Source: Lipingzhangella halophila
GTDB lineage: Bacteria > Actinomycetota > Actinomycetes > Streptosporangiales > Streptosporangiaceae
Length of the DNA stretch: 64,000 nucleotides
Assembly (NCBI RefSeq): GCF_014203805.1
Contig: NZ_JACHJT010000002.1
Coordinates: 496,001-560,000, forward strand
Direction: 5' to 3'
The translations under genes were made by a program, and so were the position numbers. Each line of letters opens with the position of its first letter. Within the stretch, counting starts at the first letter, position 1. Shown in pieces: positions 1 to 64,000 of the stretch. The notes under the pieces are model-generated. The model saw only the letters and a list, made by a program, of their open reading frames with translations, did not search any database and was not told where the DNA came from.

Positions 1-107
1 CACCGGTCGATCCGGATGGTCCGTGCTCGCGGGTCCCGCGCGGCGGCCAACTTCTCCAGCTTGGCGTACTCGGCCAGAGAGTCCTTGGTGATGGCGAGCA
101 GCGGCAC
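1..107 (-). CDS. UvrD-like helicase N-terminus (partial, runs off left edge)
   Basis: Only the first 35 codons are present. The reading begins at a GTG with a good GAGGGAG ribosome site 7 nt upstream, and the peptide opens PLLAITKDSLAEYAKLEK and then ARDPRARTIRIDR. From memory this matches the RelE/ParE-like N-terminal domain that precedes the UvrD/Rep helicase in an actinobacterial family. Intact members carry about 24 further residues between the two halves, ending in a second LEK motif, so this copy looks like it lost that stretch by deletion between two LEK-coding sites. Whether the helicase part beyond the edge is intact cannot be seen. Confidence 0.5.
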   Translation of the reverse strand, partial: MPLLAITKDSLAEYAKLEKLAAARDPRARTIRIDR

Positions 108-199
108 TAACGCTCCCTCACGGCTCGGGGGAGCCCCAGTCTAAAAGCCGCGCTCCCCGCGTTTCCGCCTTTTTGCCGAGAACGCGCATCCACGGGAAG

Positions 200-430
200 G
201 CCGCCGGGCCGACCGCGGCCGGGATTCGGCCGGGCCCCTTCGCCGGCGGCCTGTTCGACCTGTTCCGCGGTACACACCGGACGCTTCTCGTGGTCAACCA
301 CGGCGGAGAACTACCGCTGGACAAGGCGAAGCCCGACCACATGCGCGTCCACCGCATCGGCGAACACGGCGGCACGGCTCCGCGGGAGGTCGGCGGCGGG
401 GCCCACGCCCACTACGCCCCATTACGTTCC
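200..430 (+). pseudogene. C-terminal remnant of a FAD-dependent aromatic monooxygenase
   Basis: A frame on the plus strand reads FDLFRGTHRTLL, then MRVHRIGEHGG, then GAHAHY. This order (LFDLFRGPHxTLL, RVHRI, HAxYG) is what I recall from the thioredoxin-like C-terminal domain of PgaE/MHPCH-type flavin aromatic hydroxylases. There is no FAD-binding region upstream and the C-terminal tail degrades after about residue 85, so it is a fragment rather than a gene. Nothing else is recognisable between 108 and 579. Confidence 0.35.
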
Positions 431-579
431 AGAGCGGTTCCGCAAGGGAACTCCCGGGCTTCGGGCCCGGCACGACTGGCCCCCTTGTCACCCATGATCC
501 AGGGGCGGTGTCATCCGAGCTTCCCCCGCATCAGGCGCCGCGGAATGCCGCCCTCCCCCGATCGAGCACCACGGTTCCG

Positions 580-1242
580 TCATCCTTGGCGGTTCGGAAC
601 AGAGCGGTGTTCTCCTCCCGGCGGGTCCGGGACGCCTTGGTAGTCGGCGGTGCGGGCGGCGCCCGTAGTGCGGTATTCGAGCAGCAAAAGGCCCTGTGCC
701 GTGGCTTCGTGCCGGACGAGCCGTAGGCCGGTCGCCGCGTTCGGATGCGGGAGAAGGCGCCGCCCCGACCCGATCACGACGGGTGCCACGACAAGGCGCA
801 GGGTGTCGATGAGTCCCTCGGAGAGCAGTGTATTGCCGAGTCGGGCACTGCCGTGGACCTGGAGTTCACGTCCTGGCAGCTCTGTGAACTCGCGGATGGC
901 CCTCGTTGGGTCGCCGCGAAGTACGGTGGTCGGCCGCCAGCTTCCGGTCGAGAGCGTGTTCGACACGACGTACTTCGGCAGGGAGTTCATCCGCTCGGTG
1001 AAAGGGTCGTTGGGGTCGGTGATCTGTGGCCAGTCGCGTGCGAACGCTTCGTACGTTCGGCGTCCCAGTAGCAAGCCGTCCGCGAGGTCGAGCCACTCGG
1101 ACGTGCGCTGAACGAATACGTCGTCAAGATGCGGCACTAGCCAACCGCCACCTCCGAAACCGTCGCTCGTGTCCTCGGTGTGTGAGCCGGGCCCCTGGCT
1201 CACCCCGTCGAGGGTGACGAACTGCGTTATGGTGATCTTCAT
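580..1242 (-). CDS. Dihydrofolate reductase-family (RibD C-terminal fold) protein
   Basis: The 220-residue product starts KITITQFVTLDGVSQGPG and has the LLLGRRTYEAFARDWP motif and the late VHGSARLGNTLLSEGLIDTLRLVVAPVVIGSG motif region of the RibD C-terminal/DHFR-like fold, a predicted NADPH-dependent reductase of unknown substrate. It is the last gene of a three-gene leftward operon and overlaps the AHSA1 gene by 4 nt. The final 25 or so residues are rich in Arg, Pro and Gly and may be a drifted tail, since family members usually end near the LLLLEYRTTG strand. It is not a true folate reductase: the family is widespread next to ArsR/AHSA1 pairs. Confidence 0.85.
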   Translation of the reverse strand: MKITITQFVTLDGVSQGPGSHTEDTSDGFGGGGWLVPHLDDVFVQRTSEWLDLADGLLLGRRTYEAFARDWPQITDPNDPFTERMNSLPKYVVSNTLSTGSWRPTTVLRGDPTRAIREFTELPGRELQVHGSARLGNTLLSEGLIDTLRLVVAPVVIGSGRRLLPHPNAATGLRLVRHEATAQGLLLLEYRTTGAARTADYQGVPDPPGGEHRSVPNRQG

Positions 1243-1709
1243 CGCGCACTCTCCACAAATCGGGCGAGCTGGTCGGCGACGGTGCCCCAGCCTTCGGCGA
1301 AGCCCAGTTCGGCATGGCGCTTCCTCGCCGCCGGGTCAACGTGTCGCACAGTGATCCGGTAGTCGGTGCCGTCCGCGTGGTCGTGCAGCGTAATCTCGGC
1401 GGTCATAGTGACGGGGTCGGGGGCCGCCGGACGCCACCCGCTGTCCACGGCGTTGGTGAACACGAGGCGCTCGAACTGATCCACCAGTAGGAAGCACGCG
1501 TCAACGTGCGGGACGAACGTGACGCCGTCCTCGCTCATCCGCGTGACAAAAGCTCCGCCGGGGCGAACCTCCAAACGGTCAACGCGGCACAGTGTGGGGG
1601 CGGGTACCCACCACTGCGCCAGGCTCGTCGGATCGGTCCACGCGTCCCATACGGCCTTACGGGGCGCGCGAATTATCCGTTCGATACCCAGGTCGAGATC
1701 AGGATTCAT
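1239..1709 (-). CDS. SRPBCC / AHSA1-domain protein
   Basis: The 156-residue product begins NPDLDLGIERIIRAPRKAVW and continues with AWTDPTSLAQWWVPAP, the hallmark start of the AHSA1 (activator of Hsp90 ATPase homologue 1-like) branch of the START/SRPBCC superfamily. These proteins form a helix-grip cavity that binds hydrophobic ligands. It overlaps the regulator gene upstream and the RibD-fold gene downstream by 4 nt each, so all three are likely translated in coupling. An ArsR regulator with an AHSA1 protein and a DHFR-fold protein is a recurrent actinobacterial trio whose substrate is not established. Confidence 0.85.
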   Translation of the reverse strand: MNPDLDLGIERIIRAPRKAVWDAWTDPTSLAQWWVPAPTLCRVDRLEVRPGGAFVTRMSEDGVTFVPHVDACFLLVDQFERLVFTNAVDSGWRPAAPDPVTMTAEITLHDHADGTDYRITVRHVDPAARKRHAELGFAEGWGTVADQLARFVESAR

Positions 1710-2047
1710 GTCGTGTTCCTCTCCGTGGAGCTGGTGACGAACTGATCGAGCCGGTCGGTGCGCTCATCCCAGAGGCGCCGCTGCTCTGCCAGCCAGTCCT
1801 CGACGACCGCGAGTCGCTCCCGGTTGAGCTCGCAGGTACGCACGCGGCTGGACTTCGCGGTACGGATGAGCCCACTCGACTCAAGCGTCCGCACGTGCTT
1901 CATGAACGAGGGAAGTGTCATCGTGGCCTCGCGGGCCAGCTCGCTGACACTCGCCGGACCGTGCCCGAGGCGGTGGAGCACGGCTCGTCTCGTCGGGTCC
2001 GCGAGAGCGAGGAAGACCTCATCAAGCTCGGCCAAATACTTTGCCAT
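1706..2047 (-). CDS. ArsR-family winged-helix repressor
   Basis: This 113-residue protein has the ArsR core ALADPTRRAVLHRLGHGPASVSEL followed by the recognition region LPSFMKHVRTLESSGLIRTAK. No CxC metal-binding pair is visible near the recognition helix, so it is probably a non-metal member of the SdpR-like subgroup that partners AHSA1 proteins. It is first in a three-gene operon. The ATG at 2047 lies 7 nt from a good -10 hexamer, indicating leaderless translation and likely autoregulation at that promoter. Confidence 0.88.
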   Translation of the reverse strand: MAKYLAELDEVFLALADPTRRAVLHRLGHGPASVSELAREATMTLPSFMKHVRTLESSGLIRTAKSSRVRTCELNRERLAVVEDWLAEQRRLWDERTDRLDQFVTSSTERNTT

Positions 2048-2054
2048 GAGGCTA

Positions 2055-2083
2055 ATTATCTGGCTTTGCGATACTTAGCGCAA
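2055..2083 (-). promoter_or_regulatory. Leaderless promoter of the arsR operon
   Basis: On the minus strand TTGCGC (2083-2078) and GATAAT (2060-2055) are separated by exactly 17 nt, and the ATG of the ArsR gene follows 7 nt after the -10 box. No Shine-Dalgarno sequence is present. The local drop in GC content supports a real promoter. The rest of 2084-2345 upstream of the methyltransferase shows no gene. Confidence 0.6.
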
Positions 2084-2345
2084 GAGCAAAGTGTTGGGTC
2101 GTCCACCTTCACGTCGAGGAGGCACTGGCACAGCGCAAGTAAGCAGTGCCGGAAGCCGCACCGCGACGATCGCGGCCGGCGACCCTGCTCCGGCCATCAC
2201 CACGCACAGGGCGGTGAGCAGGACGCATTCCCGTGGGCGGCGGCGGGACAACTACAATGCGCAATATTCAGTGGCTTCGTGTCAACGCACCTCGGGAATC
2301 CCTCCTGACCAGGCAGTGGGGGAATCTGGCTGAAAGGGGATCGCC

Positions 2346-3368
2346 GTGGCGGAAGACCTCGGGGAAGCTGGGCATGCCTACAACCTGCTGGAGTTGGATG
2401 ACCGGCTGGTCCACGCGCGGGCGGTGCAGATCGCTGCCGAGCTGGGCATCGCCGACCTCCTCAGTGAGGGCCCCCGTTCCTCGGATGATCTCGCCGCGGC
2501 GACCTCCAGCGACCCCGACGCCTGCCACCGCATGCTGCGCATGCTGGCCGCCTGCGGCCTGTTCACCGAGACGGCCCCCGGCGCGTTCGGTCTCACCGCC
2601 CGGGGTGCTCCTCTGCGCTCCGACCATCCCTACACCGTGCGCTCCGCGCTACGGCTGAACGGCACCGTGGTTCCGCTGGTCATCGGGGGTGTGGAACACA
2701 GCCTGCGGACCGGAGGGCCCACCTTCCCCGCGGTGCTGGGCGAGAGCTTCCACGCGTACCTGGAACACGCTCCCGAACACGCGGACCTGTTCGACACGGC
2801 GATGTCCGAGCTGACACAGCTGATGCTGCCCTCCCTGCTGGCGGTCTACGGCTTCGCGGGGCACATGGTCGATGTCGGCGCGGGCACCGGAACGCTGCTA
2901 CGCGGGGTGCTGCGCGCCACGTCCGGCACCTCGGGCGTGGTTTTCGACACCCCCCGGCTGGCCGAACGCGCGCGGGAGGCGATCCTCCTCGACGGGCTCA
3001 CGGACCGCTGCGCGGTCGTCAGCGGCGACTTCTTCACCGAAGTCCCGCGCGGAGGCGACCTCTACGTACTGAAGTGGATCCTGCACAACTGGGCCGACGA
3101 GCCGGCCGGGAGGATCCTGCACCGGTGCCGGCAGGCCATGACCGAGAGAGCCCGCCTGTTGGTCATCGAATCCGTACTGCCAGAAGGTCCCGCTGACACC
3201 GGCCATCCGGCCTCCACCACCATGGACGTGGCAATGCTCGTCGTACAGGGCGGGCGGGAACGGACCGGGGCAGAGTTCACCGAGCTGCTCGCTGGGGCCG
3301 GGTTCCGGTTGGAACGGGTTGTTCCCACCTCCTCCCCCTACAGCATCCTTGAGGCCCGCCCGCTATGA
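2346..3368 (+). CDS. SAM-dependent O-methyltransferase (plant-type family 2)
   Basis: The 340-residue product has an N-terminal dimerisation/winged-helix region (about residues 15-105) and a class I methyltransferase domain (about 115-330). VDVGAGTGTLL is the SAM-binding glycine motif, and LKWILHNWADE matches the LKxxLHDWxDE motif of small-molecule O-methyltransferases such as those acting on polyketides and phenazines. The GTG start at 2346 has GAAAGGGG upstream. It is the only rightward gene of the polyketide locus and converges on the SnoaL-like gene with an 18-nt gap. A role in O-methylating the locus product is inferred from context. Confidence 0.82.
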   Translation: MAEDLGEAGHAYNLLELDDRLVHARAVQIAAELGIADLLSEGPRSSDDLAAATSSDPDACHRMLRMLAACGLFTETAPGAFGLTARGAPLRSDHPYTVRSALRLNGTVVPLVIGGVEHSLRTGGPTFPAVLGESFHAYLEHAPEHADLFDTAMSELTQLMLPSLLAVYGFAGHMVDVGAGTGTLLRGVLRATSGTSGVVFDTPRLAERAREAILLDGLTDRCAVVSGDFFTEVPRGGDLYVLKWILHNWADEPAGRILHRCRQAMTERARLLVIESVLPEGPADTGHPASTTMDVAMLVVQGGRERTGAEFTELLAGAGFRLERVVPTSSPYSILEARPL

Positions 3369-3386
3369 GCGGCCGTTCCGGGGGTG

Positions 3387-3848
3387 CTATCCGGCGTTTC
3401 CGGGCCGTTGTTTTCCCTCGCCGATCCATATTGGTGTGGCCTCGACCGTGTGGATGCGCCAGACACCGCCCTCACGGCGGTAGGTGTTGTCGTACCAGCC
3501 GCCAACCGACCACCAGTCGGTCGGATCCTCCGCGCTGCGCAGATGGACGGCGTACAGGTAGGAGCGGGAGGAGGCGGTATCACCGTCGCCTCCTTCGTGG
3601 ACCTCCACCTGGTGGTTGGTGCTCAAATGCTGCGTGCGGTGATATCGCCCCAGGTCAGCCGCGACGAACTCGGCCAGTCCCGGTCTTCTCCGGTGTTCGG
3701 CTCCCGGCAGCCGGAGCCAGCAGTCGTCGGTGAACAGGGCCGCGTAGCCGGCGAAGTCGCGCTCGTCGAGGCAGCGGGCGAAGCGGACCAGCAGATCACT
3801 GATCTCGGTGCGGTCGAGCAGTAGGCGCAGTCGGGCGTCGGCACTCAC
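3387..3848 (-). CDS. SnoaL-like / NTF2-fold protein
   Basis: The 153-residue product opens with the helix LLLDRTEISDLLVRFARCLDERDFAGYAALFTDDC typical of SnoaL_4 proteins and has the late tryptophan-rich strand DWWSVGGWYDNTYRREGGVWRI. This cone-shaped fold serves as cyclase, dehydratase, isomerase or hydroxylase in polyketide pathways, but many members have unknown roles. The GTG start has GGGAG 4 nt upstream. It lies 36 nt downstream of the type III synthase and is likely co-transcribed, suggesting it acts on a polyketide intermediate. Confidence 0.75.
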   Translation of the reverse strand: MSADARLRLLLDRTEISDLLVRFARCLDERDFAGYAALFTDDCWLRLPGAEHRRRPGLAEFVAADLGRYHRTQHLSTNHQVEVHEGGDGDTASSRSYLYAVHLRSAEDPTDWWSVGGWYDNTYRREGGVWRIHTVEATPIWIGEGKQRPGNAG

Positions 3849-3884
3849 GGCGCTCCCTTCGGACGTGTTGCTGGCCTTCTCGGC

Positions 3885-4934
3885 TCACCCGCCCCGCAGC
3901 AGGGCGGTGTAGAGGGTGAGGCCGGGACCGAACGTCATGGCCACACCGGGTTCGCCGGGAGGGAGAGGGTTGGTGCGCTGGAGTTCGGCCAGGACAATGG
4001 GGAGCCCGGCTGAGGAGCAGTTTCCGTACTCGGCCAGCACCGCGCGAGAGGCCGCCGTTGCCTCCGGGGCGAGAGCCAGGCTCTCCTCCGCCGCCTCGAT
4101 GATCTTCGCCCCGCCGGGATGGACCGCCCACCAACCCACCTCCGCGGCCGTCAGGTCATGCGGCCCGAGCAGAGCACGGACCACTTCGGGAAGGCGCGCG
4201 GCGATCAGGTCGGGGATTTTGGGCGACAGCCCCATCGGGAATCCGGTGTCGCCCACCTCCCATGTCATATGGTCCTCGTGCTCGACATCGGTGTAGGAGG
4301 CCACGTCCACCACCGCTGGCCCGCGGCCCGGCCGATCCGCACCCTGTACCACCATGGCCACCGCGCCGTCGCCGAACAGCGTGTTGATGACGAGCTGCTC
4401 GGTGTCCCACGGCGGGGGCTGGAGGTGCAGCGAGGACAGCTCCACGTTGAGCAGCGCCGCCGGGCTCGGATGGCAACGCGCGAAGTCGACGCACGCGGCC
4501 AACCCCGGCAGCGCCGCGTAGCACCCCATATGTCCGACGAACATCCGCTGGGTGGCCGGGGACATCCCCAGCTCGCGGATCAGCCGCGAGTCCACGCCCG
4601 GAGACTGGTAACCGGTGGATGACACGACACACAGCAGGCCGACCTCACCGGGTTCGGTGCCAGCGGCCGCGAGGGCATCGGCGAGGGCATCATGGGCCAG
4701 GGGGAGCGCCTCCTGTTGGAAGCGCCGCATTCGGGCCCGGGTCCCCCACGAGGAGACGTCCTCGGTATCGGGATCGACGACCAGGCGGCGCCGCCGGATT
4801 CCGGAACTCTCCACGATCCTGTGCAGCACGTCGGCGTTGGGGTGTCCGGCCGGCAGCAACTCGGGCAGGCGGCCCTGCGCCAGCGCCGTCGGGGGGAAAG
4901 CCGTCCCGGTACCGGTGATCCGCGCCGATGTCAT
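3885..4934 (-). CDS. Type III polyketide synthase (chalcone synthase-like)
   Basis: This 349-residue thiolase-fold protein has the type III PKS triad in order: Cys138 in GHMGCYAALPGL, His272 in WWAVHPGGAK and Asn305 in AEYGNCSSAGLP. FGDGAVAMVV and a C-terminal FGPGLT loop (canonical GFGPG) also fit. The Asn argues against KASIII housekeeping enzymes, whose substrates are ACP-bound. Such enzymes extend a CoA starter with malonyl-CoA and release pyrones, resorcinols or phloroglucinols. The starter cannot be read from sequence. It sits between the first flavin monooxygenase and the SnoaL-like gene, all leftward, so one operon is likely. Confidence 0.85.
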   Translation of the reverse strand: MTSARITGTGTAFPPTALAQGRLPELLPAGHPNADVLHRIVESSGIRRRRLVVDPDTEDVSSWGTRARMRRFQQEALPLAHDALADALAAAGTEPGEVGLLCVVSSTGYQSPGVDSRLIRELGMSPATQRMFVGHMGCYAALPGLAACVDFARCHPSPAALLNVELSSLHLQPPPWDTEQLVINTLFGDGAVAMVVQGADRPGRGPAVVDVASYTDVEHEDHMTWEVGDTGFPMGLSPKIPDLIAARLPEVVRALLGPHDLTAAEVGWWAVHPGGAKIIEAAEESLALAPEATAASRAVLAEYGNCSSAGLPIVLAELQRTNPLPPGEPGVAMTFGPGLTLYTALLRGG

Positions 4935-5088
4935 CGCACCCCCGTCCTACGGTTCCGCGGGCGGGCGCCTCCTCACCGGGACCTACCCGGTACACGACAC
5001 GCTCCACCCGCACGGGAACAGTGGAGTGCGTTTCCACCAGCCCCAAACGGTTCAGGTGCTGGTTGGGGTGGGGATCCCCCTCGCGGTG

Positions 5089-6333
5089 TCAGGTCTCTCC
5101 GACCTCGGCGATGAACTTCCGCGCCAGCTCGGGGTCCAGCAGCCAGTTCGCGTAGTCGGGCGGATAGTCCCACCCAGCGATCCACCGGTTGGCGACCTCG
5201 GGGGAGCCGACGGCCGCACCGATCATGTCCTGGAAGTGCTTGGGCAGTTCCGCGTCCCACATTGTGGAGATCATCTCGGTGAACTGCTGCACGGGCAGGC
5301 CGTACTCCCAGAACTTCTCGAACATCCCGACCAGCGTCTCGCGGGTGAACGGACGGTCACCATGGCCGATGATGCTGTGCAGATAGCTCTCAGCGCAGCG
5401 GATGGAGTTGTTCCACCCCTGGAAACCGAACGGGTCCATGGTGACCACGACATCGGCGGTACCGAGGGCGAGCCCTCCCGAGGGAAGGGCGGCCACGGGG
5501 TTGCGCACCTGGGGAGTGAGATGCTCGACCAGCGTGCTGTTGCCGTCGACGAGCTCGCTGTCCTTGCACCGTTCGTAGAACTCGGGGGTGTACCGGCGGA
5601 GCAGGTCCTTCATCCGGCGGAGCTGCTCGGCCGGGGTCGGCTGATCCTGCCACACGTCGATGGGCCCGCCCTCCTTGTCCCCCAGAGACAGGGAGTAGCA
5701 GGGGCCCTCGGGGGTGAGCATCGGCATGAGGATGGCGTTGCCGGCATCGGCGGTCGCCCCCGCCCAGGCGATTGCCTCGCTCTCGGGGTCGGGCGCCACG
5801 TTGCGGATGTTGGCCTGGGCGACCACGCGCGGGCGCGCACCACTGGACCGGGAGGTCTCGGAGTCGAAGAGCTCTCCGAGCTCGCCACCCCCCACCGCGA
5901 TGATGACGAGGTCGAACATCCGGGAGAAGTAGTCAAGGTCGGTGTGGGTCATCCTGTGGATGACCACTTTGCCGCCGCGGTCCTCGAAGTACTCGAGCCA
6001 GTCCGCGATCTTCACACGGCGGTCGACGGACACGGCGTACTGCCCGGGCTGGCCGATCCTGCCCGTGATACGGATCGGGTCCGCACCCGATGGGTAGAGC
6101 AGGAGCTTGCAGTCCTCCATCTGCGGCGCCTGGGCACTCCAGAAGTCCAGATGGTGCTCCCGTTCGTGCTCCAGTGCGGTCGGCGGAGTGAGTTGTGTGA
6201 TCGCGGGGCGGCGCGTGCGGACCCCGGTCGAAGTCTGGTTGGTGATGACTGTGACGTCGTAGCCGTGATCCAGCAGGCCGTGGGCTAGATGAAGACCCGA
6301 GTGTCCTGCGCCGACGACGAGGATCTTACTCAT
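5089..6333 (-). CDS. Styrene/indole monooxygenase-like flavoprotein (StyA family), copy 1
   Basis: The 414-residue product starts SKILVVGAGHSGLHLAHGLL, an FAD-binding GxGxxG beta-alpha-beta motif, and has the LDFWSAQAPQ segment, DLVIIAVGGGELGELFD and the late MDPFGFQGWNNSIRCAESYL region of StyA-type group E monooxygenases. These epoxidise or hydroxylate with FADH2 supplied by a separate reductase, none of which is in the window. I chose the ATG at 6333; an upstream in-frame extension of 83 residues is low-complexity and Pro/Arg-rich. It is about 30-40 percent similar by eye to the copy at 10470, suggesting two related oxidations on one pathway. Confidence 0.82.
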   Translation of the reverse strand: MSKILVVGAGHSGLHLAHGLLDHGYDVTVITNQTSTGVRTRRPAITQLTPPTALEHEREHHLDFWSAQAPQMEDCKLLLYPSGADPIRITGRIGQPGQYAVSVDRRVKIADWLEYFEDRGGKVVIHRMTHTDLDYFSRMFDLVIIAVGGGELGELFDSETSRSSGARPRVVAQANIRNVAPDPESEAIAWAGATADAGNAILMPMLTPEGPCYSLSLGDKEGGPIDVWQDQPTPAEQLRRMKDLLRRYTPEFYERCKDSELVDGNSTLVEHLTPQVRNPVAALPSGGLALGTADVVVTMDPFGFQGWNNSIRCAESYLHSIIGHGDRPFTRETLVGMFEKFWEYGLPVQQFTEMISTMWDAELPKHFQDMIGAAVGSPEVANRWIAGWDYPPDYANWLLDPELARKFIAEVGET

Positions 6334-6758
6334 CGTGCCGAATTCTTTCTTGGGGAGGGGGGCGGGAGTGGAGGGGGTGGTGCTGTCCTGGCCACCCTGT
6401 GGTGTGCGGGGTTGTTGGCTGGACCGCGCGTGTCCCGAATCCAAGGCGCGGTCGCCCCGGGGACGCTCGGACGGGGGTCCGGGAGGTATGCGCCGCGCGG
6501 GTGCGTCGTCGCGGGGCATCGCCGCTCCTGTCGCGTCAGTTGGGGTGGACCGCCCCTGGAGGAACAGTCCACCCCTGATCACGCGATAGGGCGCACCGTC
6601 GGTCGAAGTGTTCTACGACGGGTACCGCGAGCACCTAAAAAGACGTGGGCTCTCGGTGGGGCAGCAAGACAGACTGCCCGGTTGTTCGGCTACCGCGGTC
6701 GTGGTGAAGACGAACTTATATCCGGGCATTCGGTCTTCCTTGGGACGTTCCCACCCCA
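6334..6758. other. Non-coding gap between the PKS and the first monooxygenase
   Basis: No convincing gene is seen on either strand. The stretch between the PKS stop and the ATG of the leftward monooxygenase is long enough for a separate promoter. An AT-richer patch reading TATAAG on the minus strand lies near 6715, but I could not pair it with a good -35 box. Confidence 0.4.
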
Positions 6759-9707
6759 CTAGATCGCCGGGTCGGCTTCCCGTGGCGCGATCACGTCGAG
6801 GACCGCGTCGGTCATGCCGTTGATGGTGGGGATGTGGCTGATATCGGCACTGAGGGCCCCGCGGATCGCGGGGTGCAGCGCAGCGAGCTGGGCCCGCAGA
6901 ATCCCGAGTTGCAGCGAGCTGACCCCGAGAACTTCGAGTTCAGTGTCGCGGTCCTCGGCGGTGATCGCGGTGGAGGCCAGCTCGGCGACAATGCGGTGCA
7001 CTTCTTCCCGCAGCCGGGTGGGCACCTCCGTGACCGGTAGTGATTCCAGGTCGGGGACTTCGGGTCTCTCGTGTGGCGTGTGGTGCCAGCGCGGCGGCTC
7101 CAACGGGGCTGGCGAGGCCGGCGGATGCGGCCACGCCGGATCCACGCCGTGGGTGTAGCACTGGGCGAGCATCCTGTGCAGGCTGGTGCGTTCGTCGAAC
7201 TGCGCCACCCCGCCGTTGACGACGGTGGCGGGGAGGTCGTAGCGGCCGAACGCCTCCAGCAAGGGACGCTCCAGCACCGGCAGTGATCCCAGCTCCAGTA
7301 CCAGGCACCGCCCCTCTGCGGGAACGCTGTTCACCAGCGCGGTATGGAACTGCACTTGGTTGCGGAGCTGACGTTTCCAATAGTCCACGTCGAGCCGGTG
7401 CCCCTCGATCGTGGTCCCGTCGACGGTGGAGACCATCTTCACCGCACTGTCAGCAGGGCTCAGCCCGTCGATGTCGGCGGCGAAACCGCTGAGGTGCTCC
7501 TCGAGCATCCACGAATGGGCAGGGGTATCGTCAGCGACCCGCCGCGCCCAGATCCCGTCCTGCTCCAACCGGCCGTGGACCCGTCGCAGCGGCTCTTCAG
7601 GTCCGGTGAGGACGGTCATGGTGGGGGCGTTCTCCGCCGCGATGCCCAGTTCCGGTTCGACGGCGATGATCTCGCTCTTCGCGTACTCAAGGGATACTCC
7701 GGTGGCGAGCATCCCCCCGAACGAGGACACCGCGGCCAGGACACGGCTGCGCGCGCACACCAGCCGCGCCGCCTGCTCCAGGTCGAGAATGCCGACGAGG
7801 TGGGCGGCGGCGATCTCACCCACACTGTGCCCCACCACCACGTCGGGCCCCAGGCCCCACTGCTGGAGGACGCGCCCTTGGGCGACCTGGGTCGCGAAAA
7901 TCGCCTGCTGGATCGCGTCGACCCCCCAAGGGGGGTCGGTAGTGTCCGGGTGCCAGCCGGCGTAGCCCGGCTGTGCGGCCATGGCGGCCAGGACCTCATC
8001 CATCGCCGCCGCGTAGGCGGGCTCACCGCGGTACAGGTCCTGTCCCATGTTGGGGGTTTGGGTGCCGTGTCCGTCGAATGCCCACACGATCCGCGGCTGG
8101 CCCGGGGGGTGGTGGGGGCCGAGGAGCGCGGGATGATGAGTTGGGCGGTTCGCCAGAGCGGTGAGGGCCGCGCCCGCGTGGTCGCGCTCGCGTGTGACGA
8201 TGGCTGCCCGGTGCTGGAGGTGGTGGTCGCGTCCGTGCGCGGCTGTCGCGGCCAGGTGTGCGAGGTGCACCCCGTCCTCGGTGAGGGCGTGTGCCCAGTC
8301 GGTGGCGGTGCCCTCAAGCACCTCGGCGGTGTGGGCGGACAGCGGCACCACCACGGGAGCACTCTCATCAACGGGATGCGGCGAAGGGCTGGTGTGGCCC
8401 TCGGTCACAACGAGACACCCGTTGGCGCCACTGAACCCCAAGCTGGAGACGACCGCGAACGGTTCGCGGTTGGTGGGCCATGGGGTGGGGTCGGCGGGCA
8501 CCTTAATCGCACGTGTGGTGAGCGACTCGCGTGGCGTGTGATGGTTGGCCGTGGGCGGGATCTGCCTGTTCTCCAGGGCCAGAAGCGTTTTGATCAGCCC
8601 CACGAGACCGGCGGCCCCCTCGGTATGGCCGATGCTGCCCTTGCTGCTGCCCACCAGCAACGGATCATGGTCGGGGCGGGCAAACACCTCCGCAAGCGCT
8701 TTGATCTCTCTGGCGTCGCCAGTCCAGGTGCCCGTGGCGTGGCCCTCCACGTGGCCCACCTGCTCCGGGGTGATGCCGGCGTCCGCGCACGCCCCGTTCA
8801 TCAGTTCCACCTGGGCGGCGATACTGGGAATCCCGACTGATCGGGTCCGGCCGCCATCATGGTTGAGGTAACTGCCGACCACCACGCCGTAGATACGCTT
8901 ATCCGCCTGGTGGGCGTCCTCAGCGCGCTGCAGTACGACCGCGGCCGCGCCTTCGGAGCGCCCGTATCCGTCAGCCTCAGCGTCGAACGGCTTGCACCGG
9001 CCGTCTTGGGCCAGTACGCCGCCGGCGCCGCCCGCACCCCCGCTGAAGCCGCGGCTGATCACGGGATTGACCAAGGAGTTGACGCCGACGACGATCGCTT
9101 GGTCGATCTCGCCGACCTGTAAGGCGCGCCGCGCCTGATGGATCGTGGTGGCCGTGCTGGAACAGGCGCTGTCGATGGTGAAATTCGGCCCGCGGAGGTC
9201 CAGAGTATGGGCCAGGATCGCCGGGAGCATGCCAGGCCCCGCACTGGAGATCTGAGTGATGTCGGGCTGCGCACCCGGCGCGAATATCATGGAGGGGGCA
9301 TCAACGTTGCACGAGCCGACATATACCCCGACACGGCTGTGTTTGATCTGGTCGAGGGGCGTACCGGAGTCATAGAGCGCCTCGACGACGACCTCCATGA
9401 GGTGGCGCTGCAGTGGATCCATGCGCTCGGCCGTGCTCGGGGCGATCCCGAAGAATCCGGCGTCGAATGCCTCGAAGTCGTCGATGAGCCCGGCGGACCG
9501 TTGCTGCGGGGAGCGGTCCTCCTCGGCCAGTAAGGGTTCCATCTGCTCCCACCGCTCAGGCGGGTAGACACCGATCGCGTCGCGGCCCTCCATAAGGGCT
9601 TGCCAGAACGCGCGTGGGCCGCGGATTCCGCCCGGTAGACGGCATCCGATCCCCACCACCGCCGCGTGCGCCGAGTTCCACTGCTCACCAGAGAATGAGG
9701 TCATCAC
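6759..9707 (-). CDS. Type I polyketide synthase, single KS-AT-ACP unit
   Basis: The 982-residue protein has a ketosynthase (about 12-435) with Cys182 in DSACSST, His323 in EGHATGTWTGD and His361 in SIGHTEGAAG, all catalytic positions kept. An acyltransferase (about 538-840) has Ser628 in GHSVGEIAAA. An ACP-like domain (about 895-972) has Ser931 in LGVSSLQ. There is no KR, DH, ER or thioesterase. Oddities are TPAHS at 728-732 where malonyl or methylmalonyl AT domains have HAFHS or YASHS, and GVSSL in place of GxDSL around the carrier serine. The GTG at 9707 overlaps the preceding methyltransferase stop. It may extend a starter once or act iteratively; product release must be done by another enzyme. 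Confidence 0.9.
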   Translation of the reverse strand: MMTSFSGEQWNSAHAAVVGIGCRLPGGIRGPRAFWQALMEGRDAIGVYPPERWEQMEPLLAEEDRSPQQRSAGLIDDFEAFDAGFFGIAPSTAERMDPLQRHLMEVVVEALYDSGTPLDQIKHSRVGVYVGSCNVDAPSMIFAPGAQPDITQISSAGPGMLPAILAHTLDLRGPNFTIDSACSSTATTIHQARRALQVGEIDQAIVVGVNSLVNPVISRGFSGGAGGAGGVLAQDGRCKPFDAEADGYGRSEGAAAVVLQRAEDAHQADKRIYGVVVGSYLNHDGGRTRSVGIPSIAAQVELMNGACADAGITPEQVGHVEGHATGTWTGDAREIKALAEVFARPDHDPLLVGSSKGSIGHTEGAAGLVGLIKTLLALENRQIPPTANHHTPRESLTTRAIKVPADPTPWPTNREPFAVVSSLGFSGANGCLVVTEGHTSPSPHPVDESAPVVVPLSAHTAEVLEGTATDWAHALTEDGVHLAHLAATAAHGRDHHLQHRAAIVTRERDHAGAALTALANRPTHHPALLGPHHPPGQPRIVWAFDGHGTQTPNMGQDLYRGEPAYAAAMDEVLAAMAAQPGYAGWHPDTTDPPWGVDAIQQAIFATQVAQGRVLQQWGLGPDVVVGHSVGEIAAAHLVGILDLEQAARLVCARSRVLAAVSSFGGMLATGVSLEYAKSEIIAVEPELGIAAENAPTMTVLTGPEEPLRRVHGRLEQDGIWARRVADDTPAHSWMLEEHLSGFAADIDGLSPADSAVKMVSTVDGTTIEGHRLDVDYWKRQLRNQVQFHTALVNSVPAEGRCLVLELGSLPVLERPLLEAFGRYDLPATVVNGGVAQFDERTSLHRMLAQCYTHGVDPAWPHPPASPAPLEPPRWHHTPHERPEVPDLESLPVTEVPTRLREEVHRIVAELASTAITAEDRDTELEVLGVSSLQLGILRAQLAALHPAIRGALSADISHIPTINGMTDAVLDVIAPREADPAI

Positions 9708-10390
9708 GCGTCACCTTCCACACGAGTGGCCGCCCACAGCCCAACGGTTCCAACTAGCTTCGTCTGCACATTTGCAAACCCAGGGTGGTCCGAAAATAGA
9801 CGCTCTAGGTCGGAAAAGGTGTCACCGCGGTTATGCATGGTGTTGCGTTTGTTGTTGTAGAAGTTCAGCAACGACCGGGCGGCGCCGGTGTGGCCCTGCA
9901 AAAACGTTGCGCCGAAGAACATTCCGCCGGGGCGCAGCACTTTGGCGGCGTTGTCCACCATTCCTTTCTTGTCGAAAACATTGTCTCCGGGCAGGCAGTG
10001 CATTACGTCTGTGGCGGAAACCGAGTCCAAGCTGCCCGATGGGATGGGCCACTCACCCAACGCGCCGACCTCATGCGGGTGAACATTGAACCGGTGGCGC
10101 AGCCGCGATGAGGAACGCGCCAAACAAGCCGGGTTGAGGTCTACCAGATGGAGCTCTTGCAGTGGGGTGGATTTAGGAAGACGCCGCAGAGTACGGCCGG
10201 TTCCGGGACCCAGTTCACAATGCCGCTCACCGATGTGGGGGTGATAAAGCTCTTTTTCGATCAGCGGCATCGGGCAGTGCCAGATGAACCTGTGGCTGGC
10301 GATCTGCACTACGAGGTCGTAAAACCTCAGGCTCGTGGGGCTGTACAGTTTCGGGTTTGGCGTCTCGGTTCTGATGGGGCTAGACGACAC
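9704..10390 (-). CDS. Class I SAM-dependent methyltransferase
   Basis: The 228-residue product carries the SAM motif I CELGPGTGRTLRRLP, an acidic motif LHLVDLNPACLARS and the motif around SVSATDVMHCLPGD and VLRPGGMFFGATF, typical of Methyltransf_11/25 enzymes. The GTG start has a strong CGGAGG site 8 nt upstream. It overlaps the PKS start (GTGATG junction), implying translational coupling and a role in tailoring the PKS product. The position methylated cannot be told from sequence. Confidence 0.82.
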   Translation of the reverse strand: MSSSPIRTETPNPKLYSPTSLRFYDLVVQIASHRFIWHCPMPLIEKELYHPHIGERHCELGPGTGRTLRRLPKSTPLQELHLVDLNPACLARSSSRLRHRFNVHPHEVGALGEWPIPSGSLDSVSATDVMHCLPGDNVFDKKGMVDNAAKVLRPGGMFFGATFLQGHTGAARSLLNFYNNKRNTMHNRGDTFSDLERLFSDHPGFANVQTKLVGTVGLWAATRVEGDA

Positions 10391-10469
10391 GAGCGACCTC
10401 CGAGAAGGGGGTTGACGAGGACATCAGTGCCGATAAAAAAGGAAATCCGAAATGGGGGGGATCTCCCGG

Positions 10470-11723
10470 TTACAGCGTGTTGAGCAGCGCGTATGCCTTT
10501 TCTGGATTTTCGAGGAGATCTATGAAATTCCCAGGGTTGTCGAATGACTCGACGTACTGGTTCGCTACCATCTGATGTTGTTGTGCGGCGCCCAATAGTG
10601 CCATCACGTGCTCGGGTGTTTCACCGTCCCACCACGTACGCACGAGTTCCGAGAAACGGGCAGACGCCCACCCGTTACTCTTGTAGTAGCGCTCGAAAAT
10701 GGAATTTATCGCGGCCTCATCAAATGGCCGGTCACCGTGCTCGATGATCGCCTCAAGGTAGATCTCCGCGGCCAGCGTCTCATCGGAGATCTCGCGTCCC
10801 GTAATAGGGTCAGAGCGGCACAGCACATCACCAATCCCGAGGACTTTTCCGCCATTGGGCAGGACGCCCACCGGGCGGCGCACCACCGGAGTGACGCGGC
10901 GTGTCGTGACCGAACGGCCGTCAACCAGATCGCCGTCCAACCACTCGACGACATCGGGGGCCTGGGACGTCACCTTCTTGCGCATGCGGTCCAGCACCAA
11001 GCCGGCCCCCGGCGGGCGCCCCTCTTCGGAACAGTCCAAGGGCCCTCCAGGGGCGCTCGCGAAAAACACACCGCGGGCGATTCCATGTTGGGTGAGCACC
11101 GGAGTCGCGAAAATCTCGCCGTAGGGGGCGGTGATCACCCGCACAGGTTCGGCACTGGCGTGCTCATCCTCGATGAGCACCTGGGTGACCACCCGTGGCG
11201 TGCCCGCGAGCCGCGAGGGCTCGGGATCGAAGAATTGCCCCAGTTCCCCGCCGCCGACAGCGACCACCACCAGGTCGAACATCTTCGCGAAATATTCGAG
11301 CTCTTGGGTGGTGACTCCCCTGATGACAAGCTTTCCGGCACGCTTTTCCTTCCTGCCGGCGTGCCCTTTGATCTCGTCTTCGAAATAGTCCAGCCAGTAC
11401 GAGCGTTTCACTCGCGTGTCTATCATACTAAACGGGGTGGACAGTTGCCCGGTGAATTCTATGGGATCACTGGAATCCGGGCGGAACGACATGTGCACGT
11501 TGTCGATTCGGGGCGCCGTTGCGTCCCAGAAGTTCAGCCCGCGGCTGGCCTCAGCGGCGTCAGCACGCGGCAGGCTGAATCCCAGCAAGGGGGTCTCGAA
11601 ATCCCACGTTTCCTTCGAGTCCCGGCTGGTCATGAGGGTGACGTCGTACCCGTAATCCAGCAGGCCGTGAGCCAGGTGCAAACCCGCCTGGCTTGCCCCG
11701 ACAATCAGAATCTTGCGCATCAC
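10470..11723 (-). CDS. Styrene/indole monooxygenase-like flavoprotein (StyA family), copy 2
   Basis: The 417-residue product starts RKILIVGASQAGLHLAHGLLDYGYDVT and repeats the layout of the copy at 5089: LNFWDATAP, DLVVVAVGGGELGQFFD and a C-terminal GDRPFDEAAINSIFERYY segment. The FAD loop is GASQAG rather than GAGHSG, so the second glycine of GxGxxG is serine. The middle third has diverged strongly. The start is either GTG at 11723 or the adjacent ATG at 11720, both overlapping the stop of the small upstream frame. As in copy 1, it would need reduced FAD from a reductase encoded elsewhere. Confidence 0.82.
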   Translation of the reverse strand: MMRKILIVGASQAGLHLAHGLLDYGYDVTLMTSRDSKETWDFETPLLGFSLPRADAAEASRGLNFWDATAPRIDNVHMSFRPDSSDPIEFTGQLSTPFSMIDTRVKRSYWLDYFEDEIKGHAGRKEKRAGKLVIRGVTTQELEYFAKMFDLVVVAVGGGELGQFFDPEPSRLAGTPRVVTQVLIEDEHASAEPVRVITAPYGEIFATPVLTQHGIARGVFFASAPGGPLDCSEEGRPPGAGLVLDRMRKKVTSQAPDVVEWLDGDLVDGRSVTTRRVTPVVRRPVGVLPNGGKVLGIGDVLCRSDPITGREISDETLAAEIYLEAIIEHGDRPFDEAAINSIFERYYKSNGWASARFSELVRTWWDGETPEHVMALLGAAQQHQMVANQYVESFDNPGNFIDLLENPEKAYALLNTL

Positions 11724-11953
11724 TGGACCCTTTTCTGCTTCTGGTTCTGAATCGCCGCGTCCATCAGCGTCAGCAGCTCGTCAACCCCACCAGATCGCAT
11801 CGGCGCGACGGAGATCTCGGGAGCAGTGGCCAGTGCGCGGCGAGCCCAGGCCTCGAGCTCAGGTGGTGTGCGGCCATCACCGCCGGCGAGCGCCGGCCGC
11901 GTGGGGCACCGCGCGAGAGTCGCACCCTTCGGGGATGCCGCTGGCGTGGTCAT
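11720..11953 (-). CDS. Small protein or 3' part of a frameshifted gene
   Basis: A 77-residue frame with normal codon use ends EVSVAPMRSGG-like then GGVDELLTLMDAAIQNQ and overlaps the second flavin monooxygenase by 4 nt, as expected for a coupled upstream gene. No ribosome site precedes its ATG at 11953. A second minus frame starts at 11990 (ATG behind GAGAGGCGGG) and reads MSPTIVTIGPSDDHASG before running out of frame into it, so one frameshift would join them into a 90-residue protein. I recognise no family. Confidence 0.35.
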   Translation of the reverse strand: MTTPAASPKGATLARCPTRPALAGGDGRTPPELEAWARRALATAPEISVAPMRSGGVDELLTLMDAAIQNQKQKRVQ

Positions 11954-12797
11954 CGCTTGGGCCGATGGTCACGATGGTGGGGCTCATCCGTACCCGCCTC
12001 TCGACGCTCGGCTGGCGGACGTCCGCCTTGGCCGCACCCAATGGCAAGCCCGCCGTGCACACCAGGTCGACCACCGTCCTCGGTGTGCTCCGTGATCGTT
12101 GGCGGCTGCGCCTGTGGGACAGATGTTCGGGGGGGCAAAGGGACCCAGCCTCTCCATAGAAACAACAAATCCTGGGAGATGCTACCCCGGCGCAGCCAGA
12201 CATGGGAGTCGTGAAGTTTATGTTACTTCAGTGACCAATGACCGTTTTATCCTATTGTTTGATTTAATGTCCAGATAGCGTCTTCCCACGTGGACAGCAC
12301 CCGCAAGACCCGCAACATGACCACCTTCGGTGGACTCAAGCGTTTGACCAGCATGGACGGAAGAGAGACACATTCTTGGCCACGGTGATCCTCACTGTTA
12401 CCGAATACTTCTCAGCGGCCGTGCCGGGTTAGCGAAAGCTTGCCCCTGGCGGGTAAACGTAATGTTGCCCATACGAGGGAGACAGGCACCCCCAACCAGC
12501 GGGCCGGCGTAGCCGAACCGGGCGCGACCGCACCCGCGCGTCCGCATCGAGCAATTCAGCGCCCCGATTTCTGGCCTGGAAACAGAAGATGGGGTGCACA
12601 CCACGAGGAGTCGTGCCCTCTCCAACTGCAGGTCAGTGAGGGACAATTCTGTGCCCCTCGCGCGGCGGGGCGTTCCTGGTTCGGCCCTCGGCGACGCGCC
12701 GGGCGGTCCGGCGACACATTGCTGACGCGGCGGAAGGGGCCTGGGAGAACGCAGATCACGCGATTACCGCCGCCTGCCAGCCGCAACCTCAAGGACA
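11954..12797. other. Long intergenic stretch at the right border of the polyketide locus
   Basis: I see no supportable gene. A distinctly AT-rich stretch at about 12215-12275 on an otherwise GC-rich background is the best place for promoters firing left into the polyketide genes, but I could not assign -35 and -10 boxes with confidence. Several weak frames here have poor codon use. Confidence 0.4.
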
Positions 12798-13628
12798 TCA
12801 GCGCTTCACGGCAACCGCCGCGTGCTCCCACAACTGGCGGCCCTCGTTGTGCCGCGCGTCAGCCACCGGCTCCAGTCCGCTGCGCCACGTCGAGCACTCC
12901 GCGAACCGGGCCGGCCGCCCCTCCATGGGAGGGACCACCTCCAGCCCATCCGCGACCTGCTCGGCCTCCTCAGGAGTACGGACCCGCCCCCACTCGATCC
13001 CGAACTCATCATTCATCTTGGTAGTCAGCCAGTTCCTGGCCTCGGCATTATCGGACACGATGTGCGAGTAGATGAGCGCCGACCCCGAAGGGAACCGGTC
13101 CATGTAGGCCCGGAGCACTCCGAACGGATCATCCGCGTCCGGGATGCAATGCGCGACGCTGACCGCCATCAGACACACCGGACTGTCCGGGTCCAGCAGT
13201 CTCCGAGCCTCGGGAGAGGCGAATACCCGGTCCACTTCCCGCAGGTCGGCGGTAATGACATCCGTGGTGGGGTTGTCAGCTAGAAGCGCACGACCATGCG
13301 CGAGGACCATCGGATCGTTGTCCACGTACAACACCCGCGCGGACGGGTGGGTGCGTTGCGCGATCTCGTGGGTGTTCTCCACTGTGGGCAGACCTGAGCC
13401 CAGATCCAGGAACTGGTCAACCCCCAGTTGGGCAACGTAGCGGACCGCCCGCGTCAGGAAAGCACGATTCGACTTGGCCAGATCCAGAATTCCGGGCATC
13501 TCTTGTTCCATGGACACCAAGGCACCGCGGTCCACGTCGAAGTTGTCTTTGCCGCCCAGGGCCGCGTCGTAGATACGTGCGACAGAGGGGATCTCGAAGC
13601 TGACCTGAGGGGGCTCGGACGCTGTCAC
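12798..13628 (-). CDS. DUF574 / Methyltransf_19 SAM-dependent methyltransferase
   Basis: The 276-residue protein opens with IPSVARIYDAALGGKDNFDVDR, followed by NRAFLTRAVRYVAQLGVDQFLDLGSGLPT and the phrase VLYVDNDPMVLAHGRALL, the signature blocks of the DUF574 family. The family is greatly expanded in Streptomyces, Nocardiopsis and relatives, and binds SAM; physiological substrates are mostly unknown. It is a single leftward gene. It faces away from the polyketide locus by more than 800 nt, so a pathway role is not implied. A pyrimidine-rich AGCACAC leader region precedes the start and an AAAGGAGCACACA ribosome site fits the GTG at 13628. Confidence 0.85.
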   Translation of the reverse strand: MTASEPPQVSFEIPSVARIYDAALGGKDNFDVDRGALVSMEQEMPGILDLAKSNRAFLTRAVRYVAQLGVDQFLDLGSGLPTVENTHEIAQRTHPSARVLYVDNDPMVLAHGRALLADNPTTDVITADLREVDRVFASPEARRLLDPDSPVCLMAVSVAHCIPDADDPFGVLRAYMDRFPSGSALIYSHIVSDNAEARNWLTTKMNDEFGIEWGRVRTPEEAEQVADGLEVVPPMEGRPARFAECSTWRSGLEPVADARHNEGRQLWEHAAVAVKR

Positions 13629-13888
13629 TGTGTGCTCCTTTCTGGTGCGGGTGGCCCGTGGGTGTAGTACAGCAGGAACACGCCCCGCGTGCGATCCCCT
13701 TTCCAGAAAAAGCTACGCACCCGCCTGGGCACCACCCAGCGTCTCGCGGTGACCCACGGCGGACAGTTGGCCCATGGGTAGTTTGGCGCGCACCCGACCC
13801 GGCGCGGAGCAGTACAACGGTGCAAGCCGGTGACCGGTACCGAGGACCACTCCTGGTTCATCGCCATGGCCCGGGTGGTCGCGGTGCC

Positions 13889-13938
13889 CTCCGGCCGGGC
13901 GGTGCCACGCGGAACAACGACGCACCGCCCGGCCGGAG
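13889..13938 (-). terminator. Strong hairpin terminator after the padR operon
   Basis: Two perfectly complementary 17-nt arms (13889-13905 and 13922-13938) flank a 16-nt loop, beginning 5 nt after the stop of the leftward small gene. No T-tract follows, which is usual for actinobacterial terminators. Apart from this, 13629-13943 holds nothing I can call a gene. Confidence 0.75.
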
Positions 13939-13943
13939 CCCCC

Positions 13944-14096
13944 TCAGAGCTCGTAGGCGCGGGTCACCGCCACCCGGCTGAAGGACAGGTAGAGCTGGTC
14001 CGGAGGAGGACGGTATCCGGGCAGGTCGCCGAGGTCGGCCGGAAGCCGCCGCACGACCTCCCGGACGTATTGCTCGGTCAACGACAAGGTGTCCAT
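13944..14096 (-). CDS. Truncated HAAS / permease-prefix-domain protein
   Basis: A 50-residue product starts MDTLSLTEQYVREVVRRLPAD, the first helix of the HAAS (permease prefix) signalling domain that normally follows PadR regulators and continues into a membrane segment. Here the homology stops at LPAD and the last 27 residues are unrelated. The ATG overlaps the PadR stop (TAATG), so it is the natural second gene of the operon but has lost its body. It may be a decayed gene or a reduced decoy peptide; a hairpin terminator follows directly. Confidence 0.55.
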   Translation of the reverse strand: MDTLSLTEQYVREVVRRLPADLGDLPGYRPPPDQLYLSFSRVAVTRAYEL

Positions 14097-14431
14097 TAGT
14101 CCTCTCTCGCCACCCGCGAAATCGCGGCGACGACGTCCCGCCATTCGCGCACCAGCGCGCTGCGCAGCTGCGCGCCCTCCTCGCTTACCCGGTAGAACTT
14201 CCTCGGCCGGGACTGGTCGGTGTTCCATTCGCTGACGAGCAGGCCCTGCTTCTCCAGGCGCCGCAACAGCGGATAGAGCGTGTTCCCGTCGACGGGCACG
14301 CCGGCTCCGTTGAGGGTCTCCAGCAGCGCGTAGCCGTACTGGGGCTCGCGGAGCAGTTCGAGGCAGGCCAGGACGACCGTGCCGCGCCGCAGTTCCTGGG
14401 CCTGGGTGAGAATCAAGTCTTCCGATACCAC
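14096..14431 (-). CDS. PadR-family transcriptional regulator
   Basis: The product has the PadR winged helix: LRRGTVVLACLELL, QYGYALLETLNGAGVPVDGNTLYPLLRRLEKQGLL and the wing segment RPRKFYRVSEEG. I chose the GTG at 14431 (111 residues) because upstream in-frame GTG codons at 14455 and 14440 fall inside the promoter and operator. No Shine-Dalgarno is present, so translation is probably near-leaderless. It is translationally coupled to the truncated HAAS gene. A dyad over the -10 box suggests autorepression, as is usual for PadR proteins. Confidence 0.85.
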   Translation of the reverse strand: MVSEDLILTQAQELRRGTVVLACLELLREPQYGYALLETLNGAGVPVDGNTLYPLLRRLEKQGLLVSEWNTDQSRPRKFYRVSEEGAQLRSALVREWRDVVAAISRVARED

Positions 14432-14436
14432 ATGCG

Positions 14437-14469
14437 GCACTATACAGTGCGGCACACACTAATGTGCAA
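14437..14469 (-). promoter_or_regulatory. padR promoter with overlapping operator
   Basis: On the minus strand TTGCAC (14469-14464) and TGTATA (14446-14441) are 17 nt apart. The -10 box lies inside a perfect dyad GCACT-N4-AGTGC at 14437-14450. The regulator start codon follows 9 nt after the -10 box. A repressor bound here would block transcription of its own gene. Confidence 0.6.
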
Positions 14470-14542
14470 GGGGATACCCGATGACCCGGGTGCGCAGCCG
14501 TTGGGACAGCGCAACGCAGGCCCTGAGCACGGGGAACCCGGC

Positions 14543-14730
14543 TCAGGGCCTGTGTTTTCGTGCTCCTCGGCCCGGTCCATCGCCCGGCCGCTGACCCCCA
14601 CGGCGTGCCGCGGCCTCCTCGCGCATCGCCTCGTACGGCGGCGGGGCGGCGCTGTGCCGGGATGCCGCGCCGGCCCGGGCCGTATCGAAACCGCCGGGCT
14701 CGACGGCGCTCACGCGGATACCGGCAGGAG
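14543..14730 (-). pseudogene. C-terminal fragment of a short-chain dehydrogenase
   Basis: The minus strand reads GIRVSAVEPGGFDTA, then a short Ala/Pro linker, YEAMREEAAARRGGQRPGD. GIRVxxVEPGxxxT is the conserved block after the active site of SDR enzymes and the following QPGDP-like motif is typical of the subgroup used by actinobacteria. No YxxxK active site or Rossmann start is found upstream, so only the last third remains. It is oriented divergently from the XRE regulator at 14860, the usual arrangement for MmyB-like regulators and their target dehydrogenase. Confidence 0.5.
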
Positions 14731-14859
14731 GCGTGTCCGGGACGCCGCCCCCGGTCATGCCAACCACGGTCGGCCACGACCCCGGCACCAGGAAGGCAAC
14801 GCTGTGCCTGGGAGCACCGCACCCGGGCACGCCTCCCAAACCGCGCGTACTCTGAGTGC

Positions 14860-15699
14860 ATGGCAGCAACACCACTGGGCGATTACCTGCGTGCGCGGCG
14901 CGCCCAGCTCAGCCCGGAGGCCGCGGGCGTCTCCAGCCACGGGGTGCGCCGAGTGCCCGGCCTGCGCCGCGAAGAGGTCGCGACACGGGCCGAGATGAGT
15001 GTCGACTACTACACACGCCTCGAACAAGGGCGGGAGCGGAGCCCTTCGGCGCAGGTCCTGGACTCGCTCAGTGAGGTGCTCCAGCTCGACGACGATGCTC
15101 GGTTCCACCTCTACCGCGTGGCCGGTCTCACTCCCGGTACGCGTGGGGGCGCCACACCCGAGCGGGTCGATCCGCAGCTACTCAGCCTCATGGACATGTG
15201 GCCCGCGAACCCGGCGATCGTGCTCGGACGTGCCTATGACGTCCTGGCCGGGAACGGGCTGGCCTACGCGCTCTTCGACGGCTTCCACCAGGGGCCGAAC
15301 CTGATGCTGAAGATCTTCCTCGATCCGGACGCGCGCGGTTTCTACCCCGACTGGGAGCTCGTCGCCACGAACGCCGTCGCGGGCTTCCGGATACTCCAGG
15401 GCAAAGCTCCGCACGACCCGCGCGTCCGCGACGTTCTCGACACACTCACCGAACAGAGCCCGGACTTCGCGCGGATATGGGAACGCCACGACGCTCGCCG
15501 CAAACGGCTGGAGAGCAAACGGTTCCACCACCCAGAGGTCGGTGCGCTGACGCTGCGCATGCAGGCCTTCGACGTGAAGTCCACGCCCGGCCAGGAGCTG
15601 ATCGTCTACCACGCCGAGCCCGGTTCCGGCAGCGCCGAGGCCCTCTCTCTGCTCGGCACCCTCGCGGCCACACAGGCACAGGAGCGATCGGCCGGCTGA
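14860..15699 (+). CDS. XRE regulator with MmyB-like ligand-binding domain
   Basis: The 279-residue protein has an N-terminal helix-turn-helix (about 5-75: LGDYLRARRAQLSPE, RRVPGLRREEVATRAEMSVDYYTRLEQGR) and a PAS-like MmyB domain (about 100-270: VLGRAYDVLAGNGLAYALF, RNLxxxxFLDPDAR-like block). GLRREEVA and YYTRLEQGR are diagnostic of this large actinobacterial group. A TACTCT -10 box ends 6 nt before the ATG, so the message is likely leaderless. The dehydrogenase it would normally control is reduced to a fragment just upstream, so its present target is uncertain. Confidence 0.88.
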   Translation: MAATPLGDYLRARRAQLSPEAAGVSSHGVRRVPGLRREEVATRAEMSVDYYTRLEQGRERSPSAQVLDSLSEVLQLDDDARFHLYRVAGLTPGTRGGATPERVDPQLLSLMDMWPANPAIVLGRAYDVLAGNGLAYALFDGFHQGPNLMLKIFLDPDARGFYPDWELVATNAVAGFRILQGKAPHDPRVRDVLDTLTEQSPDFARIWERHDARRKRLESKRFHHPEVGALTLRMQAFDVKSTPGQELIVYHAEPGSGSAEALSLLGTLAATQAQERSAG

Positions 15700-16120
15700 C
15701 CACGTCCGAGCGCCCCCAACGAGCGACCTCAAGAGGAGGCGCCGCCGGCGCGGATTCCGGGGTCTCACGCCGTGAGGCCGCGTTGAAGCCCCGGAGTCCG
15801 CAACAGCAGCATCGGACGCCCCACCGCGCCCCCGAGAAGAGCGCCCGGCGCCCACCACTGGCGTGGCGAAACTCACGGCTCCCTGGCTGCTCCTCGCCGA
15901 GGCCGCCTGCGAGGGCCGCGGACCGGCCGCGGCTCCCGGCCCACGGCCAGGGGGTAGCTGCGCTTCCGCCCACCGGGTAGGCGCGCACGGCCCTCCGCCC
16001 GGTACCCCGATCCCACACCCCGCCGACACCGCCGAAGCGGCGCCTGCGGACGGCACAGCTACTGGTGGGTGGCGGAAACGCGAGAAGATGGCGGGGACGG
16101 GCGTGTTGGGGAGGTGTGGC
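15700..16120. other. Gap before the two-component system
   Basis: No supportable gene or clear regulatory signal was found. Open frames here run on from the sensor kinase frame or lie antisense and have no ribosome sites or recognisable motifs. Confidence 0.35.
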
Positions 16121-17368
16121 GTGCTCGAACGGTTGGTTCCCGGGTGGCGTGCCACCCGCTACCTCCTTCTCACGTTCGCTACCGCTGCGGCGGCACTGTC
16201 GGTGATGCCGTTGCTGTTGTTCCTGGTTTCCCTGATCCCGCTCGGCGGTGCCGGGTTGCTGCCGCTGCCCGGCGCACTGGAACAGCTACGGCGGTGGGCC
16301 GAACGCACGCGGAGCGAGGCGTGCGAGTACGCCCGTCTCGAATACGTCTATCGGGAGCCAGCGCCGCTTCCCAGCGGGTTGCGGCAGCAACTGCGGTACA
16401 CGCTGCGCGACCCCGGTACCTGGCGGTCGGTGCGCTGGCTTGTCCTCCATTCCCTCCTGGGCGTGCTGGCCGGCCTGGTCGGGCTGATGGCACTGTTCGG
16501 GGCGCCGGCCGCGGTGCTGAAGACGGCGGTGTGGTGGGCGGTTCCGGTACCGCTGACCTTCATGGGGGTGGAGGCGCACGGGTGGGGGACCGCCCTGATC
16601 GGCGGGCTCGCGGAGATCCTGTTGTTCGGATCGGTGTTCCTGTACGGGGCTCCCACCCTCGCCAACGGCTACGCGCGGCTGGTCGCGTGGACGCTCGCGC
16701 CTTCCGAGGTGGAACTGCGCGCCGACCGGCTCGATGAGCGGGTCGCGGAGCTGTCCCACACCCGGGCGGAGGCGCTCCAGGCGCACAGCGCCGAACTGCG
16801 CAGGATCGAACGGGACCTGCACGATGGCACCCAGGCCCGGCTCGCGGCTCTGGCCATGCGTATCGGGGTCGCCGAGCGCCTGGTCGCCGACGACCCCGAG
16901 CAGGCGGCACGGCTGCTGCGCGAGGCGAGCGGCAGCGCGGAGGAGGCCATGTCCGAACTACGTGATGTCATTCGGACGACGTATCCACCGATTCTCGCCG
17001 ACCGGGGCCTTGGCGGCGCCATCTCGGCCCTGTCGGCCCGCTGTGCGATCCCGGCGCGGACAAGGGTCGCGGAGCTGGGTACACTTCCGGCCGCGGTGCA
17101 GGCGGCGGCGTACTTCGTCATCGCCGAGGCGCTCACCAACGCCGCCAAGCATTCGTCCGCTACCTCCGTGGACGTGGAGGTGAGCCGGGACGGAGCGACG
17201 CTGCGGGTGGAGGTCGCCGACGACGGGATCGGCGGCGCGGACGACTCGCGGGGCAGCGGAATCGACGGTATCCGCCGCCGCGTGGCGGCCCTGGACGGAA
17301 CAACCTCGGTAGTGAGCCCCGCGGGCGGACCCACTGTGATCAGGACGGAGCTGCCGTGCGAGTCATGA
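16121..17368 (+). CDS. Sensor histidine kinase (HisKA_3, NarL-partner type)
   Basis: The 415-residue product has a transmembrane sensor half (two hydrophobic stretches near residues 12-45 and two near 105-190) followed by a HisKA_3 dimerisation domain with the phosphorylated His in RIERDLHDGTQARLAAL and an ATPase domain with EALTNAAKHS (N box) and VEVADDGIGGA (G1 box). I chose GTG 16121, preceded by GGGGAGG, over a longer in-frame start. The gene overlaps its response regulator by 13 nt. The system converges on the ABC transporter operon at 18107-21796, so it may control it. Confidence 0.9.
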   Translation: MLERLVPGWRATRYLLLTFATAAAALSVMPLLLFLVSLIPLGGAGLLPLPGALEQLRRWAERTRSEACEYARLEYVYREPAPLPSGLRQQLRYTLRDPGTWRSVRWLVLHSLLGVLAGLVGLMALFGAPAAVLKTAVWWAVPVPLTFMGVEAHGWGTALIGGLAEILLFGSVFLYGAPTLANGYARLVAWTLAPSEVELRADRLDERVAELSHTRAEALQAHSAELRRIERDLHDGTQARLAALAMRIGVAERLVADDPEQAARLLREASGSAEEAMSELRDVIRTTYPPILADRGLGGAISALSARCAIPARTRVAELGTLPAAVQAAAYFVIAEALTNAAKHSSATSVDVEVSRDGATLRVEVADDGIGGADDSRGSGIDGIRRRVAALDGTTSVVSPAGGPTVIRTELPCES

Positions 17369-17994
17369 TCGTGGAGGACAACACGATCTTCGCGGAAGGG
17401 CTGAAACTGCTGCTCACCACGTCCGGCCGGGAGGTGGTAGCGGTCTTGGGCGACTCCGAGAAGCTGGTGGAGGCTGTCGACCAGCAGAAGCCGGACCTGG
17501 TGATCGCGGATGTCCGGCTGCCCCCCACCTACCGCGACGAGGGGCTGCGCGCGGCGGTCGAGGCGCGCCGGGTCCACCACGACCTCCCCATGATGGTCTT
17601 CTCCCAGTACGTGGAGGAGATCTACGCGGCGGAGCTGTTCACCGGCGGCGCTCGGGGCGTGGGTTACCTGCTGAAGGACCGGGTGGCCCGGGTGGATGAG
17701 TTCCTGGAGGCGCTCGACCGGGTCGCGGACGGGGGAACCGTCATCGACCCCGAGGTGGTGGGGCAGATGTTGACCCGCAAGGAGGATCCGCTGTCCCGTC
17801 TCACTCCCCGCGAGCGGGAGGTCCTGGCTCTGATGGCCGAGGGATTGGGCAACGGCGAGATCGCGGGGCGCCTCGTGGTGTCGGAGGGAGCCGTCCACAA
17901 GCACATCGGGCGGATCTTCACCAAGCTCGATCTCGCGGACGACGCGGTCGGGCACCGCAGGGTGCTGGCCGTGCTGGCGTACCTGGGCAGGTAG
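17356..17994 (+). CDS. LuxR/NarL-family response regulator
   Basis: The 212-residue protein has a receiver domain (about 1-125) with the acidic pair in MIVEDN, the phosphoacceptor Asp in VIADVRLPP and the Lys in YLLKDRV, then a LuxR helix-turn-helix (about 148-205: LTPREREVLALMAEGLGNGEIA). It is translated from a GTG inside the end of the kinase gene. Family knowledge says it binds DNA as a phosphorylated dimer; the likely target, by proximity, is the neighbouring ABC transporter or itself. Confidence 0.93.
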   Translation: MRVMIVEDNTIFAEGLKLLLTTSGREVVAVLGDSEKLVEAVDQQKPDLVIADVRLPPTYRDEGLRAAVEARRVHHDLPMMVFSQYVEEIYAAELFTGGARGVGYLLKDRVARVDEFLEALDRVADGGTVIDPEVVGQMLTRKEDPLSRLTPREREVLALMAEGLGNGEIAGRLVVSEGAVHKHIGRIFTKLDLADDAVGHRRVLAVLAYLGR

Positions 17995-18027
17995 GGGCGC
18001 CAGACGAACGGCCGGCGGATACCCGGG

Positions 18028-18047
18028 CGGGTGGTGCCCGCCACCCG
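18028..18047. terminator. Hairpin between converging operons
   Basis: A 7-bp stem (CGGGTGG with CCACCCG) around a 6-nt loop lies between the response regulator stop and the permease stop. It could end transcripts from either side. There is no T-tract. Confidence 0.4.
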
Positions 18048-18106
18048 GAGCCGGCGAGGGAGCCGCCCGCCATGGAAGGAACCCGGCGGCGGGCGGTGGT
18101 TCCGCC

Positions 18107-20770
18107 TCACCTCCGGATCGTGGCCGCGGCCAGCCGCCGGCCCGGGAACTCCACGCACAGCCAGGCCAGCAACGCCACCACGAGGACGATAGTGGGCAGC
18201 GGCCATACGGGCCCGCCGGGCCACGGCCGGCCGAGGAGACCGATACCGGCGAAGAGGAGAGGGATCGCCGTCGCCAGGACGCCAGCGCCGATCGCCCCCA
18301 CGGCGATGATGAGGGATTCGCGGCGCAGTAGCGAGCGAACCTGGCCCGGTGTCATCCCGACCGCGCGGAGTGTGGTCACCTCGGGGCCGCGCTGCAGGGT
18401 TTGGGCGGCCAGCCGGTTCGCCACCGACAGCAGCATGTAGCCCAACAACGCAACCAGCACGACGAGGTTGATCATGGTCTCCGCCGGTACCTGGAGACCA
18501 CCCCCGGCCGCGTCGCCCGACGCGGTGAGGGGCGTAACCTCCACGCCGGGACGCTCCTGCGCCACCCGGGCGAGCGCCTGCCCCGTCTCGGTCGCTTCCC
18601 CGGGTTCTTCCCCGGATTCCGCCCGCACCAGCAGGCTGGCTTCCAGGTCCCCGGTGACGTGCCCGGAGGCGAGGTCCCGCGAGAGCGTGACCGGCCCGTA
18701 GCCGAGTTCGCGTTCGTAGAGCGCCACCACCTCGGCCTCGACCTCGGCACCGTCCCCCATGTGGAAGGACACCCGGTCGCCGACTTCCGCGTCGTTGGAA
18801 CCGGCGAAGGAGGCGCCGAGCGCGACAGTGTCGCCGGTGAGGCGGTCGAGGTCGCCCTCCGTGACCCCGAGGTCAAGCACCTCGCCCGCGTCGGGCCCCA
18901 GGGCCTGGACGGATCGTTCCTCCAGAACGTGGTCGCCGAACTCCTCGGAGGGCCACACAACGGAGGTCGGTGTGCTGGTGACGGCCGCGGCGACCCCTGA
19001 GGCGTCCCGCACCGAGGAGGCGAGGCCGTCGGGCAGCCCGCCGAGTTGGGACGCGCTGATCTGGTAGTCGGCCAGCTCTCCGGCGGTCTTCTGGTCCGCG
19101 CTGGCGGTCAGCAGAGTGGTGTGCGAGTAGCCGTAGCCGAGGAGGAACGTGACCACCATCGCCAGGGACGCCACAGCGCCCGCCACCCGGTAGGAGTGGC
19201 CGTGCAGGTTCCGCACCGCCAGCCAGGTAAGAGGGGAGGCCGTCGCGGGCAGGCGGCGGGCGAGCGCGCCGCTCACCATCCGCAGCAGCGCCGGTCCGGC
19301 CAGCCCTAGTCCGATGACCGCGACGAGGCTCCCTATCGCCGTGCCCACGATGGCCAGTTCCGAGCCGATCAGCAGCGGCGAGACCGACAGCACCACCGAA
19401 GCCAGCAGGAGGGCCGCGCCCGCGCCGAGACGCCACGGCCGGGGAGCGCGCGGTTCCGCCGCGGTCTCCACCAGGGCGGTGGCCGGCTCCACGTTGGAGG
19501 CCCCCGCCGATGCGGCCAGGACCGAGATCCACACCGTGAGGGAAAGCAGCGCCGCCGCCGCCACCGCGGGCAGCGGGCCGAGGCTCATCGGCAGCGTCGG
19601 CGGGAACAGGCCAAACCCGGCAAGCAGGCCGTGCATCTGGCTGGCCAGGACATAGCCCGCCCCGATGCCGAACGGCAGGGCGACGAGCGTGGCCAGCAGA
19701 TTGGGGGTGAGGACCAGGCGGCGGATCTGGCGCGGGGTGGCGCCGATCGCCCGCAGCAGGGCGAGTTGGCGGCGCTGCGCCGCCACGGAGATCGACACGG
19801 CGCCCGCGACGGTGAAGCCGATGACAACCAGTACGACACCACTGAACGAGCCCGCCAGCATGAGCAGGAGCGTGCGCGCGGAGGCGGCGGCGGGCGTTTC
19901 CGCGTCGCCGCGCGCCGCGCCGCTGTAAACCTCGCCTTCCGTACTGTCCGCCGCGCCAATGCTGCCGCGGACCGCGTCGTCGAGGTCGTCGCTGGAGACC
20001 CCCGGCGCGGCACTCACGCCGACCAGGTCCACCGTGCCCTCCCGAGGGCCGTCGGTGCGCCCGGCGAGCTCCGCCGCCGCGGCGTCGGCGAGGAAGATTC
20101 CGGAGCTGGCGGTGTCCACCACCGCGGAGAGGCGGTACTCGCTGGTCTGTCCGGCGGCGGTCACCGGCACCTGGTCCCCGACCTCCACTCCCGCCTCGCT
20201 GGCGGTGGCGGCGTCCAGGGCCACCTCATCCGCGTTCCGCGGAGGCGTGCCCGTTACCTCGGTGCTGCCCAACAGCGCGGTGGAGGACCACGCGCGGCCC
20301 GCGGTCCGGGGGTCCGCGCCCGAGGTGGCACCCTCCGCAGTGGCGACCGCCGCGGGGAAACCGATGTCGCCGACGGCCGTGTCGACCTCGGGAAGGTCGT
20401 CCAGCCGCTCGACGAGGGTTTCGGGGAGACCTCGCCGTTCCGGTAGGGCGACGTCGAGGTCCTCCGCCTGAGAGAGGGACTGCGGTGCGGTGACCACCGC
20501 CTCCGCCCCCGGCAGCCGTTCCACTGGCGGGTGCGACCGCAGGCCCGTGTCGGCGAGGACCCCGCCGATGGTGACGAATGCGGCTCCGCCCATGACCGCG
20601 ATGGCGACTGCGAGGAGTCCGCTGATCTGGCCGCGCGCCAGCTTCGCGGCCAGCGACACAGCTCCCCTGGCCCCGCGAGAGGGCTCGGAGAAGGGCGGGG
20701 GCTCCGGTCCGCGCCGGGCGGCGCTGCCGCCAGTCGCGGGATCCGGGCGCGTACCGGCCGGTGATGACAT
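18107..20770 (-). CDS. FtsX-domain ABC transporter permease
   Basis: The 887-residue product has one N-terminal transmembrane helix after a Pro/Arg-rich cytosolic tail, a large extracytoplasmic MacB-like domain (about 60-290), three helices forming the first FtsX domain (about 305-440), more helices near 455-560, a second extracytoplasmic domain (about 560-750) and a final FtsX unit (about 755-880, with LRAVGMTPGQVRSLLRRESL). VxLLRAIGATPRQIRRLV is the matching motif in the first unit. The ATG at 20770 follows the ATPase stop by 4 nt. Such transporters export peptides or lipids or act as mechanotransmitters; the substrate is unknown. Confidence 0.9.
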   Translation of the reverse strand: MSSPAGTRPDPATGGSAARRGPEPPPFSEPSRGARGAVSLAAKLARGQISGLLAVAIAVMGGAAFVTIGGVLADTGLRSHPPVERLPGAEAVVTAPQSLSQAEDLDVALPERRGLPETLVERLDDLPEVDTAVGDIGFPAAVATAEGATSGADPRTAGRAWSSTALLGSTEVTGTPPRNADEVALDAATASEAGVEVGDQVPVTAAGQTSEYRLSAVVDTASSGIFLADAAAAELAGRTDGPREGTVDLVGVSAAPGVSSDDLDDAVRGSIGAADSTEGEVYSGAARGDAETPAAASARTLLLMLAGSFSGVVLVVIGFTVAGAVSISVAAQRRQLALLRAIGATPRQIRRLVLTPNLLATLVALPFGIGAGYVLASQMHGLLAGFGLFPPTLPMSLGPLPAVAAAALLSLTVWISVLAASAGASNVEPATALVETAAEPRAPRPWRLGAGAALLLASVVLSVSPLLIGSELAIVGTAIGSLVAVIGLGLAGPALLRMVSGALARRLPATASPLTWLAVRNLHGHSYRVAGAVASLAMVVTFLLGYGYSHTTLLTASADQKTAGELADYQISASQLGGLPDGLASSVRDASGVAAAVTSTPTSVVWPSEEFGDHVLEERSVQALGPDAGEVLDLGVTEGDLDRLTGDTVALGASFAGSNDAEVGDRVSFHMGDGAEVEAEVVALYERELGYGPVTLSRDLASGHVTGDLEASLLVRAESGEEPGEATETGQALARVAQERPGVEVTPLTASGDAAGGGLQVPAETMINLVVLVALLGYMLLSVANRLAAQTLQRGPEVTTLRAVGMTPGQVRSLLRRESLIIAVGAIGAGVLATAIPLLFAGIGLLGRPWPGGPVWPLPTIVLVVALLAWLCVEFPGRRLAAATIRR

Positions 20771-20774
20771 GGGC

Positions 20775-21566
20775 TCAGCTCTGTTCAAAGGAGGCCAGCC
20801 GCTCCGCGAGGTCGGAGGCGCTCGGTTGGCGCATGAGGTCCACGATTTGCCCGCCGGCCATGACGGCGGTGGTGTGGGCGGTGGCCGCGGCCCGGGGATC
20901 GTGGGTCACCATGACGACCGTCTGGCCGAGGTCGTCGACAACGTCGCGGAGCAGTGCCAGGGTGCGCCGGGCGCTTTCCGCGTCCAGAGCGCCCGTTGGC
21001 TCGTCGGCGAAGACGATGTCGGGGCGGGTGGCCAGGGCGCGCACGATCGCGACCCGCTGCTGCTGCCCACCGGACAACTCCGCGGGCCGGTGCCGCAGCC
21101 GCTCACCGATACCCATGCGTTCCACGAGGCCACGCACCCACTCGGGGTCCATGCGGCGGTCGGAAAGGCGCAGCGGAAGCGTGATGTTGTCCTCCGCGGT
21201 GAGGGTAGACACCAGGTTGTAGGCCTGGAACACGAAGCCAACCCGGTCCCGCCGGAACTGGGTGCGGTTGGGCTCTTTGAGGGTGCTGATGTCGGTGCCG
21301 CCGACCATGACCCGCCCAGAGTCCACGGCGTCCAGACCGGAGGCGCAGTTGAGGAGGGTGCTCTTGCCCGATCCGGATGGCCCCATGACGGCGAGGAACG
21401 AACCCCGCGGTACCCGCAGGGATACCCCCGCCAGCGCGGCGACGAGCCCGTCACCGTCGGAGTAGCCGCGGTGTACCTCGCTGAGCAGCACCGCGGTTTC
21501 GGTGTCGGTACCAGTGTCAGTCCCGGGTAGGGCCGACACCGGTTCGCGGCTGAGCGGCGAGCTCAC
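20775..21566 (-). CDS. MacB/LolD-like ABC transporter ATPase
   Basis: The 263-residue protein has Walker A GPSGSGKSTLL, the Q-loop FVFQAYNLVSTLTAEDN, the signature LSGGQQQRVAI, Walker B IVFADEPTGALD and the H-loop MVTHDP. ADEPTGALD and NLVSTLT mark the LolD/MacB group that pairs with FtsX permeases. I chose the GTG at 21566, which overlaps the stop of the small membrane gene by 4 nt; a long upstream extension of the frame is antisense-like. It drives the permease encoded just downstream. Confidence 0.93.
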   Translation of the reverse strand: MSSPLSREPVSALPGTDTGTDTETAVLLSEVHRGYSDGDGLVAALAGVSLRVPRGSFLAVMGPSGSGKSTLLNCASGLDAVDSGRVMVGGTDISTLKEPNRTQFRRDRVGFVFQAYNLVSTLTAEDNITLPLRLSDRRMDPEWVRGLVERMGIGERLRHRPAELSGGQQQRVAIVRALATRPDIVFADEPTGALDAESARRTLALLRDVVDDLGQTVVMVTHDPRAAATAHTTAVMAGGQIVDLMRQPSASDLAERLASFEQS

Positions 21567-21796
21567 TTCCGGCCCTGCACGTACTGGATGACCAGCGCGA
21601 CGATGCAGACGATCGCGACCACCCCGAAGGCCATGTCCAGCGCCATTGGCAGGCCGGCGAGGGTGGAGACGGCGCTCCCCGCGGCGCTGAGGACCAGCAC
21701 CGCCCACAGCGCGATGCGGGCCGCGCCGCCCTTGCTGGCGGCCTTGGGAGAGTCCGTCGGGTCGGAGGTGGAATCCAGGCGGTAAGGGTCGGACAT
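21563..21796 (-). CDS. Small two-helix membrane protein
   Basis: The 77-residue product starts MSDPYRLDS with a GGAG site 6 nt upstream and has two hydrophobic helices (about 30-50 and 52-72), ending VIQYVQGRK. It overlaps the ABC ATPase by 4 nt and is the first gene of the operon, so it probably belongs to the transporter, perhaps as an accessory or sensing subunit. I recognise no named family. Confidence 0.7.
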   Translation of the reverse strand: MSDPYRLDSTSDPTDSPKAASKGGAARIALWAVLVLSAAGSAVSTLAGLPMALDMAFGVVAIVCIVALVIQYVQGRK

Positions 21797-21865
21797 GACT
21801 ACTCCAAGGGAATCCGCGGCGGGGGTCTGCGGCCCTTGGTGGGGCACCGAGGGCTCGTGGTGACT

Positions 21866-21878
21866 GTACTGAAAGTAC
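21866..21878. promoter_or_regulatory. Dyad in the ABC operon promoter region
   Basis: GTACT-N3-AGTAC is a perfect 13-nt dyad about 70 nt upstream of the small membrane gene. On the minus strand TACAGT overlaps its edge and could be a -10 box. It is a reasonable operator for the neighbouring response regulator, but that is inference. The rest of 21797-22053 shows no gene. Confidence 0.4.
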
Positions 21879-22053
21879 GGGGGCGCGGCGCTGCGTACGA
21901 TCCCGCAAGCAGGCCGATCCGATGTCCAGCAGACTGGACACCCCGGCGTGCGGACTGCACGCTGCTACCCGAACCGGGTACGACCTCCGCCCGCACCCAG
22001 GTCATCCGAGGATTCCGTTCTGGTTCCGCCAGCCGACATGAGAGGCGCTCACG

Positions 22054-22992
22054 ATGACGAACCTGCCCCTCGCGTTACTGAACATCCAGCAGGGATGGTC
22101 GAGCGACTTCGACTTCACCCGCTTTGGCGACGTCTTCGCCGACGTATCCGATCCTCCCGCCCTGATCATGATCAACGAGGCGGTGCAATGGTGGGCCAAC
22201 CTGGGCCGCGGCAAGTACGCCGCCGCGCTCGCCCTGTCCCGCATGTTCGGTGTGCACTACGCGATCGAGATCGGCTGGCTCGATCGCAGCGACCACCCGC
22301 CCGCGCTCGTCTACGACACCGCCCGGCTGCAGCTGACCGCGTGGGCCAACGAGCACTCCTGCACCAACACCGCGCTCCGCAACACCGCCGAGTTCGTTCT
22401 CGCGGACAGCGGCAAAGGGCCCAGTGATCCCCCCGATCTGCGGGTGCGCCTGCAGCATTTCCACTTCTCCTCGGCCACGCGCCGCCTCGCCGAGGCCGAG
22501 ATTCTCGCCGCGCAGGCCAGACAGGACGTGCCCACGATCGTGGCCGGCGACCTCAACGCCACCGCGAGCGGGCCCCACCTGCCCGACAGGGACTGGGACA
22601 GGGTGCGGGAAAGAGCACCCCAACGGCTACGCCGCAAGGCATGGCAGCCCGGAGGTGCGGGCACCCCCTGGGTTGCCGACACGCGCGCAGTGGACACCCT
22701 CATCGGTGCCTGGAACCCGGAGACCGGCCAGCGCGAGGACAATCCCGGCCTGTACGCCCTGGCCGAGGACGACTGGCACCAGCGCGGCGCCCGCCCGGAC
22801 GACACTCTGGTGGGGACCACCAACACCAGGGGCGAGCGCGACGGCGGACTGCTCATCGACTGGATTCTGCGCAACGAGCTCGTGGAGCTGGTGCCCGACA
22901 CCTACCGCGTGCACATCCCGGCCCCTGGCCGCCAACACACCGACCACCGCCTCGTCACCGCCACAGTGCAGATGTCAGCTTCTCGGTCCTAA
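22054..22992 (+). CDS. Endonuclease/exonuclease/phosphatase-family protein
   Basis: The 312-residue product has the EEP fold landmarks: LALLNIQQGW at the start, a metal-binding Glu in LIMINEAVQ, the catalytic IVAGDLNATASG and the terminal HTDHRLVTATVQ motif with the active-site Asp-His. No signal peptide is visible, so it should act in the cytoplasm. It may cleave nucleic acid or a phosphoester; the family is too broad to say which. It stands alone, with its own upstream region. Confidence 0.8.
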   Translation: MTNLPLALLNIQQGWSSDFDFTRFGDVFADVSDPPALIMINEAVQWWANLGRGKYAAALALSRMFGVHYAIEIGWLDRSDHPPALVYDTARLQLTAWANEHSCTNTALRNTAEFVLADSGKGPSDPPDLRVRLQHFHFSSATRRLAEAEILAAQARQDVPTIVAGDLNATASGPHLPDRDWDRVRERAPQRLRRKAWQPGGAGTPWVADTRAVDTLIGAWNPETGQREDNPGLYALAEDDWHQRGARPDDTLVGTTNTRGERDGGLLIDWILRNELVELVPDTYRVHIPAPGRQHTDHRLVTATVQMSASRS

Positions 22993-23155
22993 AGGACTCC
23001 GTTGGGAAAGGCCGGGGCCCGTGGTTCCCCGCGCCGTTCATCCCATGCGGCGGGGCGGAGTGCGGACCTGTTCGGAGCCCGTGGAGTACCGCGACGGGTT
23101 GCTGTCGAGCGGGCGGCAAGGTTCCCCTTCGGACGCATGGCGGGACTTGCCGGGC

Positions 23156-23503
23156 TCAGCCCAGGTAGCGGCTGAGCACGTCCGCCTCCGATCGGAGGCT
23201 CTCGGCACGGTCGTGCCGACCGAGTCGCTCATACTCGCCGGCGGCAGCCGACCGGTCGTGCGCTTCCTTCTCGACGATCGCATGCAGCTCGGTATCGGTG
23301 AGCTGACGGCGCTCCGCTTCCGTGGCCCCCACGCCGGCCGCCGCTCCCGCGACATGTTCGTTCTCGGTGGTTCGCCGCAGGTGATCAGCGGGAAGCGCCT
23401 CGGCGTTCTCGATGGCCGCCAACGCCGAACGGAGCGCGGTGATGGAGACGCGGTCCCGGGCTTTGAGCGCCGCCTTGAGATCACGGCGCAAGCTGGTACG
23501 CAT
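23156..23503 (-). CDS. GatB/YqeY-domain protein
   Basis: The 115-residue product starts RTSLRRDLKAALKARDRVSITALRSALAAIENAEAL, the YqeY core, and has the middle segment LTDTELHAIVEKEAHDR. YqeY is related to the tRNA-binding tail of the GatB amidotransferase subunit, but stand-alone members have no proven role. The protein is shorter than the usual 150 residues, matching the actinobacterial short form. The 163-nt stretch on its downstream side and the nuclease gene give no functional hint. Confidence 0.85.
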   Translation of the reverse strand: MRTSLRRDLKAALKARDRVSITALRSALAAIENAEALPADHLRRTTENEHVAGAAAGVGATEAERRQLTDTELHAIVEKEAHDRSAAAGEYERLGRHDRAESLRSEADVLSRYLG

Positions 23504-23591
23504 AAGGAAGGAACCTAACCGGGGCGAGAAGATACCGCAACGGGATTCTCAGCCTTGGGCGGAGGCGGAACGCCGCCAGTGGCGGCCGGCG

Positions 23592-23630
23592 GGGAGAGCG
23601 GGCGCGTACCGAGCACGCGCCGGCCCTCCC
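23592..23630 (-). terminator. Terminator after the xylanase gene
   Basis: Two 16-nt arms (23592-23607 and 23615-23630) pair at 14 positions around a 7-nt loop, 33 nt past the xylanase stop. It would isolate the xylanase from YqeY. Confidence 0.7.
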
Positions 23631-23662
23631 TTGGGGAACCCCCTGAAGGCGACACTCCCGCC

Positions 23663-24775
23663 CTACTTGGCGGTCTTCAGCGTGGACAACAGGGAGAAGA
23701 AGGAGGGCTTGCGTACGAAGTCGTCGTTCATCACCGTCGCGGCCCCCTCCCCCTCGAAGGTGTGCGGGACCCAGGAGTACTTGTCGGTGAAGCCCCAGAT
23801 CGTGAAGGAGTCGCAGCCGTCGACGCTCAGGCACGCCCGCAGCGCCTGCTGGTAGTAGTCGGCCTGCTGCTCCAGCTGCGCCTCAGTGGGCCGGCCGTCT
23901 TCGGGTAGCTCCATACGCACGTCGATCTCGGTGATGGCCGTGGCGAGGCCGAGTTCGTCGAAGCGGCTCAGATTGTCCTCGAGATCGCCGGGGAAGCCGT
24001 ACTCGATGCTCAGGTGCCCTTGGGGAGCGAATCCGTGCAGTGGCACCTCCCGCGCGAGTAGGTCCCGGGAGAGCTCGTAGTAGGCGTCGCTCTTGGCGTT
24101 GATGCCCTCGACGTTGTAGTCGTTGAGGAACAGCTCCGCGGAGGGATCGGCCTCGTGCGCCCAGCGGAAGGCGTCAGCGATGATCTCCGGTCCCAGCTCG
24201 CGGATCCAGATGTTTTCCTCGGTGCGCAGGTTGCCGTCGTCGTCGAAGATCTCGTTGGCGACGTCCCACTGCTCGATCCGGCCGGCGTAGCGGCCGACAA
24301 CGGTTGTGATGTGGTCGCGCAGGATTGCGCGCAGCTCCTCGTCGGAGAAGTCGCCCTCCTCCAGCCAATCCGGGTTCTGGCTGTGCCACAGAAGCGCGTG
24401 CCCGCGCACGTCCTGGCCGTTGCGCTCGGCGAAGTCGACGATGGCATCAGCCGTGTCGAAGTTGTAGCTGTCCCGCTCGGGGTGGATGTACTCCCATTTC
24501 ATCTGGTTCTCGGCGGTAACCGAGCTGAACTGGCGCTCCGCGGTCTTGCGGTATTTCTTGTCGGAGGTGAAGGGGTCGGGGTAGTCCTGGTCAGCGTGGT
24601 GGCCGCCGCCGGCAATCGCGGTGCCGATGACGAGGTCTTCAGGAGCGGCCACGCGCAGCCTGTTGTGTTTGGCGTTGGAGTGGTCGGGGGGAGAAGCCGC
24701 GGCCGGGACGGCTGCCAGCGGTAGCGAGACCGCCGCGGCGGCGAGTGTGGTGGTGACAAGGCGAACCGTGTGCAT
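23663..24775 (-). CDS. Secreted GH10 endo-1,4-beta-xylanase
   Basis: The 370-residue protein has a signal peptide (MHTVRLVTTTLAAAAV to AAAS, about 1-27) and a GH10 barrel: VTAENQMKWEYIHPE, GHALLWHSQNPDW, the acid/base Glu in WDVANEIFDD and the nucleophile Glu in ITEIDVRM, then FTIWGFTDKYSWV. The start at 24775 has GGAG 7 nt upstream. No carbohydrate-binding module is attached, so it is a catalytic-domain-only enzyme cutting xylan outside the cell. CGAAA-type repeats upstream suggest xylan-responsive repression. It is monocistronic, bounded by a terminator. Confidence 0.93.
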   Translation of the reverse strand: MHTVRLVTTTLAAAAVSLPLAAVPAAASPPDHSNAKHNRLRVAAPEDLVIGTAIAGGGHHADQDYPDPFTSDKKYRKTAERQFSSVTAENQMKWEYIHPERDSYNFDTADAIVDFAERNGQDVRGHALLWHSQNPDWLEEGDFSDEELRAILRDHITTVVGRYAGRIEQWDVANEIFDDDGNLRTEENIWIRELGPEIIADAFRWAHEADPSAELFLNDYNVEGINAKSDAYYELSRDLLAREVPLHGFAPQGHLSIEYGFPGDLEDNLSRFDELGLATAITEIDVRMELPEDGRPTEAQLEQQADYYQQALRACLSVDGCDSFTIWGFTDKYSWVPHTFEGEGAATVMNDDFVRKPSFFSLLSTLKTAK

Positions 24776-24802
24776 TGGGGGACTCCAGTTCCGCCGGGAA
24801 CT

Positions 24803-24977
24803 CGAAAGTTTCCGAAAAACTTCCGACAATTATCCAACGGACATTAAGCTCCGACCCAGCAAAGCGTCAAGGGTCGACCACAGCACGCATGCCGCATTCC
24901 CCGGCCGCAATGGCACTGTGGCGAAGTGCACCGCCCCATACATTTCCTACGGAACCGAAAAGTTTCGAAATTTCCGG
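24803..24977 (-). promoter_or_regulatory. CGAAA-type operators of the xylanase gene
   Basis: Near the start codon, CGAAAGTTTCCG (24803-24814) and CGAAAAACTTCCG (24813-24825) abut as imperfect inverted repeats. A further cluster, CCGAAAAGTTTCG then CGAAATTTCCGG, covers 24955-24977. From memory, inverted CGAAA repeats lie upstream of several Streptomyces xylanase genes and are regulatory. The two clusters, about 145 nt apart, could support repression by looping. Confidence 0.55.
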
Positions 24978-25071
24978 TCCGCGCCTGGTCCTGGGGCCGC
25001 TTCGGGTTCATGCCCGGTCGGTCGGCTGCTGCGGGCCGCCGGACGCCACCCGTACCGCCCGGCGCACATCC

Positions 25072-25287
25072 ATGTGGAGGTTCCGGCCCCCGGTGTACGC
25101 AGAGGGGGTGGTCCGGCTCGGCGGCCAGGAACGCGCCGTCACCCGAGGTGACCTGTTCATCGTGCTCTCTTGGGTCAGACTGGGCATGGGCGCCGAGAGC
25201 CCACTGGACCTCTTCCGGTTCAGCGACACCCCGACCTTCGAAGCCCCGCACCAGGACCACGTCCTTGCCGAGAAGGAGACCGAATGA
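25072..25287 (+). pseudogene. Gentisate 1,2-dioxygenase C-terminal fragment
   Basis: The frame ending at 25287 reads YAEGVVRLGGQERAVTRGDLFIV, SWVRLGMGAE and LDLFRFSDTPTFEA. This is the second cupin of gentisate 1,2-dioxygenase-type enzymes (VEGxGTVxVGGxEHxVxRGDLFVVPSW, then LDLFxFSDAPxxEAL). The iron-binding first cupin is missing, so only about 65 residues survive. The stop overlaps the ATG of the next remnant (ATGA), showing the original operon order dioxygenase, hydrolase, isomerase. Confidence 0.6.
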
Positions 25288-25580
25288 GACTGGCGAGCCT
25301 GCGCCTGAACGGCACGACCACCGCGGCGCGGACCGGCGGCGACACCGTCCAGAGCGCCACCACCGACGACCTGGTCTTCAACCCGGCCGCGCTGGTGGAG
25401 TGCATCTCCTCGATCCTGACGCTCAACCCGGGCGACGTCATCGCCACGGGCACCACCGGTGGGGTGGGGCACGCGCGCACGCCCCCGCGCTACATCGAGG
25501 ACGGCTCCAAGGTCGTCACCCGGGTCGGCGGCATCGGTGAACCGGCGAACACCGCTCGCAGGGAGAAGCGCAATGGCTGA
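25284..25580 (+). pseudogene. Fumarylacetoacetate-hydrolase-family remnant (internal deletion)
   Basis: The 98-residue frame joins an FAH-type N-terminus (MRLASLRLNGTTTAARTGGD) directly to an FAH-type C-terminus (QSATTDDLVFNPAALVECIS, LNPGDVIATGTTGGVGHAR, VTRVGGIGE). Intact fumarylpyruvate or acylpyruvate hydrolases have about 280 residues; roughly 180, including the metal-binding core, are gone while the frame is kept. It overlaps the intact isomerase gene by 8 nt. The protein cannot be an active hydrolase. Confidence 0.7.
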
Positions 25581-26307
25581 GGACCCCGCCACGAGAACCC
25601 GGCTCGCCTGGCTCGACCGGGGCACCGAGGTTTTCAACACGGCCCTGGCGGACCTGTCCGACCACGACCTGGACGGCCCCTCGCTGCTGCCGAACTGGAG
25701 CCGGCGGCACGTGGTCGCGCACGTGGGATACAACGCGCGTGCGCTGGACCGCCTGGTGCACTGGGCGCGCACCGGGGTGGAGACTCCCATGTACCCCGAC
25801 GCCGAAACGCGCTCGGCCGAGATCGAGCAGGGTGCTGCCCTGCCCGCGGAGGAGCTGCGCGCGCTGGCCGTCGAGTCCGCGGAGCAACTGCGCGCCGACC
25901 TGGCCTCCCTGCCCGACGACCGGTGGCAGTCCCGGGTCGTCACCGCCCAGGGCCGCACCGTTCCGGCCACCGAGATCCCCTGGATGCGCTGCCGCGAGGT
26001 CTGGATCCACACTGTTGACCTGGGTGGGGCCGGCTTCGCCGACCTGCCGGCGGACCTGCTCGACGCGATCGCCTACGACGTCCTCGACCTGTGGGAACGC
26101 CGCAGCCATGGTGCCGGAATCGCGCTGGACGCCCTGGACCGCTCTCCCGGCTGGCCCGGGCGCGACGCCCCCGGAGCGGGGAGGCACCCGGTCACCTGCC
26201 ACGGTACCGCCGCCGCGCTCACCGCCTGGCTGACCGGCCGCGCCCCGCCTCCCGCCGGTGTCGACCCCGGCGACGCGGTCCCTCCTGACCTGCCGAACTG
26301 GCTGTGA
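25573..26307 (+). CDS. Mycothiol-dependent maleylpyruvate isomerase-family protein
   Basis: The 244-residue product has the DinB-like MDMPI_N bundle: FNTALADLSDHDLDGPSLLPNWSRRHVVAHV, with the metal-binding His of the WSRxHVVAHV motif, plus the later RCREVWIHTVDL with two more ligands, and a C-terminal domain ending AALTAWLTGR. In the gentisate pathway this enzyme turns maleylpyruvate to fumarylpyruvate using mycothiol as cofactor. Here it is complete, while the dioxygenase before it and the hydrolase are broken, so it is probably relict or has another use. Confidence 0.85.
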   Translation: MAEDPATRTRLAWLDRGTEVFNTALADLSDHDLDGPSLLPNWSRRHVVAHVGYNARALDRLVHWARTGVETPMYPDAETRSAEIEQGAALPAEELRALAVESAEQLRADLASLPDDRWQSRVVTAQGRTVPATEIPWMRCREVWIHTVDLGGAGFADLPADLLDAIAYDVLDLWERRSHGAGIALDALDRSPGWPGRDAPGAGRHPVTCHGTAAALTAWLTGRAPPPAGVDPGDAVPPDLPNWL

Positions 26308-26521
26308 CCACGTCGAAGACGCCGCAGTACCTGGCCCAAGGAGCCTGCCAGACCGTGGAGGACGCCCATGCCCTGGCCGAGTCGTCCGCCGAGGGCGGAG
26401 ACCAGTGGCCCAAGGCCCTGGACACGTGCCCCGCACCGCGCGCGTGCCCCAGGGCGCCTTGAAAGGGGCGGTTCTCTCCAGACCAGCGCACACGCACCGC
26501 GGCGTCGCACGCGGTTCACCT

Positions 26522-27349
26522 TTACGGCGCGGCCGGCCGCACCCTCGCCCGCGGGGCGGCAGTACCGCGGGCGCTGGTGCGGCCGCGCCGCGTCTTCCAC
26601 GCGGCTACCAGCACGAAGGACACCGTGACCAGCAGTGCCCACGCGCCGAACTTGGCGGGGTGCACCATGGCCCAGGCGTCGAGCTGGTGCGGGTAGCGGA
26701 AGGCCCCGAAGATCGTGAAGGCGTTCTCGGCCACCCACAGGAAGAAGCCGATCAGCACGAACGACAGCGACAGCGGCATCCGGTAGCGCACCCCACCGAC
26801 GGTGAAGTACACCCAGGTTCCCCATGTCACCGCGATCATCCCCGCCGCGAGCAGGAACCGGACATCGGGCAGCCAGTGGTGGGTGAAGAAGTTGGCGTAG
26901 ATAAGCACAGCGAGCACCCCGGTGGCCGCGGAGCGGTAACGCACCAGGTCCAGGTCCAGTAGCCGCCAGGCCCGGGCGACGTAGCTGCCCACTGCGGCGT
27001 ACATGAAGCCGCTGTACAGCGGCACCCCGGCGATGGTTGTCCAGGCCGGCTCCGGGTAGCTCCAGGAGCCCGCCCGCACCTTGAACAGCTCGAAGGCCAG
27101 CCCCACCACGTGGAATCCCAGGACGCCGAGTACCTCCCGCCCGGTCTCCAGCCGAAGCAGCCAGAAGGCGAGGGTCAGCGCGACCCCGTAGACCAGCAGC
27201 GCGTCGTAGCGGGGGATGGGCAGTGGCACGACCGCCGAGAGCGCCAGTCCCGCGAACAGTGCTACCGCGAACGCACACGCTTGCGCTTCCAGCCAGGCGA
27301 AACGCACCAACTGGGTGAGTTTCCAGGACAGGTTCCGGGAAGGGGGCAT
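26522..27349 (-). CDS. DUF817-family integral membrane protein
   Basis: The product of about 275 residues has seven to eight hydrophobic helices and the conserved blocks FELFKVRAGSWSYPE, PLYSGFMYAAVGSYVARAW and WVAENAFTIFGAFRYPHQ, which I recognise as DUF817. Its activity is unknown. I chose the ATG at 27349; an in-frame GTG at 27373 is also possible and neither has a clear ribosome site. The final 25 residues are Arg/Ala-rich and cytoplasmic. It converges with the maleylpyruvate isomerase gene across 214 nt with no obvious signals. Confidence 0.8.
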   Translation of the reverse strand: MPPSRNLSWKLTQLVRFAWLEAQACAFAVALFAGLALSAVVPLPIPRYDALLVYGVALTLAFWLLRLETGREVLGVLGFHVVGLAFELFKVRAGSWSYPEPAWTTIAGVPLYSGFMYAAVGSYVARAWRLLDLDLVRYRSAATGVLAVLIYANFFTHHWLPDVRFLLAAGMIAVTWGTWVYFTVGGVRYRMPLSLSFVLIGFFLWVAENAFTIFGAFRYPHQLDAWAMVHPAKFGAWALLVTVSFVLVAAWKTRRGRTSARGTAAPRARVRPAAP

Positions 27350-27478
27350 ATGTCGTTCGATGCACGTTGGCACGGCTGCGTTGCGGCCGACACGTCACGG
27401 CCGTGTCTCGCGGAACGTTCGATAGCCGGCCTGGTCCCGGACGGAACGGGCCGGTGGCGGGCGCGCCGGGCACGCCGG

Positions 27479-28348
27479 TCAGCGCTCCAGCACTACGGCG
27501 TGCAGGCTGCGTACCCGCTCCTCGCGCACGTCGAGGCGGACCACCGCGACGGGCTCGGAGCGGCGGGTCACGAGTAGTCCGACGCCCTCGTCCAGCGGGA
27601 TCGGGGTGAGGTGCCAACCGCTTCCCGGCCCGAGGAAGCGCAGCGTTCGCTCCGCGACCGTCGCGATACCTTCGGCGAGGCCCACGCGCCTGCCGCCGAT
27701 GGTCGCCCAGCCGGAAACCCGCGGATCCAGCAGCCGCGCAAGCGCGTCGAGGTCACCGCCGGCGCACGCGTCGGCGAACCGCTTCGCGACCGCGGACAGC
27801 GTCGACGCCTCCGAGGGCACCGGGGTCGCCGCCGGCTGGCGGGCACCGCCGCGGACCGACTTGCGGGCCTGGCGGGCGAGTTGCCGGCAGGCGGCCGGTG
27901 TGCGGCCGACGAGTTCGGCGATCCCGTCGAAGGGGACACCGAAGACGTCGTGCAGCAGGAACACGGTCCGCTGGGCTGGTGTGAGGCGGTCGAGAACCAG
28001 GCCGAGCGCGCTGCGGACCTCGTCATCGAGCGTGACCCGGTCGGCGGGGTCCGCTCCGCTGTCCGGAGTCCGCGCGGCGAGGTCAGCCGTGTCGGTGGGC
28101 TCGGAGAGCCGAAGACGCGCCGACCGGAGGCGGTCGAGCGCCAGGCGCCGGACCGCAACGAGCAGCCACGCGCGCGGGTCGTCGAGCGCGTCCACCGGCT
28201 GCAGGGCCAGGCGCGCGAACGCGTCCTGGACGACGTCCTCGGCCTCGGTGCGGTCGCCGAGCACGCGCGCGGCGACGGCGTGCAGGTAACGCCGGTCGCG
28301 CGACCAGACCGCGGCGATGCGCTCCTCGGAGCTCGGCACGGTCACCAC
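27479..28348 (-). CDS. ECF41/SigJ-like sigma factor with SnoaL-like C-terminus
   Basis: The 289-residue protein has sigma region 2 (about 10-75: RVLGDRTEAEDVVQDAFARL), region 4 (about 110-165: LDRLTPAQRTVFLLHDVFGVPFDGIAELVGRTPAACRQLARQA) and an NTF2/SnoaL-like C-terminal domain (about 175-289) that controls activity in the ECF41 group. There is no dedicated anti-sigma gene, as expected. The linker lacks the WLPEP motif I recall for core ECF41 members, so it may be an outlier. It lies 24 nt after the NmrA-like gene, the typical partner arrangement. Confidence 0.85.
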   Translation of the reverse strand: MVTVPSSEERIAAVWSRDRRYLHAVAARVLGDRTEAEDVVQDAFARLALQPVDALDDPRAWLLVAVRRLALDRLRSARLRLSEPTDTADLAARTPDSGADPADRVTLDDEVRSALGLVLDRLTPAQRTVFLLHDVFGVPFDGIAELVGRTPAACRQLARQARKSVRGGARQPAATPVPSEASTLSAVAKRFADACAGGDLDALARLLDPRVSGWATIGGRRVGLAEGIATVAERTLRFLGPGSGWHLTPIPLDEGVGLLVTRRSEPVAVVRLDVREERVRSLHAVVLER

Positions 28349-28372
28349 GCTGCCAGACCGGGCACGGCGGCG

Positions 28373-29107
28373 TCAGGCATGGTGGATGTCCGCTGCCGGG
28401 CCGCCCTGCTCCGGGGCGCGGCCCAGCGCCTCGCCGCGGAGCATGTCGAGGAGTGTCGGCGTGCCCTCCGTGGTGGTGACGGCGACCTTCCGCCGGACCC
28501 AGGTTGAGCTGGCGAGCTGGGCGAGCATGCTGGCCGCCAGATCGGCCCGAGAGGTGAAAACGCCGTCGGCGCGGTCGGCTTGCAGCCGGTAGGCGGTGAC
28601 CGAGGGCGTGTGGAAGAGCCCGCTGGGCCGCATGACTGTCCATTCGAGGTCGGACTCTTCGAGGTGCCGCTCCATGATGCGCATATCGGCATACGTCGTC
28701 CTGCCGATGGTGCGGGTCACCAGCGGCTGCACGACCCGGTTGAGTAGGAAGCCGCCCTCGGCGTGGTGGTGCGGCTCGGTCGCCGAGGAGCTGACCGCGA
28801 CGATCCTGGGGATCCCGTGCCGTGCCATGGCCCCGGTGATGTTCGCGATGCCCTTGCTGTACACGGTGATCGGCTTGCGGCTGAACGGGACACCGAGCGT
28901 CGAGAGCACCGCGTTGCTTCCTTCCGCTGCCCGGGCGACAGCCCGGGGGTCGTGGACGTCGGCTTCGGCAACGGCCAGCCGGTCGTGCGCAAGGGGGAAC
29001 TCACCGGGGTGCCGGGTAACGGCGACGACGTCGTGCCCGGCGTCGATGGCCTGGCGGGTGAGGATGCGACCGGTGCCTCCGTTGGCACCGAAGATGGCGA
29101 CTCTCAT
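28373..29107 (-). CDS. NmrA/NAD(P)-binding oxidoreductase (sigma-linked)
   Basis: The 244-residue product starts MRVAIFGANGGTGRILTRQAI, an extended-SDR/NmrA Rossmann motif, and has AVSSSATEPHHH and the WTVMRPSGLF block near the centre. The ATG at 29107 has a strong AGGAGG 7 nt upstream. ECF41 sigma factors are known to sit beside carboxymuconolactone decarboxylase, oxidoreductase or epimerase genes, and this gene fills that role here as the first gene of a two-gene operon. Its substrate is unknown. Confidence 0.82.
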   Translation of the reverse strand: MRVAIFGANGGTGRILTRQAIDAGHDVVAVTRHPGEFPLAHDRLAVAEADVHDPRAVARAAEGSNAVLSTLGVPFSRKPITVYSKGIANITGAMARHGIPRIVAVSSSATEPHHHAEGGFLLNRVVQPLVTRTIGRTTYADMRIMERHLEESDLEWTVMRPSGLFHTPSVTAYRLQADRADGVFTSRADLAASMLAQLASSTWVRRKVAVTTTEGTPTLLDMLRGEALGRAPEQGGPAADIHHA

Positions 29108-29159
29108 GCGTCGACCTCCTGGTGGCAAGCGCGGCCGCTCCGCGCTCTCTGCCCGAGGG

Positions 29160-29186
29160 GACGATCGGCACCGGCCGAGTGTGAGG
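29160..29186 (-). promoter_or_regulatory. Candidate ECF41-type promoter
   Basis: On the minus strand CCTCACA and CGTC are separated by exactly 16 nt, 50 nt upstream of the NmrA-like start. The ECF41 consensus I recall is TGTCACA, 16 nt, CGTC, so 9 of 11 bases and the spacing match. This implies the sigma factor drives its own operon. Confidence 0.5.
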
Positions 29187-29242
29187 CCGGCGCGTCATGG
29201 GTGGTGGAATTGCCGCTTCAGGTCGCCGGTCGCGGTTGCCGC

Positions 29243-29842
29243 TCAGTCGGGTTCGTCGGGCTCCTTGGGAGGAGCGGGGAAGGCCAGAAAGCGGGTGAGT
29301 ACCACCCGGGCGTCGGCCGGCATCTCCTCGGCCGGGCGGCGGTAGCGGTTCAGCAGCGCGATGTAGTCCTCGAAGAACTGCTTCAGCTCCCCCGGCGTGA
29401 CTCGGATCAGCCCGCGCGAGTAGGGGAACGCGTCCAGCCACGGGCTGGACGCGTCCTCCGCCTCCTGGGCTTCCTGGGCCTGTTGGAAGGCTGCCATGTC
29501 CCGGGCGATGGCAAGCCGGCCCATCTCGTCCAGCACCGATCGGACGCTGGTGTCCTGCTCGCTGCGGGCCGGGAAGCGGATGTCCCGGTTTGCCGGGCGC
29601 CACCACCGCTCCCGGCCGTGCGCGCCGTCGGAATGGGTTTCCTCGACGAATCCGTGCCGGGCCAGTTCCCGCAGGTGGTAGCTGGTCGCTCCGGTGTTCA
29701 GGCCGAGGGCGCGCGCCAGGGTGGCGGACGTCGCCGCCCCGTACCACGCGAGGTGTTCCAGGATGCGCTGGCGCCGGGGGTGCGCCAGCGCCTTGAGTGC
29801 CGCCGGGTCGGTCAGCTCGTAGATCTCGGGCGCATCGTCCAC
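29243..29842 (-). CDS. Winged-helix (ArsR-type) transcriptional regulator
   Basis: The 199-residue protein has an N-terminal DNA-binding domain (about 8-75: LKALAHPRRQRILEHLAWYGAATSATLARALGLNTGATSYHLREL) and a helical C-terminal part with an acidic, Gln-rich stretch (AFQQAQEAQEAEDASSP) around residue 120. This longer HTH_20 type is common in actinobacteria. The GTG at 29842 lies just beside a 16-bp dyad, so it probably represses itself and the divergent M28 peptidase gene. Confidence 0.85.
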   Translation of the reverse strand: MDDAPEIYELTDPAALKALAHPRRQRILEHLAWYGAATSATLARALGLNTGATSYHLRELARHGFVEETHSDGAHGRERWWRPANRDIRFPARSEQDTSVRSVLDEMGRLAIARDMAAFQQAQEAQEAEDASSPWLDAFPYSRGLIRVTPGELKQFFEDYIALLNRYRRPAEEMPADARVVLTRFLAFPAPPKEPDEPD

Positions 29843-29852
29843 GCCGCAACGC

Positions 29853-29945
29853 TAGCTGTGCACAGCTATCTGTGCAAGACCTACACTCTACGCTTCTCCG
29901 CACCTCAGAGAGGTGCACAAAAAAGCTTGCAAAGATATCTGTGCA
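29853..29945. promoter_or_regulatory. Operator cluster between regulator and peptidase genes
   Basis: TAGCTGTGCACAGCTA (29853-29868) is a perfect 16-bp dyad 11 nt upstream of the regulator start. The half-like motif TATCTGTGCA follows at 29867-29876 and recurs at 29936-29945, next to a TTGCAA at 29927 that could be the -35 box of the peptidase promoter. Repeats on both sides fit a repressor serving both genes. Confidence 0.55.
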
Positions 29946-29991
29946 TAATTCACTATGTACTCATGCCGCACTCCAACCTGAGAGGTGACTG

Positions 29992-32340
29992 ATGGAACCG
30001 GCCTCCCCCTCGCGCCGCGCACGGATCGCCGCGATGCTGGCGCTCCTTGCCGTGGCCGCCGTCGTGGCTGCCGGCCTGGTCGCCCACCACCGCTTCCCTG
30101 ATGTCGCGCCGCCCGCGAGCGAAACGGAGTTCGACACCGACCGCGCGTGGACGCACCTGGAACGCATCGTGGGCGAGGAACCGGCCCCGATCGGCAGCCA
30201 GAACAGCGCGGAGGTCCGCGACTACCTGGTCGAGCACCTGGAGTCCCTCGGTCTGGAGACCGAAGTCCAGCAGGACGTCGGGGCACGCACCTTCCGGACC
30301 GTCGCCGAGACCGGACGGGTCGACAACGTCGTCGCCACCCTGCCCGGCACCGACCCCACCGGCCGCGTCTACCTGGCCGCGCACTACGACACGACCCCCA
30401 CCACCCCCGGCACCACCGACGACCTGCAGGGTGTGGCGACCATCCTGGAGATCGCCCGGGTGCTCGCCGAACGCGAGCAGCCGCGCAACGACGTTGTCTT
30501 CCTGCTCAGTGACGGCGAGGAGCCCGGACTTCTGGGGGCCGAGGCGTTCGCCGAGCACCACCCCGACGCCCCCGACGGGGGTGTCGTGCTCAACCTGGAG
30601 GGCGCGGGCAACGCCGGGCCTTCGGCGCTGTACAACACCTCCTCCGGAAACGCCGAACTGGTCAGCGAATGGGCCGACACGGTGCCGTACCCGGCCGGCG
30701 AGTCCGGCTTCGCCGCGCTCTGGGCCGAGGCGCCGTTCAACAGCGACTTCACCGCCCTGGAGGAAGCCGGCTTCATCGGCATGGAGTTCAGCCCGCTCGA
30801 CGGCCGGGCCTACTACCACCACCCGAGCGACACCCTCGACAACTTCGCCCCCAAGACGCTGCACCACCAGGGCGTCAACGCCCTGGCGATGGCCGACACG
30901 ATCGTCGACCGCGACATCGCGGAGCTGCGCGCCGAGTCCGACACCACGTTCTTCACCGTCTTCGGCCAGGTTCTGGGCTACCCCGGGTTCCTGGTCCTCC
31001 CCCTGGCGCTGCTCTCCGTGGCCGGCGTGGCGGCCCTGGCCGTACTGACCCGCCTGCGCGCCCGAGTCAACGTGTCCCACCTGCTGGGCGGCGTACTCAC
31101 GGGCCTGCTCGCGATCGCCGTCAGCATGGGAGCCGCCTGGGGTCTGTGGCAGCTCCTACTGCAGGTGCGGCCGGGCTACGCGGGGATGGTCTCCGGAGAC
31201 CCCTACCAGCCGGAGTTCTACCGGTGGGCGATCCTGGCGCTGAGCGCCACCGTCGCCTGGGCCGGCTACTTCATCGCCCGGCGCCGCCTCCGGGAGGAGG
31301 CTCTGGTCGTGGGTGCGCTGCTGTGGCCAGCGCTGGTGGGACTCACCCTGGCCGTGGCGCTTCCGCCCATGGCCTACTTCGGCACCATCGCCGCGCTCGC
31401 CGCCAGTACCGGGGCGTTCGCCGCCTGGCGTGCCGGCGCGCACCGCCCGGTGCTGCGCTGCGCCCTGCTCGCCACCGGGGTACTGCCGGGTGCCCTGCTG
31501 CTGACCCTGTCCGGATACATCATCACCACGGTCATGGGAATCGGGCTGGGGGCCGCGGGGGCACTGTGCTTCGCCATGGCGGCCCTCCTGGTCGCACCGC
31601 TCGTCTCAATGGCCGTGCCCGCATCAGGCGGCCCCCGCCCGATCCTGGTCCCACTGACCGCCGGCCTGCTCACGGCCGCGCTCACCGCCACCGGGCTGGC
31701 CGTGGACACCTTCGACGAGGAGCACCCCTACACAGCGAACCTGTACTACGTCCTGGACGCCGACACCGAGCAGGCCGTGTGGGCCAGCGACAGTTCCCGG
31801 CCGCACGCGTGGGCCGCGGACTACGTGACCGACGAGCGTGACCCGGACCCGCTTTCGATACCCGCCCCCACGCGGTCGAACCCCGCCTGGACAGGGGATG
31901 CGCCGGCGCTGTCCCTGCCCGCCCCGGAGATCGAGGTCGCCGACACCCGTACCGGGGACGGCACGCTCACCCTCGACCTGGTACTGCACACCCAGCGCTC
32001 CGCCGAAATGCTGATCCTGCACCTGGATCGGCCCATCGCGGAGGGCACCGTGACGGTTCCCGACCTCCCCGCGACGGAGCTGTCCGAAATGGAGGCCGCC
32101 GGCGACGACGCCGCCGAATGGCCCTACGAGGTCACGATGCACAACCCGCCCGAGGGCGACGTCGAGCTGACCCTGCGGTTCACCGACGAGAAGCGGCCCG
32201 AACTGGGAGTCTCGGACGTCAGCTTCGGCCTGGCGGAGGTCCCCGGGTACAGCGAGCGCCCTGACGGCGTCGTGATGGAACCCGCCGGGGGCGGCGCGCC
32301 CACGGACAGCATCATCGTCAGCCACACCCACGAGTGGTAG
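29992..32340 (+). CDS. M28-family membrane metallopeptidase
   Basis: The 782-residue protein has an N-terminal signal anchor (about 9-30), an M28 zinc peptidase domain (about 45-320) with ligands in AAHYDTTP, TDDLQGV, SDGEEPGLLG, NLEGAG and YHHPSDTLDNF, then about eight transmembrane helices (about 325-570) and a C-terminal extracytoplasmic domain (about 580-782). This layout resembles vacuolar Pff1-like and actinobacterial M28 membrane peptidases. The ATG has GAGAGGTG upstream. It likely cleaves peptides outside the membrane. It ends in a strong terminator and is controlled by the divergent regulator, by inference. Confidence 0.88.
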   Translation: MEPASPSRRARIAAMLALLAVAAVVAAGLVAHHRFPDVAPPASETEFDTDRAWTHLERIVGEEPAPIGSQNSAEVRDYLVEHLESLGLETEVQQDVGARTFRTVAETGRVDNVVATLPGTDPTGRVYLAAHYDTTPTTPGTTDDLQGVATILEIARVLAEREQPRNDVVFLLSDGEEPGLLGAEAFAEHHPDAPDGGVVLNLEGAGNAGPSALYNTSSGNAELVSEWADTVPYPAGESGFAALWAEAPFNSDFTALEEAGFIGMEFSPLDGRAYYHHPSDTLDNFAPKTLHHQGVNALAMADTIVDRDIAELRAESDTTFFTVFGQVLGYPGFLVLPLALLSVAGVAALAVLTRLRARVNVSHLLGGVLTGLLAIAVSMGAAWGLWQLLLQVRPGYAGMVSGDPYQPEFYRWAILALSATVAWAGYFIARRRLREEALVVGALLWPALVGLTLAVALPPMAYFGTIAALAASTGAFAAWRAGAHRPVLRCALLATGVLPGALLLTLSGYIITTVMGIGLGAAGALCFAMAALLVAPLVSMAVPASGGPRPILVPLTAGLLTAALTATGLAVDTFDEEHPYTANLYYVLDADTEQAVWASDSSRPHAWAADYVTDERDPDPLSIPAPTRSNPAWTGDAPALSLPAPEIEVADTRTGDGTLTLDLVLHTQRSAEMLILHLDRPIAEGTVTVPDLPATELSEMEAAGDDAAEWPYEVTMHNPPEGDVELTLRFTDEKRPELGVSDVSFGLAEVPGYSERPDGVVMEPAGGGAPTDSIIVSHTHEW

Positions 32341-32362
32341 TGGGGCCCGCATCCCCTGAGCG

Positions 32363-32390
32363 GTGCCGGGCCGCGGTCGCGGCCCGGCAC
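32363..32390 (+). terminator. Perfect hairpin terminator after the M28 gene
   Basis: A 13-bp perfect GC-rich stem with only a 2-nt loop lies 22 nt past the stop, followed by ACTTT. It is the cleanest intrinsic terminator in the window. Confidence 0.85.
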
Positions 32391-32517
32391 ACTTTCCGGA
32401 GCAGAGGCCCCGTCGGCCGCCGCTGTTCGCGGGGGTCCGCTTGTCGAGTTTCATGTTTTTGGTGTGGCGGGGCGAGCGCCCTGGATAGGGGTACGTTCAT
32501 CCGGTGCTGGCCGCGAA

Positions 32518-32760
32518 TGGTCGCGCACGAGACGGGGGCGGCGAGGACCGTGAACGAGCCGGCTCGTGGTGGTCGTAGCTGGTGCCCGGTGGTTACGCAT
32601 CCAACGAGGCGGCGAAGGCGGCGAATGGGCCGGCCCCAGGTGATCGGTGCGGGTGCCCGATGGTGACGCACGCAACGGGGGCAGCGAGGACGGTGGGTGG
32701 GCCGGCTCGTGGTGGTCGTAGCTGGTGCCCGGTGGTGGGGCACGTAACGGGGGCGGCGAA
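32518..32760. repeat. Tandem repeat, about 72-bp unit, 3.3 copies
   Basis: Units begin at 32518, 32590, 32661 and 32733, each opening with TGGT and ending in GGTGCCCGG or GGTGCCCGA. The first and third share GAGCCGGCTCGTGG-like then GGTCGTAGCTGGTGCCCGG blocks almost unchanged. No gene with a ribosome site uses this stretch, although 72 bp is 24 codons and frames stay open through it. It lies in the 840-nt space between the M28 terminator and the ABC exporter. Confidence 0.7.
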
Positions 32761-32934
32761 GGCCCGCAGGTCCTGCGGATAGTGGCCCCGGAGGGCGCCG
32801 GTGCTCCCGTCCGGCGGCGGGGCGCGCATCGAGGGTGACTGTGTGGTCATTCTCGGCGCCGAACATGTCCCCACGGTCACCTTCGGTGCGGGATGCCCCC
32901 ACACGCGCCCGCACCGGTGACCGCCCATCTGGCC

Positions 32935-33070
32935 CACCCGCTCTCGTCGCTGCTTCGTTGGAAGCCCCACCACCGGGCACCCGTACCGGCCACCGCGGGC
33001 TGACCCACCACCGTCCTCGCTGCCCTCGTCGGATGCGGCACCCCACACCCCGCCACACCGATGGGCACCA
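32935..33070. repeat. Inverted, diverged copies of the 72-bp unit
   Basis: This stretch reads as the reverse complement of the upstream array: CCACCACCGGGCACC, CACCACCGTCCTCGCTGCC and CCGATGGGCACC match units of 32518-32760. The two arms, with a spacer of about 170 nt, make a large imperfect inverted repeat. No gene was found between 32391 and 33176. Confidence 0.5.
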
Positions 33071-33176
33071 AACCGGGCACCCTCTCACCCCACCACCCGC
33101 CACCCCACCAATTGGCATAGAAGCGTCGGCGATGAGCAGCGCCGAGAGCGGCCCCGCAGACACCCGAACGCGCCCC

Positions 33177-34961
33177 TTACGTCGCCGCCGCGAACTGGGC
33201 GTCGTGCAGCCGGGCGTAGGCACCCCCGGCGGCCCGCAGCTCGCGGAACGACCCCTGTTCCACGATGCGACCGCGCTCCATCACCAGGATCTGGTCGGCG
33301 TCGCGGATGGTGGACAGCCGGTGGGCGATGACGAAGCAGGTACGGCCGTGCTGCAGGTTGGCCATGCCCTGCTGGACCAGCATCTCGGTGCGGGTGTCCA
33401 CCGAGCTGGTGGCCTCGTCCAGAATCAGGATGGACGGCGCCACCAGGAACGCGCGGGCGATGGTGATGAGCTGGCGCTCGCCCGCGCTGAGCCCGTCGCC
33501 CTCGTCGTCGACCACCGTGTCGTATCCGTCGGGCAGGGTGCGGATCATCTGGTCGGCGTGCACCGCGCGGGCGGCGGAGACGACCTCCTCGCGGGTCGCC
33601 TCGGGCCTTCCGTAGGCGATGTTGTCGGCGATGGTGCCGCCGAACAGCCAGGTGTCCTGGAGCACCATTCCGATCCGCCCGCGCAGCTCGGCGCGGTCCA
33701 TTGAGGCGGTATCGGCGCCGTCCACCGTGATCGTTCCGCTGTCCAGCTCGTAGAACCGCAGCACCAGGTTGACCAGCGTGGTCTTTCCGGCCCCGGTGGG
33801 GCCGACGATCGCCACCGTGGAGCCGGGCGCGACTTCCAGTGACAGCCCTTCGATCAGCGGCTCGTCCTCGGTGTAGCGGAACGACACGTCGGCGAAGCCG
33901 ACCCGTCCGGCGTCACCCTCCGGACGCGCGGGACGCTCCGGAGCGGGCCGTTCCTCCGGGGCGTCCAGCAGCTCGAACACCCGTTCCGCCGAGGCCACCA
34001 CCGACAGGATCTGCCCGGCCACCGCCGCCAGCGTCCGCACCGGCTGGTTGAACTGCATGACGTACTGGACGAACGCCTGGATGTCGCCGATGCTGAGCGC
34101 TCCCGAGGACACCCGAAACGCACCGGCGACCGCGACAAGGACGTAGCCGACATTGCCGAGGAGGGTGGTCACCGGGGCGATCAGTCCGGATACCCACTGC
34201 GCCCGGACGGCGGAGGCGTGCAGCGCTGAGTTGTGCTCGCGGAAGTCGCGCGCCGACTCCTCGTGCCGCCCGAAGGCGGTCACCAGTTCGTGGCCGGTGA
34301 ACGCCTCCTCGATGTGCCCGTTGAGCCGCCCGGTGGCCGCCCACTGCCGGTCGAACTCCGGCTGGGCGCGGCGCCCCACCGCCCGTACGGCCCACAGCGT
34401 CACCGGGACCACCACCAGCGCTATCACGGTCAGCAGCGGTGAGATCACCAGCATCATCGCCAACGACCCGACGAACATCAGCACCGAGCTGAGGAGCCGG
34501 GTCAGGATCCCCTGCGTCGTCTGGGCGAGGTTGTCGATGTCGTTGGTGACGCGGGAAAGCACCTCGCCGCGCGAGTGGGAGTCGTAGTGCGCCAGTGGCA
34601 GCCGCGCGAGCTTCGCCTCCGCCTCCTCGCGCAGCCGGAAGGCGACCCGCTGGGTGACCGCGGTGGTCGCCCGTCCCAGGGCCACCTGGCCCACCGCCGC
34701 GAGCACCGCCATGACGGTCAGGGCACCCATGATCCACCAGGCGGGCGCGAGCGTATCCGCCTCACCTCGGGCGACGCCGATGAAGTTGTCGGTGGCCCGC
34801 CCGAGCAGCAGCGGCGACGCCGAGTTCACCACGCTGACCGCAACGACCAGGACCAGCACCGCGATCAGCGGTGCGCGCTCCCGCCCCAGCCAGGCCAGCA
34901 GCCGCCGCCCGGTGCGCGGGAAGTCGGTGGGCTGCTTGTCCTGCTGCTCTGCTGTGCTCAC
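33177..34961 (-). CDS. ABC exporter half-transporter (canonical Walker B)
   Basis: The 594-residue protein has an ABC type-1 membrane domain with six helices (about 30-320) and a nucleotide-binding domain (about 350-585): GPTGAGKTTLV, the signature LSAGERQLITIARAF and LILDEATSSVDT with catalytic Glu. The signature deviates from LSGGQ. It overlaps the other half-transporter by 4 nt and together they would form a heterodimeric exporter of the TM287/288 or BmrCD kind. Export of a drug or lipid is the family role; the divergent TetR gene supports drug-inducible expression. Confidence 0.9.
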   Translation of the reverse strand: MSTAEQQDKQPTDFPRTGRRLLAWLGRERAPLIAVLVLVVAVSVVNSASPLLLGRATDNFIGVARGEADTLAPAWWIMGALTVMAVLAAVGQVALGRATTAVTQRVAFRLREEAEAKLARLPLAHYDSHSRGEVLSRVTNDIDNLAQTTQGILTRLLSSVLMFVGSLAMMLVISPLLTVIALVVVPVTLWAVRAVGRRAQPEFDRQWAATGRLNGHIEEAFTGHELVTAFGRHEESARDFREHNSALHASAVRAQWVSGLIAPVTTLLGNVGYVLVAVAGAFRVSSGALSIGDIQAFVQYVMQFNQPVRTLAAVAGQILSVVASAERVFELLDAPEERPAPERPARPEGDAGRVGFADVSFRYTEDEPLIEGLSLEVAPGSTVAIVGPTGAGKTTLVNLVLRFYELDSGTITVDGADTASMDRAELRGRIGMVLQDTWLFGGTIADNIAYGRPEATREEVVSAARAVHADQMIRTLPDGYDTVVDDEGDGLSAGERQLITIARAFLVAPSILILDEATSSVDTRTEMLVQQGMANLQHGRTCFVIAHRLSTIRDADQILVMERGRIVEQGSFRELRAAGGAYARLHDAQFAAAT

Positions 34962-36745
34962 GCGGCCTCCTCGGGGATGCGCTGGGAGTCGACGATCTCG
35001 GCGTAGGTGGGGCTGGCGGACAGCAGCTCGTCGTGCGTGCCCACCGCTTCCACGCGGCCGGCGTCGAGCACGACGATCCGGTCGGCGGTGCGGATGGTCG
35101 ACACGCGCTGGGCGACGACCAGCCGGGCGGCATCACCGACCGCCGCGTCGAGGGAGGCACGGACCGCGGCGTCGGTGGCGGTGTCCAGGGCGGAGAACGC
35201 GTCGTCGAAGACGTAGAGGCGTGGCTCGGCGACCAGGGCGCGGGCGATCGCGAGCCGCTGGCGCTGCCCGCCCGAGACCGTGATGCCGCCCTGGCCGACG
35301 GCGGTGTCCGGGCCGTCGGGCATCGCCCGGACGAAGTCCGCGGCCCGCGCGGTCTCCAGAGCCCGCCACAGCCGTGCCTCATCGGCGTCCGGGTCGCCGT
35401 AGCGCAGGTTGGAGGCGATGGTGCCGGAGAACAGGTAGGCCCGCTGGGGCACCAGACCGACGGTGGCGGCCAGGGTGCGCCGGTCCATGTCCCGCAGGTC
35501 GGTGCCGTCGAGGCGCACCGTTCCCTCGTCGGGGGCGAGCAGCCGGGCCACCAACCTGACCAGGGTCGTCTTGCCGGCGCCGGTGGATCCGACGACGGCT
35601 GTGGTCTCTCCCGGCCGGGTGATGAGGTCCACACCGCGCAGCACCGGCTGCTCGGCGCCGGGGTAGCCGAAGCTGACCCCTGCGATGTCCAGGCTTCCCG
35701 AGCCGGCCGGTCCGCGCGGGCGGGACGCGCGCCGGGCCGGCTCGCTCGGCTCGGGAAGGGAGGGCTCGGTGCTCAGCACCTCGGTGATGCGGCCCGCCGC
35801 GACCTCGGCGCGAGGCGCGAGGACGAACACACTCATCGCCATCATGACGGCGCCGAGGATCTGGGACAGGTAGGTGAGGAAGGCGATCAGCGCGCCCGGC
35901 TGCATCGCGCCCTCGACGATCCGGGGGCCGCCGAGCGCGAGGACCGCGACGGACGCGAGGGTGGCCACCGCCATGGCGGACGCGCCGAAGAACGCCTGGA
36001 GCCGGCCCAGCCGTACGGCCACGGCCATCAGGTCGGTGTTGGCGCTGGCGAAACGCTCGTGCTCGTGGGGTTCGCGGACGAAGGCGCGGACCACCCGGAT
36101 ACCGGTGATCTGCTCGCGCAACACCCGGTTCACCGCGTCGATGCGGCCCTGCATGAGCTGCGACGGCCCGACCATCCGGAGGATGATCAGGCTGATCGCC
36201 GCGACCTGCACCGGGATCGCCACTGCCAGTACGCCGGTCAGGGCGACGTCCTGGCGGAGCGCCAGCACGACCCCGCCCGCGCCCATGAGCGGCGCGGTGA
36301 CCATCAGAGTGAGCGCGGTGAACGCCAGCGTCTGGACCTGGTACACGTCATTGGTGGTGCGGGTGATCAGCGTGGGCGCGCCGAAGCCGGCGAACTCGCG
36401 GGCCGAGAACCCCTGGACCCGGTCGAACAGCGCCGCGCGCAGATCGCGGCCGAGCCCCATGGCCACCTTGGCGCCCAGGTAGACGGTCGCGGCCGCTCCC
36501 GCGGCCTGGACCAACGTGACAGCGAGCATGACCGCGCCGCGGCGCAGGATGTAACCGGTGTCTCCCGCGGCGATCCCGTTGTCGACGATGTCCGCGTGCA
36601 GCGTGGGCAGTAACAGCAGTCCCAGGGCCTGGACAAGCTGGAGCAGCAGGAGGAGGGCGGTGGGGGCCGCGTAGGGCCGCAACCGCACGCGCAGGAGTGG
36701 CACCAGGGCCGCGGGAGGATCCCCCTCGGGGGTCGTTGTCGGCAT
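34958..36745 (-). CDS. ABC exporter half-transporter (degenerate Walker B)
   Basis: The 595-residue protein has six membrane helices (about 18-310) and a nucleotide-binding domain (about 345-580): GSTGAGKTTLV, the canonical signature VSGGQRQRLAIARA and YVFDDAFSALDT, where the catalytic Glu after Walker B is Asp. This change, paired with the odd LSAGE signature of its partner, is exactly what makes one ATP site inactive in heterodimeric exporters. I chose the ATG at 36745; the frame runs on upstream through an AT-rich promoter without coding character. Confidence 0.9.
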   Translation of the reverse strand: MPTTTPEGDPPAALVPLLRVRLRPYAAPTALLLLLQLVQALGLLLLPTLHADIVDNGIAAGDTGYILRRGAVMLAVTLVQAAGAAATVYLGAKVAMGLGRDLRAALFDRVQGFSAREFAGFGAPTLITRTTNDVYQVQTLAFTALTLMVTAPLMGAGGVVLALRQDVALTGVLAVAIPVQVAAISLIILRMVGPSQLMQGRIDAVNRVLREQITGIRVVRAFVREPHEHERFASANTDLMAVAVRLGRLQAFFGASAMAVATLASVAVLALGGPRIVEGAMQPGALIAFLTYLSQILGAVMMAMSVFVLAPRAEVAAGRITEVLSTEPSLPEPSEPARRASRPRGPAGSGSLDIAGVSFGYPGAEQPVLRGVDLITRPGETTAVVGSTGAGKTTLVRLVARLLAPDEGTVRLDGTDLRDMDRRTLAATVGLVPQRAYLFSGTIASNLRYGDPDADEARLWRALETARAADFVRAMPDGPDTAVGQGGITVSGGQRQRLAIARALVAEPRLYVFDDAFSALDTATDAAVRASLDAAVGDAARLVVAQRVSTIRTADRIVVLDAGRVEAVGTHDELLSASPTYAEIVDSQRIPEEAA

Positions 36746-36767
36746 GGATCCGACCCTAGCACTAGAA

Positions 36768-36818
36768 ATTACTCCGAGTATAATTTTATATTGAGAGGAA
36801 TAATATCCTTGGTAGAGT
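36768..36818 (+). promoter_or_regulatory. TetR promoter and operator region
   Basis: TTGAGA (36791-36796) and TAGAGT (36813-36818) are 16 nt apart and the TetR GTG at 36825 follows 6 nt later, so the message is leaderless. ATTACTC-N2-AGTATAAT at 36768-36784 is a near-perfect dyad between the TetR promoter and the exporter start, a likely TetR operator. The whole stretch is strikingly AT-rich. Confidence 0.6.
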
Positions 36819-36824
36819 ATCGCT

Positions 36825-37514
36825 GTGGACACACACCAGAGCCTGCGCGAGCGCAAGAAGGAAGCGACCCGGAAACTCCTGGCCTTCACCGCCCTGGAGA
36901 TGTTCGAGGAGCGCGGGTTCGACAACGTCTCCGTAGCGGAGATCGCCGAGGCCGCCGAAGTCTCCAAGAAGACGGTGTTCAACTACTTCACCGTCAAGGA
37001 GGACCTGGTCCTGGGCTTCGGCAAGCACCACATCGACGAGCCCGCCGAGGCTGTACGTACCAGGGCACCCGGGCAGACGCCGCTCGACGCCATGCGCGAC
37101 TACGTGCTGACCGGCCTGGCCGAACGCCAGCCCATGCTCGGCCTCAGCGCGCACCCGCTGGTGATGCGCATCCAGCGGCTGGTCGACCGCACGCCGGCGC
37201 TGGCCGTCCGCCAGATGGAGTACACCGAGATGACGCGCGCGCGCCTGGCCGAAGCCCTGTTGGAGGAAGACAGTTCGCGCCTGAGCGCCCGGCTGGTGGC
37301 CGCCCAGTTGCACGCCACCCAGCAGGTACTGGCGGGCGAGAACTTCCGCCGCGTCACTGGGGGAGAGTCGCCCGATGACGTCTACCCCGACGCCGTGGTC
37401 ACGGCCGAGAACACCTTCGAGTGGCTGCGCACGGGAATGGGCGACATGCTGCGCCGCCCGGCAGCGCCCGAGGAGAACGGCAGCTCCAGGGCGGGCGGGG
37501 GCGAGGTGGGCTGA
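36825..37514 (+). CDS. TetR-family repressor of the ABC exporter
   Basis: The 229-residue protein has the TetR DNA-binding domain (about 8-55: LRERKKEATRKLLAFTALEMFEERGFDNVSVAEIAEAAEVSKKTVFNYF) and a ligand-binding C-terminal bundle. The first 12 residues of the family motif and FNYFTVKEDLV are intact. It is divergent from the heterodimeric exporter with 79 nt between the starts, the standard layout for a local drug-responsive repressor. The C-terminal 25 residues are Gly/Glu-rich and probably disordered. Confidence 0.92.
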   Translation: MDTHQSLRERKKEATRKLLAFTALEMFEERGFDNVSVAEIAEAAEVSKKTVFNYFTVKEDLVLGFGKHHIDEPAEAVRTRAPGQTPLDAMRDYVLTGLAERQPMLGLSAHPLVMRIQRLVDRTPALAVRQMEYTEMTRARLAEALLEEDSSRLSARLVAAQLHATQQVLAGENFRRVTGGESPDDVYPDAVVTAENTFEWLRTGMGDMLRRPAAPEENGSSRAGGGEVG

Positions 37515-37736
37515 CCACGAGGTACCGGGCGGACGGTCACGAGCTGTACGGGTTCGGCACCGAAGGTGGCTGCGGGGACCCCGCCGGCGCCGAGAATGGC
37601 CCTCCCGACACCCTCAATGCGCCCCAGGGCCGCTTCCGCGGAACCAGCGGGCCCCGCGCCCGGCACACCCGGGGCGGCGACCGGTGAGCACTCCCCGGAC
37701 CGCTCCTGTGCCGCCGCGGCGGGCGGAGCGCGGGCG

Positions 37737-38624
37737 CTAACCGTTCCCGGCGATGCTCCGCGACGCCGCGTCCAGGAGTTCCTGCAGCCGCAGCCCGCGG
37801 GAGGCGTCCAGCTCCGGCGGGTTCGCCGTCCGCACCGCTGCCGCGAACTCCCGGCGCAGCACCGGCCAGCTCTCGGCGGGGTCGAGGTGCGCGCTGTCGA
37901 ACTCCAGCTCGGCGTCGGGGCCGTAGAGTTCCACGCGGGTGCGGGCGCCGGACAGCCGCACCGCGCCCGACAGCGACCCCTGGCTTACCGCTCCGTTCTC
38001 GTGCAGGCAGGTCAGCTCGGTCCAGGTACGCGGATCGCCGACCGCGCGCACCTCGGCGACGCGCCCCACCGCCGCCTCCAGCAGGTCCAACAGGTGCGGG
38101 CCGAGGTCGAGCAGTGCGCCGTGCTCCATGCGCCACCCGGTGGCGAACTCGCCGCCGAGGAAGGCTCCGTGCAGGTAACACGAGCGGGCGCCGGTGAGGG
38201 ACAGGGTCCTCGCCCGCGTGAGGAAGTCGCGTGTGGCGGGGTGGTAGCGCTTGCTCAGCACCAGTTGCGAGACCACGCCGGCCTCGGCGACCGCCTCGGC
38301 GATGCGCCGCGCCCCCTCCAGGGTGGGTGCCAGGGGTTTCTCCAGCAGTACCGCGTGTCCCGCGCGGATCACGGTGGGCGCGAGGTCGGCCTGCACGGCC
38401 GGCGGCACCGCGAAGGCCACCGCCTCGCAGCGCTCCAGCAGCTCGGGCACGGAACCGGCCGCGGCCGCCCCGAACCGCCGGGCCAGGGCGTCCGCCGCCT
38501 CGGGCCTGCGGGCCCACACCGCCGCGAGCCTGGTCTCGCTTCCGGTGGCCAGCATGGGGGCGTGCATCGCCGCGGCCCATGGGCCGGCGCCGATGAGTCC
38601 GACCCGCACGGGGGTGTCGTTCAT
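37737..38624 (-). CDS. Gfo/Idh/MocA-family oxidoreductase
   Basis: The 295-residue product has the Rossmann start VRVGLIGAGPWAAAMHAPML and the EKPLAP motif containing the catalytic Lys, then a C-terminal alpha/beta substrate domain with HGALLDLGPHLLDL. These enzymes oxidise or epimerise sugars and cyclitols with NAD(P). It overlaps the ROK regulator by 4 nt (ATGA) and closes the leftward arm of the carbohydrate locus. Together with the dehydrogenase and epimerase on the other arm it may process an unusual sugar or inositol. Confidence 0.87.
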   Translation of the reverse strand: MNDTPVRVGLIGAGPWAAAMHAPMLATGSETRLAAVWARRPEAADALARRFGAAAAGSVPELLERCEAVAFAVPPAVQADLAPTVIRAGHAVLLEKPLAPTLEGARRIAEAVAEAGVVSQLVLSKRYHPATRDFLTRARTLSLTGARSCYLHGAFLGGEFATGWRMEHGALLDLGPHLLDLLEAAVGRVAEVRAVGDPRTWTELTCLHENGAVSQGSLSGAVRLSGARTRVELYGPDAELEFDSAHLDPAESWPVLRREFAAAVRTANPPELDASRGLRLQELLDAASRSIAGNG

Positions 38625-39796
38625 CCGGTGGCGTGTCCTTCCGCGAGTCGGGTGTCCGCCTGGGCGGGGGCGTACAGGTACTCGGTAACGAGGTGCCCGG
38701 TGCCGCGGAGCCCGGCCCGGTCGCCGAGCTCGCCCGTGACGACCTTCAGGTTCCGGGTGATCCGGGGCAGGGCGCGCTGGTAGAGCAACTCGCGCACCCC
38801 GGTGACGAAGTGGGTGTCGGCGAGGTCGCCGGCGATCATCAGCACTTCCGGGTTGAGCAGGGAGACGACGGTGGCCAGTACCTCGCCGACCTGTTGCCCG
38901 GCTTCGCGGGCCATGCGCACCGCGCTGGGGTGGTCGGCCCGCAGCCGCTCGCGCACCCCGGCTCCCGAGGGGGTGGGCACGCCCTCGTCGGTCAGTGCGG
39001 CAGCGAGCGCCCTGCCGCTGGCGACGGCCGCGAGGCAGCCGTACGACCCGCACTGGCACAGCGCGTCGGCCGCGCCGGTGATGCGCACGTGTCCGATGTC
39101 CCCGGCACCGCCGTCGATTCCGCGGTACACCTCCCCGTTGATGATGACGCCGGCGCCGATCCCGGTGGAGACCTTCACGAGGACGAACGCCGGGCATTCG
39201 GGATAGCTGGCGACCTGCTCGCCGAGCGCCATCATGTTGGCGTCGTTGTCCACGAGCACGGGCACGTCGAAACCGGACCTCAGGTGCGCGCCAATGTCGT
39301 AGCCGTCCCAGCCGGCCATCATCGGCGGGCGCACCACCAGGCCGGTGGCGAACTCGACGGGCCCGGGGACGGACAGGCCGATCCCGCACACCTCGGTGGT
39401 CCCGCGTTCCGCCTGGCCGATCAGCGAGCGGAACCAGTCGGCGAGGGTGTCGAGCACGGGGACCGGCCCGTCGGAGACGCGCAACGGAGCGGTGTGCTCG
39501 GCGAGGGTGCGGCCCGCCAGGTCGAGGACCGCCGCGCGGGCGTGCGTGGTGTCGAGGTCGGCGGCGAGCACGACCGCGTGCTCCTCGTTGAACTCCAGCC
39601 GGGTGGGCGGGCGCCCGCCCGTGGACGAGGCCACGCCGTGCTCGCGTACCCAGCCGGCACCGGTCAGCAGGTCGAGGCGCTGCAGCACCGTTGACCGGGA
39701 AAGCCCGGTGAGGCTTTGCAGGTCCCGCCGGGTTCGCGCCTTCCCCGAGCGGATCAGCTCCAGCATGTGTCCGGCACTCGCGGGTGCCTCGGCCAT
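38621..39796 (-). CDS. ROK-family transcriptional regulator
   Basis: The 391-residue protein has an N-terminal winged helix (about 10-65: TRRDLQSLTGLSRSTVLQRLDLL) and a ROK sugar-kinase-like domain (about 80-385) with VLVDNDANMMALGE, the zinc motif DIGHVRITGAADALCQCGSYGCLAA (Cys-x-Cys-xxxx-Cys) and GGAGDIGH. I chose the ATG at 39796 behind GGGAG. As a NagC/XylR-type protein it should sense the imported sugar and bind dyads such as those at 43708-43760. It lies in the middle of the transporter operon, 35 nt past the second permease. Confidence 0.9.
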   Translation of the reverse strand: MAEAPASAGHMLELIRSGKARTRRDLQSLTGLSRSTVLQRLDLLTGAGWVREHGVASSTGGRPPTRLEFNEEHAVVLAADLDTTHARAAVLDLAGRTLAEHTAPLRVSDGPVPVLDTLADWFRSLIGQAERGTTEVCGIGLSVPGPVEFATGLVVRPPMMAGWDGYDIGAHLRSGFDVPVLVDNDANMMALGEQVASYPECPAFVLVKVSTGIGAGVIINGEVYRGIDGGAGDIGHVRITGAADALCQCGSYGCLAAVASGRALAAALTDEGVPTPSGAGVRERLRADHPSAVRMAREAGQQVGEVLATVVSLLNPEVLMIAGDLADTHFVTGVRELLYQRALPRITRNLKVVTGELGDRAGLRGTGHLVTEYLYAPAQADTRLAEGHATG

Positions 39797-39831
39797 TGGG
39801 ACTCCCTTGTCCATCGTGTGGTGCGTGCGGC

Positions 39832-40698
39832 TCAGCTCTTGTCGGCTCCGGTGGTGAGCCCTTCGGTGAGCATCCTTTCGGCCAGATAGAAAAGAAGCAC
39901 AACGGGGAGGGTGAGCACGACGGAGCCCGCCATGAGGACCGTCTTGGGCACCTCGATGCCGCCGGCGAGCTGCTGCAGTCCCAGGGACACGGTCCACACC
40001 TCGGGGTCGGCGGCCAGGAACAGCAGCGCGAAGAGGAACTCGTTCCAGGAGATCATGAAGATGTAGAGGCCGGTGGCCATCAGCGATGGCGTAGCCAGCG
40101 GCAGGATCACCCGGGTGATGATGGCCAGCCGGGAGCAGCCGTCGAGCGCGGCCGCCTCCTCGATACTCTTCGGGATCGTCGCGAAGTAGTTCCGCAGCAT
40201 GTATATGGACACCGGGACGGTCTGGGCGATGTAGACGATCGCCAGCCCTACCAGGCTGCCCTGGAGGCCGATCTTGGCGAAGATGACGAACAGCGGCACG
40301 GCGAGCAGGGTGGCGGGGAAGAGGTAGAGCGCCAGGAAGAGCGTGCTCACCTTGCGGCCGCCGAAGAACCTGAGGCGGCTGACCGCGTAGGAGCCGGGAA
40401 TCGCCGCCAGCAGGGTCAGCACGACCGTTCCGAGCGAGACCAGCGCCGAGTTGCGCAGCAGGCGCAGGAAGCCCTGACCCCCCTCCTCGGTGGAGGTGAG
40501 CACGGCCCGGTAGGTCTCGATGGTGAACTCCGTGGTCGACACCCAGATCCGGCCGGGGTCGAGCAGGAGCGAATCGATGGGGCGCACCGACAGCATCAGC
40601 ATGTAGTAGAAGGGGAAGAGGGTGATCACCGCGAGGAAGGCGATCACCACCCACCGCAGCACACCGAGGATCCTGTCTTCGAGTTGGGCGCGGGTCAC
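39832..40698 (-). CDS. Carbohydrate ABC transporter permease (MalG-like)
   Basis: The 288-residue product has six helices and the EAA loop EEAAALDGCSRLAIITRVILP that contacts the ATPase. The GTG at 40698 overlaps the first permease stop (GTGA) and has AGGAGG upstream. It is the second membrane subunit of a CUT1 importer. No ATPase gene is in the locus, so a shared MsiK-like ATPase encoded elsewhere is expected, as is usual in actinobacteria. Confidence 0.93.
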   Translation of the reverse strand: MTRAQLEDRILGVLRWVVIAFLAVITLFPFYYMLMLSVRPIDSLLLDPGRIWVSTTEFTIETYRAVLTSTEEGGQGFLRLLRNSALVSLGTVVLTLLAAIPGSYAVSRLRFFGGRKVSTLFLALYLFPATLLAVPLFVIFAKIGLQGSLVGLAIVYIAQTVPVSIYMLRNYFATIPKSIEEAAALDGCSRLAIITRVILPLATPSLMATGLYIFMISWNEFLFALLFLAADPEVWTVSLGLQQLAGGIEVPKTVLMAGSVVLTLPVVLLFYLAERMLTEGLTTGADKS

Positions 40699-41696
40699 TG
40701 GGTTTCCTCCTGCACCTTGGCGGCGAAGAACCGGAAGTACACGCCGAGGAGCACCATGAGCACAACGGCGAGGACGAGCGCTTGGGCCGCCGCGGCTCCG
40801 ACGTCGAACCGCGCGGTGAGGAAGTCGTAGACGCGCACGGCGACGACCTCGGTGCCCGCGCCGCCTCCGGTGAGCAGGTAGACGTCGTCGAACTTGTTGA
40901 ACGACATGATGAACCGGAGCACGCCCAGCAGCGCGAGTACCGGCATGAGCTGCGGCAGCAGGATGTGCCGGAAGCGCTGCAGCGGGGTCGCGCCGTCGAC
41001 CATGGCCGCCTCCTCGATGCCGCTCGGTACCGCTTGCAGCCGGGCGAGCAGGAACAGGAACGCGAAGGGGAAGTAGCGCCAGCTCTCGAAAGCGATGACC
41101 GTCAGCAGCGCCACGGGGATGGGGATGCTGAGGCCGAGGATCTCCAGCTCGGCCGTTCGCTGGCTGAGGAACGCGATGGGAGCGTCCCAACCGAGATAGC
41201 GCGCACCCCACTCGTTGACGATGCCGTACTCCGGGCTGAGCATCACCTCCCAGACGAAAGCCATGGCGACGACCGGGGCGACGAACGGCAGCAGCATCGA
41301 CCCGCGCAGCAGGGAGCGGCCGCGGAACGGGCGCCGCAGGGCGAGTGCGGCGACGAGCCCGAGGGCGATGGAGCCGGCGGTGGTGCCCACCGTGTAGGCG
41401 AGGGTGGTCCACAGCGACGTCCAGAAGCCGGGCGAGAGGAAGACCTGCGCGAAGTTGTCCAGCGTCCAGTTCCCGAACAGGCCGGTGGTTTGGATGTCCA
41501 CCAGGCGTACACGCTGGAAGGCCAGCAGGACCGTCCAGGCGATGGGGAGCACGACGACCGCCAGCACCACGATGAACGTGGGCGAGACGAACGCCAGTCC
41601 CGCGCGGTTCTCCCGCGCGGCCAGGGTAGCGCGGCGGGTGCGCTGCGGCGGATGCCGCCGCTCGTGGGTGCGGGGTTCGGGGAGTTTCGTGGTCAT
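40695..41696 (-). CDS. Carbohydrate ABC transporter permease (MalF-like)
   Basis: The 333-residue protein has a positively charged N-tail (about 1-30), six helices and the EAA motif EEAAMVDGATPLQRFRHILLP. It starts at ATG 41696 and is followed by the MalG-like permease with a 4-nt overlap. The distance to the binding-protein gene upstream is 522 nt, all filled with repeat units, which is unusual for a CUT1 operon. Confidence 0.93.
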   Translation of the reverse strand: MTTKLPEPRTHERRHPPQRTRRATLAARENRAGLAFVSPTFIVVLAVVVLPIAWTVLLAFQRVRLVDIQTTGLFGNWTLDNFAQVFLSPGFWTSLWTTLAYTVGTTAGSIALGLVAALALRRPFRGRSLLRGSMLLPFVAPVVAMAFVWEVMLSPEYGIVNEWGARYLGWDAPIAFLSQRTAELEILGLSIPIPVALLTVIAFESWRYFPFAFLFLLARLQAVPSGIEEAAMVDGATPLQRFRHILLPQLMPVLALLGVLRFIMSFNKFDDVYLLTGGGAGTEVVAVRVYDFLTARFDVGAAAAQALVLAVVLMVLLGVYFRFFAAKVQEETQ

Positions 41697-41766
41697 CGGG
41701 TGTCCTCGGCTGGGGGTCCGCTACGTCTCGGGGCTGTTTTCCGGAGTGCTTGGCCGCTGAGGGTGG

Positions 41767-42190
41767 GTCGGGCGCCGCCGGGGTTCTGAGGGTCCGGAGG
41801 GGTGGGAGCGAGGGACGAGCGACCACGCCGGAGGTGCCCGAAGGTTCCCGGCCTCCAGGCGCCCGACCAGGCAAGCGCCAGCGAGCCCAAAAAACACAGT
41901 CGGGCGCCGCCGGGGTTCTGGAAGGTCCGCAGGTGGGGCGCCCGCGAGTGGCGGAGCCGATTGGGCGCCACACCGGAGGTGCCCGAAGGTTCCCGGCCTC
42001 CAGGCGCCCGACCAGGCAAGCGCCAGCGAGCCCAAAAAACACAGTCGGGCGCCGCCGGGGTTCTGGAAGGTCCGCAGGTGGGGCGCCCGCGAGTGGCGGA
42101 GCCGATTGGGCGCCACACCGGAGGTGCCCGAAGGTTCCCGGCCTCCAGGCGCCCGACCAGGCGAGCGCCAGCGAGCCCAGAAAACACTGC
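41767..42190 (-). repeat. Three tandem copies of a 133-144 bp intercistronic repeat
   Basis: Units start at 41767, 41900 and 42044, each opening GTCGGGCGCCGCCGGGGTTC. The second and third are 144 bp and nearly identical, differing by a few bases; the first is 133 bp and diverged in its middle. On the minus (transcribed) strand each unit has a T6 tract in TTTTTTGGGCTCGC followed by GC-rich arms. Frames stay open through all copies on both strands, but there is no start signal. They sit between the binding-protein gene and the two permease genes and fill 41697-42218. Confidence 0.85.
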
Positions 42191-42218
42191 CTCGGACGGT
42201 CGTGGCACATGGGCACGG

Positions 42219-43607
42219 TCATTGAAGCGAGTTCTGGATCGCGGCGACGTCCTCGTTGGCCTGGCGCGCGGCCTCTGCCGCGCCGATCTGGCCGGTGGCC
42301 TGGGCGTTGACGGCTCGCGGGACGGGGAGCTCGCCGAGTGTGGCGCCGACGAGCTCGCCTTGTCCCTGGGGGATTCCCCAGCGGCCCATGCGCTCGGCTC
42401 CCTGGCGTAGCTGTTCGCCGGTCTGTTCGGAGAACACCTCCGAGAGCGGTTCTCGGTGGTCGATCCCGATTTCGCTGTTCTCCCACGCACGTTGGAACCG
42501 CTCGGGGTCGTCGGGGGTGCCGTTGCGGGTTGGGAACTTGCCTTCGGGGGCCATGCCGAACCAGTCCGGGTACCCGTCGTCGAACATGTGGGTCACGAAC
42601 TTGCGCGCTGACCCGCTGTGCGCGGTCGTGGTGACGGCCCATGAGGTGACCTCCCCGAACTGCGCGGGCTCGTCGCTGTCCGGCCCCCGCATCGCGTTCA
42701 CGACCCCGCTGTTCTCCGCCAGCCACCGCGGGTCGTCCGCGCACTCGGGGCAGCTTGGCAGTGCGTCCTGCCGCAGGCCCGCCAGTTCGTCGAGGAGGAA
42801 GGACGACCAGACGATCATGGCCGACCGCCCCGAGAAGTACGTGGCGCGTGTGCTGTCGACGGTCTGGGCGCCGCTGGCCGCGTAGTCGGTGGTGAGGTCG
42901 CCGTAGAAGGAGAACGCGCGCCGGCATTCGGGGCTGTCCAGGCTGACCTCCCCTGACTCGCCGACGAGCTCGCACCCGTTGGCCAGCGCGAGGTACTCGA
43001 AGCTCTGCTGGGTGAAGGCGTCTCCGGGATCGGTCGCCAGCGAGATCCCGTTCAGTTCGGATCCGTGCAGCGTCCGCGCCGCCTCCTCGATGTGGTCGTA
43101 GGTGGTGGGCGCGGGCAGTCCGGCTTCCTCGAACAGGTCCGTGCGGTACACCAGCAACTGGGTCCAGGCGTCGGAGGGCACCGCGAGCTGGTCGCCGCCG
43201 TCACTGGTGAGGTCCAGGGCGCGTTCGCTGAAGGTGGCCGGGTCCAGGTCGTCGACGACCCGGCCGGCGGTCTTGCTGTCCAGGAGGTCGTTGGAGGCCA
43301 TCTGCCGGACCGAGCCGAGGGGGACCGCCCCGATCACGTCGGGAAGCTGCCCGGCGGCGGCCGCGGACATGATCATCTGGCTGAGGTCGTTCTCCTCAAC
43401 CGCGACGAGCTCCACTCTGATCCCGGTCTCCGCGGTGAACTCGTCGGCGATCTCCTGGGTGACCGCCATCCGCTCGGTGAGGTTCTCCAGACTCCACACG
43501 GTGATGGTGGACCCGTCTCTCTCCGGGGCCGAGCAGGAAGCGAGGACGGGCACAGCAGCGGCCACGATCACGGCGAGCGCTTTCACCCGGTCTGCTGTCC
43601 GGCGCAT
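42219..43607 (-). CDS. Extracellular sugar-binding lipoprotein (CUT1)
   Basis: The 462-residue product has a lipoprotein signal with the lipobox VLASC (Cys25) and a type 1 binding fold beginning STITVWSLENLTERMAVTQEIADEF. The ATG at 43607 has GGGGAG upstream. YAASGAQTVDSTRATYFSGRSAMIVW fits the hinge region of such proteins. It captures the sugar outside the membrane and hands it to the MalF/MalG-like permeases. It is the first leftward gene from the divergent promoter region. Confidence 0.92.
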   Translation of the reverse strand: MRRTADRVKALAVIVAAAVPVLASCSAPERDGSTITVWSLENLTERMAVTQEIADEFTAETGIRVELVAVEENDLSQMIMSAAAAGQLPDVIGAVPLGSVRQMASNDLLDSKTAGRVVDDLDPATFSERALDLTSDGGDQLAVPSDAWTQLLVYRTDLFEEAGLPAPTTYDHIEEAARTLHGSELNGISLATDPGDAFTQQSFEYLALANGCELVGESGEVSLDSPECRRAFSFYGDLTTDYAASGAQTVDSTRATYFSGRSAMIVWSSFLLDELAGLRQDALPSCPECADDPRWLAENSGVVNAMRGPDSDEPAQFGEVTSWAVTTTAHSGSARKFVTHMFDDGYPDWFGMAPEGKFPTRNGTPDDPERFQRAWENSEIGIDHREPLSEVFSEQTGEQLRQGAERMGRWGIPQGQGELVGATLGELPVPRAVNAQATGQIGAAEAARQANEDVAAIQNSLQ

Positions 43608-43707
43608 CAGCTCCCCTTTGCGGCAGTCATCGGTAGACGGACCAGCGGCCGGGGGGTGTGGGGCGCGCCACACCCCCATCGACCGTGGAGGTATACAACC
43701 ACGACTT

Positions 43708-43760
43708 TTGTATTCTTACAAGACTTAAGTTCGGAAAAATGTACGCTAAACTGCCGAACT
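43708..43760. promoter_or_regulatory. Divergent operator region of the carbohydrate locus
   Basis: Between the binding-protein and dehydrogenase starts are two dyads: TTGTA-N4-TACAA (43708-43721) and AGTTCGG-N19-CCGAACT (43728-43734 with 43754-43760). The stretch is AT-rich compared with its surroundings. A ROK-type repressor (encoded at 38621) bound here could control both arms. Confidence 0.55.
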
Positions 43761-43814
43761 AACGCCTGACGGACACGCATTGTGTCGGGGACGCCGCCTA
43801 TCTCGGGGGAGCCC

Positions 43815-44861
43815 GTGGAACGAGTCGTCCAGTTCACCGGACCGCGCCAGGTCGAGGTCGCCGACTGCGAACGCGCCGCACTGCCAGCCGGGCACCTGCG
43901 CGTACGCACCCGGTACTCGGGGATCTCGGCCGGGACCGAACTCACCGCCTACCGCGGGACGAACCCCTACCTCACCCGGACGTGGGACCCGGAGTCGCGG
44001 TTGTTCCACGAGGGCGACCCCGGCATGCGCTACCCCGTCGCCGGCTGGGGCTACTCCGAGGCCGGCGAGGTCGTGGAGGTCGCCGCGGACGTGGCCGGCA
44101 CGCCGGGCGTGCCCGAGGTCGGCGACCAGGTGTGGGGCATCTGGGGCCACCGCAGCGAGGGCATCGTCCCGGCCGAGCGGCTGACCGGCCACCAGCTCCC
44201 CGACGGGCTCGACCCCCTATCGGGCTCCTTCGCCCGCGTCGGCGCGATCGCGCTCAACGCCACCCTCGCCGCCGGCATCCACCTGGGCGAGCAGGTCGCC
44301 GTCTTCGGCCAGGGCGTCATCGGGCTGCTCGCCACCCGGCTGGCCGGGCTCAGCGGCGCCACCGTGACCGGGGTCGACACGCTGGACGTACGACTCGACG
44401 CGGCGGCCCGCTTCGGCGCGGCCGCCACACTCAACCCCCGCACCCGCGACGTCGCCGAGCGCGTCCGCGAACTCACCGGCGGCGCCGGGGCCGACTCCGC
44501 GATCGAGATCAGTGGCGCCTACCCCGCCCTGCACGAGGCGCTCCGCTGCGTCGCGGTGGGCGGCCGGGTCGTCGCCGCCGGCTTCTACCAGGACGAGGGG
44601 GTGGGCCTGCGGCTCGGCGAGGAGTTCCACCACAACCGGGTGGAGCTGGTGTGCTCGCAGATCGGCGGCGTGCCGCCGGCGCTGGCCGGGCGTTGGACCG
44701 TCGAACGCCTCCAACGGACCTTCCTCGACCTCGTCGCCGCCGGCCGGGTCGACACCGGCTCCCTGGTGAGCCACCGCGTCCCGGTCACCGAGGCTGAGAG
44801 CGCCTACCGGCTGCTCGACGAGCGGCCCGCCGACGCCCTGCAGATCGTTCTGGAGTTCTGA
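43815..44861 (+). CDS. Zinc-type medium-chain dehydrogenase/reductase
   Basis: The product of about 348 residues has the GroES-like half (ISAGTELTAYRG, PVAGWGYSEAGEVVEV) and the nucleotide-binding half with VAVFGQGVIGLLATRLA and GVDTLDVRLDAAARFGA. The Cys/His zinc ligands of classic alcohol dehydrogenases are not obvious: ISAGTE replaces ICGTD, so it may be a zinc-independent or bi-domain threonine-like member of the type often found with TIM-barrel epimerases. I chose GTG 43815 behind GGGGGAG; GTG 43782 is also open. It leads the rightward operon. Confidence 0.85.
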   Translation: MERVVQFTGPRQVEVADCERAALPAGHLRVRTRYSGISAGTELTAYRGTNPYLTRTWDPESRLFHEGDPGMRYPVAGWGYSEAGEVVEVAADVAGTPGVPEVGDQVWGIWGHRSEGIVPAERLTGHQLPDGLDPLSGSFARVGAIALNATLAAGIHLGEQVAVFGQGVIGLLATRLAGLSGATVTGVDTLDVRLDAAARFGAAATLNPRTRDVAERVRELTGGAGADSAIEISGAYPALHEALRCVAVGGRVVAAGFYQDEGVGLRLGEEFHHNRVELVCSQIGGVPPALAGRWTVERLQRTFLDLVAAGRVDTGSLVSHRVPVTEAESAYRLLDERPADALQIVLEF

Positions 44862-44865
44862 ACCG

Positions 44866-45681
44866 ATGACCCATCCCCGCCCCCTCCGCGTCTCCTGCCA
44901 GGAGCAGTTGCTGCCCGGCGAGACACTGCAGCAGAAGTGGGAGTTCGCCACCAGCGCCGGCTACGACGGGATCGAGCTGCGCGGCCGCGCCGACCTCGCG
45001 TTCCGCGGGCGGCTGCCCGAGCTGCGCGCCGCCCGCCGCGACGGTGTCGAGATGCCCACTGTGTGCGTCGACATGCCGCACTTCTTCGGCGCCTTCGACG
45101 CCGACCTGCGCCGTGACGCCATCGAGCAGATGAAGTCCCAGCTCAGCGTCATCGCCGAGATCGGCGGCACCGCGGCGCAGACACCCGCCTCCTACGGGAT
45201 GTTCTCCCGGCGCCTGCCCCCGTTCGAGCCGCCCCGCAGCGAGGAAGAGGACCGCCAGGTCCTCCTTGCCGGGCTGGCCGAGCTGGGCGCGCACGCCGCC
45301 GCCGAGGGCGTCACCCTGCTCCTCGAACCGCTCAACCGCTACGAGGACCACATGGTCAACCGGCTCGACCAGGCGGCCGAGCTGATCCGCGCGGCCGGGT
45401 CCGACGCGGTGCGCATCGGCATCGACAGCTACCACATGAACATCGAGGAAGCCGACCCCGCGGCCTCGGTGCTCGCGGCCGGGCCCCTCATCGGGCACGT
45501 CCAGGTGAGCGACTCCAACCGGCTGCAGCCCGGCGCGGGGCACATCGACTGGGCCGCGTTCCTGTCCGCCCTGGACACCATCGGCTACGGCGGTCAGCTC
45601 GCCGTGGAGTGCCGCCTCAGCGGCGAGCCGCGGGCCGCGGTCGCCTCGATCCCCTCCTTCCTGCGGACGGCCGCCGCATGA
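44866..45681 (+). CDS. TIM-barrel sugar phosphate isomerase/epimerase
   Basis: The 271-residue product has the AP endonuclease 2/xylose isomerase-like barrel: YDGIELRGR, LLLEPLNRYEDHMVN with the metal-binding Glu, IGIDSYHMNIEE, IGHVQVSDSNRLQPG and LAVECRL. It lies 4 nt past the dehydrogenase and overlaps the next gene by 4 nt. With a dehydrogenase and a Gfo/Idh enzyme, it suggests keto-sugar or cyclitol isomerisation, though the exact substrate is not readable. Confidence 0.85.
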   Translation: MTHPRPLRVSCQEQLLPGETLQQKWEFATSAGYDGIELRGRADLAFRGRLPELRAARRDGVEMPTVCVDMPHFFGAFDADLRRDAIEQMKSQLSVIAEIGGTAAQTPASYGMFSRRLPPFEPPRSEEEDRQVLLAGLAELGAHAAAEGVTLLLEPLNRYEDHMVNRLDQAAELIRAAGSDAVRIGIDSYHMNIEEADPAASVLAAGPLIGHVQVSDSNRLQPGAGHIDWAAFLSALDTIGYGGQLAVECRLSGEPRAAVASIPSFLRTAAA

Positions 45682-47018
45682 CCGCCAGCAGCACACACCC
45701 CGCCCTCTCCCGCAGCGGCGCGCCCGCCGACCCCGCCGAGCTGCGCCGGGCCGCGACCGCCGTGCTCCTGCGCAACTGGACCGGGCGATCGACCGTGCCC
45801 TCCCGCGGCCTGTATCCGCACCAGTGGAGCTGGGACTCCGCGTTCATCACGCTGGGGCTGCGGCACGTCTCAGCGCGCCGGGCGCAGCAGGAGCTGGAGT
45901 CCCTGCTCGGCGCGCAGTGGGCGGACGGACGTCTGCCGCACATCGTGTTCGACCCGGCGACGCCGTCCGGCGCCTACTTTCCCGGCCCCGAGTTCTGGGA
46001 CGCGGGCGCCTCCGCCGCCGGGCCACCCGCCGGGGTGCGCACTTCGGGCATCATCCAGCCGCCGGTCCACGCGCTCGCGGCGTGGGAGACGCACCGCGCC
46101 AACCCGGCGGAGTCCGCGCGGCGCGGGTTCCTCTCGCGGGTGTACCCCCGGCTGGTCGCCTGGCACCGCTACCTCGGCGAACGGCGCGACCTCGGCGGGC
46201 GCGGGCTGGCCGCGATCGTGCATCCCTGGGAGTCGGGCATGGACAACAGCCCGGTCTGGGACGGCCCCCTGGACCGCGTCACCCCGTGGTCGCCCGGCAG
46301 TTTCCAGCGCCGCGACCTCGACCACGCGGCCAGCGGAGACCGGCCAACGGACCTCGACTACGGCCGCTACCTGCGCCTGGCCGCCGACTACCGCGACCAC
46401 GGCTACGACGACACGGCGCCGCACACCTTCGCGGCCGAGGATCCGGCGCTGAACGCGTTGCTGATCCTTTCGGAGCACGCCCTGGCCGGGATCGCCGGGG
46501 CGCTGGGCCTGCCCGCCGAGCGGCATGAGACGCGCGCGGCCGCGCTCACCCGGGCGCTCGTCGACACGCTCTACGACCCGGACATGGGGCACTTCCTGGC
46601 CCGGGACCTGGTCGACGGCGAGCGGATCCGCGAGTGCTCCGCAGCGGGGCTCGTCCCACTGGCCGTGCCGCGGCTTCCGGTCGCCGGGGAGCTGCTGCGC
46701 ACGGCCCGCGGCGAACGCTTCCGGCTCGGACACTCCCACCTGGTGCCCAGCTACGACCGCACGGGGCACGCCTTCGAGCCGGGCCGCTACTGGCGCGGGC
46801 CCGGGTGGTTCAATGTCTCGTGGGTGATCCACCGCGGGCTGCTGCGGCAGGGAGCCGCCGCCGACGCGGCCGCACTGCGCGAGCAGATCCGCACCTCGGC
46901 CGCGGAGACCGGCTTCGCCGAGTACGTGGACCCGCTCAACGGAGCGGGCCGGGGAGCGCGGGACTTCAGTTGGACGGCGGCCACCGTCCTCGACCTGCTG
47001 GCCCAGGAGAGCGCATGA
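45678..47018 (+). CDS. GH63/MGH1-like alpha-glycosidase
   Basis: The 446-residue protein has the (alpha/alpha)6 landmarks of the mannosylglycerate hydrolase-like family: HQWSWDSAFITLGLRH, IQPPVHALAAWE, HPWESGMDNSPVWD with the putative acid and RYWRGPGWFNVSWVIHRGL. Those motifs are also seen in GH63 glucosidases. No signal peptide is visible, so it works inside the cell on an imported glycoside. It overlaps both neighbours by 4 nt. A small alpha-linked solute such as glucosylglycerol or a glycosylglycerate is a plausible substrate, by inference. Confidence 0.85.
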   Translation: MTASSTHPALSRSGAPADPAELRRAATAVLLRNWTGRSTVPSRGLYPHQWSWDSAFITLGLRHVSARRAQQELESLLGAQWADGRLPHIVFDPATPSGAYFPGPEFWDAGASAAGPPAGVRTSGIIQPPVHALAAWETHRANPAESARRGFLSRVYPRLVAWHRYLGERRDLGGRGLAAIVHPWESGMDNSPVWDGPLDRVTPWSPGSFQRRDLDHAASGDRPTDLDYGRYLRLAADYRDHGYDDTAPHTFAAEDPALNALLILSEHALAGIAGALGLPAERHETRAAALTRALVDTLYDPDMGHFLARDLVDGERIRECSAAGLVPLAVPRLPVAGELLRTARGERFRLGHSHLVPSYDRTGHAFEPGRYWRGPGWFNVSWVIHRGLLRQGAAADAAALREQIRTSAAETGFAEYVDPLNGAGRGARDFSWTAATVLDLLAQESA

Positions 47019-48958
47019 CCGGCGGTACCACGCTGGTCCATCAGGGCGTGTTCGCCGTGCTGGACGATGTGGGCGACATCCGCGGCACCAGCGGACGGTC
47101 CCCCGACGGGCTGTTCGTCCGCGACGCGCGCCACCTCAGCATGTGGCGGTTGCGGGTGGACGACGCCGACCTCGAAGTGCTCTCGCCCGGTCTTCTGATT
47201 CCCGAAGGCGCGCGCGGCCGCCCTCCCGGCTACGCCGTGTTCCGCGAGCAGGCGGTCGGATCCGGGGTCCTGGCCGAGCGGCTGCGGCTGGTCAACCACA
47301 CGAGCGAACCCCGCACCGCGCGTGTGCGCTACCACGCCGCGGCGGACTTCGCCGACCAGTTCGAGCTGCGCGCCGACGACCGCGAATACGCCAAGCCCGG
47401 CGCGCACCGCTCCTGCGAGCCGACCCCGACCGGAGTCCGGTTCGACTACCACCGCGGCTCCTGGCACGCCGCGACCGTTCTGCACACCGACCCGGCCCCG
47501 CACGGGGTGACGGTCGTAGCCGATGGGGCGTCGCTCGACTGGACGCCGCGGGTCCCGGCGCACGGTTCCGCGGAGCTGACGCTCACCGTAGCCCTCCTAC
47601 CGCCCCACGGGCCGGTCGCGGACCAGCCGGCACACCCGGCGGCCGTCGTCGCGCCCCGTACCGTCTCCGCGGGGATCGCCGCGGACACCGGCGCCTTCCT
47701 GGAGGCCGCCCGGCGCCCTGGCGCGCTCACCGGCCGCCCCGAGCTCGCTCGCGCGTGCGAGCAGGGCCTCGCGGACCTCGCCGACCTGCGCGTGCCGGCC
47801 GCCGGCCCTGACGGCGAGCCGGCGCTGGTGCCAGGAGCCGGGGTGCCGTGGTTCCTCACGCTGTTCGGCCGGGACTCGCTGCTGGCCGCGTACTTCGCGC
47901 TGCCCTACCAACCCGCTCCGGCCGCGGACACCCTCAGGGCGCTCGCGGCCACCCAAGGAGAAGGCCACGACGCGGCGCGGCTCGAAGAACCCGGCAAGAT
48001 CGTGCACGAGGTCCGCCACGGCGAACTGAGCCACTTCGGCCAGGTGCCCTACGCCCGCTACTACGGCACGGTGGACGCCACCCCCCTCTTCCTCGTCCTG
48101 CTGCACGCCTACACCGAGCAGACCGGGGACACCGCGCTCGCGGAGCGGCTGGAAGCCCACGCCCGCGCCGCCGCTGGCTGGTTGTTCGCCAGCGGCGGGC
48201 TCGACGAGCACGGCTACCTGGTGTACTCCCCCGACCCTGCTGGCCTGGCCAACCAGTGCTGGAAAGACTCCGCGGACGCGATCTGCTTTGCCGACGGCAC
48301 CCCGGCGGCGGGCCCGATCGCGGTGTGCGAGGCCCAGGGCTACGCTTACGACGCGCTGCGCCGGACCGCGCACCTGGCCGAGCGGGTCTGGGGCGACCGG
48401 GCGTACGCCCGCGACCTGGACGAGGCGGCCGCCTCCCTGCGGCACCGCTTCCTGGCGGACTTCCCATCCCCGGACCAGGACGGGTTCCCGGCACTCGCGC
48501 TGGACGGCGACCGCCAGCGGGCCGACGTGCTCGCCTCCAACGCGGGCCACCTGCTCTGGTCCGGGATCCTCGACGCGCGCGAGGGGGCGGCGGTGGGGCG
48601 CCGGCTCCTGGAACCGGACTTCTTCTCGGGCTGGGGAGTGCGCACCCTCGCCGCCGGCCAGCATCCCTACCACCCGCTCAGCTACCACCGCGGCAGTGTC
48701 TGGCCCCACGACAACGCGCTCATCGCCTTGGGCCTGGCCCGATACGGCCTGCGGGAGGAGCATGACCGGCTCACCTCCGGCCTCGTGCGGGCCGCGGCCC
48801 GGCACGGCTACCGCCTGCCGGAGCTGCTGGCCGGATACGGGCGGGACGAGCACCCCGAACCGGCGGGCTACCCGCACTCCTGCTCGCCCCAGGCGTGGTC
48901 CACCACCGCGCCGCTGGCGCTGCTGACCGCCGCGAGCGACCCGCAATGGGCGGCATAG
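47015..48958 (+). CDS. Glycogen-debranching-like glycosidase
   Basis: The 647-residue protein has an N-terminal GDE_N_bis beta domain (about 5-215, with DGLFVRDARHLSMWRL) and an amylo-alpha-1,6-glucosidase-like (alpha/alpha)6 domain (about 235-640): VPWFLTLFGRDSLLAAYF, HFGQVPYARYYGTVDATPLFLV, LANQCWKDSADA and YHRGSVWPHDNALIALGLARYG. It lacks a signal peptide. These enzymes are rarely true debranching enzymes; many act on small glucosides. It is the last gene of the rightward operon and overlaps the GH63-like gene (ATGA). Confidence 0.9.
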   Translation: MTGGTTLVHQGVFAVLDDVGDIRGTSGRSPDGLFVRDARHLSMWRLRVDDADLEVLSPGLLIPEGARGRPPGYAVFREQAVGSGVLAERLRLVNHTSEPRTARVRYHAAADFADQFELRADDREYAKPGAHRSCEPTPTGVRFDYHRGSWHAATVLHTDPAPHGVTVVADGASLDWTPRVPAHGSAELTLTVALLPPHGPVADQPAHPAAVVAPRTVSAGIAADTGAFLEAARRPGALTGRPELARACEQGLADLADLRVPAAGPDGEPALVPGAGVPWFLTLFGRDSLLAAYFALPYQPAPAADTLRALAATQGEGHDAARLEEPGKIVHEVRHGELSHFGQVPYARYYGTVDATPLFLVLLHAYTEQTGDTALAERLEAHARAAAGWLFASGGLDEHGYLVYSPDPAGLANQCWKDSADAICFADGTPAAGPIAVCEAQGYAYDALRRTAHLAERVWGDRAYARDLDEAAASLRHRFLADFPSPDQDGFPALALDGDRQRADVLASNAGHLLWSGILDAREGAAVGRRLLEPDFFSGWGVRTLAAGQHPYHPLSYHRGSVWPHDNALIALGLARYGLREEHDRLTSGLVRAAARHGYRLPELLAGYGRDEHPEPAGYPHSCSPQAWSTTAPLALLTAASDPQWAA

Positions 48959-49055
48959 CCCGGACAGGCATCCAGCTCAGAGCGGCGCGGGACCCGGTTT
49001 CGGGGTGGAGGCGGTATTTGCGTTGGTTCTCGCGGCGGTCTAGCGTTCCCGGCGG

Positions 49056-49077
49056 CCTCTGCCGCCTCCGGCAGAGG
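49056..49077. other. Hairpin between the glycosidase operon and the hydrolase remnant
   Basis: CCTCTGCC (49056-49063) and GGCAGAGG (49070-49077) form an 8-bp stem about 100 nt past the glycosidase stop. Upstream, TTGCGT and TAGCGT 17 nt apart near 49019-49046 resemble a promoter for the hydrolase gene. Either a terminator or a 5' leader hairpin is possible. Confidence 0.35.
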
Positions 49078-49170
49078 AGGACTCCCGCACCCCGACTGGA
49101 TGAGCGGCGTTCGGTGCGCCGCCGGTATCGCGGCCCCCACGCGCTGTCGCAGACAGGGAAAGGACCAACG

Positions 49171-49967
49171 ATGACTGCTGTGCGCGGTACGACCGTGGAC
49201 GTCCCCACCCGGGACGGCACCGCCGACACCTACCTGGCCCATCCGGACGACGGCGCCGCCCACCCGGGTGTGCTGTTCTACATGGACGCCTTCGGACCGC
49301 GCCCGCACCTGCGGGGCATGGCGGACCGTCTCGCGGAGGCCGGGTACACCGTCCTGCTTCCGCACGTCTTCTACCGCGCCGGACGCGCACCGTTGTTCGA
49401 GCTGCCCGGGTTCATCGACACGGCGGAACGCCCGGAAGTCCTGGAGTAGTTCGTCCCGCATATGCAGGCGCTGACCCCCGAGCTGGCGATGCGCGACGCC
49501 GGGTCCTACCTGCGCTGGCTTTCCGACCACCCGCAGACCGCTGACGGACCGGTCGGCGTCACCGGGTACCGAGTAGCGTGCGAGAGTGCTCCGGTCTTAT
49601 AGGCCGGAGGTGAATCGCATCCTTCGATTTGCCTCGTGCGTCGAACTCCTGTACGCTTATTACTGCCAGTGGCAAGAACCACGCCCCTGGTGACCGTCGC
49701 CGCCGGACGGGCGGAGACATTAAACGCCTGTGGAGGCCAGGTAAGACCACCACCCCCGGGTGGGGCACCAGCCAGCGAAGCAGGAACCAGCGGACGCCGC
49801 GAGGCGCACCGCGCCTACAGCCGCGAGGCTGTGGGAATCCTCGAGGTTCACCCCGAGGAGGGCGTCAAACGCAGGCCGACACCTCCGCCTACAACGCCGA
49901 GGCGGCCAAACGCCACTGGACCGCACTGCTCGACCTGTTCAACCGCATCCTCGCCCAGTGCTCCTGA
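49171..49967 (+). pseudogene. Dienelactone hydrolase gene, broken by stop, deletion and insertion
   Basis: The 5' part (49171-49569) starts MTAVRGTTVDVPTRDGT after AGGACC and is a dienelactone hydrolase N-terminus (PGVLFYMDAFG, MADRLAEAGYTVLLPHVFYR) but has an in-frame TAG at 49447-49449. It resumes (PELAMRDAGSYLRWLSDH) and stops at GVTGY. The 3' part (49869-49967) reads TQADTSAYNAEAAKRHWTALLDLF, the family C-terminus. About 80 residues, including the active-site Cys and His, are missing and a 299-nt foreign sequence lies in the gap. The protein cannot be functional. Confidence 0.85.
49570..49868 (+). mobile_element. tnpB: Shrunken IS200/IS605-type element with tnpB tail
   Basis: The insert begins after GGGTAC. 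At its left is a hairpin (CTCCGG 49589-49594 with CCGGAG 49604-49609). The middle reads TPLVTVAAGRAETLNACGGQVRP in frame, which I recognise as the C-terminal tail of TnpB. The right end has a hairpin (TCCTCG 49838-49843 with CGAGGA 49854-49859) and finishes GAGGAGGGCGTCAA, like IS605-family right ends. No tnpA or full tnpB remains. In intact elements the right end encodes the 3' part of the omega RNA and the next bases act as guide. Confidence 0.6.
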
Positions 49968-50170
49968 CCCGAGTACCCCGGGACCGAGCCCGGTCGCCGG
50001 TGTACTCGGCCTGCTGGGCATGCCCGACTCCCCATCGGTGCCCGAGCTGCGCGGTCCCGCTCACCAGCGGCACGGGTAGTCCGGCCGGCCGGGACGGCTG
50101 GGCACGTCCGGCCGCGGCTCCGGCCCAGCGGCTCCTGGCGGGGAACCTTCGCGGATTCTAGGGTTGCGGC

Positions 50171-50479
50171 ATGGGTTCAACGCGAGTCTCGTCATTCGTC
50201 GCCGGAGTGCTGGTGGCCAACAGCGCCCCGCACCTGGCCACCGCCGTCACCGGCCGCCGCCACCTCACCCCGCTCGCCGGCCGGAACTCCGGTCCCGCTG
50301 TCAACGCCGTCTGGGGCGGAGTCAACCTGATAGGCGGGCTGGCGCTGCTCGCCCGGTCGCACCGCGGCGGCGGCCCGCACTGGGGCGGCGAACTGGTCGC
50401 TTTCGAGGCCGGCTGCCTCGCACTCGCCGCCTGGATGGCCGGCACGGAACGCGTCTTCCAGCCGAACTCCGCCCCCTGA
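50171..50479 (+). CDS. Small conserved membrane protein
   Basis: The 102-residue product begins GSTRVSSFVAGVLVANSAPHLATAVTGRRHLTPLAGR and has three hydrophobic stretches (about 6-25, 45-62, 75-92). It is a recognisable actinobacterial family of unknown role, with the NSxPHLxTAxTGRxHLTPL-type motif. The ATG has GGTTGCGGC upstream, a weak site. It stands alone between the hydrolase remnant and the ABC-F gene. Nothing was found in 49968-50170. Confidence 0.65.
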   Translation: MGSTRVSSFVAGVLVANSAPHLATAVTGRRHLTPLAGRNSGPAVNAVWGGVNLIGGLALLARSHRGGGPHWGGELVAFEAGCLALAAWMAGTERVFQPNSAP

Positions 50480-50658
50480 GGGCTCCCCACCGGCCGGTGC
50501 CGAGGTGCCGCGGAGATCCGAAACGCGCCGATGTCCCGGGCCGATGCGGGTGACCGGGGACGCGGGCCCGTTGGGGCCGGCGACGCCCGGCTACCCGCGC
50601 TCCGCACGGGAGAGTGCCGCGGCCACCGGTCGCCGGAACCCATCCGGCTCCGGGATCC

Positions 50659-50687
50659 TTGCGTTTCGTAATGGGAGACGCTACTCT
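50659..50687 (+). promoter_or_regulatory. Promoter of the ABC-F gene
   Basis: TTGCGT (50659-50664) and TACTCT (50682-50687) are separated by 17 nt. Transcription from about 50694 would give a leader of about 250 nt before the ABC-F start, which is unusually long in this window. Nothing is seen in 50480-50658. Confidence 0.55.
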
Positions 50688-50712
50688 CCGAAACGGCTCT
50701 GTTGTCTCCGGT

Positions 50713-50833
50713 GGAGGTGGATTGGTGCGCATCTGAGGTCCGCGATCACCACGCGGTACGGCGTTCGCCGTTAGCCCGTCACGGTACTAGCCGGCGTTCC
50801 CGCCGCCCGTGACCCGCGTGGATGCGACCTCAG
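50713..50833 (+). promoter_or_regulatory. Structured leader with 3-codon uORF (attenuator candidate)
   Basis: A strong GGAGG (50713-50717) precedes GTG CGC ATC TGA (50725-50736), encoding Met-Arg-Ile. The stop overlaps the first arm of a nested structure: P1 CTGAGGTC (50733-50740) with GACCTCAG (50826-50833); P2 CCACGCGG (50749-50756) with CCGCGTGG (50814-50821); inside are P3 ACGGCG-TT-CGCCGT (50758-50771) and P4 GTCACGG (50778-50784) with CCGTGAC (50807-50813), capped by CGGCG/CGCCG. A ribosome stalled on the uORF would open P1. No T-tract is present. Confidence 0.6.
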
Positions 50834-50947
50834 TGGACGACCCGTCCTTGCCCCCCGAAGAGCCAACCTCTCTTCCCGGGTTCGCCGTCGCGTGGTGCTC
50901 GCATACGTACGTCCCTGCCCATCGCGCCTGTGACTGCGAGAACCACC

Positions 50948-52609
50948 ATGACCCATCCCATTACACCCAGTGCGTCCCTCACCTGCTCCGACCTGTCCTT
51001 CCAGTGGCCAGACGGCACTACCGTCTTCGACGGCCTCTCATGCGGCATCGGGCCGGGCCGCACCGGCCTCGTCGGCACCAACGGCAGCGGCAAGTCCACC
51101 CTGCTGCGCCTGCTGGCCGGCCAGCTACGGCCCGCCCGGGGGTCGGTGACCGTTGGCGGCGGACTCGGCTACCTGCCGCAGGATGCCCCACTCGACACGG
51201 CGCTGCGCGTCGACGAGGCGCTGGGCATCGCCGAACGGCGCGCGGCGCTGGGTGCCATCGAGGCCGGCGACGCCAGCGAGGCCCACTTCGAGACGATCGG
51301 CGATGACTGGGACGTCGAAGAGCGGGCGCTGGCGACGCTGGGCTCCCTCGGGCTCGGCGACGTCGGGCTCGACCGCCCCATGGGACAGATGTCCGGCGGG
51401 GAGACGGTCCTGCTGCGCCTGGCCGCGCTGCTGCTGGAGCGCCCCGATGTCCTGCTGCTCGACGAGCCGACCAACAACCTCGATGTGTTCGCGCGCCGCC
51501 GGCTCTACGACGCGGTTGACTCCTGGCGCACTGGTGCCCTGGTCGTGGTCAGCCACGACCGGGAGCTTCTGGAGCGCGTGGACCGCATCGCCGAACTGCG
51601 GTCCGGAGCGGTGAGCGTGTACGGCGGCGGCTGGTCCGCCTACGAGGAGGCGCTGGCCATCCAGCAGGAAGCCGCCGAGCGGTCGCTGCGCACCGCCGAT
51701 GCGGACGTCCGCCGGCAGAAACGCGAACTGGAGGAGACCCAGACGAAGCTGGCGCGCCGCCAGCGGTTCGGCGCGAAGATGCAGGCCCAGAAACGGGTTC
51801 CGGGAGCCGTCTCCGGGCTGCGCAAGCGGGCCGCGCAGGAGTCGGCGGGCAAGCTCCGCGGAGTCCAGGAGGACGAGCTGCGCAAGGCGCGCGAGCAACG
51901 CGAGGAGGCCGCGGAGGCGGTTCGCGAGGACGCCGAGATCCGCGTCGACCTGCCGCACACCGCCGTCCCCGCGAACCGTACCGTTCTGCGTCTTGAGGAG
52001 CTTCGGCTCCCGTTCGGGGAGCTGCACGATGGCACCCTGCACGTGCGCGGTCCCGAGCGCATCGCCCTGGTCGGGGGCAACGGCGCCGGGAAGACCACAC
52101 TGCTGCGCGTCCTCACCGGAGAGCTCGCACCGCTGTCCGGGGAGGCCGCCGTGTCCGTGCCGCTGCGGTTCCTGCCGCAGCGGCTGAACGTCCTGGACGA
52201 GGAGCTGAGCGTCGCGGCGAACGCGGCGCGCCTGGCGCCCGAGGCCACCGACCAGCACATCCGCGCCCAGCTCGCGCGGTTCCTGTTCAAGGGGGCACGC
52301 GCCGAACAGCTCGCGGGCACGCTTTCGGGCGGGGAGAGCTTCCGGGCGACCCTGGCGGCGACGGTGCTCGCCACGCCGGCCCCGCAACTACTCATGCTGG
52401 ACGAACCGACCAACAACCTCGACCTCGCCAGCGTGCGGCAACTGACGAACGCGCTCGGCTCGTACCAGGGCGCGCTCCTGGTCGCCAGCCACGACGTGCG
52501 GTTCCTCGAATCGGTGGGGATCACCCGCTGGCTGTTCCTCGACCGAGACCTCCGGGAGACCACCGCCGAGGAGGTTCGCGACCTGCTCGGCGCCCCGGAG
52601 TCCGGGTGA
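50948..52609 (+). CDS. ABC-F family ATPase (ribosome protection type)
   Basis: The 553-residue protein has two ABC domains on one chain and no membrane segments. Domain 1: GTNGSGKSTLLRLL, MSGGETVLLRLAALL, LLLDEPTNNLDV, VVSHDRE. Linker (about 220-330): a basic coiled coil with RRQKRELEETQTKLARRQRFGAKM. Domain 2: GGNGAGKTTLLRVL, LSGGESFRATLAA, MLDEPTNNLDL, VASHDVRF. Known antibiotic-resistance ABC-F proteins dislodge drugs from ribosomes. The ATG at 50948 was chosen over the upstream part of the frame, which lies in the leader. Confidence 0.9.
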   Translation: MTHPITPSASLTCSDLSFQWPDGTTVFDGLSCGIGPGRTGLVGTNGSGKSTLLRLLAGQLRPARGSVTVGGGLGYLPQDAPLDTALRVDEALGIAERRAALGAIEAGDASEAHFETIGDDWDVEERALATLGSLGLGDVGLDRPMGQMSGGETVLLRLAALLLERPDVLLLDEPTNNLDVFARRRLYDAVDSWRTGALVVVSHDRELLERVDRIAELRSGAVSVYGGGWSAYEEALAIQQEAAERSLRTADADVRRQKRELEETQTKLARRQRFGAKMQAQKRVPGAVSGLRKRAAQESAGKLRGVQEDELRKAREQREEAAEAVREDAEIRVDLPHTAVPANRTVLRLEELRLPFGELHDGTLHVRGPERIALVGGNGAGKTTLLRVLTGELAPLSGEAAVSVPLRFLPQRLNVLDEELSVAANAARLAPEATDQHIRAQLARFLFKGARAEQLAGTLSGGESFRATLAATVLATPAPQLLMLDEPTNNLDLASVRQLTNALGSYQGALLVASHDVRFLESVGITRWLFLDRDLRETTAEEVRDLLGAPESG

Positions 52610-52629
52610 GGGTGTGCGGCCTCCGCGGC

Positions 52630-52911
52630 TCACGCCACCCGCGGTGCGGCGGGGGCGGGGTCCGGCGCGGGGCTGTCCAGGGCACCGACGAGGCTGTCCA
52701 GGGACAGCCCCAGCGCCGCCCCCAGCGCGGCGATGGTGAAGAACGCCGGGGTGGGGATGCGCCCGGTCTCGATCTTGCGCAGGGTCTCCACGGAGACCCC
52801 CGCCTGCGCCGCGACGCTCGCCATGCTGCGCTCGCCGCGCGCAGCACGCAGCATCCGGCCCAACCGCTCACCACGGTCGCGCTCGTCATCGGTCAACGGG
52901 ACTCGAACCAT
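52630..52911 (-). CDS. Small XRE-family regulator
   Basis: The 93-residue product has a Cro/CI-type helix-turn-helix: RLGRMLRAARGERSMASVAAQAGVSVETLRKIETGRIPTPAFFTIAALGAALGLSLDSLV. It ends soon after. It is divergent from map with 50 nt between the starts, a common pairing in actinobacteria. A dyad in the gap is the likely operator. It converges on the ABC-F gene with only 20 nt between the stops. Confidence 0.87.
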   Translation of the reverse strand: MVRVPLTDDERDRGERLGRMLRAARGERSMASVAAQAGVSVETLRKIETGRIPTPAFFTIAALGAALGLSLDSLVGALDSPAPDPAPAAPRVA

Positions 52912-52924
52912 ACCTGTGATACTA

Positions 52925-52934
52925 ATACCGGTAT
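52925..52934. promoter_or_regulatory. Dyad between XRE and map genes
   Basis: ATACCGGTAT is a perfect 10-bp dyad centred in an AT-rich gap. A TAGTAT on the minus strand next to it fits a -10 box for the XRE gene. It is a natural site for XRE control of both genes. Confidence 0.5.
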
Positions 52935-52961
52935 AGTTATTGGTAAAGATGGGAGAACGGC

Positions 52962-53726
52962 ATGGTTGAACTGAAGACCCCCGGCGAGATCGACGCGATG
53001 CGCGCCGCCGGCCGGATCGTGGCGCGGGCGCTCGCGGCCGTCCGCGAGCGCGCGGCCCCCGGTGTCCAGCTCCGGGAACTCGACGAGACCGCCGCCAAGG
53101 TCATCGCGGACGCCGGCGCGGAACCGCTGTTCCTCGGCTATCACCCGGACTGGGCGCCCATACCGTTCCCCGGAACCATCTGCGCCAGCGTCAACGACGC
53201 TGTCCTGCACGGCATCCCCACCGACCTGCGGCTCCGGGACGGCGACCTCGTCAGCGTCGACTGCGGGGCACGCCTGCACGGCTGGTGCGGCGACGCCGCG
53301 ACCACCTTCGTGGTCGGAACCGCCGGGCCGGCCGACACCGCCCTGATCGAGGCGGGCGAACGGGCGCTGCGCGCCGGGATCAAGGCGGCGCGGCCGGGAA
53401 ACACGATCGGCGACATCGCGGCGGCGATCGCCGGTGTCGCGCGCGGCGCCGGGTACGGGATCCTCGACGACCAGGGAGGGCACGGGATCGGGCACGAGAT
53501 GCACGAGGCGCCGTACGTACCCAACGAAGGGCGGGCCGGACGCGGGATGAAGCTGCGGCCGGGTCTGGTGGTCGCGATTGAGCCCGTTCTCACCGGCGGG
53601 GACGACGCCGCGTGGACCGCACCCGATGGCTGGACCGTGCACGCCGCCGACGGCAGCCGCAGCACGCACTGCGAGCACACGGTCGCCGTCACCACGAGTG
53701 GCCCGCGTGTGCTCACCCTGCAGTAA
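52962..53726 (+). CDS. map: Type I methionine aminopeptidase
   Basis: The 254-residue protein has the M24 pita-bread fold with all metal ligands: Asp in LVSVDCGARLHGW, Asp in CGDAATTFVV, His in QGGHGIGHEMHEAP, Glu in VVAIEPVL and Glu in HCEHTVAVT. Its substrate pocket reads ICASVNDAVLHGIP. The start has GGGAGAACGGC upstream. It removes the initiator Met from new proteins. It is likely an accessory copy, since it is isolated from ribosomal protein genes and coupled to an XRE regulator. Confidence 0.93.
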   Translation: MVELKTPGEIDAMRAAGRIVARALAAVRERAAPGVQLRELDETAAKVIADAGAEPLFLGYHPDWAPIPFPGTICASVNDAVLHGIPTDLRLRDGDLVSVDCGARLHGWCGDAATTFVVGTAGPADTALIEAGERALRAGIKAARPGNTIGDIAAAIAGVARGAGYGILDDQGGHGIGHEMHEAPYVPNEGRAGRGMKLRPGLVVAIEPVLTGGDDAAWTAPDGWTVHAADGSRSTHCEHTVAVTTSGPRVLTLQ

Positions 53727-53767
53727 GTCCTGCTGTGCACGATGCCCGCGCCTTTTCGGGCACCAAA

Positions 53768-53806
53768 TTGGTCCATTGTACGGTTCGAACAAAACCGTCA
53801 GGCGGT
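53768..53806 (+). promoter_or_regulatory. Shared motif cluster upstream of the 98-residue gene
   Basis: TTGGTCCAT starts at 53768 and ACCGTCAGGCGGT lies at 53794-53806. Both motifs recur upstream of the TIM-barrel gene at 55319-55357 in the opposite order. An additional ACGGT-N9-ACCGT dyad spans 53780-53798. The IclR protein encoded between the two clusters is the natural candidate to bind them. Confidence 0.5.
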
Positions 53807-53845
53807 ACACTGGAGGTTGCGCGACTCGAACGCAACGGAGGCCGG

Positions 53846-54142
53846 GTGTCGGAGAACGACTGGTGGGTCACGGCCGGACTGACCTATGACCGGATACAGC
53901 GAGGGGTTGGGGACGCCAACACGGCGCCGGAGCTGATCGACTCGATGGCCGAGCTCGCCGATGTACACCGGCAGTCCGCCATCGCCTTCGGGGCGTCCCT
54001 GCACGCCCTGCTCGCCGGCGGAACCACCTGGACGGAGATAGCCGACCGCCTCGGTGCCGCCGATCAGGAGGAGGCCCGCGCCCTCGGCGCGGAGCCGATG
54101 CGGCTCGCCGAAGCAGCGCTGCGCTCGCGCCTGGGCGGATAG
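53846..54142 (+). CDS. Hypothetical 98-residue helical protein
   Basis: The product starts SENDWWVTAGLTYDRIQRGVGDANTAPELIDSM behind CGGAGGCCGG and continues with VHRQSAIAFGASLHALLAGGTTWTEIADRLGAADQEEARAL, a likely helix-turn-helix-like segment (TWTEIADRLG). It has no signal peptide or membrane helix. Many actinobacterial small proteins share the WTEIAxxLG pattern, but I recognise no named family. It precedes the IclR gene on the same strand by 178 nt and shares its upstream motifs with the TIM-barrel gene. Confidence 0.65.
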   Translation: MSENDWWVTAGLTYDRIQRGVGDANTAPELIDSMAELADVHRQSAIAFGASLHALLAGGTTWTEIADRLGAADQEEARALGAEPMRLAEAALRSRLGG

Positions 54143-54320
54143 TCCGCGCTGGCCAGGTCGCCTCGCTGTCCGGGGCGGCAATGGCCTAAAGTACCCAGTG
54201 CACGCGGAACGGCATCGCGGGGTCTGCGACACGCCGCGCGAACCGCTGCGCGCCCGAGTACGCACCCGTCACGCGGAACGGTTTCGGTCGCGAGCGTGGC
54301 AGCTCCTGGATCGAGGCAGC

Positions 54321-55085
54321 GTGGAAAGGGAACCGAACGCAGTGACCGGGCCGGAGGGAGCGGGCGGCGTACGCAGTGTCCAGAGGGCGCTGGAGATCCT
54401 GAACCTGCTGGACGAGAACCACGCGGAACTGTCCATCCGGGAGATCGTCGAGGCCACGCAACTACCGAAGACGACTGTGTTGCGCCTGCTGCACACCCTT
54501 GAGCGCAATCAACTGCTCAGCGTCAGCGACGAGGGGCGCTACTGCGCCGGAGCCGGGTTGCTGCGCTGGAGCCGACTCGCGGAGCAGCGGTGGCGGCTGC
54601 CGGAGGACGGGCACGAGGTGCTGCGCGGCCTCGCCCGGGAACACCACGAGACGGTGCACGTCTACGTGCGCCAGGACCTCGATCGCGTGTGCATCGCGCA
54701 GGCCGAGGGAACGCGCACGCTCCGGCACGTGGTCCAGGTGGGCGACGCCCTGCCGCTGTGGGCGGGCGGCGTGGCCAAGGTACTGCTCACCGACGCCCCC
54801 GACGACCTCTTGGCGCGGGTCGCCCGCCGCTCCCCTTTCGGTGACTCGCACATGGCGACGTTGCGCACCTGGGTGGCGGACGCGAGCCGGAACGGGTACG
54901 CGGTCAGCCACGGCGAGCGTGAGGAAGGACTGTCCGCCGTGGCCGTACCGATCCACGACAAACTGGGCGGCGTGGGCGCGGCCCTGTCGTTCGGCGGCCC
55001 CACCTCGCGGTTCACCGACGAGCGGGTCCGAGTCTTCGTCTCGGCCCTGCAAGAAGCCGCCAGCCTACTCGGCGAGGCGCGCTGA
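54321..55085 (+). CDS. IclR-family transcriptional regulator
   Basis: The 254-residue protein has an IclR winged helix (about 15-75: VRSVQRALEILNLLDENHAELSIREIVEATQLPKTTVLRLLHTLERNQLL) and an effector domain (about 80-250: DRVCIAQAEGTRTLRHVVQVGDALPLWAGGVAKVLL, GEREEGLSAVAVPIHD). I chose GTG 54321 with GAGG 4 nt upstream; GTG 54342 is an alternative. IclR proteins bind small aromatic or sugar-acid effectors. It probably controls the TIM-barrel gene 470 nt downstream. Confidence 0.9.
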   Translation: MEREPNAVTGPEGAGGVRSVQRALEILNLLDENHAELSIREIVEATQLPKTTVLRLLHTLERNQLLSVSDEGRYCAGAGLLRWSRLAEQRWRLPEDGHEVLRGLAREHHETVHVYVRQDLDRVCIAQAEGTRTLRHVVQVGDALPLWAGGVAKVLLTDAPDDLLARVARRSPFGDSHMATLRTWVADASRNGYAVSHGEREEGLSAVAVPIHDKLGGVGAALSFGGPTSRFTDERVRVFVSALQEAASLLGEAR

Positions 55086-55318
55086 CCCCCGCCGGTCGCG
55101 AGTTCTCCCTCTTCACCGGCGCGTATTTCGCGGTTACGTGCCGGCGCGCAGTCGCCGCCGATGAAGGTGCCGTCCAGCGGTTAGCGGTACCGGCATCACA
55201 CGGTTGCGCGCGCTCATCACCGATCTTGCCGGTTCCCTCCGGCGGTTGGGCCTCGTCGCGGCTTTCGCGCACTCGTGCCCTTGAAGTCCCCTCGTTGCTG
55301 CCCTACTCTCCCAAGTAG

Positions 55319-55357
55319 ACCGTCAGTCGGTTTTTATTGGTCCATCTAGCGGACCAA
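55319..55357 (+). promoter_or_regulatory. Operator cluster upstream of the TIM-barrel gene
   Basis: ACCGTCAGTCGGT (55319-55331) contains an ACCG-N5-CGGT dyad. TTGGTCC (55337-55343) and GGACCAA (55351-55357) form a perfect 7-bp-arm dyad. The first motif and TTGGTCCAT match the cluster at 53768-53806. The rest of 55086-55554 shows no gene. Confidence 0.55.
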
Positions 55358-55554
55358 TTTACAACGAAGCCAGGGCCGGAGAGGGGAGCGGGATCAGATG
55401 AACGGGTCGCGCCGCACATTCGGGTCGCGGGTGCCGGCGTGAAGGCCGTACTGGTCACGCGCCCGGGGGAAACCGGCCTCCGTGACTCCTCTTCCGGCCC
55501 GGGTCCCCCGCGCACCACCAGCCACCGCTCGACAACCGCCAATGGAGCGCACCA

Positions 55555-56412
55555 ATGGGCACCCGAACACGGGAACACCGCGAACCCGGACCGCACCACC
55601 TCGACGGCACCATCACTCTCAGCGCGCTGACCCTGCGCGGAACCCCTATGGCCGAGCGCCTGGATGCCGCCGCCGCGGCCGGGTTCAGCGGGGTCGGGCT
55701 GCGTCTCGACGACTACCGTGCGGCCCTCGCCGACGGGTGGACCGACTCCGATCTCCGTGCGCGCCTGAACCACCTCGGCCTGCGCGTCACCGAGGTCGAG
55801 TTCCTCACCACCTGGGGGGAAAGCCCCGAAGCCACCGAGGACGAGCGGACCGCGTTGCACATCGCCGCGACGTACGGTGCCGTGCGCGTGCACGCCGGAC
55901 TGTTCGAGCGGTCCGCCGGCGCGGACCTCGCCGGCCGCCTCGCCCGCCTCGACCAGAGAGCCGGACGCGCCGGGGTGCGCGTCGCGCTGGAGTTCATGCC
56001 CTACAGCGCGATCCCGAGCCTGAGGGCGGCCCACGACCTGATCGAGCGTTCCCGGAGCGAGCACACCGACCTGCTGGTCGACGCCTGGCACTGGCATCGG
56101 GCCGGCACCAGCGCGGCCGACCTCGCCGGCATCCCGCCCCAGCGCGTCGCCGCCGTCCAACTCTGCGACTGCCTGCCCGACTCCCACATCGACCTGCGCC
56201 GCGAGGGGCGGCACCACCGCCTGCTGCCGGGGATGGGCAGCGTCGACCTGACCGGATTGCTGCGCGCCCTCCGCGACCACGGCGTTACCGCACCCATCGC
56301 GGTGGAAGTGCTCTCCGACAGCCTGGACGCTCTGCCGCCGCGCATCGCCGCCCAGCGGGCCTACGGCGCCGCGGCACGAGTCCTGGACCGGGCCTTTCCC
56401 GCACCGGGGTGA
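55555..56412 (+). CDS. TIM-barrel AP-endonuclease-2-like isomerase
   Basis: The 285-residue product has LSALTLRGTPMAERLDAAAAAGFSGVGLRLDDY at the start, the metal-binding Glu in VALEFMPYSAIPS, LLVDAWHWHRAGTS, VAAVQLCDCLPDS and the late PIAVEVLSD. This is the sugar phosphate isomerase/epimerase or dehydroshikimate dehydratase-like branch. A GGAG lies 7 nt before the ATG. With an IclR regulator upstream, breakdown of a sugar acid, cyclitol or aromatic precursor is a fair guess, but no partner enzyme is present. Confidence 0.82.
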   Translation: MGTRTREHREPGPHHLDGTITLSALTLRGTPMAERLDAAAAAGFSGVGLRLDDYRAALADGWTDSDLRARLNHLGLRVTEVEFLTTWGESPEATEDERTALHIAATYGAVRVHAGLFERSAGADLAGRLARLDQRAGRAGVRVALEFMPYSAIPSLRAAHDLIERSRSEHTDLLVDAWHWHRAGTSAADLAGIPPQRVAAVQLCDCLPDSHIDLRREGRHHRLLPGMGSVDLTGLLRALRDHGVTAPIAVEVLSDSLDALPPRIAAQRAYGAAARVLDRAFPAPG

Positions 56413-56458
56413 GCCCGCGCGGGCGGCGGGCACGGGGGAACGTCCCTTGCGGGCCCCG

Positions 56459-57040
56459 TCAGGCCAGTGCCGGACCGAGCGCGGCCGCGGTGGAGCACGC
56501 GGCCGCGGACGCCAGTAGTACCAGCCCAACGCGCAGCAGCAGGTACTTCCGGTAGGCGATCCGGCTCACCGCGCGCAACTGGTGCGTGACGGCGTCGAGG
56601 TCCGCCGCGCACGAACGCTCCAGGGACCAGTACAGCTCGTGCCGGTCCGCGCAGCGGACGACGTCAATGAACGAGGAAACCCCGGCGCCCTGATCCGCCC
56701 TCTTCGTGCCGAGCCGCGGGAACACCACCATCGCGAACAGGAGCATTGCGGCGCCGAAGGCGGCGCCGCCGCCCCACCAGAGCCCTTGCCACGGCTGCGC
56801 CAGCGCCGTTGGTGTCCACTTCTGTTCGAGCAGAGCGCTGAGGAACACGCTCACCACCACGCCGATGGCGGCCAGGAGAATGGCCGCCTTCTGGTCGGCG
56901 TGCACGACCTCCTTTCGCGCCTCGCCCAGCAGGGCCAGCGCGTGCTCCCTGGTGGGGTCCGCGGATCGCGGGCGGCGGCCGTCCCGGATCCGCGCCAGAA
57001 GTGCCCTGCGGTGGTCGGACCGCGCGCACTCCGAGCTCAT
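56459..57040 (-). CDS. Pycsar-effector-like (DUF5706-like) membrane protein
   Basis: The 193-residue protein has the N-terminal EHALALLGEARKEVVHADQKAAILLAAIG segment leading into the first helix (about 62-82), a second helix ending in AMVVFPRLG (about 92-115) and a third near the end (about 165-187), preceded by HQLRAVSRIAYRKYLLLRVG. ADQKAAILL, FPRLG and QLxAxSRIxxRKYxxLRxG are motifs I recall from Pycsar effector (PycTM) proteins, which damage the membrane when a cyclic pyrimidine nucleotide is sensed. No cyclase gene is in view. It overlaps the upstream gene by 4 nt. Confidence 0.7.
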   Translation of the reverse strand: MSSECARSDHRRALLARIRDGRRPRSADPTREHALALLGEARKEVVHADQKAAILLAAIGVVVSVFLSALLEQKWTPTALAQPWQGLWWGGGAAFGAAMLLFAMVVFPRLGTKRADQGAGVSSFIDVVRCADRHELYWSLERSCAADLDAVTHQLRAVSRIAYRKYLLLRVGLVLLASAAACSTAAALGPALA

Positions 57041-58281
57041 TCGGCCCCGCTCTCGAAACGCGTTCCGGTCTCGGCGCGGAACGCGCGGCTGACCCGTTCG
57101 AAGCGGGCCTCCAGCACACTCGGGTGGTAGCGGGCCAGGCAGCGAACGATCGTGGCCATGTTGCCCACCAGGTCCGGGTCGGCGAACTCCACGGTCACGG
57201 AGTCGGGTTCCGCCTCCGGTGCCACGGGACGCACCGAGCCCAGCTCGCGCAGTACCGCCCTCGCCGGCGCGCTGTCGCTGTCGTGCGTGTCGGCGTGCCG
57301 CTGGCACTCGTGGTAGACGTCCTCCCACGCCCGCGCGTGCTCCACCACAGCGGTTCGGGCGCGGTCGCGCATCCGGCGCCGCCGCCTTTCGCGCCGCTGA
57401 TGTCGCAGCGACCGCCACCACGCGGCGGCATCCAGCAACGGAGGCGGCGGGAAGTCCGGGGGCGCGCCGCCTCCGTCCCACGGCGCGCCCTGTTCCCGCC
57501 CAGCCCGCGCGGCGATACGGGCGTGCCGGAGCTGGGTGGGAAGAATGGCCAGCGCAACAACGCCCACCAGGAGCGCCCCGGCGAGCGCGGGCATGGCACC
57601 CGCCGGCGCGGCGACGGGTACGGCGGCCACCACCCAAAGCACGGCCCAGAGCATGATGCTGCCCAGTACCGCCAGGTACAGGAGGAGCGATGCGGTGAGT
57701 CGCACGCGGGACACGGGTGGCTCCTGATCCGCGGGTTCCTCGGGTTTCCCCGGCATGGGCGCGGGCGGGTGCGGTCGGGATGCGGCGAGCGCGGCGGCCA
57801 CGGCGGCACCGGCCCCCAGGAGCGCGAGGACGAGCAGGATTCCGGGCACGTGCAGCACCGCCCGCCACAGCGGCGTTCCCTCGACCATCGGTCGCAGCAG
57901 GTCCGCCCCGGTCCACGAGAGCAGTACGCCCAACAGCAGCGTGAGCAACGGCGCGACGGCGCCCACCCGCCGGTCGTCCGGGGACGGGTTCGGCCGCCGC
58001 GGGGCCGCCTCCAGCCCGCGCCCATCCCCGGAGAAGCCGGGCATCGGGGTCGGCCGGGGAGACACGGGTACCGGCCGGTTCGGATTCCGGGCGCTCGGTT
58101 CGGGAGCGGTAACGGGAACGGGGGTGCGCAGGGTGTCCTCGAACGCGTCGAGCCGCGCGAGCGTCGCGGCATGGCTGCCGGCCAACCGCTTGGCCTGCCC
58201 GGCGAGGCGGTACCGGCTGCCGGCCGGCTCGCCGGAGTCGTGCTGGGTGTTCGGGGTGGCGGTGTCCGTGCCGGCGTTCAC
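57037..58281 (-). CDS. Four-helix membrane protein with long cytosolic ends
   Basis: The 414-residue product has a Pro/Arg-rich N-terminal 105 residues with an early helix (YRLAGQAKRLAGSHAATLARLDAFEDTLR), four membrane helices (about 106-130, 146-170, 200-225, 230-252) and a soluble C-terminal 150 residues that begins with a very basic stretch (RHQRRERRRRRMRDRAR) and ends ARYHPSVLEARFERVSRAF. I recognise no family. GTG 58281 overlaps the preceding stop and the downstream Pycsar-like gene overlaps its stop, so the three membrane proteins are made in coupling. Confidence 0.75.
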   Translation of the reverse strand: MNAGTDTATPNTQHDSGEPAGSRYRLAGQAKRLAGSHAATLARLDAFEDTLRTPVPVTAPEPSARNPNRPVPVSPRPTPMPGFSGDGRGLEAAPRRPNPSPDDRRVGAVAPLLTLLLGVLLSWTGADLLRPMVEGTPLWRAVLHVPGILLVLALLGAGAAVAAALAASRPHPPAPMPGKPEEPADQEPPVSRVRLTASLLLYLAVLGSIMLWAVLWVVAAVPVAAPAGAMPALAGALLVGVVALAILPTQLRHARIAARAGREQGAPWDGGGAPPDFPPPPLLDAAAWWRSLRHQRRERRRRRMRDRARTAVVEHARAWEDVYHECQRHADTHDSDSAPARAVLRELGSVRPVAPEAEPDSVTVEFADPDLVGNMATIVRCLARYHPSVLEARFERVSRAFRAETGTRFESGAE

Positions 58282-59759
58282 CGGACTGCTCCTTCCGTCG
58301 AAGCGGCGGCGCCGTCGCCTCCCGACGGCATGGTCGAGGCCCGGAGCTCCCGGATTATGGCGTCGAGCTCGGTCACGTGGCGGTCCGGGGAGTACTCCGC
58401 AAGCACCCGGCCGACCTCCCACAGCCCGGCGAGGTCCGGGGCCGGGGTGTCGACGTTCTCGAACACCCGGAAGTAGCGCTCCACCTCGCCCGGCGTCAGC
58501 CGCGCGGAGAACGGTTCCTCCGGCAGCACGTCGGTGGGCTTCGCTGTTGCCGGGGCCCGCGGCGACGTCATCCCGTGCCGGAAGCGCGCCGGAAGGTTGG
58601 CACTCTGCCAGGCCCGGACGACCTCGATGCGGGCGATCCCGAGCAGCTCGTCGCGGCGCGAGCGCAGGGTCGAGTGCGCCTGCCGGTGCCGGGACAACCA
58701 CTCCTGCACTTCGTCGCAGCGCGCCTCGCACTCGCGCAGCGCCTGGTCATATACCTTCCGTGCGCGCCGTTGCGCCGCGGCGTAGGGGTTGTGCACCAGG
58801 GACTCCAGAAACACCGCGCCCACCGCGAAGGTCCCGAGCAGCGCCATGACCGCGAAGGGGGGAACCTGCAACACTCCTTCCGCGCGGTAGTAGGCGAGCA
58901 TCAGGAACAGGTAGCCGATCCAGATCAACCCGCCCAGGCCGAACACGATCGGGACGAGGCCGGGCCGGCGGGCTACGTAGTCCGCCGCGGCGCGGCCCAT
59001 TCGCCGGCGCAACGGCTCGGGGGCGTCCGCGTCCGCGGGGGCGTCCCTGAGGTGCCGTGTCGCGCGGAGCCGCATCGACCACTCGGACAGGGAACGCCCG
59101 AGCGCGTAGAGCAGGAACGCCAGAATGGGGCCGAGAAGCCAGCCGAGGTAGCCGCTCCAGTGCCCTTCGCGGATCTGCAGACTCTCCAGGCCCACCCGGT
59201 AGAGGAACCAGGACTCGATGGCGGCGATGGCGGCGATGGTCGTCCACACGAACCCCTGAAGCACGGGGTGGGTCTTCGTGCGTTCGTCCGGCGGGATCGA
59301 CGCGTAGGCGTCGTCGAGGGAGTCGAGCTTGCGGCGGGCCTCGGTGATGGGGCGGCCCGTGGCACGCAGCCGCAGCGCGCGCAGTCCGCGTTCCACCGCC
59401 GAGTCGTTCCGCATGACGGCGTTGATCAGCGCGCCGAGCTCGCCGCCCCGGTTGACGATGACGCGGGTCGCGTTGATGGACCCGCTGAACTGCTGGGCCA
59501 TCTCGTAGTTGTTGACGGTGTCGGGGGAGCCTTCGGGCGGGAAGTGCCCTCTCCCCGCGGTCATCTCGTGCTGCGGGCAGTTGCACCCGTCGTGGCAGGA
59601 AAGCGGGATGAAGCCGATTCCTGGTGGCGCCGGGAACTCCTCTGGTGCGTCGCCGCCGCTCCACGCGGACGCGGCGGAACCGCCGTGCGCGCCGGCCGCG
59701 TCGCCGGCCGGGTGCTCGCCGTTGGGATCGTCACCGGGAAACTCGGGCCGCTGGGGCAT
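58278..59759 (-). CDS. Four-helix membrane protein with Cys-rich N-terminal segment
   Basis: The 493-residue protein starts behind a strong AAAGGAGG. After a Gly/Asp-rich leader comes a Cys/His cluster, LSCHDGCNCPQHE (about 52-64), then VNNYEMAQQFSGSINATRVIVNRGG, a helical region, two membrane helices (about 165-190, 205-228), two more (about 270-295, 302-325), and a long coiled-coil-like cytosolic part (RRARKVYDQALRECEARCDEVQEWL). The family is unknown to me. The cluster may bind zinc. It overlaps the 414-residue gene by 4 nt and follows the lipoprotein gene by 26 nt. Confidence 0.75.
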   Translation of the reverse strand: MPQRPEFPGDDPNGEHPAGDAAGAHGGSAASAWSGGDAPEEFPAPPGIGFIPLSCHDGCNCPQHEMTAGRGHFPPEGSPDTVNNYEMAQQFSGSINATRVIVNRGGELGALINAVMRNDSAVERGLRALRLRATGRPITEARRKLDSLDDAYASIPPDERTKTHPVLQGFVWTTIAAIAAIESWFLYRVGLESLQIREGHWSGYLGWLLGPILAFLLYALGRSLSEWSMRLRATRHLRDAPADADAPEPLRRRMGRAAADYVARRPGLVPIVFGLGGLIWIGYLFLMLAYYRAEGVLQVPPFAVMALLGTFAVGAVFLESLVHNPYAAAQRRARKVYDQALRECEARCDEVQEWLSRHRQAHSTLRSRRDELLGIARIEVVRAWQSANLPARFRHGMTSPRAPATAKPTDVLPEEPFSARLTPGEVERYFRVFENVDTPAPDLAGLWEVGRVLAEYSPDRHVTELDAIIRELRASTMPSGGDGAAASTEGAVR

Positions 59760-59785
59760 CTCTCCTCCTTTCGCGGGTGGTGCGG

Positions 59786-61072
59786 TCAGTCGGTGAACCC
59801 GATGACGACGCGGCGGTTGTCCTGCGCGCACTCGGCATCGGCAAGCTCGCCGTCCTTGTAGTCGTCCGCGCAGGCCAGGTCGCTCTCCCCCTTGCCTTCG
59901 ACCGTGATGTCGGCGAAGCCCAGGGATTCCAGGTAGTCGGCGACCGCCTCGGCCCGCCGCTGGGAGAGCTTTTTGTTGTACTCGGCGGAGCCCTTGGAGT
60001 CCGTGTGCCCGGTGACGGCCACGCTCTGCTCGAACCCGCCCCCGCCCGCGTCGACCGCCTCGTCGAGCAGGTCGTTGGCCGAAGGGCGGAGCTTCGCGGA
60101 GTCGAAGGAGAACAGCAACTGCGAGGGCAGCTCCAGCTCGCTCCGGTCCGCGAGGTCAGCTTTTGGGACCATCACCTCGGTGTCCGCCACCTCTGGGGGA
60201 TCGGCATCGACAGTCTCCGTGGGCGCGCGTTCCTCGCCCGGGGACGTCGCGCACTCCCCGGCCCCGTAGATCCCGCAGACCTCGGTCCAGACGTCCTGAA
60301 CGGTGCCGCGCTGTGTCCGGTCAAAGCCGTGCTCGGGGCTGTTCTGCAGGAAGACCGTGACATTGACGCCGTCCAGCCCTTCCTTGGGCTCCTCACCGGA
60401 GGACGCGCAGTCCGCCACGATCTCGTCGCGCCCCAACCCTTCGTCGAAGTAGCGGTTCAGGTCCAGGCATCCCGTGTTCACCAGACCGTCGGTGAACACG
60501 TGCAGCCTGCGGACCGTGTCGGGATCGGGGGCCTTGGTGGAGCCCGTGAGCTTGCCGGCCCCGCTGGCGATGGCGCCGAGGACATCGCTGCCGTCGCTCG
60601 CGGCGGACGGCCGCGGCAGGTCCGCCAGCCGCTCACCCAAACAGTCGCGAACCCGCCCCAGGTCCTCGTGCTGCTGGCCGTCGGCGGTGCCGACGGCCTC
60701 GGCGATCCGCGTCCGGTCCAGCAGGTACTCGGGGGTGCTCTCGCCTCCGCTGAACCGGGCCACGGAGAGCAGCCGCTCCCCGCCCTGCCCGAAGACGTTC
60801 TCGTCCACGGCGAGCTCGCTGACGTCATCGGAGAAGTCCGGGAACTCCCCGCTGTCGCGCCACATCGAGGCGCTCACGTCGACCAGTACGACGGTTTCGG
60901 CGCTGACGTCCTCGTCGGGTCCGGTGTAGGTGGAGCCGAGCGCCTCGTCGCAGGAGAGGTCGCTGCTGACCTGTTCGGCTTCGGGGAAGCAGGCCGAAAG
61001 CGCCGTGAGTACCAGGCAGGCGGCCATGATGCGGGGACGGCGTCCGACGGGCGGGGGGTGTTCGGCAGGCAC
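59786..61072 (-). CDS. VWA-like plus OmpA-domain lipoprotein
   Basis: The 428-residue product has a lipoprotein signal ending LTALSAC (Cys28), a von Willebrand A-like domain with the MIDAS motif DVSASMW (about Asp65), HVFTDGLVNTG later, and a C-terminal OmpA/MotB-like peptidoglycan-binding domain (about 310-428: LLFSFDSAKLRPSAND, VTGHTDSKGSAEYNKKLSQRRAEAV). The GTG start has GGAG 7 nt upstream. It should be anchored outside the membrane and grip the cell wall. OmpA-type domains with VWA on one lipoprotein are uncommon in Gram-positive bacteria. Confidence 0.82.
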   Translation of the reverse strand: MPAEHPPPVGRRPRIMAACLVLTALSACFPEAEQVSSDLSCDEALGSTYTGPDEDVSAETVVLVDVSASMWRDSGEFPDFSDDVSELAVDENVFGQGGERLLSVARFSGGESTPEYLLDRTRIAEAVGTADGQQHEDLGRVRDCLGERLADLPRPSAASDGSDVLGAIASGAGKLTGSTKAPDPDTVRRLHVFTDGLVNTGCLDLNRYFDEGLGRDEIVADCASSGEEPKEGLDGVNVTVFLQNSPEHGFDRTQRGTVQDVWTEVCGIYGAGECATSPGEERAPTETVDADPPEVADTEVMVPKADLADRSELELPSQLLFSFDSAKLRPSANDLLDEAVDAGGGGFEQSVAVTGHTDSKGSAEYNKKLSQRRAEAVADYLESLGFADITVEGKGESDLACADDYKDGELADAECAQDNRRVVIGFTD

Positions 61073-61162
61073 GGATTCTCTCCTTCGGGACGGAGGGGTT
61101 CTCCGTTGGTTCCGTTACTAGTCGTCGCCGGGTGCACGGATCCGGTAGAAGTACGGGGTCTT

Positions 61163-62203
61163 CTAGGTCCGGCCGCGTTGCGCGTCGTCGAGCTCCTGGA
61201 CCGGGACGCCGAGGTGCTCCAGGACCCGGCGCAGGGCGGTGTCACTGGAGAAGGCGAACTCGAACAGGCCGGCGTCCTGCCGCTGGGCGGTCTGGATCAT
61301 GTCGGCGAGGGTGTCCGTGAGCTGTTCGCCTTCGCGTGCACGCGCGTTGATCGCGTCTTCGAGGACCTTCGCGGGGCTCAGCTCGGGGTTCGACGCCAAG
61401 CTGAGCGCGTCGGCCGTGATCCATGTTGCGTTGCGCTCGTCGACGCGTCCCAACTGCTCCATGGCACCGATCAGCAGCGAGCGCCAGCGCTCCTGGCGCT
61501 CGGACAGCTCGTCGATGTGCTGCAGCTTGCGCTCGTGCCTGCCCACCTGGTCCATCCGGTGCAGCCAGGCTTCCTGCTGCTTGGCGCGGATCTCGTCGCA
61601 GACGTCCACCCATGCGTAGAGCTGAGCATCCACCAGGTCGTAGGGCGCGTCGACCACGGCGCGGTCGCGGCCGGGCCGGGCCTCCGGGCCGTGCACGGGC
61701 GGGTCGGGCCGCTTGGGCATCACAAAGTGGACCCGGGCGTGCTCGTCGGCGATGCTCTTTTCCAGCTCGGCCGCGCGGTGGGGCGCCAGGCCGCGGCCCA
61801 GCGGCCGGACCTGGCTCATCACCTCGGAGCGGATGACGGCCTTGCGGTTCTCGATGAACCGGTTGATCTCCTGCTGCATCTCGTCCCGGCGCTCGGGATC
61901 GGAGTCTGTGACGGTGGCGCGCCACACGATCCGCACCCTCACGCTGAAGGTGAACGCGTCGTCCCTGGCGGGTGTCGCGAACGGGGGCAGGAGCGTGTCG
62001 GGGACCGCGAGCGTGATGGTGTCGGGGTCGCCGTGCTCGTCGGGCATCCAGCCCTCCCGCAGTGCCGGTTCCCGATCCGCGGGGGAGAACCAGGAACGGA
62101 TGCGCTCCCAGAAGGTCGGGGCGCCGGGCGCGCGCCGATGCCCCGGCCGAATCCGGGCGAACCGGCCGGTGCGGGAGTCTCGTGGCTGGTCAGTCCGTGC
62201 CAT
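61163..62203 (-). CDS. Hypothetical 346-residue helical protein
   Basis: The product has an Arg/Pro-rich start (about 1-35), a segment DPDTITLAVPDTLLPPF and FTFSVRVRIVWRATVTDSDPERRDEMQQEINRFIENRK followed by helices with charged heptads (about 110-300). The order beta strands then long helix resembles an SPFH/band-7-type module, but that is a loose impression. No membrane helix is evident. It overlaps the upstream large gene by 14 nt and lies 91 nt before the lipoprotein gene, with no terminator between. I do not recognise the family. Confidence 0.7.
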   Translation of the reverse strand: MARTDQPRDSRTGRFARIRPGHRRAPGAPTFWERIRSWFSPADREPALREGWMPDEHGDPDTITLAVPDTLLPPFATPARDDAFTFSVRVRIVWRATVTDSDPERRDEMQQEINRFIENRKAVIRSEVMSQVRPLGRGLAPHRAAELEKSIADEHARVHFVMPKRPDPPVHGPEARPGRDRAVVDAPYDLVDAQLYAWVDVCDEIRAKQQEAWLHRMDQVGRHERKLQHIDELSERQERWRSLLIGAMEQLGRVDERNATWITADALSLASNPELSPAKVLEDAINARAREGEQLTDTLADMIQTAQRQDAGLFEFAFSSDTALRRVLEHLGVPVQELDDAQRGRT

Positions 62204-64000
62204 CCTCGCCTCGTCTCCTCTCGTCAGAGCCGCTGGATCCGGTGCGGCGGTAGGCGGCTATGTGGTCGCGCACCTTCTCGTAGTTCTCGATCTGCTCCCG
62301 CAGGCCCGGTCCAGCGCGCCGCAGGTGATCCAGGATCCGGTTCATACGTCCGCGGAGTCCGGGGCTTCCCGTTTCGGGTGACCTGGCGACCCTGTCCCAG
62401 TCGTGCAGCACGTTCCACGCCCTGCGGCTAAGGTTCTTGTCCTCGCGCGTGGCCAGGGCGATCGCCCACAGCCGCGCGATCCCCCCGGTCAACTCCTCGA
62501 TGTCGGGAGTGGCACTTCCAGAAGGAGGGCGGTCGCCAGGGGCGAGGTAGGGGGCATCGAGCCAGGCCAGAAGGTCGGGCTGGTCCCCGCGAGGGGCCGC
62601 CTCCCCGTAGCTGCGGTCGAGGGAGGAGATCCGCAACAACGCCTGCACCGCGGCCACCGTGGACACCGGCCCCTGGGTGGACGCCTGCGTGGTGAGCAGA
62701 TGCACGGCCCGGTACCGCATTCCGGCGTCGTAGGCACCCTCCAGAGCCGCGGCCACGTAGTAGCTGGGGCTCCCCCAGCGCGTCATGGGGTCGAGATCGA
62801 GGCGCTGGAACGCGTCCTTGATGGCGGTGAACACGCGGTCGGGCTCGCTCTGGGCGATCCGGGTACCAAAGGCCAGCACCGCCGTGTGCCGCGGAGCCTG
62901 GTCGCGGTCACGCATCCATCGTTCGAGCAGCTCAAGTGCCCTGGTGCGCTGCACACCACCCACGACCAGGTGCTCCATAACCCAGGCGACCACCGTGGGG
63001 CAGTGCCGTACGCGCCACGCCTCCCGCTGCCGCTCCGACGGGCTCTGGGCCTCCTTGGCGAACGGTGAGGACAGCCGCGCCCACGGGTCGAGCACCTCCG
63101 TGGCGATCTGCTCGAAGTCGTGCTGGGCCAGCCGGCTCAGGGCGAGGTCGACGCCGATCTGCACGTTCAGGGCATCGTCCCCGAACTCTTTTGGGGACTT
63201 CTCGCACAGGTGGACGAGCCACTCCCGCAGGGGGCGCCGCGCCGCCTCGTACTCCTGCCAGACCACGTCGATGAGCACGTTGCGCAGGGGTGGCTGCCGC
63301 AGGGTGACGATGGTGTCCACCGCGCCGTCAGCGTCCGAACCGGCATCGCCCTGCTGGGTCTCGATATGGCCCTGCTGGGTCTCGACGTGCCGGAGCCGGC
63401 GCGCCAGGGGGCGCGCGAAGGTCTTGCGGCGCCACTTTCCGTCCGGCAGCTCCGCTTTCTGCAGCCGGGTGGCGAGGTTCTCGGCCGCGTCGATGACCGT
63501 GGCGAGCCGGCAACCGTCGAGGACCGCGCCGGCGATCACGTAGGCCTGGTCAACCGGGGAATGCGCGGCGGACCCGCCCCTGAGCAGCCCTTGGGCTTGG
63601 GCTCGCAGGCGCGCGATGCGTGCCCCGGCGACGCGCGCGTCCAGCTCGTCGGCGACGACGGCCGCGCCTCGCTCGGTCTCCTCGGCGAGGAGGTGTGCCA
63701 GGGTGGACGCGTCAGCGGGAGACTCGAAGGTCGCCCGCCACGACCGGACGCTGGGAATCGTCCCCACCTGCTCCAGGAGCCGCGGCACACGCCCGGCGGC
63801 AGCGGAGTCGACACCCGAGCGCGCGGGGGTGGTGATGTCGCGCGGGAGCAGGAACCACGCCAGGTTCCGTTCGAACACCGCGTGCTTGTCGGGCGGGTCG
63901 TGCTCAACGGCGTGCAGCCGCACCGCGCCGAGCTCGTCATCCTCGTCGACCAGGACGACCAGGTGGGCATCGTGCTCGCGCAGGGCTGACCGCAGCTTCG
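62190..64000 (-). CDS. Large hypothetical protein (5' end beyond the window)
   Basis: At least 603 residues are encoded and the frame is still open at the right edge. The N-terminal part seen reads LRSALREHDAHLVVLVDEDDELG, which looks like a buried strand with an acidic end, as in a Walker B or Rossmann element. Then come helical repeats of about 35-40 residues rich in Leu, Ala and Arg (about 150-520), suggesting an armadillo/HEAT-like solenoid. A short repeat HVETQQG/HIETQQG occurs mid-protein. It is the first visible gene of the leftward set. I cannot assign a family. Confidence 0.7.
   Translation of the reverse strand, partial: KLRSALREHDAHLVVLVDEDDELGAVRLHAVEHDPPDKHAVFERNLAWFLLPRDITTPARSGVDSAAAGRVPRLLEQVGTIPSVRSWRATFESPADASTLAHLLAEETERGAAVVADELDARVAGARIARLRAQAQGLLRGGSAAHSPVDQAYVIAGAVLDGCRLATVIDAAENLATRLQKAELPDGKWRRKTFARPLARRLRHVETQQGHIETQQGDAGSDADGAVDTIVTLRQPPLRNVLIDVVWQEYEAARRPLREWLVHLCEKSPKEFGDDALNVQIGVDLALSRLAQHDFEQIATEVLDPWARLSSPFAKEAQSPSERQREAWRVRHCPTVVAWVMEHLVVGGVQRTRALELLERWMRDRDQAPRHTAVLAFGTRIAQSEPDRVFTAIKDAFQRLDLDPMTRWGSPSYYVAAALEGAYDAGMRYRAVHLLTTQASTQGPVSTVAAVQALLRISSLDRSYGEAAPRGDQPDLLAWLDAPYLAPGDRPPSGSATPDIEELTGGIARLWAIALATREDKNLSRRAWNVLHDWDRVARSPETGSPGLRGRMNRILDHLRRAGPGLREQIENYEKVRDHIAAYRRTGSSGSDERRRGEDGTD

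Follow-up and report, generated by a model that had tools for sequence, protein, structure and literature searches.

A predicted drug-sensing leader with two mutually exclusive helices upstream of an ABC-F gene in Lipingzhangella halophila and related actinomycetes

Introduction

The 64,000-nucleotide stretch of the Lipingzhangella halophila genome that was analysed here (the window) contains a gene for an ABC-F ribosome-protection ATPase, and the gene is preceded by a structured leader with a three-codon upstream open reading frame (uORF). The locus raises the question of whether this leader adjusts expression of the gene to antibiotics and, if so, by which rearrangement and at which level. 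A first-pass annotation of the same DNA had proposed ribosome-mediated attenuation through the uORF and four nested stems. In Streptomyces coelicolor, uORF translation and drug-induced expression have been shown for are5sc (SCO6720), and toeprints placed the stall caused by lincosamides, streptogramin A and pleuromutilins at the start codon (PMC12421871). The leader in the window is probably a drug-sensing translational attenuator of the ABC-F gene. The basis for this reading is conservation, competing helices, covariation, geometry and an exclusive gene association.

Materials and Methods

Leaders were gathered from three sources, namely 200 genomes belonging to the order, a public genome collection and additional sequence retrievals; 134 of the leaders were usable. 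Helices were evaluated by comparing own partners with swapped ones, and long-range pairing by a mutual-information scan. For the X:Y helix (Table 1), a column-based covariation test was substituted for the duplex-energy swap inside single clades. A stalled ribosome was modelled as 31 nt around the P site that were kept unpaired, with folding at equilibrium and the order of transcription ignored.

Results

Distribution of the leader and its association with ABC-F genes

The uORF, its ribosome site, P1, P2 and the two inner hairpins described by the first-pass annotation are all present at the sequence level (Table 1). The same layout was found upstream of the same kind of ABC-F gene in more than 130 actinomycete relatives, and it is therefore not due to chance. 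The leaders comprised clade A (n = 64, including the window; mostly TTG CGC ATC TGA), clade B (n = 42, Streptomyces where named; TTG CTC GTC TGA) and the more distant clade C (n = 28), in which the uORF is varied. A core profile, for which the copy in the window was one of 37 training rows, gave one credible match in the window's genome, with an E value of 2.8e-12 compared with 0.07 for the runner-up. Over 297 genomes of the class it gave 41 matches; 39 were checked, the window included, and 36 of these precede an ABC-F gene. For the remaining two, in genomes G014 and G009, the homologue search placed an ABC-F gene beside the match. No Rfam family matched the window when gathering thresholds were applied.

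Table 1. Predicted features of the leader and the gene that follows it (positions within the window).
Feature	Position	Strand	Evidence and remarks
Probable promoter, TTGCGT - 17 nt - TACTCT	50659..50687	+	Sequence; inferred from position
uORF Shine-Dalgarno, GGAGG	50713..50717	+	Sequence; purine-rich site conserved in relatives
P1 outer extension, with the uORF region	50719-50726 with 50840-50847	+	Minimum-energy fold and partner-swap test
Three-codon uORF, GTG CGC ATC TGA (fMet-Arg-Ile)	50725..50736	+	Sequence and 134 leaders
P1, 8 bp, CTGAGGTC with GACCTCAG	50733-50740 with 50826-50833	+	Predicted fold; nearly invariant across clades
X, switch strand (P2 5' arm), GCGATCACCACGCGG	50742..50756	+	Mutual information and covariation; partners 50814-50821 (OFF) and 50888-50902 (ON)
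P2, 8 bp, CCACGCGG with CCGCGTGG	50749-50756 with 50814-50821	+	
P2 3' arm, CCGCGTGG	50814..50821	+	Fold and swap test; would keep X hidden in the OFF state
Two hairpins within P2, ACGGC/GCCGT (50758-50771) and GTCACGG/CCGTGAC (50778-50813)	50758..50813	+	
Y, anti-Shine-Dalgarno strand, TCGCGTGGTGCTCGC	50888..50902	+	Able to pair with X or with the ABC-F ribosome site
Anti-Shine-Dalgarno hairpin, GTGGT.CTCGCA (50892-50903) with TGCGAG.ACCAC (50935-50946)	50892..50946	+	Masks the ABC-F ribosome site
ABC-F ribosome-protection ATPase, 553 aa	50948..52609	+	Start ATG 50948

Placement of the leader upstream of other genes was considered and rejected: the three weakest profile matches (L195-L197) lack a neighbouring ABC-F gene and appear to be chance matches. 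One of them, L195 (G370:C1:1082571-1082664), contains a three-codon TTG CTC CGC TGA, then a perfect 11-bp P1-like stem and, after it, copies of TACCTCAGG, and is probably fortuitous. In two more distant ABC-F relatives (L157 and L158) the leader is a different one, and its longer uORF has GDDDISG or DDDISG at its C-terminal end, which resembles the tiaA uORF of S. coelicolor (MVGDDDISG). Genome G031, of the same genus as the window, has neither a close ABC-F relative nor a leader match, which indicates that not every member of the genus has the locus.

The ABC-F protein matched NCBIfam NF000355 (E 3e-101, below the cut-off of the model), and full-length relatives with 68-81% identity share its start at or near the same place. 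It is 67-72% identical to the products of genes with an MLV leader and is a candidate ARE5 ABC-F. On the 3' side of the gene, the genes for a small helix-turn-helix regulator (52633-52911, minus strand) and a type I methionyl aminopeptidase (52962-53726, plus strand) are arranged divergently.

A uORF of constant length

Every one of the 134 uORFs is three codons long and ends in TGA. The start codon is TTG in 128 leaders, GTG in six and ATG in none, and 20 distinct peptides are encoded. What is conserved among the uORFs compared is length, a non-ATG start and spacing, while the peptide varies. The Shine-Dalgarno GGAGG is separated from the uORF by 7 nt in the window. The -10 box ends 34-37 nt 5' of the uORF in 119 of the 134 relatives (37 nt in the window), and automatic promoter scans did not rank the TTGCGT/TACTCT pair best in the window. 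An in-frame TTG at 50722, one codon 5' of the GTG start, makes a four-codon uORF (MVRI; 50722-50736 of the window) possible. Three leaders (L020, L021, and L024) that were left out of the 134-leader set have a one-base deletion near the uORF stop, which changes TGA to TAG and retains three codons; their P1 3' arm reads CCTTGG instead of the usual CCTCGG.

Competing helices

The stop codon of the uORF sits within the 5' arm of P1. Against shuffles, the folding energy of this one leader stood out only modestly, with z = -2.7 over its full length and z = -1.6 over the core, and the case therefore rests on the relatives. The first-pass annotation had suggested a search for compensatory changes, and this check, once run, distinguished among the helices: P2, the outer extension of P1, the anti-Shine-Dalgarno hairpin and the X:Y pair were all better with their own partners, whereas P1 is nearly invariant and its covariation is therefore uninformative. 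Across all leaders, 0 of 2000 permutations reached the score of P2, of the outer P1 extension or of the anti-Shine-Dalgarno hairpin; inside single clades, the same swap tests were weaker and often not significant. A hairpin in which the uORF Shine-Dalgarno would pair with a conserved 5' segment (GTCCTGT..) was also considered and rejected, as its own pairing was no better than swapped pairing and was worse over all leaders. The four-stem layout is thus present as described, but it had left out the outer P1 and the hairpin at 50892-50946, and its inner hairpins are variable: the alignment has them shortened, altered or absent in other clades, and both are probably dispensable.

The part that the first-pass annotation missed is the switching helix X:Y. 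Among contiguous long-range signals in the mutual-information scan (106 leaders), X:Y ranked first; the top entries of the full ranking are mixed, since the clades differ at many positions. When 90 distinct rows were aligned on the core, 87% of pairs were formed over the 12 pairs, compared with 21-53% for slid versions. Two-sided changes occurred in 9 of the 12 pairs; for example, the pair at x-4 differs between clades (C-G to G-C), and five leaders (L025, L029, L113, L120, and L149) have G-C in place of A-U. The covariation score was higher than all 1000 shuffles overall and for clade A alone, and not clearly so for clade B, in shuffle statistics that are inflated by sequence relatedness. Binding energy was approximately -21 kcal/mol for own X and Y, -15 to -16 kcal/mol when clades A and B were exchanged (a cost of 5-6 kcal/mol), and -9 kcal/mol for random positions. 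Swapping X and Y inside one clade had no significant effect on duplex energy because both strands barely vary and some anchors were misplaced. The X:Y helix and the anti-Shine-Dalgarno hairpin exclude each other, and the latter conceals the Shine-Dalgarno of the ABC-F gene.

Stall position and the proposed switch

All 134 leaders have the CACC core of X at +20 to +23 relative to the uORF start (106 of them at +23), although the spacing between uORF and gene ranges from 150 to 259 nt. When the footprint of a ribosome on the start codon was kept unpaired, the number of X:Y pairs rose from 0.0 to 5.0 in clade A, from 1.1 to 8.2 in clade B, and from 0.7 to 7.6 in clade C, and pairing of Y with the ABC-F ribosome site dropped in the folding model. 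The gain was highest for a ribosome placed on the start codon or on the codon preceding it, smaller at codon 2, and almost nil at the stop codon; a block of equal size placed elsewhere in the leader had no effect on folding. In the leader of the window, X:Y rose from 0 to about 3.6 pairs, with a clear shift at the start-codon position only, which is weaker than in the relatives. On average, the ABC-F ribosome site became barely more open in the stall models, and this is a weakness of the model support.

In the proposed OFF state, folding of P2 and of P1, outer extension included, would conceal X, and Y would be free to pair with the ABC-F ribosome site. In the ON state, a ribosome would be halted at the uORF start codon by a drug that acts on the peptidyl transferase, such as a lincosamide, streptogramin A or a pleuromutilin. 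The halted ribosome would cover the 5' arm of P1 and leave P2 unsupported; X, which would begin just past the ribosome edge, could then pair with Y, and the ABC-F ribosome site would lose its partner. The sensor would be the position of the stall and not the peptide. Ribosome-mediated attenuation of an antibiotic-responsive ABC-F gene, as originally proposed, is well supported. The earlier suggestion that a stalled ribosome covers the P1 arm and frees expression agrees with this scheme in the covered arm, but the repressor would be the anti-Shine-Dalgarno hairpin about 60 nt downstream rather than P1, and the released element would be the 5' arm of P2, which captures the anti-Shine-Dalgarno strand.

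Level of control and alternative explanations

Control could instead be transcriptional, with a premature terminator after P1 as the OFF element and the same rearrangement preventing it, as proposed for are5sc and lmrC. GUS fusions of are5sc pointed to control at the transcriptional level (PMC12421871), lmrC was subjected to mutational tests that agree with such a mechanism (PMC8546547), and 13 of the 42 clade B leaders contain terminator-like sites 3' of P1. However, such sites occur in just 4 of 64 clade A leaders and 3 of 28 clade C leaders, none was found in the leader of the window by scans that require a U-tract and would miss Rho-dependent ends, and the conserved OFF element is a hairpin over the ribosome site. 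An intrinsic terminator after P1, not found in the leader of the window and uncommon in relatives, was rejected, and the short transcripts that the first-pass annotation had expected near 50840 have no sequence support. Transcriptional attenuation is therefore considered unlikely for this leader. Translational control is favoured for it, because a covarying hairpin would hide the ABC-F ribosome site. The are5sc data do point to transcription, so double control or a difference between clades is possible.

Another explanation is that the leader is structured and constitutive, with a translated uORF, stems that do not respond to drugs, and conservation that reflects mRNA stability or coupling. 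The G+C-rich stems match a G+C-rich genome and the fold of the single sequence stands out only modestly, as this explanation would have it, but it is very unlikely given that two mutually exclusive helices are both conserved, that the spacing is fixed and the uORF length invariant, and that the are5sc relative is drug-induced (PMC12421871). Recognition of Met-Arg-Ile together with a macrolide, in the manner of the ermC and ermD leaders, would agree with the presence of MRI in 59 of 64 clade A leaders and with the MRI-encoding uORF of Clostridioides difficile cplR (PMC10201436). Such peptide-specific stalling is extremely unlikely here: the same switch occurs with 20 peptides in 134 leaders, and on the published are5sc uORF, stalling is caused by lincosamides, streptogramin A, and pleuromutilins but not by erythromycin (PMC12421871).

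Discussion

Beyond the translational attenuator proposed for the window, we lean towards the view that these leaders may form a widespread, undescribed actinomycete RNA family that senses drugs purely by the stall site. A three-codon non-ATG uORF of any sequence would lie at constant spacing from a strand that takes part either in P2 or in pairing with the anti-Shine-Dalgarno, and the family would be tuned to start-codon stalls and read early-elongation inhibitors as a class. This scheme accounts for a uORF peptide that varies freely against a fixed length and position. It predicts that drugs stalling at the start codon would be inducers and that others should not induce, and similar sensors could be found through geometry. 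For intrinsic resistance genes of actinomycetes, for which the published proposal is a terminator/anti-terminator, it offers a switch that is testable down to single base pairs.

In ermC-type translational attenuators, ribosome stalling releases a strand, which then sequesters the one that masks the Shine-Dalgarno, and ermC requires a specific 19-codon leader peptide. In contrast, the uORFs of the leaders compared here have three codons of no fixed sequence, and the proposed stall is at the start codon.

The layout was taken as new by the first-pass annotation, but the leader of the sister clade matches the published are5sc leader (PMC12421871). The clade B uORF TTG CTC GTC TGA (MLV) and the overlapping CTG AGG TCC TGA (LRS) match both are5sc uORFs, TTG start included (PMC12421871). 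Since S. coelicolor is absent from the control genomes listed with a match, this link rests on the published uORF peptides. Clade B and the window share P1, X, the P1 3' arm, Y and the hidden ribosome site, and the window has a three-codon non-ATG uORF with its own Shine-Dalgarno, as in are5sc-type leaders. The leader of the window differs from that of are5sc in encoding MRI instead of MLV and in lacking the second uORF and a terminator-like site (PMC12421871). The are5sc leader was described with terminator and anti-terminator forms, and the sections consulted do not describe the X:Y switch (PMC12421871). Neither the switch helix nor the start-codon tuning was found described in the related attenuator literature examined. 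By analogy, we infer that the leader of the window would act like are5sc, with control on translation.

The cplR leader of C. difficile likewise has a three-codon Met-Arg-Ile uORF before an ABC-F gene, is induced by the same drug classes and hides the ABC-F Shine-Dalgarno in the OFF state; unlike in the window, its OFF state relies on an intrinsic terminator that carries a U-tract, and cplR belongs to a different ABC-F subfamily, ARE1 (PMC10201436). The MRI peptide common to both is likely convergent. The leader of lmrC, an ARE5 ABC-F gene of Streptomyces lincolnensis, also works by ribosome-mediated attenuation, which responds to lincosamides, streptogramin A and pleuromutilins, but this leader, unlike that of the window, has a validated terminator (PMC8546547). 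Disruption of lmrC uORF2 resulted in constitutive expression (PMC8546547), whereas the opposite would be expected for the leader of the window. Judged from its sequence, the leader of the window is a relative of a known attenuator and belongs with the drug-inducible ABC-F attenuators of actinomycetes.
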